DNA from: a virus
DNA length: 30,566 nt
Strand: one strand, 5' to 3'
Virus record (IMG/VR): IMGVR_UViG_3300033155_001088
Coordinates: 1-30,566 of that record
The notes beneath the pieces were generated by a model. It worked only from the letters and a program-made list of their open reading frames with translations. It did not search any database and had not been told where the DNA came from. Shown here piece after piece: positions 1-30,566 of this stretch. Positions within the stretch are counted from its first letter, which is position 1. Each line of letters begins with the position of its first letter. The position numbers and the translations under genes were made by a program.

Positions 1-668
1 ACTCTGTTAGTACATCTGCATTTTTACAAAGCCAAATTAATAATTTACAAACACAATTAGATAATGCTTCATTAGCATTTGCAAGCAGTACTACATTATT
101 GGATTTGATTGCCAAGAATGCTGATGAAATTCAAATGTTGGCAAATGGCGATGTTTCTCAAACATTACAATATAATACGGAAGTGGTTAGACAAGGTAAC
201 GGGATCTCAGTAAATACAAATACACCAAACCAAATTCATATTGAGAATGTTGTACAAGAATATAGATTTATGGCACCAGTTGATTCTAGTGATTTAGCTA
301 TAGATGCAACTAATCCTTTAAATCTAAATGTAGTTGACCCAAGAGCATTTGTAGAATTACAAACATTTACAAATATGCTTAGATTAGATACGATTAATCA
401 AGCAGGTGGTGATTTAGAAATATTCATTGATGATACAGATATCCAATGGAGAACTGGACAAACTGTTAGATTAACATTTAATAATGCTCCTCTTATGGGA
501 TCCAGAAATATAAGAATATATACCGATTCACCGAGCCGATTAAATAATGGCTCTTATGGTAGATTGGCTGCAACTATTCCTAATGCTGATTTAAGCACCT
601 TACCGATTATTGATTTAATCTGTTTAGAACAAGGTGTGTTAAATTTCACTTACGATATAGTCAAATAA
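1..668 (+). CDS. C-terminal part of a phage structural protein, 5' end outside the window
   Basis: The open frame runs from base 3 to a TAA at 666-668 with no stop upstream, so the gene begins before the window. A TTG at 99 could be read as a start, but the frame continues to the left edge, so I treat it as partial. About 221 residues are visible. The first ~50 are Gln/Asn/Leu rich and look like a coiled coil, which would suit a trimeric virion appendage. The rest is Asn/Thr/Ile/Asp-rich and predicted mostly beta, like a fibre or baseplate domain. It lies directly upstream of two giant structural genes with a 23-base gap, which supports a tail or baseplate role. No named family was recognised. 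Confidence 0.6.
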   Translation, partial: SVSTSAFLQSQINNLQTQLDNASLAFASSTTLLDLIAKNADEIQMLANGDVSQTLQYNTEVVRQGNGISVNTNTPNQIHIENVVQEYRFMAPVDSSDLAIDATNPLNLNVVDPRAFVELQTFTNMLRLDTINQAGGDLEIFIDDTDIQWRTGQTVRLTFNNAPLMGSRNIRIYTDSPSRLNNGSYGRLAATIPNADLSTLPIIDLICLEQGVLNFTYDIVK

Positions 669-691
669 ATAATAAAATTGAAACCTAGATA

Positions 692-3600
692 ATGGCTGAA
701 AATAATTCGATACAAACTTTACTCCCAGAACTGTTAAGACTGTTTAACAATTCGCTAGAGAGCTTTGAGAAAGTGAATCAAGCTATTACATCAAGCCGAG
801 AGTCGGTTACTGTTAATATACAAAATAATGATGGAACTAATTCTAGGATTACTATTCCAAGCTTTGGCTTTTTAAAGAATTCAGTTGATAGATTAAATAG
901 TAACATTAATACTATTACAAATTTTAATGACTCTAATAGCTCTATAAGATTACCTGATGGTACATTTAGAAAATTAGTTTTAGCAAAGTTACCTACAGAA
1001 GCAAATGATTTAACTGCTTTAAATTCTATTAGTGAATTTGACATTAAGCCTAATTGGTTTTTTGAAGAATTAATTAATCCTTTGCTTTACGTTTCATTTG
1101 ATCTTACTGGCCAAGTTCCTATTGATACTGAAAGAGCAATAATTCAAAGATTTATTTTAGACACAAATACACAAAGTAAAATAAACTTTTTTGAAAACAG
1201 ATATAACGGAAGTTCTGAAATTGATTATGATGATTTTTTACAAGAGATTGTTGAAAAGAATATCTCTTATGTATTAGATGAAGCCGTAGTTGATTTGCCT
1301 CCTAGAGAAAAAAGATTTTCTGGTAACTTTAGTGTAATAAGAATAGGGGAAGAGTCTGTAACAGAAACAGTAAATGGAGTTGAGCAAACAACTGTACAAA
1401 AACTTTATAAACTTAATAAGATTTTTTATACTGATTCTGAGGCCGATTTTGCAGATACGGTTCAATTAAAGGTTGGTGATAGTTTAGAAGTTATTTCAGA
1501 CCCTGTTGATACAAGATATACTGTAACACAAATTGATTCAAGTACTAACTCAGTTATAGTAAGATTACAAGAAGGATCTAAACCAATTACAATTGGAGCC
1601 GATGTTTTAAAAATAGGATCAAACTTAAATGATTTAGTTGAAGTCCAAGTTACTGTTGGTTTTAATGAAAGATGTGTTACATTTATTAAACCTATTGATC
1701 CAGATTCAAAAATACCTTCAGTTAACTGGTCTCCAGGTAGTGGTTTTTATACTAATGATTTGACTACTATTAATGCAGCAGGTACACAACAAACATTAGC
1801 AGATTATTACCAGCAAAATGCAGTTGACTTTGGTAGGTATCTTTTATCATTTGCAGAGGATAAGATTCCAACAAGTAGAGAAGGTCTAACTCCAAATGCT
1901 CCAGTTTTAAATTCTGATGATTTTTCTGTAACTTTAATAAATGGACAAATTAGTAATTCTGATGCTATAGTTCAGCTTAAAGATTTAAATAATCAAAAAA
2001 ATACTATCCAATCTACATTATCTGAATTGGATGTGGCTATAGCACAAAGTAGAACTAAGATACAAACAACCAATTATAAAACTGAGGTTGAGAGAGATGC
2101 TGATAAGAATGCTTTACAAGGTCTTATAACTGAGAGAGCATCACAAGCTAAACTGTATGCATCTGTTGTTACTGAAATAGATTCTTTTGCATCAGATAAT
2201 TCTGTTAGTAGTATAACACCTAAATATAGAGTAAGAGGTTTTTGGGCAATGCCTGAAGAAAAATCTGCTCCTGATACAGGCTTACAAGATATTGTTAAAT
2301 TTAAATATCGCTACAGATATCTTTCTGCTGATGGTGCAGCAAACCCAGTTGACCAATTTGCATTTACTGATGGTAGTGGAACAAGCCAAGGTGCATTTTC
2401 AAATTATATAATTGTAGATAGTGTATTAAGACCAAGAACAAAAAATTCTATAACTGGCTTATATGAATGGACACCTATTGATGATGATAATGCAGACTCA
2501 GTTAATATTAATCAATTGGATATTCCAATTAGAAAAGGTGAACAAGTAGAAATACAAGTTAAATCAATATCCGAAGCAGGTTGGCCATCTAATCCATTAG
2601 AGAGTGAATGGAGTCCAGCAATTAGAGTTGAATTTCCAGCAAACTTAAGTTCGGATAGTTCTCTTGAATCTATATTAGCTCAGAACCAAGAAGATTTAGC
2701 AAAGGTCGCATTAGAAGAAGATTTAGAAGCCAAAGGAATTAATACTCATTTAAGTAGTTCTTTTACTGCTAATGAAACTTATTTTGCTCATTCTACTCCA
2801 GTTATTGCATCCGGCTTTTTATCAGAAAACCAAACACCGATTGATTTATTTACTAAGTTAAATGAAATGCAAAATCAATTAGACTTGTTTGCTGAAATAT
2901 TAAGTGATGCACAAGGTGAATTAACTACCGTGTTAGTTGATGATGCTGGAAATACTTACCCATTAAGAAGAAATTCAGTAACTAAAATATTTGCTGGATT
3001 TTATGGACAAGAAGTTAAAGGTCTTGATGATCCTAGAGGTGCAGTTGTATCCAAGACTTATTTTATTCAAATTGGAAACCGCTCACAAACTACATTACAG
3101 TTAGTTTCAAGAGTTGCAGGTAGTAGAAAAAGAATGGTAAAACAATCCGAAAATCCTGCTTCATATTCTGCTGTACCTATTAATGTTGGTGCAATTGATA
3201 GTGGGGCTACTATTTTACCTGCAACATATTCATGGTTAGATAACAGTGCAGCAAACCAATCAAACGGTAGGGCTACATATAGAACAGATGATTCCGATTA
3301 TAATACGGTTAGAAAATATGATCTTACTCCAATTTTATTGACAAACCCGGATGTAACTGCAACTACAAAATACGGACAGATGGTTTCGTTACCACCTTTC
3401 CAATCAACTCAGAATAGAGGTCAATTTATTTACAGTAGATTTAGTGATGTATCTAATGATAATACTTTTTATAATTATGAAAACCCAGATGGAGATTTTA
3501 CTATTAATTTAGATACAGCTGAAAACTTTTATAATGGCCTTAATAACACTGGTGTTAGTAGTCCTACGACCGAGTTTATTTGGGGTGGTGGGTTTGACAC

Positions 3601-4543
3601 TAATGGTTTGCCTACAACAGCACCAAACTTTCCAGGTGGTAATTCTGATGTAGTAACAGTTTCAATTGCCCACCCGTACTTAACTAATTATACAGCATAT
3701 AGAGATGCTTATATAGCTTTAACTGGAGATATAACTACTTTACCTGATCCATTGCCGGCTGCAGGTATTGATTGCTCGGCTGCAGGTAATGGCACTGGTG
3801 CAGTTTTGTTTAGAAATTCTAAATTTGCTCCATTAAAATCTACTGAAGCTAAAGGTTTACAGCAGAATATTTATTTAAATGAAAATGTTACTGATTTGAC
3901 TACATTTGCTGCAACATATTCTCCAATAGTTAACTTTGCTACAGGACAAGCTCTACAAGCTAGCCCGTCATTAAATAATATACCTGCTATTGCAGCATTA
4001 CCTGGTGGATATTCTAGAAATACAAAAACATCATTTGATGGATTTGATCAATTCTTAATAGGAAAGCAAACGTGTGGATCATACTTATTTATATCATCTG
4101 ATAATCATGAAAATATTCAAGTTGATGGCGATGCAAATCAGTCTAGAAAACCTGTTCCTTTTGGTCAACAAAATGAAGTAAGCATACCTTTAGTCTTTCA
4201 ATATAGAATGACAGATTACTTTGGTGTAACAACGGGTACAGGCTTAGGTAATATTGGAGGGGATCCTACTGGATCAACAGTTAATTTAACTTATGCTAAG
4301 AGAATAGGTTTTGATTTAAATCCTCAAAATTCTGATACAGTACAATTTGATATTGAAATTTCTGCTAAGTACAGATCGGATAGATTAAGTATTGATAATT
4401 TCCCTAAAGCAACAGTAACTAAAAGCTTGGTTGATTTAGAAAAGGTTGTTGCAGGATTAAGACCTTCTTTAAATCAGACTCAGGTTCAAAGATCAATTGC
4501 TCTTACTAATGTAGACGGAGGGTTCGGACCGTTAACTCAGTAA
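692..4543 (+). CDS. Large tail/baseplate structural protein with a fibronectin-III-like domain (1283 aa)
   Basis: Start is the ATG in gataATGGCTG, 23 bases after the previous stop, with an A/T-rich leader and no Shine-Dalgarno. The N-terminal ~110 residues are helical and Ser/Asn rich. A helical, probably coiled-coil stretch lies around residues 430-500. Residues about 513-648 look like a fibronectin type III-type beta module: they begin VRGFWAMPEE and end in a segment with GWPSNPLESEWSPAIRVEF, the kind of sequence found in phage tail-tip and host-specificity proteins. A second helical segment follows (about 725-760), then a long beta-rich C-terminus. It is followed by another giant gene in the same direction. 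I infer a tail-tip, baseplate-periphery or fibre-connector role; no T4 orthologue is evident. Confidence 0.6.
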   Translation: MAENNSIQTLLPELLRLFNNSLESFEKVNQAITSSRESVTVNIQNNDGTNSRITIPSFGFLKNSVDRLNSNINTITNFNDSNSSIRLPDGTFRKLVLAKLPTEANDLTALNSISEFDIKPNWFFEELINPLLYVSFDLTGQVPIDTERAIIQRFILDTNTQSKINFFENRYNGSSEIDYDDFLQEIVEKNISYVLDEAVVDLPPREKRFSGNFSVIRIGEESVTETVNGVEQTTVQKLYKLNKIFYTDSEADFADTVQLKVGDSLEVISDPVDTRYTVTQIDSSTNSVIVRLQEGSKPITIGADVLKIGSNLNDLVEVQVTVGFNERCVTFIKPIDPDSKIPSVNWSPGSGFYTNDLTTINAAGTQQTLADYYQQNAVDFGRYLLSFAEDKIPTSREGLTPNAPVLNSDDFSVTLINGQISNSDAIVQLKDLNNQKNTIQSTLSELDVAIAQSRTKIQTTNYKTEVERDADKNALQGLITERASQAKLYASVVTEIDSFASDNSVSSITPKYRVRGFWAMPEEKSAPDTGLQDIVKFKYRYRYLSADGAANPVDQFAFTDGSGTSQGAFSNYIIVDSVLRPRTKNSITGLYEWTPIDDDNADSVNINQLDIPIRKGEQVEIQVKSISEAGWPSNPLESEWSPAIRVEFPANLSSDSSLESILAQNQEDLAKVALEEDLEAKGINTHLSSSFTANETYFAHSTPVIASGFLSENQTPIDLFTKLNEMQNQLDLFAEILSDAQGELTTVLVDDAGNTYPLRRNSVTKIFAGFYGQEVKGLDDPRGAVVSKTYFIQIGNRSQTTLQLVSRVAGSRKRMVKQSENPASYSAVPINVGAIDSGATILPATYSWLDNSAANQSNGRATYRTDDSDYNTVRKYDLTPILLTNPDVTATTKYGQMVSLPPFQSTQNRGQFIYSRFSDVSNDNTFYNYENPDGDFTINLDTAENFYNGLNNTGVSSPTTEFIWGGGFDTNGLPTTAPNFPGGNSDVVTVSIAHPYLTNYTAYRDAYIALTGDITTLPDPLPAAGIDCSAAGNGTGAVLFRNSKFAPLKSTEAKGLQQNIYLNENVTDLTTFAATYSPIVNFATGQALQASPSLNNIPAIAALPGGYSRNTKTSFDGFDQFLIGKQTCGSYLFISSDNHENIQVDGDANQSRKPVPFGQQNEVSIPLVFQYRMTDYFGVTTGTGLGNIGGDPTGSTVNLTYAKRIGFDLNPQNSDTVQFDIEISAKYRSDRLSIDNFPKATVTKSLVDLEKVVAGLRPSLNQTQVQRSIALTNVDGGFGPLTQ

Positions 4544-4564
4544 CAGTCTTAGTTTATTTTTAAC

Positions 4565-4603
4565 TTTATCTTTGGTGAATAAATAAAAAAAGTGAAAGAT
4601 AAA
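4565..4603 (+). promoter_or_regulatory. Inverted repeat covering the start of the 1566-aa gene
   Basis: TTTATCTTT (4565-4573) pairs with AAAGATAAA (4595-4603), with a 21-base loop. The right arm ends on the A of the ATG, so the hairpin could mask the start codon. It is A/T-only apart from one C-G pair, so the stability is low. Confidence 0.35.
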
Positions 4604-7600
4604 TGGCTGAACAACTGCTTGATAAAGCGTCATATAGTTTAATTAGAACAAATCCTAAATTAACTGGTAATGTTAAAGTAGTATCTGATGGTACTAATAT
4701 TTACTTGGAATCATTTAGTGCTAATACTAGACTATCATCTCAGAAATTTAAAGCATTTAAAGTTGATGGTACGAGTACCTATGACCAGGATGTTTTTAGA
4801 TTTTTTGATTTTGGTAAATTCCCAGCAGAAGCTGCATATGAGGTATTCCAAGAATATGAGAATACAGCAGTTCTTTCTAATTATGGTAATCAGTATGAGA
4901 TGTTTTATTGTGCAGGGACTAGATCAGTTGCATCTGAAACTTATCCTGAGAGTTTAGGAACATTGGCACCGCTTTGGTTAAATGAACAAATACCTTCGGC
5001 TTTTGTTATTTTTAGATTAGATGATCCAGCTGCTGTTAATAATTATAGAGCATTAACACAAAATGAAAATTTTATTGATGCGCAAACTTCAGAAAATTTT
5101 ACCAAGCAAGTATTAGAAAATTGTACTGCAATTAAAACTTTTGATTTAACTGAAGGTACTGCATTAGGTTCTTATATTAGAAATTATAGAAATCAAGAAA
5201 CATTTCCAGAAGTTCCTCTTAATATTACATGGAGAAAAGATGAGGCAATATTGTGGAATGGAATTTCTTACAAGTACGGTGGCTTTACAAGCTCGGGTAG
5301 TTTTGCTTATGAAGATTTAGTTACTAAGGATGGGACTATAATGGAAGATGATTATTTATTTACACAAGGCTTCCAAAATAATAGCATCTTATTAGCTAAT
5401 TTATTAAACTTGGAGTTTTTATTTGATGATCCTACTGCCGATGAATATTCTATTAACAGATATTTTGGAATGTATGTTAATGAAGTTGAAGAAGGTACAT
5501 TTGATATTTCAGGAGAAGGTTTTTATAAAAATACTGAAAAAACTCAGTTGCCTAAAATAACTACAATAAATGAAGTCTCACAGGATCTTAATACACCATT
5601 TGAAATAACTAATGACCAAGGTATACTTTTATTTTTAGATCCAGCAAAAACTACTACCGTTACAGGTTTGCCTACACCGGAAAGAGTAGATGAAGTAGAA
5701 TCTATTTTTTATGTTAAAGACAAAGAAGATAATTTTCATACAATTAAAAAAGGTTCATTATGGGATAAGAATCAAATAAGACTATTTGATACTAAGGTTG
5801 ATGTTTCTTTATTTGCTGGTTATAAAGAACCAGATACATTTGCAAATGCTAGTATTCTAAGTAGTGCAGGATATGCACAAATGTATATAAAAATTTTAGA
5901 TAATATACAAGATGGTGTTGGAATTGCATTTTATGATGGTGCCGAATTAAGTGGAGAAATATTTGCAAATTCAACATTAGCACCTATACCAGGCAAAGCT
6001 TTTGAAAGATTTTTTAATCCTAATGGAACTACACAAGAAATTGCACGATCAATAACTTCTGCTATAAACAAAGGAATAGATGAAAACGTTAGATTTTTTA
6101 CTGCATCATATAATGATAGCACTGTTTATATTAAATCACGATTTAGTGGATCAAGATTTAATCAATTAAATTTTAAAATTAATGTAGATTATCCAGAAAT
6201 TTTTGATCAAATTAAAACTTATCCAGAAACTAATGAAATTACACCAGGTGCTAATTTTGTTGGTGGTAATAATACTAAGAATAGTTTACTTAAAGTTGAA
6301 AAAGGTGATCAAGATAGATTTATAAAAGGAAACTTTGTACAGACGAAAGGTGGCTTTACTGAAATAGGTGATTGGGTCCCTTATACACAAGAACCTATAT
6401 TTGACGGTTTTGATACTATTATAGGTTATAAGGATATTGATAAATATGTAATCATAACATGCGATGATAATCAGATTATGGTGACTAGGAGTAATCAAGT
6501 TGCTCTTTATTCAGATTATAAGCCTTCATTTGGTAGATTTTCATTTTTTGATGTTAAAGATTTTGATGTTGATTTTTATAGTACTCTTTATAGCCAAGAA
6601 GGTGAATTAAGCTTTGAGTATGCTCAGTATAATCAATCTATAGAAGGTAGTAATCCACCGTCTTATGTAGGAATAAGTCAAAATCCAGAAATACGAAACT
6701 TTTATGATAATGGTGGGTTCTATAATTTAGTTGGATTGTTAAACGATGCAGAAGATCAAAACCCTGATGATGAATATATCCAAAGCGAATACATTAGATT
6801 AGAAGAAAACTTTTTAACTTCACAGGCTGCAATATCTAGAATAGTTCCTTATATAAATAAATGGGCGTGGATTAATGATGGTAAAGATGTAAGAAATCAC
6901 CCTTATAGGTTGGACACAAGTTTAGCTTTTGGTTTAAATAATTTTGCACCATCTAAATATGATAAAGTACAAGAGGCTAGTGGATTTACACATGAGTGGT
7001 ATTACTTATCTGAATTCCCTACATATTTTACAAAAGATGCAATTGAAAATTCATGGAGTTATATAGATAAAGCTCCTGTTGATAATACACCAGAAAATTT
7101 AATTACTGGGCAGGTTTTTGTACCAGGTACATTCCAAAATGTTAATAAGAATTATTTTGATGATTATTTTATTATAGAAAAATTTACTACTGGTGGAATT
7201 ACTGAAATAGATAGACAATTAAGATATGGTAGATTTAGCGGTGGTGACGATCAAAATTTTTCTGAGGCGTTTTTAAGAGGTGTTAGGATAATTGCTAAAG
7301 AGAAAGCAATAGGAAGTGAAAAGCCTGATTTTAATGCACAGTCATTAAGCTATATAACAAATGGCAATTTTAATGATTATAGATTTTCTGCTATCTTAGT
7401 TCCTAATTTAAATGGTACACCTAATAGCCAAATTAAGTTTATAAAAAATGATAAGTGGAAAACTATTGTTATGCTTATTTCAATAGAATATGCATATACA
7501 TGCTCCTCTTATACAAATCCTAACTCTATAGATAGGACTACTTTGTATTCTTTAAATAGTTCGTTTAATGTAAACTCAGATTGTGAGCCTATTAAAATAG

Positions 7601-9303
7601 GTGATAGTTTTGATTATACTGATGGAATCTTAAAAGGTGCAATAAGCTTTAATCAATCAACGTTAAACCCAGGAACACAACTATACACTATTATTGGCCA
7701 ACCTAATCAAGATGGCCAGCTTCCTGATTTTTTAAATGATATTAGAATATTAGAAAATGGTACTTATGGCCAAATTCAGTTTACAGTAGGTGGTATAAAT
7801 TATGTATGCGATGGTATCACTGAAGTTGTTAGTTCTAATAAATTTACGTGTAGCATAGTTTCTGCAAATGGAGTACCGGGTGTTATCTTACCTACACCTA
7901 GTCCTAGTAGTTCACAATTAATACAAGCCACTTACACAATTAAAGATAGTGGATATTTTGAATTTATTAATAGATTAAATGCAGTTGGCTTTGGTGAAAT
8001 ATTTGATGCTGTTAATGAAGGTAATCCTAATATTATTTATGAGACAATTAATGTTGATGGTACACAAGTAAAAAATTCTGATGGTACATTAGCACAAACT
8101 TTTAGTATCACACTAAGAGCACAGTCTGATATACTTAAATCTGTTTATGTAGGCGTTTTACCAGATCCTGCTAAACCAACTGAGTTTAACTTAACTGATG
8201 TTATAGGTTATGATTTATCTTTACAGCCTGATCCTAATGTAACTCCTATTGCTAGACATGCTGGATATTATTCACCTTATGCATTGCCTTTACTTTTCTT
8301 TAGAGATCCTTATATGAATATAGATTTTAATGAAGATGTTACTGGTGGAAATACAGGATCTACTAATATCCCAGACGCTGAATATAAATTAAAGGTATTA
8401 GAATTATGTAAATATAAAAATACTCAATTTCATAGTCAAGATTTAAGATTTGGGCAAATACAAAATTTCTTTTATCATAAAGTAAATGAGCAAGATCCTT
8501 CAACTATTTTAGAGCTTTCTAATGATAGTGCATTTCCTAGTCTCTATCCGCTTATTAACGAAATAGGAATTGATTATAAAGATTTTTATACATTTTCTTC
8601 TAACTGGGAACCATCCTATTTTATTAAAAGTATAGATAAAACTTTAATAGAGCCTATCATAGGTACAAGATCTATGAAAGAAAGAAAGTCATTTTTTGGC
8701 TCTAAATATTTAAAAGTTCCAGAAACTATTATTCTAGAAACATTTCAACCTGACCCTTTTGTAAAAGCTGCAATTAAACAGCCTAGCTTAATTCAAGGAA
8801 CATTTATGTATCAAGATATTGCTTCAGTTACAGTAAATAAGCCCGTAATAAAATCTGCAGGTACCGCTCAGCTTAATGCACTTAAGAAAAAACCGTCTCC
8901 TCCTATAGTAACTTTTTATCTTTTTATCGAAAAGAGATTAATTGAATACTTATTTGAACCTATCAAAAAAGAATTTTTAAAATATGTAAATCCTTTATAT
9001 GGATTTGGTGATTTAGAAACTTTAGATGATGATGTGAGACAATACATTAGAGAAAATATATTAAAGTTATATAAAGTAGAAGAAATTAATTTTTATACTT
9101 TAGCAAGTAGAAATAAGAGTAGTGATACATACACCACGGCAGAGTTAACAGACTTACAAAAGGTAACTTCTGGATTAACTATTAATGAAAATGTTTCATC
9201 AAAAACTTTGAATACTAATCCATTTGATTTAAGGCTAATATATAATAAAAGAACAGGTTTCTCTGAATCATATGGGTTCAGCGTTACTATAGTTAAAAAA
9301 TAA
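4603..9303 (+). CDS. Giant virion structural protein, unknown family (1566 aa)
   Basis: This is the longest gene in the window. The ATG at 4603 follows an A-rich leader (gtgaaagataaATG) whose last bases form one arm of an inverted repeat (4565-4603). The protein is rich in Asn, Asp, Phe, Tyr and Ile, has no signal peptide or membrane segment, and looks like a multi-domain beta-rich structural protein. It contains few Cys residues and no catalytic motif that I can recognise. Its position between the FN3-like protein and the collagen-like fibre, with only 9 bases before the next ATG, argues that it is part of the baseplate or tail-fibre apparatus. A promoter-like element (9234-9248) lies inside its last codons. 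I do not recognise a family, so the specific role is open. Confidence 0.55.
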   Translation: MAEQLLDKASYSLIRTNPKLTGNVKVVSDGTNIYLESFSANTRLSSQKFKAFKVDGTSTYDQDVFRFFDFGKFPAEAAYEVFQEYENTAVLSNYGNQYEMFYCAGTRSVASETYPESLGTLAPLWLNEQIPSAFVIFRLDDPAAVNNYRALTQNENFIDAQTSENFTKQVLENCTAIKTFDLTEGTALGSYIRNYRNQETFPEVPLNITWRKDEAILWNGISYKYGGFTSSGSFAYEDLVTKDGTIMEDDYLFTQGFQNNSILLANLLNLEFLFDDPTADEYSINRYFGMYVNEVEEGTFDISGEGFYKNTEKTQLPKITTINEVSQDLNTPFEITNDQGILLFLDPAKTTTVTGLPTPERVDEVESIFYVKDKEDNFHTIKKGSLWDKNQIRLFDTKVDVSLFAGYKEPDTFANASILSSAGYAQMYIKILDNIQDGVGIAFYDGAELSGEIFANSTLAPIPGKAFERFFNPNGTTQEIARSITSAINKGIDENVRFFTASYNDSTVYIKSRFSGSRFNQLNFKINVDYPEIFDQIKTYPETNEITPGANFVGGNNTKNSLLKVEKGDQDRFIKGNFVQTKGGFTEIGDWVPYTQEPIFDGFDTIIGYKDIDKYVIITCDDNQIMVTRSNQVALYSDYKPSFGRFSFFDVKDFDVDFYSTLYSQEGELSFEYAQYNQSIEGSNPPSYVGISQNPEIRNFYDNGGFYNLVGLLNDAEDQNPDDEYIQSEYIRLEENFLTSQAAISRIVPYINKWAWINDGKDVRNHPYRLDTSLAFGLNNFAPSKYDKVQEASGFTHEWYYLSEFPTYFTKDAIENSWSYIDKAPVDNTPENLITGQVFVPGTFQNVNKNYFDDYFIIEKFTTGGITEIDRQLRYGRFSGGDDQNFSEAFLRGVRIIAKEKAIGSEKPDFNAQSLSYITNGNFNDYRFSAILVPNLNGTPNSQIKFIKNDKWKTIVMLISIEYAYTCSSYTNPNSIDRTTLYSLNSSFNVNSDCEPIKIGDSFDYTDGILKGAISFNQSTLNPGTQLYTIIGQPNQDGQLPDFLNDIRILENGTYGQIQFTVGGINYVCDGITEVVSSNKFTCSIVSANGVPGVILPTPSPSSSQLIQATYTIKDSGYFEFINRLNAVGFGEIFDAVNEGNPNIIYETINVDGTQVKNSDGTLAQTFSITLRAQSDILKSVYVGVLPDPAKPTEFNLTDVIGYDLSLQPDPNVTPIARHAGYYSPYALPLLFFRDPYMNIDFNEDVTGGNTGSTNIPDAEYKLKVLELCKYKNTQFHSQDLRFGQIQNFFYHKVNEQDPSTILELSNDSAFPSLYPLINEIGIDYKDFYTFSSNWEPSYFIKSIDKTLIEPIIGTRSMKERKSFFGSKYLKVPETIILETFQPDPFVKAAIKQPSLIQGTFMYQDIASVTVNKPVIKSAGTAQLNALKKKPSPPIVTFYLFIEKRLIEYLFEPIKKEFLKYVNPLYGFGDLETLDDDVRQYIRENILKLYKVEEINFYTLASRNKSSDTYTTAELTDLQKVTSGLTINENVSSKTLNTNPFDLRLIYNKRTGFSESYGFSVTIVKK
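9234..9248 (+). promoter_or_regulatory. Promoter-like element GCTAATATATAATAA inside the end of the 1566-aa gene
   Basis: Identical over 15 bases to 25694-25708. It lies 79 bases before the ATG of the collagen-like fibre gene, inside the coding sequence of the preceding gene. It could give the fibre gene its own late transcript. Chance occurrence in AT-rich DNA cannot be excluded. Confidence 0.35.
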
Positions 9304-9312
9304 TAAAGAGAA

Positions 9313-12129
9313 ATGCCAATCACTATACAAGAAATAATAGCATCGGATACTATTTCGCAGTTGGTCGATAAGACTAATTTTAATTTTGATCAAATATTAC
9401 TGAATGGTGGAGGGCCAGCCGGACCTAAAGGTGGTCCTGGTCCTACAGGTCCTGCAGGTGGACGAGGCCCAAAGGGTACTACTTGGTATGAAGATAATTC
9501 TAGTGTATCACCAGGAGTTAGTCCAAACGATGTACCACCAACTCCTAATCCATTAGAAGGTGATTATTATTTACAATTTGATGGCCAAGTATGGGAATAT
9601 AACGGAAATGCTTGGGTATTAACTAATATAGATTTACAGGGCCCTGCTGGTTTACCAGGATCAGGTGGTGGTTTTGGATTATTTACAGGTGCTCCTATAT
9701 TTAATCAACAGAACATTAGATATAATGGACCAGTAGGAGCAGGAAATGGTGCTACTACTATTAATGAAGGTGTACCTTCTATTATGATAGGAGGTGTTGC
9801 TGAAGGTACACCATCTTTAGCTGGTATTCCTTTTACATCTTCTTATATAGTACCTCAAGATATTACAATTGGTAACGGTTCTGATAGAACTTCTTTGCTT
9901 ATTCATCAAAAAAATTCAAATAGTAGAGGAATTGTTTTTCATGGTGGTAAATCTGCAGGACTTAATGATAAATTTGAACAAAGCGATCCTGCTCTATTAA
10001 CCAATATATCAATTGCACAAGATGATAGGTTGGTATTTAATATACCTAAACCTGCAACACTTCCTGCTAGTCAGGTTGATATGATAGGATTGCAAGTAAC
10101 TGCCCCTCAAAGAGCAATTGATATTTTTGCAGGTTCAGCTGTAACTATACAATCCGGTGCAGGATTATCCGGCCAATTTGGTGATGGTAGTTTATTAATG
10201 AAAGTAGGTGTTGCAGGTAGTGCATCAGGTAATATGGCTGAGATAGCTACGTCAGGTACACAAGGGCAAACATTGGCTCAATACGGATTTGGAACTAATG
10301 GTGGTGGTGGAAAATTTATTTGGTTAGATCCAACCACGGCACCAGTTAGTTATACAGGTACACAGCAATGGGTTGCTGCAACTCAAAGAATGATAACTCC
10401 TATAGGAAATGATAATAATATTGAACTTTTATCTGGTGGAAATATTAAAATATATGCAAACGATGGTGTTGGTGGAGGACAGGCCGGTGTGCAAATAGAA
10501 GGAGCACAAAGTGGTGTTCGTCTATTAGCTAAAGGTGGTGTTGCGCTATTAGAAGCATCATCTAATAATCCTGCTACAGCCCTTAATAATATATTAATTG
10601 AACAAACATCAGAAAGACCTAACTCGTTAGGACCAGGTGGTGAACTTTATATTATTTCAGGTACACAAACAATTCTTAGAGGAAATTCTAATCAACCTGG
10701 GCCAGGTCCATTCTCACAAAGAGGGCCAAGTATTGTTTTAGATTATAAGGCTACTGGATATGCTGGAATTTCAACACCTCATACTAGATTTGTAGGTAGA
10801 CAAACGTGGGTTGCACAAGGACAAGGATCTTCACAACCAATTGATAGTATACAAAAGCGTGCTAATTTAAACGGAATATTAGAAGGGATATACAATTATA
10901 CCCAAGTGGCTGATGCCGTTCCTGGTTTTATGGTTGAAGCAAATACATTGGTCCCTATTTCAACTAACCAAGGCGATAGTGGTAATATAGCTACTAGAAT
11001 AGCTGATGAAATGACTGGTGCTAATTCATTTGATCCAACACAATTAGAGCCACTAGGTTATCCAAAAGATGCTTTTGATAGGTCAATAAGTATACAGTCA
11101 TTTAATGGACAGTTACAGACTCCTGGTATACCAACCGGTAATAATTTTAACTATGGTGTTGGTAATGAACAATTTTTCAGTTTTAGTCGAAATAAGGTTT
11201 CATGGGCTACCCCTTGGGTACAGAACAGAAGCCAAGAAAAGAATAGTGGTAAAAATTATAATCCAACTACAGATTTAACTAAGGATCAATCTAATAGTGC
11301 AAATATTAATAATACTCAGAGGTATGGTTTTAATACTTTATCAAAATTTAGCCCTACTAATTATGCAGGTATGCCAACACAGGATGATCTTGCAACATCT
11401 CCATCATTGATGACAATAACTTTTGCGCCATCTAATAATGAGACCCCACTAATAGGTGGTCCGACAAACCCAGCTGATATATACCAACCTGAATCCCAAC
11501 CGTTGGGGCAGTTGGCAAGACCAGCAGATCCTCAGGGACCAGTTGAATATGATTGGACTGCTAATAGTCCTCAAGGAGGTTTTTATTTTCCAGTAGGTGC
11601 GTATCCTGGACAAAGACTGATGGTAATATTTAGACATTATACTACTAGCTACACACAAAACAAAGTAGGCTCATCTGGATTGGACCAATTATTATCCTAT
11701 GGTGATATTGAGGTTTTAATCCCAACGCTTAGAAGAAGATCCTATCTTACTAGTGGTGGAAATGCAGGAAATGGTAATTGGACAAATTGGTATGGAACAT
11801 TGGCTCCATCATATCCAGGTTTACCTGTGAATGCGCTTGGCTATGTAGCAGTTAATTTAAATATAGATTTTAATGGTGGTCAGCGAGGCCAAATGCAAGA
11901 GCAAGTATTTGAATTAGTGTGGGATGGTACAACAACTAAAATGACCAATAATGGGGCAGGAAATCTTGCTAGCTTTCCAAGCCCTGCACAACCAACTGGA
12001 TCTTTGGTAGAAGTTCAGTATGGGTGGCAGATATTAAACAGAAAGCTAACACCTATTAATGGTAGTCTTTCTCTGGCTGGAAAATATCCATGTTCAGGAA
12101 ATCCGGCTGTATGTATACCATACCCTTAA
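9313..12129 (+). CDS. Collagen-like tail fibre/adhesin protein (938 aa)
   Basis: Residues 1-33 form a short N-terminal helix (IIASDTISQLVDKTNFNFDQ), probably the attachment or trimerisation segment. Residues 34-55 are seven consecutive Gly-X-Y triplets (GPA GPK GGP GPT GPA GGR GPK), a collagen-like triple-helix signature. A second short Gly-Pro run (GPAGLPGSGGG) follows a WEYNGNAW-type beta module near residues 100-120, as in many phage fibres with GDYY...W linkers. The remaining ~800 residues are Gly/Asn/Thr/Ser rich and beta-like, typical of a receptor-binding shaft and tip. Two Cys residues sit close to the C-terminus (YPCSGNPAVC), possibly a disulphide. The gene starts 9 bases after the preceding stop, with an agagaaATG leader. 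The fibre call is secure in kind; the receptor is unknown. Confidence 0.75.
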   Translation: MPITIQEIIASDTISQLVDKTNFNFDQILLNGGGPAGPKGGPGPTGPAGGRGPKGTTWYEDNSSVSPGVSPNDVPPTPNPLEGDYYLQFDGQVWEYNGNAWVLTNIDLQGPAGLPGSGGGFGLFTGAPIFNQQNIRYNGPVGAGNGATTINEGVPSIMIGGVAEGTPSLAGIPFTSSYIVPQDITIGNGSDRTSLLIHQKNSNSRGIVFHGGKSAGLNDKFEQSDPALLTNISIAQDDRLVFNIPKPATLPASQVDMIGLQVTAPQRAIDIFAGSAVTIQSGAGLSGQFGDGSLLMKVGVAGSASGNMAEIATSGTQGQTLAQYGFGTNGGGGKFIWLDPTTAPVSYTGTQQWVAATQRMITPIGNDNNIELLSGGNIKIYANDGVGGGQAGVQIEGAQSGVRLLAKGGVALLEASSNNPATALNNILIEQTSERPNSLGPGGELYIISGTQTILRGNSNQPGPGPFSQRGPSIVLDYKATGYAGISTPHTRFVGRQTWVAQGQGSSQPIDSIQKRANLNGILEGIYNYTQVADAVPGFMVEANTLVPISTNQGDSGNIATRIADEMTGANSFDPTQLEPLGYPKDAFDRSISIQSFNGQLQTPGIPTGNNFNYGVGNEQFFSFSRNKVSWATPWVQNRSQEKNSGKNYNPTTDLTKDQSNSANINNTQRYGFNTLSKFSPTNYAGMPTQDDLATSPSLMTITFAPSNNETPLIGGPTNPADIYQPESQPLGQLARPADPQGPVEYDWTANSPQGGFYFPVGAYPGQRLMVIFRHYTTSYTQNKVGSSGLDQLLSYGDIEVLIPTLRRRSYLTSGGNAGNGNWTNWYGTLAPSYPGLPVNALGYVAVNLNIDFNGGQRGQMQEQVFELVWDGTTTKMTNNGAGNLASFPSPAQPTGSLVEVQYGWQILNRKLTPINGSLSLAGKYPCSGNPAVCIPYP

Positions 12130-12155
12130 TATAAACATTTAAAGAAAAATTTAAA

Positions 12156-12392
12156 ATGACAAAAAAAGAAATAAAAGAATTAAATAGTTTTATAAAAAGG
12201 TATAGGGAAATACAACTTTCCTTAGACTTAATGCAAAAAAGTATTGAAAGTTTAGCCAAGAAAAGAGATGGCTTATTTCAAGAAGTAGACGGCATGAAAT
12301 TAAAAGAAAAAAAGTTCATGGATAAAATTACAAAAAAATATGGGGCATCTGAGGTTACACCTAATAAGCTGCTTCCTTTTATTGAAGAATGA
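12156..12392 (+). CDS. Small coiled-coil protein (78 aa)
   Basis: A short, Lys/Glu-rich, almost entirely helical protein with heptad-like spacing of Leu, Ile and Met over residues 5-60, and no membrane segment. The start has an A-rich leader (gaaaaatttaaaATG). Its TGA stop overlaps the ATG of the next gene by four bases (ATGA at 12389-12392), so the two are probably translationally coupled and may work together. The size and form could fit a small chaperone, a tail-completion factor or a partner of the membrane protein that follows. I do not recognise a family. Confidence 0.6.
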   Translation: MTKKEIKELNSFIKRYREIQLSLDLMQKSIESLAKKRDGLFQEVDGMKLKEKKFMDKITKKYGASEVTPNKLLPFIEE

Positions 12393-13174
12393 TACTGATA
12401 GCTAAAAATATTCTTGGTATTTTAACTGATCCGAAAAACACCAGGATGTTTTTACTCGGAGGTATCGGTGTACTTTTATTTTTGCTGTTAAGGCAATGTA
12501 ATGAAACTGAAAATGCTAAAGGTGAAGTTACTCGTATCCAAAATAATTTGGTTGCTGCTAATGACACTATTCGGAATTATGTAAATGAAAAAGGCGAATC
12601 TGTTGGTGAAATTAAAGGTTTAAATTTATCTTTAGAAGAACTGAGAGATAGTTTAGAGTATGAAAAAAATAGACCGCCTATAACAGTAGTTAAATATAAA
12701 ACTATCGTTGAGGAAAAAATTGTTGAAGTTCCAGTTAAAACAAAAGATACTGTAGTTAAACAAGGCAATAAAGAATTTAAATCAATTTTAAGTTTTGATT
12801 CTAAAGGAGAATGGGGCAAAAGCTCTAGATTAATTGATGTATCATTGCCGTATACTTTAAATGATAGTTTAATTTTTGGATCTGCAAATATAGGATTAAA
12901 ACAAAACATTTGGTTAGATGCAACCCTTTCACAGGATATTAAAACCAAAGAGGTATTTATTAAATTAACTTCTGATTATCCAGGAACTACATTTAATAGT
13001 ACACAAGGAATAATGATTAATAAAAAGAGCTCTGCGTTTAAAAGCTTACAGATGGAAAACCGAAAGCCGTTTGGATTAGGTTTAAATATGGGAGTAGGTA
13101 TAACAGGCCAAGGAACTTTTGGACCATACATTGGTGTTGGTGTTTCATGGAACCCTAAGCTTTTGCAATGGTAA
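12389..13174 (+). CDS. Membrane-anchored coiled-coil protein, possibly spanin-like or DUF6808-like (261 aa)
   Basis: One clear transmembrane segment lies at about residues 20-36 (FLLGGIGVLLFLLL), followed by a short charged stretch and a coiled coil (about 40-92). A Val/Lys-rich beta linker comes next (VVKYKTIVEEKIVEVPVKTK, about 98-120). The C-terminal ~120 residues alternate polar and hydrophobic residues and end in Gly-rich strands (GLGLNMGVGITGQGTFGPYI...), reminiscent of outer-membrane beta strands. The N-in layout with a periplasmic coiled coil recalls i-spanin or Rz-type lysis proteins and a group of Bacteroidota phage proteins of unknown function that I associate with DUF6808. That name is from memory and unverified. 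The gene overlaps the upstream small gene by four bases. A lysis or envelope role is inference. Confidence 0.5.
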   Translation: MILIAKNILGILTDPKNTRMFLLGGIGVLLFLLLRQCNETENAKGEVTRIQNNLVAANDTIRNYVNEKGESVGEIKGLNLSLEELRDSLEYEKNRPPITVVKYKTIVEEKIVEVPVKTKDTVVKQGNKEFKSILSFDSKGEWGKSSRLIDVSLPYTLNDSLIFGSANIGLKQNIWLDATLSQDIKTKEVFIKLTSDYPGTTFNSTQGIMINKKSSAFKSLQMENRKPFGLGLNMGVGITGQGTFGPYIGVGVSWNPKLLQW

Positions 13175-13188
13175 ATAAATAGAATAGA

Positions 13189-14580
13189 ATGGAATCATCA
13201 AGGTTTATACAAATATCTGAGCAAATACTTATAGAGTATGTCTATACAAGTCAAGCTACACCAACGACATTTAATACGGCTAATTACCCTATTGAATTAA
13301 TGAGGGATGCTAATACTCAAGGTACTTACTTTTTTAATACCGATACTGTAGTTGGTACAATGGGTAATGATAGAGACGGTTCAGCAGTTTCTAACAATAA
13401 AACTCGAACTCAGTATGTTTCATTAGATACAGATATTGGTGTACCTTATAATGATTATAGTCCTGAGTTAACTGATAGCGTAGATTTATTGCAAACATTT
13501 GCTCCTCAGTTGGATATTGCATATGATAAGGTAAGGGTCCATTTTGTAGCAGGTTTTAATTTTGAAGGTTTTGACGGAATTGTATTTGAAGTATTAACAC
13601 CAAGGAGAGATGGGGTTATGATGAATTTAAGTTCTATTAATTTCTTAAAAACTGATACTCCTACGTTTAATCCAGACCCTTTATTATTAGCTGATAAGTT
13701 ATATGCTACTTTTATTGAATGGAGAGTTCCTTCTTTATTCTTTATGAATAATGCATTTGATCCAGCAGACTCTAATGGATTAGCCTACCGTATAACTGAA
13801 GGCCAAGGATTTATTGGTACTCCTCCAATTACGTTGAGAGCTACTGGTATATATGAAACTATTGTAGAGAATTCATATAGCTTCTATGAAATGGAAGAAA
13901 TTAATTCAGTGTCTATTTTAAATAGAGACATCTATGATAACTTATATGCTGAAGTAAAGCAATCAACAGCCGGTGATTATTATGAATTATCAGGGCAAGT
14001 AGTAGGATCTACGTTTAGTAATTTTATTGCACAACTTAATTCATCAGGTGGACAGTATGTTGTATTTCATGAAATTAGCGTAACTGAGCAGATAGGTGTT
14101 ACATTTACACAGACAAGCTTTCAGGTATTTACGCAGGATAATGATTTTGATGAACCTATATTATTTAGACCTATAATTAAAAATGCAAATAGTGCTATTT
14201 CTTTTTCTATAAATTATGTATTAAGACTGTACAATAAAGCTGATGCTACACAAATAATTAAAAATGCTAACTTAACTTCATTTGAGGCTCAAAAATATGG
14301 ACCACAAATGTTAACTATTAACTTAGGCGTTGTTCCTACTGTAGCTAATGTTTACAATCAGATTAATAATGATACTGGAAAACAAATAGTAGTTGGCGGT
14401 GGAAGAAGTGATACATTAAATGTTGATACAACTGAACAAATAGTTGAAAAATTAGTTGTTAAGACTTCATATGTAACAACATTTAGAGATAGAATAAAAG
14501 TTAAAGTAACAGCATCTCCTGTAAAAGTAGAAACAATAACAGAAGATGATAGTGATTCTTTATCAGCTACGATTGAATAA
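13189..14580 (+). CDS. Probable virion structural protein, unknown family (463 aa)
   Basis: It starts 14 bases after the preceding stop in an A-rich context (taaatagaatagaATG). The protein is soluble, rich in Asn, Thr, Phe and Asp, and predicted mostly beta, with no signal peptide and no recognisable enzyme motif. The last ~60 residues form a distinct Val/Lys/Thr-rich segment after a Gly-rich turn (VVGGGRSDT) and end in an acidic tail (TEDDSDSLSATIE). The neighbours are membrane or fibre genes upstream and a coiled-coil protein and a gp19-like tail-tube protein downstream, with gaps of about 11 bases, so a tail or neck structural role is likely. No homologue is recognised. Confidence 0.55.
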   Translation: MESSRFIQISEQILIEYVYTSQATPTTFNTANYPIELMRDANTQGTYFFNTDTVVGTMGNDRDGSAVSNNKTRTQYVSLDTDIGVPYNDYSPELTDSVDLLQTFAPQLDIAYDKVRVHFVAGFNFEGFDGIVFEVLTPRRDGVMMNLSSINFLKTDTPTFNPDPLLLADKLYATFIEWRVPSLFFMNNAFDPADSNGLAYRITEGQGFIGTPPITLRATGIYETIVENSYSFYEMEEINSVSILNRDIYDNLYAEVKQSTAGDYYELSGQVVGSTFSNFIAQLNSSGGQYVVFHEISVTEQIGVTFTQTSFQVFTQDNDFDEPILFRPIIKNANSAISFSINYVLRLYNKADATQIIKNANLTSFEAQKYGPQMLTINLGVVPTVANVYNQINNDTGKQIVVGGGRSDTLNVDTTEQIVEKLVVKTSYVTTFRDRIKVKVTASPVKVETITEDDSDSLSATIE

Positions 14581-14591
14581 TAAAATAAAAA

Positions 14592-15515
14592 ATGGCAATA
14601 GAAACTAACATATCATTAACCAAAACTGAAAAGCAGTATTATCAAAGGTTTGTTAACTTAGCAGTTAATGACAAGCCATTACCACAGGGTGATGCAACAA
14701 TTAGGATAACACCTTTTGATGATTATTATCTTTTTACTATATTTGATGAAATTGAAGGAGCGGATACTCCAATAGATTTAAGTAATGTTGGCGATCTTTA
14801 TTTAAACTTTATTGGTGAAAATGATGACATAGATATTAAAAACCATACACAAGTTGCTGAAGTAGATTTAGCAAAAGGTGAAGTTTTATTTAGAATAACT
14901 AGAGATGATAGCAAAAAGATCCTAGCATTAGATAACAATAACTTTTATATTTCTACAAAGATGGTTGATCCTAGTGATGGGTCTACATCAGATGAATCTG
15001 TTTTATATCAAGGCTTATGGTTAGCAGTTGATGATGCAAATAGAATAACTTTACAATCTCAGATTGAAGAACAGAGATTAGAATATACAATAGAATTGGC
15101 TAGACTTAAAGATGAATTAGAACAGTGCAAGGCAGAAAATGCAGAACTTTTAAATGGTGCAGCTGAAGATGATGCAACTATTGCTGCATTACAGGCTAGT
15201 AACTTAGAACTTACTGATGAAGTTGCAAGACTATCTGCCGAATTAGGATCTTCTAAAAATGCATTTATATTAAAGTCAGCTCAACAGGCGCAGGCATTGG
15301 CTGAATTACAAAAATTAAGAAGACAGCAAACTCTTGCAATAAAGCAGAAGGCTATAGTGGCTCAAACGAGATCTAAAAGAAAATATTTCTTTAGGCTATC
15401 TGCAAAAAACTTACAGAGTTATACTACACGAAGAAATCCAATAGGAAGGCCAACTAATAAGTTTTTTGGTTCTCTAGGTAGAGGTTTTAATAACCCTTTC
15501 TTTGATCGTTTATAA
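14592..15515 (+). CDS. Structural protein with central coiled coil and basic C-terminus (307 aa)
   Basis: Three parts are visible. Residues 1-155 form a beta-rich domain (ATIRITPFDDYYLFTIFD, then a strand rich in Asp/Asn) that resembles an immunoglobulin-like or baseplate-attachment fold. Residues about 155-245 are a long coiled coil with repeated Leu, Glu and Ala (for example LARLKDELEQCKAENAELL). The C-terminal ~60 residues are strongly basic (RSKRKYFF, TTRRNPIGR) and Phe/Gly-rich at the end. The coiled coil suggests an oligomeric fibre, whisker-like or connector protein. The basic tail may bind DNA or another virion protein. It sits 11 bases after the preceding gene and 12 before the tail-tube-like gene. 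Confidence 0.55.
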   Translation: MAIETNISLTKTEKQYYQRFVNLAVNDKPLPQGDATIRITPFDDYYLFTIFDEIEGADTPIDLSNVGDLYLNFIGENDDIDIKNHTQVAEVDLAKGEVLFRITRDDSKKILALDNNNFYISTKMVDPSDGSTSDESVLYQGLWLAVDDANRITLQSQIEEQRLEYTIELARLKDELEQCKAENAELLNGAAEDDATIAALQASNLELTDEVARLSAELGSSKNAFILKSAQQAQALAELQKLRRQQTLAIKQKAIVAQTRSKRKYFFRLSAKNLQSYTTRRNPIGRPTNKFFGSLGRGFNNPFFDRL

Positions 15516-15527
15516 TAAACAAGAATT

Positions 15528-16082
15528 ATGATATTAAGCGCTAGAAATAATCAATTTAAATTTGACTTCCCAAGGAATTTTATACCTAAAGAAATATCTG
15601 ATAAGTATAAACCTTTTTTAACTAGGATACCTGGTGGTCTTATTAAAGAACCTATTGATTATTGGAACTATGGAATACAATCAATTAATTTACCAGGGCC
15701 ATCTTTTGATCCTGTAGTACAGGCAGATTATCCAGGTAATCAGCGAGCATTTAGATCAAGCTTACCTAAACAAGAATTATTTGATAAAACATTTACTGTT
15801 ACTATGCAGGCATTTGATGGTTATGTTAATTATTGGATGGCTATAGAAATGTTTGACTATTATTATAAGTTAAGTGGCAAACACCCATATTTACCAGAAG
15901 GTGTTGGTGTACAAATGTTAGATTCTGATGGAACTGTATTTGTAACAGTCCAATTAAAAGATATGTTTATTTCAAATATTGGAGCATTAGATTTAAACTT
16001 TTCAAGTAACACGATTGAATTCCAAACTTTTGATATGACATTCTCTTATAACATTCTAGATGTTGTTGTTAACATAACCTAA
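15528..16082 (+). CDS. T4 gp19-like tail-tube family protein (184 aa)
   Basis: The size is close to that of T4 gp19 (163 aa). Residues about 25-110 run from a Pro-rich start into a strand-turn pattern typical of tube monomers: a segment with SINLPGPSFDP, then a strand with KTFTVTMQAFDGYVNYW and an amphipathic YYY helix. A C-terminal beta hairpin ends in FQTFDMTFSYNI. Tail-tube proteins of this family stack as hexameric rings inside the contractile sheath. No sheath gene is visible in this window, so this could instead be a gp19 paralogue that serves as tube initiator or terminator at the baseplate. The family assignment rests on remembered sequence pattern, not on a search. Confidence 0.55.
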   Translation: MILSARNNQFKFDFPRNFIPKEISDKYKPFLTRIPGGLIKEPIDYWNYGIQSINLPGPSFDPVVQADYPGNQRAFRSSLPKQELFDKTFTVTMQAFDGYVNYWMAIEMFDYYYKLSGKHPYLPEGVGVQMLDSDGTVFVTVQLKDMFISNIGALDLNFSSNTIEFQTFDMTFSYNILDVVVNIT

Positions 16083-16093
16083 TATATAAATAA
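16079..16093 (+). promoter_or_regulatory. Promoter-like element CTAATATATAAATAA before the glycine-zipper gene
   Basis: It overlaps the stop of the gp19-like gene and lies 28 bases upstream of the ATG at 16107. It contains TATAAATA, the exact T4 late-promoter core, and shares CTAATATATAA with the elements at 9234 and 25694. Transcription activity is inferred. Confidence 0.5.
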
Positions 16094-16106
16094 ATAAAGT
16101 ATAGAA

Positions 16107-16463
16107 ATGAAAACCTTTAAAGACTATTTACAAGAATCTTATAATGAATCAGTTGATATTCAAAATTTATTAAATGAGTCTCATGATTTAACAGAAGAAC
16201 AAGAAGCTGCAATTGATGCAACTGTAGATAGAATAATGGAAGCACAAAAAGCTGGTAAGAATTTAGAAGATTGTGTTGAAGAAATTATTAACGAAGGAGT
16301 TTTAGGTTCTATCTTTGGTGGTCTTACAGGTTTTGCATTAGGTAAGACTATAGGTAAAGCAGTTGCTAAAGTATTAGGTGTTACTAAAGGAGCTCTTTAT
16401 GATTTATTAACCTCACGTCTTGTAGGTGCTGCATTAGGTGCAGTTATCGGCAAGAGAATATAA
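16107..16463 (+). CDS. Small protein with capsid-targeting-like N-terminus and glycine-zipper C-terminus (118 aa)
   Basis: The N-terminus MKTFKDYLQES fits the capsid-targeting pattern of T4 internal head proteins, with a possible gp21-type cut after E10 (L-Q-E|S). Further L/I-x-E sites are E24 (L-N-E|S), E45 (I-M-E|A) and E63 (I-N-E|G). Residues 11-63 are acidic and helical. Residues 64-118 are strikingly different: Gly/Ala/Ile/Leu rich with G71-G75-G79-G83 and G107-G111-G115 spacing, a glycine zipper typical of membrane-inserting helices, ending in KRI. Processing at E63 would release a 55-residue hydrophobic basic peptide. A promoter-like element lies at 16079-16093. It is probably a head internal or core protein; membrane activity is inference. 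Confidence 0.6.
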   Translation: MKTFKDYLQESYNESVDIQNLLNESHDLTEEQEAAIDATVDRIMEAQKAGKNLEDCVEEIINEGVLGSIFGGLTGFALGKTIGKAVAKVLGVTKGALYDLLTSRLVGAALGAVIGKRI

Positions 16464-16468
16464 TTAGA

Positions 16469-17128
16469 ATGATCCACATAGGAATTGATTTTTCATTAAA
16501 TAGTCCAGGTGCTTGTGTAGAAACAGCTGATGGCAAATATCACTTTATAACTTTTTTTAATTACGGAAATCGTATATGGGATGAAGAAGGTAAAAAAATA
16601 CCTAAAGCATTCTCAGTACATAAAGAGCTTATGGATGATTCTGCATTATTAGGTTTTCCATATAATAGAGAAGTTACTAGTAAAGAGTTTTTACCTAGAG
16701 AAAGGCAAAAGTTAGAAGACGCTGGAAATATTAGTTCTTTAATGGTAAATATATTTTCTACGTTGTTTGATGGCGATAATGTTAATGTAGCATTAGAAGG
16801 ATTTTCTTATGGATCAAAAGGTAACTCATTTATAGATATCATTCAATATAATACTTTTTTAAGAAAGGAATTAATAGATAAGTATTCAATAAACAATCTT
16901 TCTGTTTTTCAACCTTCTCATGTAAAGAAATTAGCAGGCAAAGGAAATGCAAATAAACATTATATGGCTAAAGCATTTCAAGATGATGTCCTTAATGATA
17001 AGAACCTAAGGAAGACTAAACTTTGGAAATGGTGTCAAGGAAAAGACTTCAGCATTAAAATTCCTAAACCCATAGATGACATCGTTGATGCCTACTTTAT
17101 ACTTAAAGCCTTAAAGGCTACTAACTAG
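16469..17128 (+). CDS. RuvC-like Holliday-junction resolvase/nuclease (219 aa)
   Basis: The N-terminus MIHIGIDFSLNSPGA is the first strand of an RNase H/RuvC fold with catalytic Asp at D7. A second strand ends in VALEGFSYGS with E110, and the C-terminal helix carries PIDDIVDAYF with D203, D204 and D207. Together they make the usual acidic metal-binding set D-E-D-D. RuvC-like enzymes cut branched DNA. In phages they resolve replication and recombination intermediates before packaging, the job of endonuclease VII (gp49) in T4. It lies 5 bases after the glycine-zipper gene and shortly before the co-chaperonin and gene 32. The fold is well supported by residues; substrate specificity is inferred. 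Confidence 0.75.
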   Translation: MIHIGIDFSLNSPGACVETADGKYHFITFFNYGNRIWDEEGKKIPKAFSVHKELMDDSALLGFPYNREVTSKEFLPRERQKLEDAGNISSLMVNIFSTLFDGDNVNVALEGFSYGSKGNSFIDIIQYNTFLRKELIDKYSINNLSVFQPSHVKKLAGKGNANKHYMAKAFQDDVLNDKNLRKTKLWKWCQGKDFSIKIPKPIDDIVDAYFILKALKATN

Positions 17129-17177
17129 ATACTTTTCTAACATTGAATAGTTAAAAATTATATTGCAACTTAGAAAT

Positions 17178-17504
17178 TTTGTTTCAGCTTTCTATAAAAA
17201 AAATTAAAATAAAATGATAAAACCTTTAGGAAATAGAATATTTGTAAAAAAAGATGGACAACCAGAGAAGAAAGGTAACATAATTTTATTAAAAAGCGAA
17301 GGTGCATATGCCCCACCGTATTCAGGTATAATCACAGGAGTAGGTAAGGACATAGAAGATAAAGATTATAAAATAGGAGAAAGGGTATTATTTCATGATA
17401 CAGCAGGTAGCGAAATTACAATTCAAGGAGAAACTATATTTTTTATACGCGAGAGCGATGTCACTGCAATTATAGAAAAAAATGTTCAGATAGTCTGAAA
17501 CAAA
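17178..17504. repeat. 10-base inverted repeat flanking the co-chaperonin gene
   Basis: TTTGTTTCAG at 17178-17187 and its reverse complement CTGAAACAAA at 17495-17504 bracket the co-chaperonin gene; the right copy overlaps its TGA stop. The arms are too far apart for a simple hairpin, but long-range mRNA pairing or a relic of insertion is possible. Confidence 0.45.
17214..17498 (+). CDS. GroES-like co-chaperonin (94 aa)
   Basis: The whole protein follows the GroES/Cpn10 pattern: MIKPLGNRIFVKK at the N-terminus, a mobile-loop region with KKGNIILLKSEG at about 19-30, then YSGIITGVGKDI and a YKIGERVLFHD strand. It ends in the IRESDVTAII segment that matches the conserved end of GroES. At 94 residues it is the size of GroES (about 97) and shorter than T4 gp31 (111). 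Such phage proteins replace or supplement host GroES so that GroEL can fold the major capsid protein. The leader is A-rich (aaaattaaaataaaATG) with no Shine-Dalgarno. The gene is bracketed by a 10-base inverted repeat (17178-17187 and 17495-17504). Confidence 0.85.
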   Translation: MIKPLGNRIFVKKDGQPEKKGNIILLKSEGAYAPPYSGIITGVGKDIEDKDYKIGERVLFHDTAGSEITIQGETIFFIRESDVTAIIEKNVQIV

Positions 17505-17670
17505 CTGACTTAGGGGATATATAATAAACAAAGGAATCAATAATATTTTGGTTCTTTTTAAATAGGCGATAACAAGGCGAAGTAAATAGGCATTAAAAAA
17601 TTAAAAGGCGTTTTATATACGGAGTTTTGTTATCATTAAATAAATTAATAACAAAAAAAAGGCAATTAAC
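17499..17670 (+). promoter_or_regulatory. Leader of gene 32 with inverted repeat and repeated AGGC motifs
   Basis: A gap of 172 bases, the longest between genes here. It holds a promoter-like TATATAATAA (17518-17527), an 8-base inverted repeat GATAACAA (17568-17575) and TTGTTATC (17627-17634), and five AGGC copies (AGGCG, AGGCG, AGGCA, AGGCG, AGGCA), the last just before the ATG. T4 gene 32 is controlled by its protein binding a leader pseudoknot; a similar role is plausible. Confidence 0.5.
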
Positions 17671-18591
17671 ATGGCAAACGAATTTGACATTTTTAACGTA
17701 AGTGTAAAAGATTTAGACACTGGTGAAAGACCATCTTCTGCAGGAAGTGATCTTTACTCACCTAAACCAGATCAAGGACAGGACGGAACTTACCGTTCTT
17801 TAATTAGGTTTCTACCTAATGCTAAAAACCCAAGAAAACCATTTGAAAGAAAGTATGTCTACTGGCTAGAAGACAGAGAAGGAAACGGCTTTTTCGCTGA
17901 TTCCCCTTCAACGGTTGGAGAAAAATGTCCTGTACAGGATATGTTCTTTAAACTAAGAAACTCTGAATCTGCTGTTGACAAAAAGATGTCAGAAGGTTTA
18001 AAGCGTAGAGAAGTATTCTATGCATTGGTACAAATTATTAAGGATCCACAAAACAGAGATCTTGAAGGACAAGTTAAAGTTATGAAATTTGGTTATAAAA
18101 TTAAAACCAAAATTGATGAAGAACTGAATCCTCAATTCGACGAACCTACTCAAGTATTTGATCCATTTGAAGGAAAGAATTTTGAATTGGTTATTTCAAA
18201 GAAAGGTGGATATCCTAACTATGACTCAAGTAAATTCCACGGTAATAAATCAGCAATGGAAATTAATGGTGAAAAAGTTACTGATACGGATGAAAGCCGT
18301 AAAGCAATTTTAGATTTATTAAAAGATGCTCCTGATTTATCAACATGGGGTTACAAGGCATGGGATGATACAATTAGAGGTAAAGTAATGAATGTACTTT
18401 CTCAATTCACATCTCCTGGTGATTCTATCGCAAACATTACAGCATCTAAACCTGCTCCAGTAAACACTCAAAAAACTGAGGCTGCTGCAACCGTAGCAAC
18501 CACAGAAACAAAGCAAGCTGCTCCAACTGAAACTAAGAAGGAAGAAAAGGCTGATGACTTTGATGATTTTATTAATGGGTTAGATCTTTAA
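17671..18591 (+). CDS. 32: Gene 32-like single-stranded DNA-binding protein (306 aa)
   Basis: Length matches T4 gp32 (301 aa). An N-terminal segment precedes an OB-fold core: SLIRFLPNAKNP, then YVYWLEDREG, FYALVQIIKDPQNRDLEGQV and KVMKFGYKI, the characteristic order of gp32-type proteins. The C-terminal ~60 residues are Ala/Thr/Lys rich and end in an acidic tail (KADDFDDFINGLDL), which in T4 contacts the polymerase, primase-helicase and recombination proteins. Only one Cys (in GEKCPVQD) is present, so the T4 zinc site (His plus three Cys) is missing. The gene has a 172-base leader with inverted repeats, which could allow autogenous control as in T4. Function and family are well supported. Confidence 0.88.
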   Translation: MANEFDIFNVSVKDLDTGERPSSAGSDLYSPKPDQGQDGTYRSLIRFLPNAKNPRKPFERKYVYWLEDREGNGFFADSPSTVGEKCPVQDMFFKLRNSESAVDKKMSEGLKRREVFYALVQIIKDPQNRDLEGQVKVMKFGYKIKTKIDEELNPQFDEPTQVFDPFEGKNFELVISKKGGYPNYDSSKFHGNKSAMEINGEKVTDTDESRKAILDLLKDAPDLSTWGYKAWDDTIRGKVMNVLSQFTSPGDSIANITASKPAPVNTQKTEAAATVATTETKQAAPTETKKEEKADDFDDFINGLDL

Positions 18592-18600
18592 TTATAGAGT

Positions 18601-19671
18601 ATGGCAGAAGTAATAATATCTTCTGAAATGAAAGCTCGGATCATTGAGAAGGTGGTCCGAGTTCTTCATACTCAACATTCTCATCCAGAGAAAAGAAGAT
18701 TATTAGAAAGTAAAGGTAGGTTAAATTTTGCATGCCCTTATTGTGGCGATTCTCATGATACTCCACGAAAAAAGAGAGGTAACATTTATTGGAATGATTT
18801 ATATTTTCATTGTTATAATTGTTCTGCTCATGAGAGTTTAGATACTTTCTTAAAAGATCATAATGAAAACTTTGAAGGTGATGATAGAATCAATGTAATT
18901 AATTACATAAAGGAAAACCGCAAACATTTTTCACTAGGTGAAAATTTAGACTTTTATCTTTTTGATAAAGCAAAAGAATTAGCATTATCATTTGATGAGC
19001 TTATAAACGGATTTAATGTTTATCCTATAAACACCTTAACTTATCAGGCATATCCTTATTTAAAAAGTAGACTATTACACCATAAGACTGATAGGTTTGG
19101 TTTTGATCCAAGAAGAAAAGAATTATATGTTTTTAATTTAACACCTGAAGGCAAAATATTAGGTTTTCAAACTAGAGACTTAGGTAATAATGGTGGTCCT
19201 AAATATAAGACTTGGAATATAGAAAGAATATATGATAGGTTAAAAATACCATTGGAGGTTACTGAAGAAGAATTAGATAACTTAAATAAAATATCAATGT
19301 TGTTTGGAATATTAACCGTTGATATGTCAAGAGACTTCTCTATTTTTGAAGGTCCTATTGATGCAATGTTTATGAATAATTCTATAGGTTTAACTGGAGT
19401 TAAAAAACAGATAATTGAATTTAATGAAATACCAACTGCAAGGTATTTCTTTGATAATGATTTAGAAGGTAAGACTAGAATGATTGAAAAATTAAAGTCT
19501 GGTCAAACTGTATTTATGTGGGATAAGTTTTTAAAAGACTTTAACATTCCACAAAGAAAGGTAAAGGATTTAAATGATCTAGTAAAATGGGAGTATAAAA
19601 ATAGAACTGGGTGCTTAAACGACTTGGATAAATATTTTACAAACAACTCATTAGATATAATTTTTATATAA
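18601..19671 (+). CDS. 61: DNA primase, T4 gp61 type (356 aa)
   Basis: A zinc-ribbon CPYC...CYNC is present (C45, C48, C71, C74), with the GDSHD and HCYNCSAH context of gp61. The C-terminal half has TOPRIM features: E250 in FEGPIDAMF, the DxD pair D285/D287 in FDNDLEGK, and KDLNDLVKW near the end. T4 gp61 is 342 aa, so this is full length. The enzyme makes the short RNA primers for lagging-strand synthesis and works with the gp41 helicase, which is not in this window. It begins 9 bases after gene 32 with a short leader (ttatagagtATG). Its TAA overlaps the next ATG by one base, so the downstream genes are probably co-translated. Confidence 0.85.
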   Translation: MAEVIISSEMKARIIEKVVRVLHTQHSHPEKRRLLESKGRLNFACPYCGDSHDTPRKKRGNIYWNDLYFHCYNCSAHESLDTFLKDHNENFEGDDRINVINYIKENRKHFSLGENLDFYLFDKAKELALSFDELINGFNVYPINTLTYQAYPYLKSRLLHHKTDRFGFDPRRKELYVFNLTPEGKILGFQTRDLGNNGGPKYKTWNIERIYDRLKIPLEVTEEELDNLNKISMLFGILTVDMSRDFSIFEGPIDAMFMNNSIGLTGVKKQIIEFNEIPTARYFFDNDLEGKTRMIEKLKSGQTVFMWDKFLKDFNIPQRKVKDLNDLVKWEYKNRTGCLNDLDKYFTNNSLDIIFI

Positions 19672-19889
19672 TGGGAGTAAAAAATTATAACACATTTGTG
19701 ACTGAAGAAATAGATGATTTTTATAAAGACTTAGAAAGTAGTAATAAAAAACTTAAATTATTTTCTACATTTACTAAATCTACATTAGACGAAGTAAAAA
19801 CATCTTTCTCTTTACCTGAACCTAAAAAGAAGTTTCAGCCTAAAGTAAAAGGGTTTAAAAAGAGTAATAACAATAAAGGTATATTTTAA
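19671..19889 (+). CDS. Small hypothetical protein between primase and uvsY (72 aa)
   Basis: The start overlaps the primase stop by one base (TAATG) and the stop directly abuts the uvsY ATG (TAAATG), so it is clearly part of the primase-uvsY-uvsW unit. The N-terminus contains NYNTFVTEE, a weaker relative of the capsid-targeting-like motif seen in other proteins of this window (F-V-T-E). The middle is acidic and helical; the C-terminus is basic and Lys/Phe/Pro rich (KKKFQPKVKGFKKSNNN), which would suit nucleic-acid or protein binding. No family is recognised. It may be an accessory factor of the recombination machine or a packaged peptide. Confidence 0.6.
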   Translation: MGVKNYNTFVTEEIDDFYKDLESSNKKLKLFSTFTKSTLDEVKTSFSLPEPKKKFQPKVKGFKKSNNNKGIF

Positions 19890-20339
19890 ATGGAATATAA
19901 TGATACTGCTACAGGTGAGGCTAATGAAGAATTAGCAACAAGACTAGCTAATGATAGAGATAATTGGAAAGAAAAGATAAGTAATTTAGTTTCTTTGTTA
20001 AAAGATATGAATAAGCTATCTGAATGCCAAGTAACAATGCTATCTTATAGACAAATTTTATTGGATAAAATTACTGATTTTAAAACAACCAAGCATAAAA
20101 GACAAGCGGCATATGATAGGTATTACAAAATTAAGTATAGGGAATATTCTATCGATTATGATGTTAAATTAACAAGCGGTGAAAAGGTTGCTTTTATAAA
20201 GGCAGACTTATCTCATTTAAGAACTCAAATGGAAATGTTACAATCTCATATGGATTATTACCAAGAATGTATAAAGACATGTGATAACTTAGCTTTTGCT
20301 ATTCGAAATAGAATTAGCTTAGATGATAAAGAATACTAA
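19890..20339 (+). CDS. uvsY: UvsY-like recombination mediator (149 aa)
   Basis: The size matches T4 UvsY (137 aa). The pattern of conserved spots also matches: a helix with MLSYRQILLDKI, then KRQAAYDRYYK, then SGEKVAFIKADLSHLRTQ, and a C-terminal helix ending in CDNLAFAIRNRI, which parallels the T4 ending with its FC...LDAIKSRGFAI. It is almost all helical, as UvsY is. UvsY loads the UvsX recombinase onto ssDNA coated with gp32. The neighbour UvsW and upstream gene 32 support the call. The ATG directly follows the previous stop; its own TAA overlaps the uvsW start by one base. The assignment is from remembered sequence similarity, not a search. Confidence 0.75.
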   Translation: MEYNDTATGEANEELATRLANDRDNWKEKISNLVSLLKDMNKLSECQVTMLSYRQILLDKITDFKTTKHKRQAAYDRYYKIKYREYSIDYDVKLTSGEKVAFIKADLSHLRTQMEMLQSHMDYYQECIKTCDNLAFAIRNRISLDDKEY

Positions 20340-21844
20340 TGGAATTATCACTCTCGGAAAATAAAAAGTTTTTAGTTATTGATTCATGTACTGAATTGGA
20401 ATATGAACAACTAAAAAGCAGTTTAACTAAAAAGATTGAAGGTTGGCGCTTTCACCCTTTAGTTAAAAAGAGAGTGTGGGATGGTAATGTATCATTCGTA
20501 AAAAGAAATAAAATTCCAGCTGGCTTATGGAAAGAAATTATTGATATATGTAAAGATTATGATTTTACATATTCATTAAATAATATTACCAATATTTTTG
20601 ATACTGAAATAAAAGAAGATGAATTTAGAGAATGGGTTTCTAAAATTTTTGAAAAGCATCCAGATTTTAAGCCTAGAGAATATCAAATTGAAGCTGCATT
20701 TAAAATTTTAAAATATAGAAGGTGTTTAGCTGAGCTTGCAACATCAGCAGGTAAAACTCTAATATCATTTATGGTAGTTGCATATTTAATGGATGTTTTA
20801 GGTAAGAAAAAAATCTTAATGATAGTTCCTAATGTAAATTTAGTATTACAGGCTACTGGCGATTTTGATGAATATAATAAATGTGGAATTCCTTTAAAGA
20901 CTCAACAAATATATGCAGGTGTAAAAATAAGAAAGAGCTCAAACTTAGTAATTGGTACATACCAATCTTTAGTTAAAAAAGGAGAAGACTATTTTAAACA
21001 ATTTGATGCCGTCTTTGTAGATGAAACTCATAAAGCAAAAGCTAATTCCATTCAAAAGATAATGGATAAATGTTGGCATTGTGATTTTAGATTTGGTTTA
21101 AGTGGAACTATCCCTAAAAGAGGAACTGTAAACAGATTAAGCTTAATGTCAGCAATGGGTCCTTTGGTTACTCAAGTAAAAGCAAATTATTTACAAGACG
21201 AGGGGTACATAGCCAGTTGTAAAGTAATGCAACTTCACATGGATTATGCCACCGATGAACAAAAAGAATCATTTTCTTTTCTATCTAAAAATCCACATGA
21301 TAGACAAAGATTATTTGGATTAGAACAAAACTTTATAAATCAAAGTGAAAAGAGATTAGATTTTGTCTGCCAGGTAATTAAGAAGTCCACATCAAATTCC
21401 TTAGTACTTTTTCATAAGATTGCATACGGTGAAAAACTATATAATAAATTAAGGCATATAACAGACAAGAAAGTATACTATGTAGATGGTTCTGTTAATG
21501 TAGATATAAGAGAAGAATTTAAAAGCCGTATGGAAAAGAATGACGATGTTATTATTGTAGCATCTTATGGTACATTTTCCACAGGTATTTCAATTAAAAA
21601 CATACATAACATTTTCTTTACTGAAAGTTTTAAGTCTGAAGTTATAATTAGACAAAGTATAGGTAGAGGATTGAGAAAGCATTCATCAAAAGATGTCGTA
21701 AAAATTTATGATTTTATTGATGATTTTAGATATAAAACCGAAGATCACGACTGGGTTAATTATATCTACCGTCATGGTATTGCCAGGCGAACAATATATA
21801 AAGAAGAAAAGTTTCCATTCGAAGTTCAGAATATCAGATTCTAA
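20339..21844 (+). CDS. uvsW: UvsW-like DNA/RNA helicase (501 aa)
   Basis: Length is nearly the same as T4 UvsW (503 aa). An N-terminal ~100-residue domain (EGWRFHPLVKKRVWDG) precedes a superfamily 2 helicase core: Walker A ATSAGKT with K139, a DETH motif at 228-231, the SGTIPKRG motif and, near the C-terminus, QSIGRGLRKH with R443 and R446 (motif VI). UvsW unwinds R-loops, branched DNA and stalled forks, shutting off origin-dependent replication and promoting recombination-dependent replication. It is the last gene of the primase-uvsY-uvsW unit. A 56-base gap follows, containing TATATAAAA-like sequence. This is a confident call. Confidence 0.9.
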   Translation: MELSLSENKKFLVIDSCTELEYEQLKSSLTKKIEGWRFHPLVKKRVWDGNVSFVKRNKIPAGLWKEIIDICKDYDFTYSLNNITNIFDTEIKEDEFREWVSKIFEKHPDFKPREYQIEAAFKILKYRRCLAELATSAGKTLISFMVVAYLMDVLGKKKILMIVPNVNLVLQATGDFDEYNKCGIPLKTQQIYAGVKIRKSSNLVIGTYQSLVKKGEDYFKQFDAVFVDETHKAKANSIQKIMDKCWHCDFRFGLSGTIPKRGTVNRLSLMSAMGPLVTQVKANYLQDEGYIASCKVMQLHMDYATDEQKESFSFLSKNPHDRQRLFGLEQNFINQSEKRLDFVCQVIKKSTSNSLVLFHKIAYGEKLYNKLRHITDKKVYYVDGSVNVDIREEFKSRMEKNDDVIIVASYGTFSTGISIKNIHNIFFTESFKSEVIIRQSIGRGLRKHSSKDVVKIYDFIDDFRYKTEDHDWVNYIYRHGIARRTIYKEEKFPFEVQNIRF

Positions 21845-21900
21845 TATAGAATATCTTTTCACTAAGACATGGATATATAAAAAAAATAAAAATAACTAAA

Positions 21901-23598
21901 ATGAAGTCAATCAAAAAGTTTTCTGCAATTTCTGCTAAAGATCAACCGATCACAGAGTCTGCAAAAGTAAGCCAAGAAGCTGTTGAAGAATTGATCAAAA
22001 AGATTGGTTTTGACAGTATAGAAGAATTAAAGAAAGAAAAAGATCTTCTTTCTAAACTCGAATCATTAGCTAAAAGTTCTGCTAAAAAAGATGACATCTC
22101 TGAAGATGAAATCGAAGAAGATAGAGCTGAGGATATCGAAGACGAAGTAAAAGCTAAAGGTACTCCTAAATCTTTAGAAGGTACAGAGGATAAAGAAGGT
22201 GAAGAGGAAGTAATTCCATCTGATTCTGAAGTAGCTGAAGAGGAAGAGGTAGAAGCTGAAGAAGAAGTAGAAGAGGATAGAGCTGAAGATATCGAAGATG
22301 AAGTATTAGCTATCGGCAAAACTAAATCTTTAGAAGATAAAGAAGGTAAAGAAGTTTCACCAGATCAAGAAATTACAAAAGAGGTTCCAGCCGAAGCACC
22401 AGAAGTTGAGGATAAAGGTGGTGTAGATGTTGAAGATGATGATTCTGAAAATGAAGAAGTTGAAACTCCAAAAGCTACTCGTAGAATAATGGCCTTTGAA
22501 GATTTTGTAAAAGAAAAGGAAGAAACTATTAATAAGAATATTAAATATCACGATGATGATGAAGAGCCAGAAGATTACGCTGTTCCTGTAGCTGCATCTG
22601 CTGATCCATTAGCTGAAGCAAAAGTTAATGAAGATGACGATGATGATGAAGAAAAAGGTTCTGATGATGAAAGAAAAGGTGATGAGCTAGAAGATAAAGG
22701 CGATAAGAAAGTTGATTCTGAAGATGACAAAGAAAAAGCAGACCATTATAAAGGAGCTGTTAAATCTGATGATAAAGAAATTGATGCTTTAAAGAAAGAT
22801 GTTAAATACGACAAAGAAGAAGAGGAAGATGCTGAAAAGAATGAATCTACTATTATGTCTTTTTCTACTTTTGTAAATGAAGCTTATGACAGAGTTGTAC
22901 TAGGTGGAAATAAAGGTGATAAATCTAAAACACATGATGGTGAAGATTACGAAGATGAGGATGAAGTAGAGGAAAAGTATGACAGAGTTGTACTAGGTGG
23001 AAATAAAGGTGATAAATCTAAAACTCACGATGGCGAGGATTATGAAGAAGAAGATGAAAAGGATGAAGCCGTAGATGAAACTGTAGGTCAAGTAATTACT
23101 AAAGTTGAAGGCGATGAAATCGCTGATGAAGTTGCTGGAGATGATGGAATTGCAATTCCTGCAATTAAAGGTGACGGACCAGAAACTGCTGCAGGTATTG
23201 CAGGAGATATGATGGATATGGGTAAACCTAAATCTATTGAAGGTAAAGGTAAAGAACTAATTACTAAAGATCAAGAAATTACTGAAGTAGTTCCTGATGA
23301 AGCTAATGATCCTAAAGATGCAACTGTAGTTGTAAAAGAAGAGGAAGAAGTTTTACCTGATGATTCAATTGCTGAAAAGTTTAGAAAGATTGCTGCAAAT
23401 AAAATTGGCAAGCTTAATGAAAAAGAAATCAAATCAGCTGATGAATTTAAAGAATATGCAATGTCAATTCTAAAAGATGCATTCGGTGAAGATTTTGATG
23501 AAGAAAAGGCAACTAAAACTGCTGATGGTTTATTAGACAAATATGGTGAAGACTATGGAGCAATGGTTGGAGCTTTACAATCCACAATGGGATCATAA
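21901..23598 (+). CDS. Highly acidic repetitive protein, possible head core/scaffold or internal protein (565 aa)
   Basis: Glu, Asp and Lys dominate. The N-terminus MKSIKKFSAISAKDQPITES has the Met-Lys start of the capsid-targeting-like group and an I-T-E|S site. Two more motif copies are internal: MAFEDFVKE at residue 197 and MSFSTFVNEA at 319. Repeats include DRAEDIEDEV units 52 residues apart, a near-perfect 31-residue tandem repeat (22885-23070) and recurring KSLEG...DQEIT..VP segments. The last ~75 residues differ: helical and compact (FRKIAANKIGKL, then DEFKEYAMSILKDAFGEDFD), like a conserved assembly domain. Acidic, protease-site-rich proteins are typical of T4 prohead cores (gp22, gp67). 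The role is inferred; no orthology to those genes was verified. Confidence 0.6.
   Translation: MKSIKKFSAISAKDQPITESAKVSQEAVEELIKKIGFDSIEELKKEKDLLSKLESLAKSSAKKDDISEDEIEEDRAEDIEDEVKAKGTPKSLEGTEDKEGEEEVIPSDSEVAEEEEVEAEEEVEEDRAEDIEDEVLAIGKTKSLEDKEGKEVSPDQEITKEVPAEAPEVEDKGGVDVEDDDSENEEVETPKATRRIMAFEDFVKEKEETINKNIKYHDDDEEPEDYAVPVAASADPLAEAKVNEDDDDDEEKGSDDERKGDELEDKGDKKVDSEDDKEKADHYKGAVKSDDKEIDALKKDVKYDKEEEEDAEKNESTIMSFSTFVNEAYDRVVLGGNKGDKSKTHDGEDYEDEDEVEEKYDRVVLGGNKGDKSKTHDGEDYEEEDEKDEAVDETVGQVITKVEGDEIADEVAGDDGIAIPAIKGDGPETAAGIAGDMMDMGKPKSIEGKGKELITKDQEITEVVPDEANDPKDATVVVKEEEEVLPDDSIAEKFRKIAANKIGKLNEKEIKSADEFKEYAMSILKDAFGEDFDEEKATKTADGLLDKYGEDYGAMVGALQSTMGS
22117..22336 (+). repeat. Degenerate repeat units encoding DRAEDIEDEV...KSLE
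   Basis: Codons starting at 22117 and again at 22273 (156 bases later) both encode EDRAEDIEDEV, followed by a KxKxLE-type segment (TPKSLEG and TKSLED). A third, looser relative with KPKSIEG...DQEIT lies near 23224-23283. The repeats make most of the N-terminal half of this acidic protein low-complexity. Confidence 0.75.
22885..23070 (+). repeat. Two-copy 93-base tandem repeat inside the acidic protein
   Basis: Copies at 22885-22977 and 22978-23070 encode two 31-residue units that both begin YDRVVLGGNKGDKSKTHDGE and then diverge slightly in acidic residues. The DNA copies differ at several third-codon positions, so the duplication is not brand new, yet the first 22 residues are unchanged, which suggests selection on the protein sequence. 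The unit follows directly after the internal MSFSTFVNEA motif, at its predicted cut site. Confidence 0.9.
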
Positions 23599-23608
23599 TA
23601 AATAAAAC

Positions 23609-24880
23609 ATGAAACACGTAAAATTGTTTGAACAATGGCTGGCCGACAAAAGCCAGCCATTTCTTTTTGAAGGTGGTGCAGCTGGCCACATGGCTCATCC
23701 TTTTGATGATAAAGACTTGACCTTTGGCGATTTTAAAGCAATGATTGATGCTGGTCTTAGAGGTCAGTTAAGCTTTGAAGAAGATCCTACGGAAAAGACT
23801 GATGGCCAAAACTTATTTGTAACTATACAGGATGGTAAAGTAAAATTTGCCAGAAATAAAGGCCAAATGGCAAATCCTATAGATCTTAATGGAATTATAG
23901 GTATGTTTACAGGACATGCATCAAAATTAGTAGAAGATACTTATATCTTTGCTGCTAAAGATTTAGATAAGCTATTAAGAAAACTTCCACCAGCAGACCA
24001 AGAAAAATATTTTAAGAATGGAAAGGATTTTATGAATATGGAATTAATCTATTCATTAAACCCAAATGTTATTCATTATGATACTGATGTTATACAATTT
24101 CATGGAATAAAAGAAACAGATGGAAAAGGTAATATCATAGGTACAAATAATAAACCTGCTAAAGAAATAACAAACATACTTCAAAAACTAAAATCTGATA
24201 TTGGTAAAACATTTAAAATTATTCCTCCTAGAGTAATTCAATTACAAAGAGACTTAGATTTTACTGCAAACAAGAAAAGATTCATTAATCAAGTTAATGC
24301 TTTAGAAAAAAGATATGGCTTAAACGACGGAGATGAAGTTTCAAGATATCATGAAATGTGGTGGAGAGAATTAATAGATAAAGAATTTCCTAAATTATCT
24401 CAGGATGTAAAAGAAGGTTTACTTAGAAGATGGGCATACGGTGACAAGAAGACTTTAAACATGAGATCTTTAGCCAAACAAGTTGGACCTAAAGAGGCTG
24501 CACTAGTTAAAAAGTTTGATAAAGAAGATGTTGCCAAAAAGTATAAAGAAAACATTAGACCTTTTGAAGATCTGTTTTTAGAGTTAGGTTCTATTATTAT
24601 GAAAAATGCTTCTAACTTTTTAGCAGCTAATCCATCAGGGGAAGCCCAAAGGTTAAGAAGAGATATAGAAGCTCAAGCAAGTAAGATTAAAAAGACAGGT
24701 GGGGTAGAACAAATTAAAAAGGTTGAAGCTGAACTTGCAAGGTTAAGTAGAATTGGTGGTATAGAATCAATATTTCCAACTGAAGGTATTGTATTTAAAT
24801 ATAAAGGTAAGATTTATAAATTAACTGGTACCTTTGCTGCAATTAACCAATTATTAGGCCTAATAAAATACGGGAGATAA
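23609..24880 (+). CDS. Ligase-superfamily nucleotidyltransferase with capsid-targeting-like N-terminus (423 aa)
   Basis: Motifs of the covalent nucleotidyltransferase (DNA/RNA ligase and capping enzyme) superfamily are present in order: motif I EKTDGQN with candidate lysine K63, followed by FARNKGQM; motif III-like MNMELIY with E145; motif IV EGIVFK with E392; motif V-like KIYKL with K401/K404. A long helical insert separates III and IV. The N-terminus MKHVKLFEQWLADKSQPFLFEGG resembles a capsid-targeting leader with a possible cut after E21 (L-F-E|G). An alternative ATG is at 23690, but the A-rich leader (aataaaacATG) supports the first one. A terminator-like hairpin sits within codons 9-18. 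It likely joins or adenylates nucleic acid; the substrate is unknown. Confidence 0.7.
   Translation: MKHVKLFEQWLADKSQPFLFEGGAAGHMAHPFDDKDLTFGDFKAMIDAGLRGQLSFEEDPTEKTDGQNLFVTIQDGKVKFARNKGQMANPIDLNGIIGMFTGHASKLVEDTYIFAAKDLDKLLRKLPPADQEKYFKNGKDFMNMELIYSLNPNVIHYDTDVIQFHGIKETDGKGNIIGTNNKPAKEITNILQKLKSDIGKTFKIIPPRVIQLQRDLDFTANKKRFINQVNALEKRYGLNDGDEVSRYHEMWWRELIDKEFPKLSQDVKEGLLRRWAYGDKKTLNMRSLAKQVGPKEAALVKKFDKEDVAKKYKENIRPFEDLFLELGSIIMKNASNFLAANPSGEAQRLRRDIEAQASKIKKTGGVEQIKKVEAELARLSRIGGIESIFPTEGIVFKYKGKIYKLTGTFAAINQLLGLIKYGR
23634..23668 (+). terminator. Terminator-like hairpin inside the start of the ligase-like gene
   Basis: Perfect 10-base stem AATGGCTGGC (23634-23643) and GCCAGCCATT (23652-23661) with an 8-base loop, followed by TTCTTTTT. 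The stem is unusually GC-rich for this genome. It starts 25 bases after the ATG of the 423-aa gene, so it may attenuate transcription between the abundant acidic protein and the downstream enzyme. Whether it terminates is not known. Confidence 0.6.
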
Positions 24881-24935
24881 TTGTTAATAACTTTTAGTTA
24901 AATAATTTTTTTATCCCAATTAAATTGATTATATT

Positions 24936-24945
24936 TATATAATAA
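24936..24945 (+). promoter_or_regulatory. Promoter-like TATATAATAA element upstream of the small-gene cluster
   Basis: TATATAATAA lies 15 bases before the ATG at 24960, in the 79-base gap after the ligase-like gene. It resembles the T4 late promoter (TATAAATA). The same 10-mer also occurs upstream of gene 32 and of the 1075-aa gene, but once inside uvsW too, so chance in AT-rich DNA is possible. Confidence 0.35.
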
Positions 24946-24959
24946 AATAAAACAACAAT

Positions 24960-25133
24960 ATGGACTATTTACATACATTTGAATCTCTTAATGAATCTAG
25001 AGAATTAGATACCATTAAAAAGATGGTATTGGACTATGCTGAAAAGAAAGGCAAATCCAAATGGAAAGATTTACAAAATTTAATCGTTAAGCATAAAGGC
25101 TTGGATCCTAATGATAGATCAAACTGGGTATGA
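24960..25133 (+). CDS. Small protein with capsid-targeting-like N-terminus (57 aa)
   Basis: ATG at 24960 after an A-rich leader (aaaacaacaATG), TGA at 25131. The N-terminus MDYLHTFESLNESREL has an aromatic/hydrophobic pattern and an L-N-E|S site at E12 like the other capsid-targeting-like proteins. The remainder is helical and Lys-rich (KKMVLDYAEKKGKSKWKDL), ending with DPNDRSNWV. Codon use and the tight spacing to the next small genes (7 bases) support a real gene. Function unknown; a head-packaged peptide is possible. Confidence 0.6.
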   Translation: MDYLHTFESLNESRELDTIKKMVLDYAEKKGKSKWKDLQNLIVKHKGLDPNDRSNWV

Positions 25134-25140
25134 TAAAAAC

Positions 25141-25281
25141 ATGGGTAAACATGGTAGAGGTCAAAACTCACATGGACTACTTATGAGACCTACAAAGAAA
25201 GATCCTCGCTATTTAGAAAAAACACCAGATAACAAGTTTTATGTCGTAAAGATATGGGACGGTAAATCTAAATTGGCATAA
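25141..25281 (+). CDS. Very small basic protein (46 aa)
   Basis: ATG at 25141 and TAA at 25279-25281, one base before the next ATG. The sequence MGKHGRGQNSHGLLMRPTKK is Gly/His/Arg/Lys rich, followed by a short strand with FYVVKIWDGKSKLA. It lies between two other small genes on the same strand in a compact run. An alternative overlapping frame from 25130 gives only 18 codons and was rejected. No family is recognised. A nucleic-acid-binding role would fit the charge but is not shown. Confidence 0.5.
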   Translation: MGKHGRGQNSHGLLMRPTKKDPRYLEKTPDNKFYVVKIWDGKSKLA

Positions 25282-25282
25282 T

Positions 25283-25606
25283 ATGAAAAACTTTAATGAA
25301 TTTATAAATGAAGCGATAAATTATAAAGATCGTAGCGGTAAGTCATTTAAGATAAAAGGAATAAATTTTATTTACACAGATAGGGGTAGATTTTATGGAA
25401 CGTCTCTATATGATGTAGCTAAAACTGCAAATGTAAATAAAAGATCTAAGATAGGTTTTGACGATACTGAAAAACTTTTAAAGTCATTAGGAGTTAAAGA
25501 AAGCCTGCCTATGTCTTATGGCCCTGGTAGATTAGATAGAATTTGTAAGGAATTAACCAGAAAAGGTATAGTATGTGACCACGGCGATATTATGGACGTA
25601 TCATAA
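25283..25606 (+). CDS. Small protein with capsid-targeting-like N-terminus (107 aa)
   Basis: MKNFNEFINEA at the start is one of the best matches in the window to the M-K-x-F-x-x-F-I-x-E motif, with the expected cut after E10 (I-N-E|A). The mature part would be a compact, basic alpha/beta domain (FKIKGINFIYTDRG, then KLLKSLGVKESLP, then RICKELTRKGIVCDHGD). The gene starts one base after the preceding stop and is followed by a likely terminator at 25647. No enzyme motif was recognised. I infer a small head internal protein. Confidence 0.65.
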   Translation: MKNFNEFINEAINYKDRSGKSFKIKGINFIYTDRGRFYGTSLYDVAKTANVNKRSKIGFDDTEKLLKSLGVKESLPMSYGPGRLDRICKELTRKGIVCDHGDIMDVS

Positions 25607-25646
25607 TAATAATGTAATAATAGGTGTAAAATATTAAAAGTGTATT

Positions 25647-25677
25647 AAAGGTGAGCTAATGACTCATCTTTTTTATT
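25647..25677 (+). terminator. Rho-independent terminator after the small-gene cluster
   Basis: Stem AAAGGTGAG (25647-25655) pairs with CTCATCTTT (25663-25671), with one G-T wobble and a 7-base loop. The T-run continues TTTTTT to 25674, then ATTATT. It lies between the 107-aa gene and the promoter-like element at 25694, so it probably separates two transcription units. Confidence 0.75.
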
Positions 25678-25693
25678 ATTATTAATCCAATTA

Positions 25694-25708
25694 GCTAATA
25701 TATAATAA
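25694..25708 (+). promoter_or_regulatory. Promoter-like element GCTAATATATAATAA before the 1075-aa gene
   Basis: A 15-mer located 34 bases upstream of the ATG and just after the terminator at 25647-25677. The identical 15-mer occurs at 9234-9248, upstream of the collagen-like fibre gene. It resembles a T4 late promoter in base content. The exact start site is unknown. Confidence 0.5.
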
Positions 25709-25727
25709 GTATAACTAAAAACTAATA

Positions 25728-28700
25728 ATGAAAGAGTTAACAAACATATATAAAGAAGTAGGGCAACAATTTGTCAATGATCTTTTTAAAGATTATTTAC
25801 TGGTAACAGAAAAATTATCAGGCTCATCATTTTCTTTTGAGAGACATGGGGATGAAATAAGATTTTTTAAAGGCAGTAATAAAATGCCAATTAATATAGT
25901 GGATAGAACATTAATGATGTACTATGAACCTGCTATCCAATACATACTTAAACAAACTGAAGGCCATATAGAAGATCTGCCTGAGCATTGGAGATTTTGC
26001 TTTCAGTATTTTGTTCATAATCAACCTGGTCCAATTAGGTATGACAATCTTCCTAAAAATAATTTAGTACTTACTCATATCCAAGTAAGAAATCCAAAAG
26101 GTAAAATTGCTAAAGTAATTGAAGATCCTAGAGTTCTTAGAGATTGGGCATCTGCATTTCAGGTAACCCCTCTTATTCCAATATTTAGTGGATATTTAAA
26201 GGAAGAACAAAAAAGAAAGATTAGAGAATTTCTTTCAACGCCAAAAGAAGATCAATTAGAAGTTTTTGGTACAAGTTCTTTTGCTAGGTATTTAATAAAT
26301 TGCTTAAATCCAACAATCCAACAAACAACATTACAGAATGATTTAGATAAACCTATAGATTCTATTATCTTTAAATTTTATAGACCAGGTACTAATCAAA
26401 CCTTTACTGCTAAAATGATTGATCCTTATACACAATCATTAATGAAAGATAAAGAACCTGTTGATTTAAGGAGAGCACCTGCAGATATTAATGAAATTCT
26501 TTTATTGGATATTTTAGCCTTTATAGAAGAAAGAGGTTTGCGTGCTGGTGAATTATTAACCGACACGGCACAAGAAAGATATGTTGAATTAATTAATAAT
26601 CTTTTTAATGATTATACTACCAAAAGAGGTTCTGATTTAAAAAAGTTAGATATTCAAAAAGCTGATTTTGCAAAAGGTCCTGAATTTAATCTTAATGTTG
26701 ATTTAATTAAAAACAACAGGACTAGAGAAATACTACAATCTTCAGAATCTTTACAAAATCTATATAAGATAATGTTAGGTTCATTAAGAAAGAAAAGAAG
26801 CACTAAAAGAGTAGGTGCTGTTATGACCTCATCAGTAGTACAAGACTTTAATAAATTAGTTTCTAAAATTAGTAATGCTATTAATAAAGAAACATCAGGA
26901 GAATTTAAAACATTTGGTGAATATTTAAATAATAAAGTAACTGAAGAAGTTAATCATAAAGATTTAGAAGATCTTGTTGTTGAAGAAAAGGTTTTAAATT
27001 ATAATGATTTTATTAATCTAGGTAAGGTTGTTATAGAGGCTAATGTCGAAGATCAAAAATTTAAAAATCCAGAAACAGGAAGACAAGTAAAAGTTTCTTC
27101 TGCTTTAGGTTACGATAAATCTACACCGGCCTATCAAAAGGCAAAGGAAATAATTGGAGATAAAGAATCAACCGAAGAAACAGAATCAGGTTTATCAGAT
27201 TCTTTAAAGAAAAAATTTACAGAGAAGAGAGTTGAAAATATAAAGAAAGATTTTGATAGAATTGCTTTTGAATCACCAGAAGATAGAAAAGATTTTGAAG
27301 CTGGTTTTGAAAAAGTATTAAATGGAGAAAAACTTTCAAAAGAAGAAGCTGAAACTGTAGGTAAGTATGCTAAGCTTAGTGATTCTAAAGGTAAGCTAAA
27401 AATATACTTTGCATCTAGTTCAGCTGGAGAATTTAGACAAGGTGGTAGAGAAAAGGTTATGGATCTTTCTGATAAGGATGGATCTGGTGTAAAGGAATTG
27501 ACTGATTTAGGATTAGAGGTAACCTCAGCTTCTACTGTTGATGGTGGAATTAAACCTAAGATTGGTGGAAAGGATATTAATCCTAATAAAATATCTGGAG
27601 GTAAAACATATAAGCCTAAAGTTGATGTTAAGAAAAATGAGAATGGGGAGATTGAAGAAATTACGATGGGATCAACAAAAATTAAAAGGCTTAAGAAACC
27701 AGATCAAGAAAAATTAACTGAAGGTATATTAGAAGCATTTAAAGAACAGAACCCAGACTTAAATGATAAAGAAGTAAAAAGATTAGTTGACAGAACAAAT
27801 AGAGCAATTGATAGACATAATAAAAATTTAGGTAAATGGGAAAAGTTAAATGATGTTGAAATGATTGAAACAGTTCCAGGTTTAAATGATTTACCACAAA
27901 AGGAACGTTCTGAAAAAATACAAAAAGAATATCCTAAAGTAATCTCACAAAAGATGAGAGATCTAATAGGTGACAATCCTACTCCTAAAGAAAGAGAAGT
28001 TTTAGAAGAGATTGAAAAATTAAGTGATATTGAATCTGTTGAAGATTTTGATAATGCTACTATTGAAGTACTTAGAAAAATGGATGACATAGAATCTATA
28101 AGAAAAGGTAGTGCTGACTTGGCAGAATCATTTGCTTATATGTCAATGAATAAGAGAGGATATCGAACTGAATTGCCTGCTGGAGAAAACTTTCCAGTTG
28201 CAGATGTTATATGTTTAGGTGGTGATGTTGACTTAGACCCAGATGATCCTGACTATGCAAAGAAAGTTGCAATGCAAGGTTTAGGATTAGCCGTAAACCT
28301 TGAAACTATGGGTGGCATATCAGTTAAGAAAGATGGTGGTGCAGCCTCTGCTCTAAAAAGCAAAATTGGAGAATCTCAATTTTATAATAAAGAAACTGGA
28401 AATAGGCTAGACGAATTAGCCGATAATCATAATAATTTTATGGGTACACTGAAAGAACCAACTACACCTGAGACAATTAAGAAAGGTAATGAGCTTTTAG
28501 ATAAACAAGAAGCATGGGCAATAGAAAATGGAATTATAGATGAAGATAAGCTTCCACTTAAATATGGAGATAGAACTCCTGAACAGTGGGCAGAAGATAC
28601 TATTAAAGAATGGGAGAAAAAAGGCAGAGGTCCATTTTGTGATTTTCAAAAGGATGCATTAATAGGACATTGTAGAGCATGTTTATTAGTAGCTGAAATT

Positions 28701-28955
28701 CATAATGGAGATTTGGAAGAACAGTCTTATGGTAATATAAATGTATCTACATCAAAGAAAGATGGTGGTGTACATATTACTGATGGCGTTACTAATGCAT
28801 CTTTAATGAAACCTCAACCTAACCCTGGTTTTAAATTTGCAAAAGGAAAAGGTCCTGATGGTTGTACTGTTGTAAGACCTAATGCAGTATATGCAGCAAA
28901 CCTAAAGCATGCAGATTTTGATCCAGAGACAAATAGGTTTAAAATGGCAAAGTAA
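25728..28955 (+). CDS. Large multidomain protein with degenerate ligase-like N-terminal domain (1075 aa)
   Basis: Residues ~20-235 resemble an Rnl2-like RNA ligase domain: motif I EKLSGSSFSF with K29; motif III-like RFCFQYF at 89-95, where the usual Glu is Gln; motif IV-like DSIIFKF at 211-217, with Asp-Ser for Glu-Gly; and AKMID as motif V. Activity is therefore uncertain. Residues 392-440 hold two capsid-targeting-like segments (FKTFGEYLNN and LNYNDFINL) with E-E and I-E-A sites, so the chain may be cut in two. Residues 440-800 are charged and helical. Residues ~808-900 form a distinct alpha/beta domain (ELPAGENFPVADVI, then SVKKDGGAAS) that vaguely recalls PD-(D/E)XK nucleases. Whole-protein function is unknown. 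Confidence 0.6.
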   Translation: MKELTNIYKEVGQQFVNDLFKDYLLVTEKLSGSSFSFERHGDEIRFFKGSNKMPINIVDRTLMMYYEPAIQYILKQTEGHIEDLPEHWRFCFQYFVHNQPGPIRYDNLPKNNLVLTHIQVRNPKGKIAKVIEDPRVLRDWASAFQVTPLIPIFSGYLKEEQKRKIREFLSTPKEDQLEVFGTSSFARYLINCLNPTIQQTTLQNDLDKPIDSIIFKFYRPGTNQTFTAKMIDPYTQSLMKDKEPVDLRRAPADINEILLLDILAFIEERGLRAGELLTDTAQERYVELINNLFNDYTTKRGSDLKKLDIQKADFAKGPEFNLNVDLIKNNRTREILQSSESLQNLYKIMLGSLRKKRSTKRVGAVMTSSVVQDFNKLVSKISNAINKETSGEFKTFGEYLNNKVTEEVNHKDLEDLVVEEKVLNYNDFINLGKVVIEANVEDQKFKNPETGRQVKVSSALGYDKSTPAYQKAKEIIGDKESTEETESGLSDSLKKKFTEKRVENIKKDFDRIAFESPEDRKDFEAGFEKVLNGEKLSKEEAETVGKYAKLSDSKGKLKIYFASSSAGEFRQGGREKVMDLSDKDGSGVKELTDLGLEVTSASTVDGGIKPKIGGKDINPNKISGGKTYKPKVDVKKNENGEIEEITMGSTKIKRLKKPDQEKLTEGILEAFKEQNPDLNDKEVKRLVDRTNRAIDRHNKNLGKWEKLNDVEMIETVPGLNDLPQKERSEKIQKEYPKVISQKMRDLIGDNPTPKEREVLEEIEKLSDIESVEDFDNATIEVLRKMDDIESIRKGSADLAESFAYMSMNKRGYRTELPAGENFPVADVICLGGDVDLDPDDPDYAKKVAMQGLGLAVNLETMGGISVKKDGGAASALKSKIGESQFYNKETGNRLDELADNHNNFMGTLKEPTTPETIKKGNELLDKQEAWAIENGIIDEDKLPLKYGDRTPEQWAEDTIKEWEKKGRGPFCDFQKDALIGHCRACLLVAEIHNGDLEEQSYGNINVSTSKKDGGVHITDGVTNASLMKPQPNPGFKFAKGKGPDGCTVVRPNAVYAANLKHADFDPETNRFKMAK

Positions 28956-28966
28956 ATATATAAGGT

Positions 28967-30295
28967 ATGGAAAACATTAATGATTTAAATAACTTTCTAA
29001 ATGAAAAGAAAGTGGTAGTAAAAAGAAGATACACTGAAGCATATCCAGCAAAAAATATTTCTACTAACGCTAGAGTTAGGAGTGTAATATTAGATGCTAT
29101 TTCAGACGGTCATATTACTGAAGAAGAAATGACTAGAATTCTTACTGAACTCCAAGCTAACAAAAGATGGCTAGGCAGAAATAAAACTTTATTTAATATC
29201 AGTGAAGATCAATCAGGTATAAAAACTTATTCATTATCACCTTATGGGCAAAGAGTTAAAAATAGAACTCATAACACTGTTATTAATGAAGCTTTATCTG
29301 TACCTCATAAAGGTAGAGGTAAAAAGCCAGTTAATATGTTTGTTGGTAGATTCCAACCTTTTACATTAGGGCATGTTAAAGTATTTGAAAAAATGTATAA
29401 AGAAAACGGTTTACCTGTTGTTGTATTTCTTGTTAGGGGAAAGGGTGATTCAGATAAAAGACCATTTGATGAGGCTATGCAACAGGCTATGTTTACAAAG
29501 ATGGCTAAACAATATCCATTTTTGGAAACTGCTATCGTTGTTCCTAATGGAGCTATTGATACAATGTTTGCAGCTGCAAGACCTGCATATGAACCTATGA
29601 TGTGGGGATTTGGTACTGATAGGAAAAAATCTTATGGTGCTATGATTAACAAGCAATCATATAGAGACCAGCTTGGAGTAGATCCACAGTTTAAAGGTTT
29701 TGAAATTTTTAGGACTGATGATAATATTTCTGCATCTAAAGTTCGTAATGCATTAAAGATAGACGATGAAAAAACTTTTAAGAAAATGACTCCTAAAAGT
29801 ATTCATAAATTTTATAAACCTTTACAAGATATAATACAACCAATAAAAGAAAGCAATGATATGAAAAATTTAAAATCTTTATCCGACTTTAATATTAATG
29901 AAGCAAAATTTGATAAAAGAAAACTGTTAAAGGCATTAGGTAAAGCTGATGATGCATTTATTCAATTAGGAGATGGAACTGAATTAATAATTTACAATCC
30001 TAAATCAAATAATAAAGATAATGCTGATATGTGGCATAGCGATGTTGTTTTTGCAGTAGATCAAGATGGAGAAGAGCATGAAGTTAAATATAAAGACATT
30101 GCTGATCTTAAGGAATCTAAGTTAAATGAAGAGTATATTGAATTAATGCCAAATGTTGAAGCTGCATTAGAACAAATTGCAGAAGATTGGATTCAGTGGA
30201 AAGCTGGCCCAATGACAGAGTTATCTGATATTAAACCTGCAAGAAAAGAGCTACTAAATTATTGTACTGCATTTTTAAAGAAATTTATTAAGTAA
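28967..30295 (+). CDS. NMNAT/cytidylyltransferase-family enzyme with capsid-targeting-like segments (442 aa)
   Basis: The nucleotidyltransferase core spans residues ~122-292. GRFQPFTLGH (127-136) is the T/HxGH nucleotide-binding motif of NMNAT and related enzymes, and ISASKVRNAL (254-263) is the ISxTxxR-type second motif with R260. Family enzymes transfer AMP or CMP to phosphorylated substrates; NMNAT members make NAD from NMN and ATP. Residues 1-120 form an extra helical domain. The N-terminus MENINDLNNFLNEK (L-N-E|K) and an internal MKNLKSLSDFNINEA at 299-313 resemble capsid-targeting sequences. The C-terminal 144 residues look like a separate module. The core fold is confident; the NMN substrate is inferred. 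Confidence 0.75.
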   Translation: MENINDLNNFLNEKKVVVKRRYTEAYPAKNISTNARVRSVILDAISDGHITEEEMTRILTELQANKRWLGRNKTLFNISEDQSGIKTYSLSPYGQRVKNRTHNTVINEALSVPHKGRGKKPVNMFVGRFQPFTLGHVKVFEKMYKENGLPVVVFLVRGKGDSDKRPFDEAMQQAMFTKMAKQYPFLETAIVVPNGAIDTMFAAARPAYEPMMWGFGTDRKKSYGAMINKQSYRDQLGVDPQFKGFEIFRTDDNISASKVRNALKIDDEKTFKKMTPKSIHKFYKPLQDIIQPIKESNDMKNLKSLSDFNINEAKFDKRKLLKALGKADDAFIQLGDGTELIIYNPKSNNKDNADMWHSDVVFAVDQDGEEHEVKYKDIADLKESKLNEEYIELMPNVEAALEQIAEDWIQWKAGPMTELSDIKPARKELLNYCTAFLKKFIK

Positions 30296-30566
30296 TGCCA
30301 GCACAATCAAAAGCACAAAGAAGATTTTTTGCATTAGCATTGCAATATAAAAAAGGAGAACTTAAATCATCTGAGGTTTCAGATGATGTAAAGGAATTAT
30401 CAAAATTACCAGTTAAAACATTAGAAGATTTTGTTAAGACTGATGAAAAAGAATTACCTAACAAGATAAAAGAAAACGAAGCAGGTACGGTAAACCTTAA
30501 TCCGAACATGAATGTTCAGAGTATGGGGAATGCTACTCTTCCTGGAAATCCAGGTTCTATGAATTC
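30295..30566 (+). CDS. DUF3008-like small protein, 3' end outside the window
   Basis: The ATG overlaps the previous TAA by one base (TAATG at 30293-30297), so it is probably translationally coupled. The start MPAQSKAQRRFFALALQYKK followed by GELKSSEV matches the remembered pattern of DUF3008 (MPAKSKAQQRLMGM...KKGEL), including the later KxLEDFVKTxxKELPxKI part. That family is small and of unknown function and is common in marine phages. Here the open frame continues past the motif with an Asn/Gly/Met-rich extension to the window edge, longer than the usual ~60 residues. An internal perfect hairpin lies at 30366-30387. Confidence 0.7.
   Translation, partial: MPAQSKAQRRFFALALQYKKGELKSSEVSDDVKELSKLPVKTLEDFVKTDEKELPNKIKENEAGTVNLNPNMNVQSMGNATLPGNPGSMN
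30366..30387 (+). repeat. Perfect 9-base hairpin inside the DUF3008-like gene
   Basis: ATCATCTGA and TCAGATGAT with a GGTT loop. There is no T-run after it, so it is not a terminator. It falls in codons for KSSEVSDDV. Confidence 0.6.

Follow-up and report, generated by a model that had tools for sequence, protein, structure and literature searches.

What does a phage gain from a protein in which a degenerate RNA-ligase domain is followed by a larger C-terminal part of unfamiliar type? The window considered here (the whole stretch of DNA that was analysed, 30.6 kb of a 31.6 kb record of an uncultured T4-like marine phage) encodes such a protein of 1075 amino acids at 25728..28955 on the + strand, and the fusion reading frame described in the initial annotation is genuine. 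The UvsW-type helicase of the window is closest to that of megaphage LR756500 (57%), followed by Tenacibaculum, Lak and T4-type phages. Tail-type genes and a primase-like gene, both assigned by eye, are found along with the helicase.

The 1075-aa protein is composed of two fused modules, a constant, dead carrier of RNA-ligase fold (residues 1-390) and a hypervariable, horizontally exchanged payload (residues 435-1075). A flexible linker between them carries two T4-type capsid-targeting-like (CTS-like) segments. The reading that we favour, and hold to be rather probable, is that the protein is an arms-race effector packaged in the capsid, with the pseudo-ligase as its carrier, and in this comparable to the internal proteins of T4.

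The carrier and the exchange of the C-terminal cassette

Residues 1-240 (25728..26447, +) show the RNA-ligase nucleotidyltransferase fold in AlphaFold2 model 1, which was built on a 59-sequence alignment (pLDDT 82). Foldseek matched the model to T4 Rnl2 (2hvr, E=1e-5), and the best RNA ligase by VIA-align was 6vt1_A with Z 11.3 over 182 residues at 3.3 Å. A ligase-like fold had been proposed for residues 1-235 and is borne out by model and structural matches; the degenerate motifs K29-L-S-G, Q93 and D211-S212 are exactly as initially annotated. Across the family to which this domain belongs, here called ligase B, the fold of RNA ligases is kept, while the nucleophile lysine of motif I and the acidic residues of motifs III and IV are not. 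The lysine, still present as K29-LSG in the window protein, is replaced by N, D, N and D in megaphages LR756500, 502, 504 and 501, respectively, and by Q in the L193-L195 group of the family alignment. Motif III is Q, D or N (Q93 in the window clade), and motif IV mostly lacks EG (D211-S212 in the window clade), which some relatives such as L193 retain. Since family members have N, D or Q in place of the catalytic lysine, ligase B is a pseudo-ligase, catalytically dead as judged by motif loss. K29 had been considered as a sign of activity, and this was dropped after the wider alignment with N, D or Q at that position in relatives. A helical part (residues 254-390; 26487..26897, +) completes the carrier and is kept with ligase B in the megaphages.

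The C-terminal cassette (residues 435-1075; 27030..28952, +) belongs to class A in the window and to classes B, C or D in relatives. Its exchange can be followed at the DNA level. Loci L001 and L004 are 94.7-98.7% identical up to position 7301, corresponding to codon 434; from this codon to positions 9214/8815 there is no DNA match, and the similarity then resumes at 95.9%, 14 bp before the end of the stop codon. At the protein level, phages with 97-99% identity in the ligase part have C-termini that are only 20-50% identical or cannot be aligned. The opposite combination is found as well, with ligase parts of 61% identity next to payloads of 95% (L004 and L032) or 92% identity (L010 and L030). 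The same exchange occurred between L150 and L197, where the payload is a separate gene directly downstream and the upstream DNA is 98.2% identical. Assembly errors are an unlikely cause, because these contigs were obtained independently, from different metagenomes, and both combinations of the exchanged modules are found repeatedly. From these comparisons it appears close to certain that the whole of residues 435-1075 is exchangeable as a cassette with sharp edges, and equally close to certain is the architecture of carrier plus payload. The breakpoint falls inside the second targeting-like segment, which is itself conserved across the clade. A hypervariable payload at a constant locus is also a hallmark of T4-type internal proteins. 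What makes the locus unusual is such a clean C-terminal swap behind a conserved dead-enzyme carrier in uncultured T4-like phages.

The payload domain

A separate domain in the far C-terminal part had been placed at about residue 808. The domain exists, with its start at about residue 720 (residues about 720-1075; 27885..28952, +): a boundary at 808 cuts through it, and the helix with the invariant E800 belongs to it. This delimitation is based on the AlphaFold2 models and on an alignment of 46 payload sequences with 18-91% identity to the window protein, in which E800, P817, D826, S865-x-K867, G871, A873, S874, K879, N993, N1003 and G1020 are invariant. Class B payloads exhibit the same motif order, with a Glu in NDxGE, then P-x-x-SN-x(3)-VD and then SSKAGxGGTPS. 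When class B was compared with classes A, C and D by hhalign, the P..SN...D block alone was aligned, and weakly (E=0.047; E=0.18 in another comparison). Judged by motif order and spacing, class B likely shares ancestry with the other classes.

AlphaFold2 model 2 of residues 700-1075 reached a pLDDT of 84.7 and a pTM of 0.77. The strand around SxK differs between models 1 and 2, and the topology in model 1 is compatible with the alpha-beta-beta-beta-alpha-beta core of PD-(D/E)XK enzymes. A test for this superfamily had been proposed in the initial annotation. The order E, D, xxK is indeed present, E800 and D826 being invariant. Where the core motif should have its acidic residue, however, 46/46 sequences have Ser (S865-x-K867), and class B likewise has SxK. 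Due to this substitution throughout, membership in the superfamily is not claimed, despite the resembling motif order. The structural search from which a name for the domain had been expected did not identify its fold, as neither Foldseek (best E 0.79) nor VIA-align matched the payload model to a solved fold in the PDB. A four-helix bundle of large clostridial toxins (VIA Z 7.8, 80 residues) was rejected as a chance match, since such Z values are common for helical bundles.

Sequence searches of Pfam, PHROGs, NCBIfam, PADLOC and the PDB returned nothing convincing for the payload. Among bacteria, 37 pattern hits were obtained and 0 of them was confirmed as a homologue by tblastn. Large relatives that have no class A/C/D module gave no match to the payload profile, as expected. 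A payload family for which no entry was found in Pfam, PHROGs, NCBIfam or the PDB is of interest in its own right.

The same data bear on a somewhat unlikely alternative, according to which the payload is a non-catalytic, IPI-like inhibitor that binds and blocks variable restriction or defence enzymes of the host after injection, its conserved residues serving folding or binding. In T4, Ip1-3 are hypervariable, are injected and inhibit type IV restriction enzymes (PMC12373910; PMC3012670), each blocking one enzyme subtype (PMC12373910). The missing match to any solved enzyme fold and the missing acidic residue of (D/E)xK would also suit an inhibitor. However, 12 residues are invariant in 46 sequences, several of them charged or of catalytic type (E, D, SxK, K), which is more typical of an enzyme, and the domain is far bigger than the T4 internal proteins.

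Partner genes and capsid-targeting-like segments

Related loci were collected by a search seeded on the gene of a 423-aa protein, ligase A (23609..24880, +). This intact ligase-type nucleotidyltransferase contains the motifs EKTDG, ARNK, MELIY, EGIVF and YKLTG, and every ligase motif is also kept in Microcystis phage Mel-JY01, LR756500 and LR756508. Ligase B was present in 72/72 loci whose flanking DNA extends far enough beyond the 423-aa gene on its downstream side, always with ligase A upstream, so that the co-occurrence asked for in the initial annotation is found throughout. By profile comparison, the relation between the two ligases is distant and weak (hhalign probability 28%). A HIGH-family nucleotidyltransferase of the GRFQPFT type was detected in 47/47 long loci. 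In the window it is the 442-aa protein at 28967..30295 (+) with the motif GRFQPFTLGH, an NMNAT/cytidylyltransferase-like protein that matches PF01467 (E=7.5e-6); the closest named family of its HIGH domain is the NMN adenylyltransferase PRK01153 (E=1.3e-6, below the curated cut-off). Small upstream ORFs, considered as immunity partners, are by inspection missing from many loci and do not track the payload class; this candidate was rejected.

By its motifs, the pair of a catalytic ligase A and a non-catalytic ligase B is well supported. Of the two earlier readings of the ligase genes, a nucleic-acid end-processing pair and a catalytic/regulatory pair, the latter is the better supported, as it agrees with motifs intact in A and lost in B, but the set was incomplete, as the NMNAT-like gene at 28967-30295 is also a partner. 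Ligase B is fused to the NMNAT-like enzyme in L063, L066-L090 and LR756500, and ligase A in Mel-JY01 and LR756508. L193 encodes a tripartite fusion with the NMNAT-like domain between pseudo-ligase and payload. Campylobacter phage CP20 encodes a HIGH enzyme (PF01467 E=3.6e-5) in one chain with a different, intact ligase (RNA_ligase E=0.03). Separate fusions in differing orders argue for one shared process, and because other phages have the NMNAT-like gene joined to one ligase or the other, ligase A, ligase B and the NMNAT-like gene are a conserved set. The recurrence of these fusions raises the question why phages couple ligation with NAD-type nucleotidyl transfer.

The textbook CTSs of T4 are N-terminal. 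The two targeting-like segments noticed earlier within residues 392-440 are present and conserved across the clade, and they are internal rather than N-terminal. The first, FKTFGEYLNNKVTEE (residues 393-407; 26904..26948, +), is comparable to MKTFKDYLQE of 16107-16463, and the second, KVLNYNDFINLGKVVIEA (residues 421-438; 26988..27041, +), contains a possible prohead-protease site and the cassette breakpoint at codon 434. Both lie in the low-confidence linker of the AlphaFold2 model (pLDDT 40-53) and are kept in nearly all other distinct clade sequences, with 2 clear exceptions: one ORF is truncated at a contig end, and in another sequence the second segment lies outside the aligned stretch. 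CTS-like segments further occur at the N-termini of a 107-aa and a 118-aa protein, close to the beginning of ligase A (423 aa) and of the 442-aa protein, again at about residue 303 of the latter, and inside a 565-aa acidic protein. The 107-aa protein (25283..25606, +) begins with MKNFNEFINEA and weakly matches the internal head protein phrog_2667 (E=0.18). In six cassette/CTS genes the motif was counted 7 times compared to 0.8 expected (0/1000 shuffles), a comparison that is partly circular as the pattern was written post hoc. In the tripartite L193 protein, CTS-like segments are located at both domain junctions.

A gp21-type prohead protease (PF03420, over the cut-off) was detected in the relatives G001-G003, Mel-JY01 and LR756500; the search covered large relatives instead of the window record, which is a fragment. 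In cyanophage S-SCSM1 the NMNAT-like ORF91 was found in virions by mass spectrometry (PMC9602691). ORF91, which begins with MKSFLQFLKEA, and the preceding ORF90 are annotated as virion proteins. The cytidylyltransferase of S-CREM2 was detected in virions by the same technique, and the authors note possible carry-over or contamination (PMC10665884). Taken from the targeting-like motifs and these distant NMNAT-like virion homologues, packaging of the 1075-aa protein in the capsid is probable.

A further explanation, in our estimate unlikely, dispenses with packaging. Ligase A, pseudo-ligase B and the NMNAT-like enzyme would only repair RNA by mending tRNAs that nucleases of the host cut during infection, the C-terminal module would be an RNA-end-processing partner matched to differing host nucleases, and the CTS-like segments would be chance occurrences or relics of junctions. 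The Rnl2-type fold of ligase B is in accordance with this proposal, as is Xanthomonas phage X1, where an apparent ligase/HIGH-NTase cluster adjoins, by eye, a Pol-beta-type protein; Pol-beta nucleotidyltransferases (RlaP) accompany phage RNA ligases (PMC7824862). The recurrence of CTS-like segments where domains or genes of the cassette meet speaks against it, and so do the distant NMNAT-like homologues that have such a segment at the N-terminus and are recorded, together with a neighbour, as virion proteins. The payload could also be directed at rival phages or mobile elements, for instance as a superinfection exclusion nuclease that is set free inside the cell when it is cut off the pseudo-ligase. 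This would fit the rapid cassette exchange between related phages, the nuclease-like motif order and the likeness to polymorphic toxins, in which the carrier is constant and the C-terminus varies (PMC5576092, PMC3482391), but is quite improbable. There is no immunity gene, and the next gene, 11 bp downstream, is the NMNAT-like gene, which all long loci contain irrespective of the payload class.

Proposed working and comparison with known systems

For the favoured packaged effector the following sequence of events can be proposed. The cassette proteins would be synthesised late and taken up by the prohead by means of their targeting segments. There a gp21-type protease may cut the linker and release pseudo-ligase and payload, both to be injected along with the DNA. 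Rosetta-stone fusions and motif conservation suggest that pseudo-ligase, ligase A and the NMNAT-like enzyme then form an early module for RNA repair or for nucleotide/NAD supply, with the pseudo-ligase as its regulatory or RNA-holding subunit. The swapping of cassettes points towards a payload, with its invariant E/D/SxK resembling PD-(D/E)XK, that acts as effector against a variable host target, e.g. a defence system or host nucleic acid. More tentatively, polymorphic capsid effectors of aquatic T4-like phages may form a class not recognised so far, in which a dead RNA ligase is the constant carrier, the linker is cleavable by the prohead protease, payloads of a new E/D/SxK fold are swapped as cassettes to match host defences, and ligase and NMNAT are co-injected.

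Several known systems share single traits with this locus. The fold of residues 1-240 is that of the T4 RNA ligase 2 (RnlB) family and of phage RNA-repair modules, in which respect the partner ligase A holds all motifs. In contrast, the nucleophile and the acidic residues of the motifs have been lost across the ligase B family, and its fusion partner is either an unrelated payload or an NMNAT-like domain. Polyvalent or injected proteins such as P1 DarA/DarB are likewise large multidomain proteins thought to be packaged in the head and injected against host immunity (PMC9503650), but have no detected domains in common with the 1075-aa protein. The MuF polymorphic toxins of temperate phages also combine a constant phage carrier domain with an exchangeable C-terminal domain. 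The present protein differs by its T4-like context and its pseudo-ligase carrier and has neither an immunity gene nor a MuF domain, none being detected in it by Pfam search.

Cyanophage S-SCSM1 ORF91 and S-CREM2 ORF154 are virion-associated HIGH-family nucleotidyltransferases like the one encoded here, the former with an N-terminal CTS-like segment. The cyanophages examined differ in that no ligase B was seen at the NMNAT-like locus and identity to the window clade is <31%. In several cyanophages the NMNAT-like gene adjoins a variable protein with a D...SxK motif, which is short and was given no weight.

The closest parallel is provided by IPI, IPII and IPIII of T4 and their hypervariable locus. 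The internal proteins of T4 are injected, serve defence and are diverse, with the CTS alone in common, and even a nuclease was shown to be packageable along with T4 DNA (PMC3012670). Common to both systems are a hypervariable payload at a fixed locus, a constant sorting signal, here the putative one of the CTS-like segments, and the expected cleavage by the prohead protease and injection. The system described here, for which packaging is proposed from the motifs, differs by internal signals, a pseudo-RNA-ligase carrier of 390 aa, a 640-aa payload with enzyme-like invariants and the ligase/NMNAT cassette. It is best seen as of the internal-head-protein kind, with carrier and payload family as the new elements. 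If the protein is packaged and injected, the arms race known from T4 internal proteins would extend to a large family of enzyme-like payloads, which would point towards many uncharacterised counter-defence activities.

Genes preceding the pseudo-ligase ORF

A very acidic protein of 565 aa (window 21901-23598) carries the CTS-like segments MAFEDFVKEKEE and MSFSTFVNEAYD as well as a YDRVVLGGNKGDKSKTHDGEDYE repeat. Its relatives range in size from 409 to 594 aa, and a function as scaffold or core protein is possible. Upstream of the 1075-aa ORF, window positions 24960-25281 hold the disrupted counterpart of a 122-aa CTS-type gene that is intact in locus L004 (5182-5550). Here, the reading frame begins with MDYLHTFESLNES and ends at a stop after DRSNWV, the remainder of the gene running on in a different frame.

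Payload homologues in other contexts

Homologues of the payload were found as standalone proteins in other phages (loci L105-L119 and L136-L146). Many of them share the N-terminal motif W.YRVNDGMPD...H, part exceed 1400 aa, and together they constitute a large, unannotated family. In a 1126-aa protein of another locus (L191:1057-4434), a class-B payload is preceded by an N-terminal repeat region (YPRLFE...GWGSNSERYKRKR.WQMA) occupying the position of the pseudo-ligase.

Nucleotidyltransferase neighbours and a fusion

The gene adjoining the NMNAT/cytidylyltransferase differs from phage to phage in the cyanophages S-SM2, S-SCSM1, S-BM3 and Sf-FS3 and in Xanthomonas phage X1 (L210, L211, L215, L216, L212). 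A D...SxK motif is frequent in these neighbours (for example SDVILKL..GISLKK; ADIYV..GVSLKK; GDIFII..GVSIKAG), which may represent a variable payload of the same kind as that of the window. In Campylobacter phage CP20, the 503-aa protein QAU04763.1 (L213:2975-4486), annotated as hypothetical, joins an intact ligase-type domain (motifs EKYDG, FVEF and EGYVL) and a HIGH-family nucleotidyltransferase in one chain.
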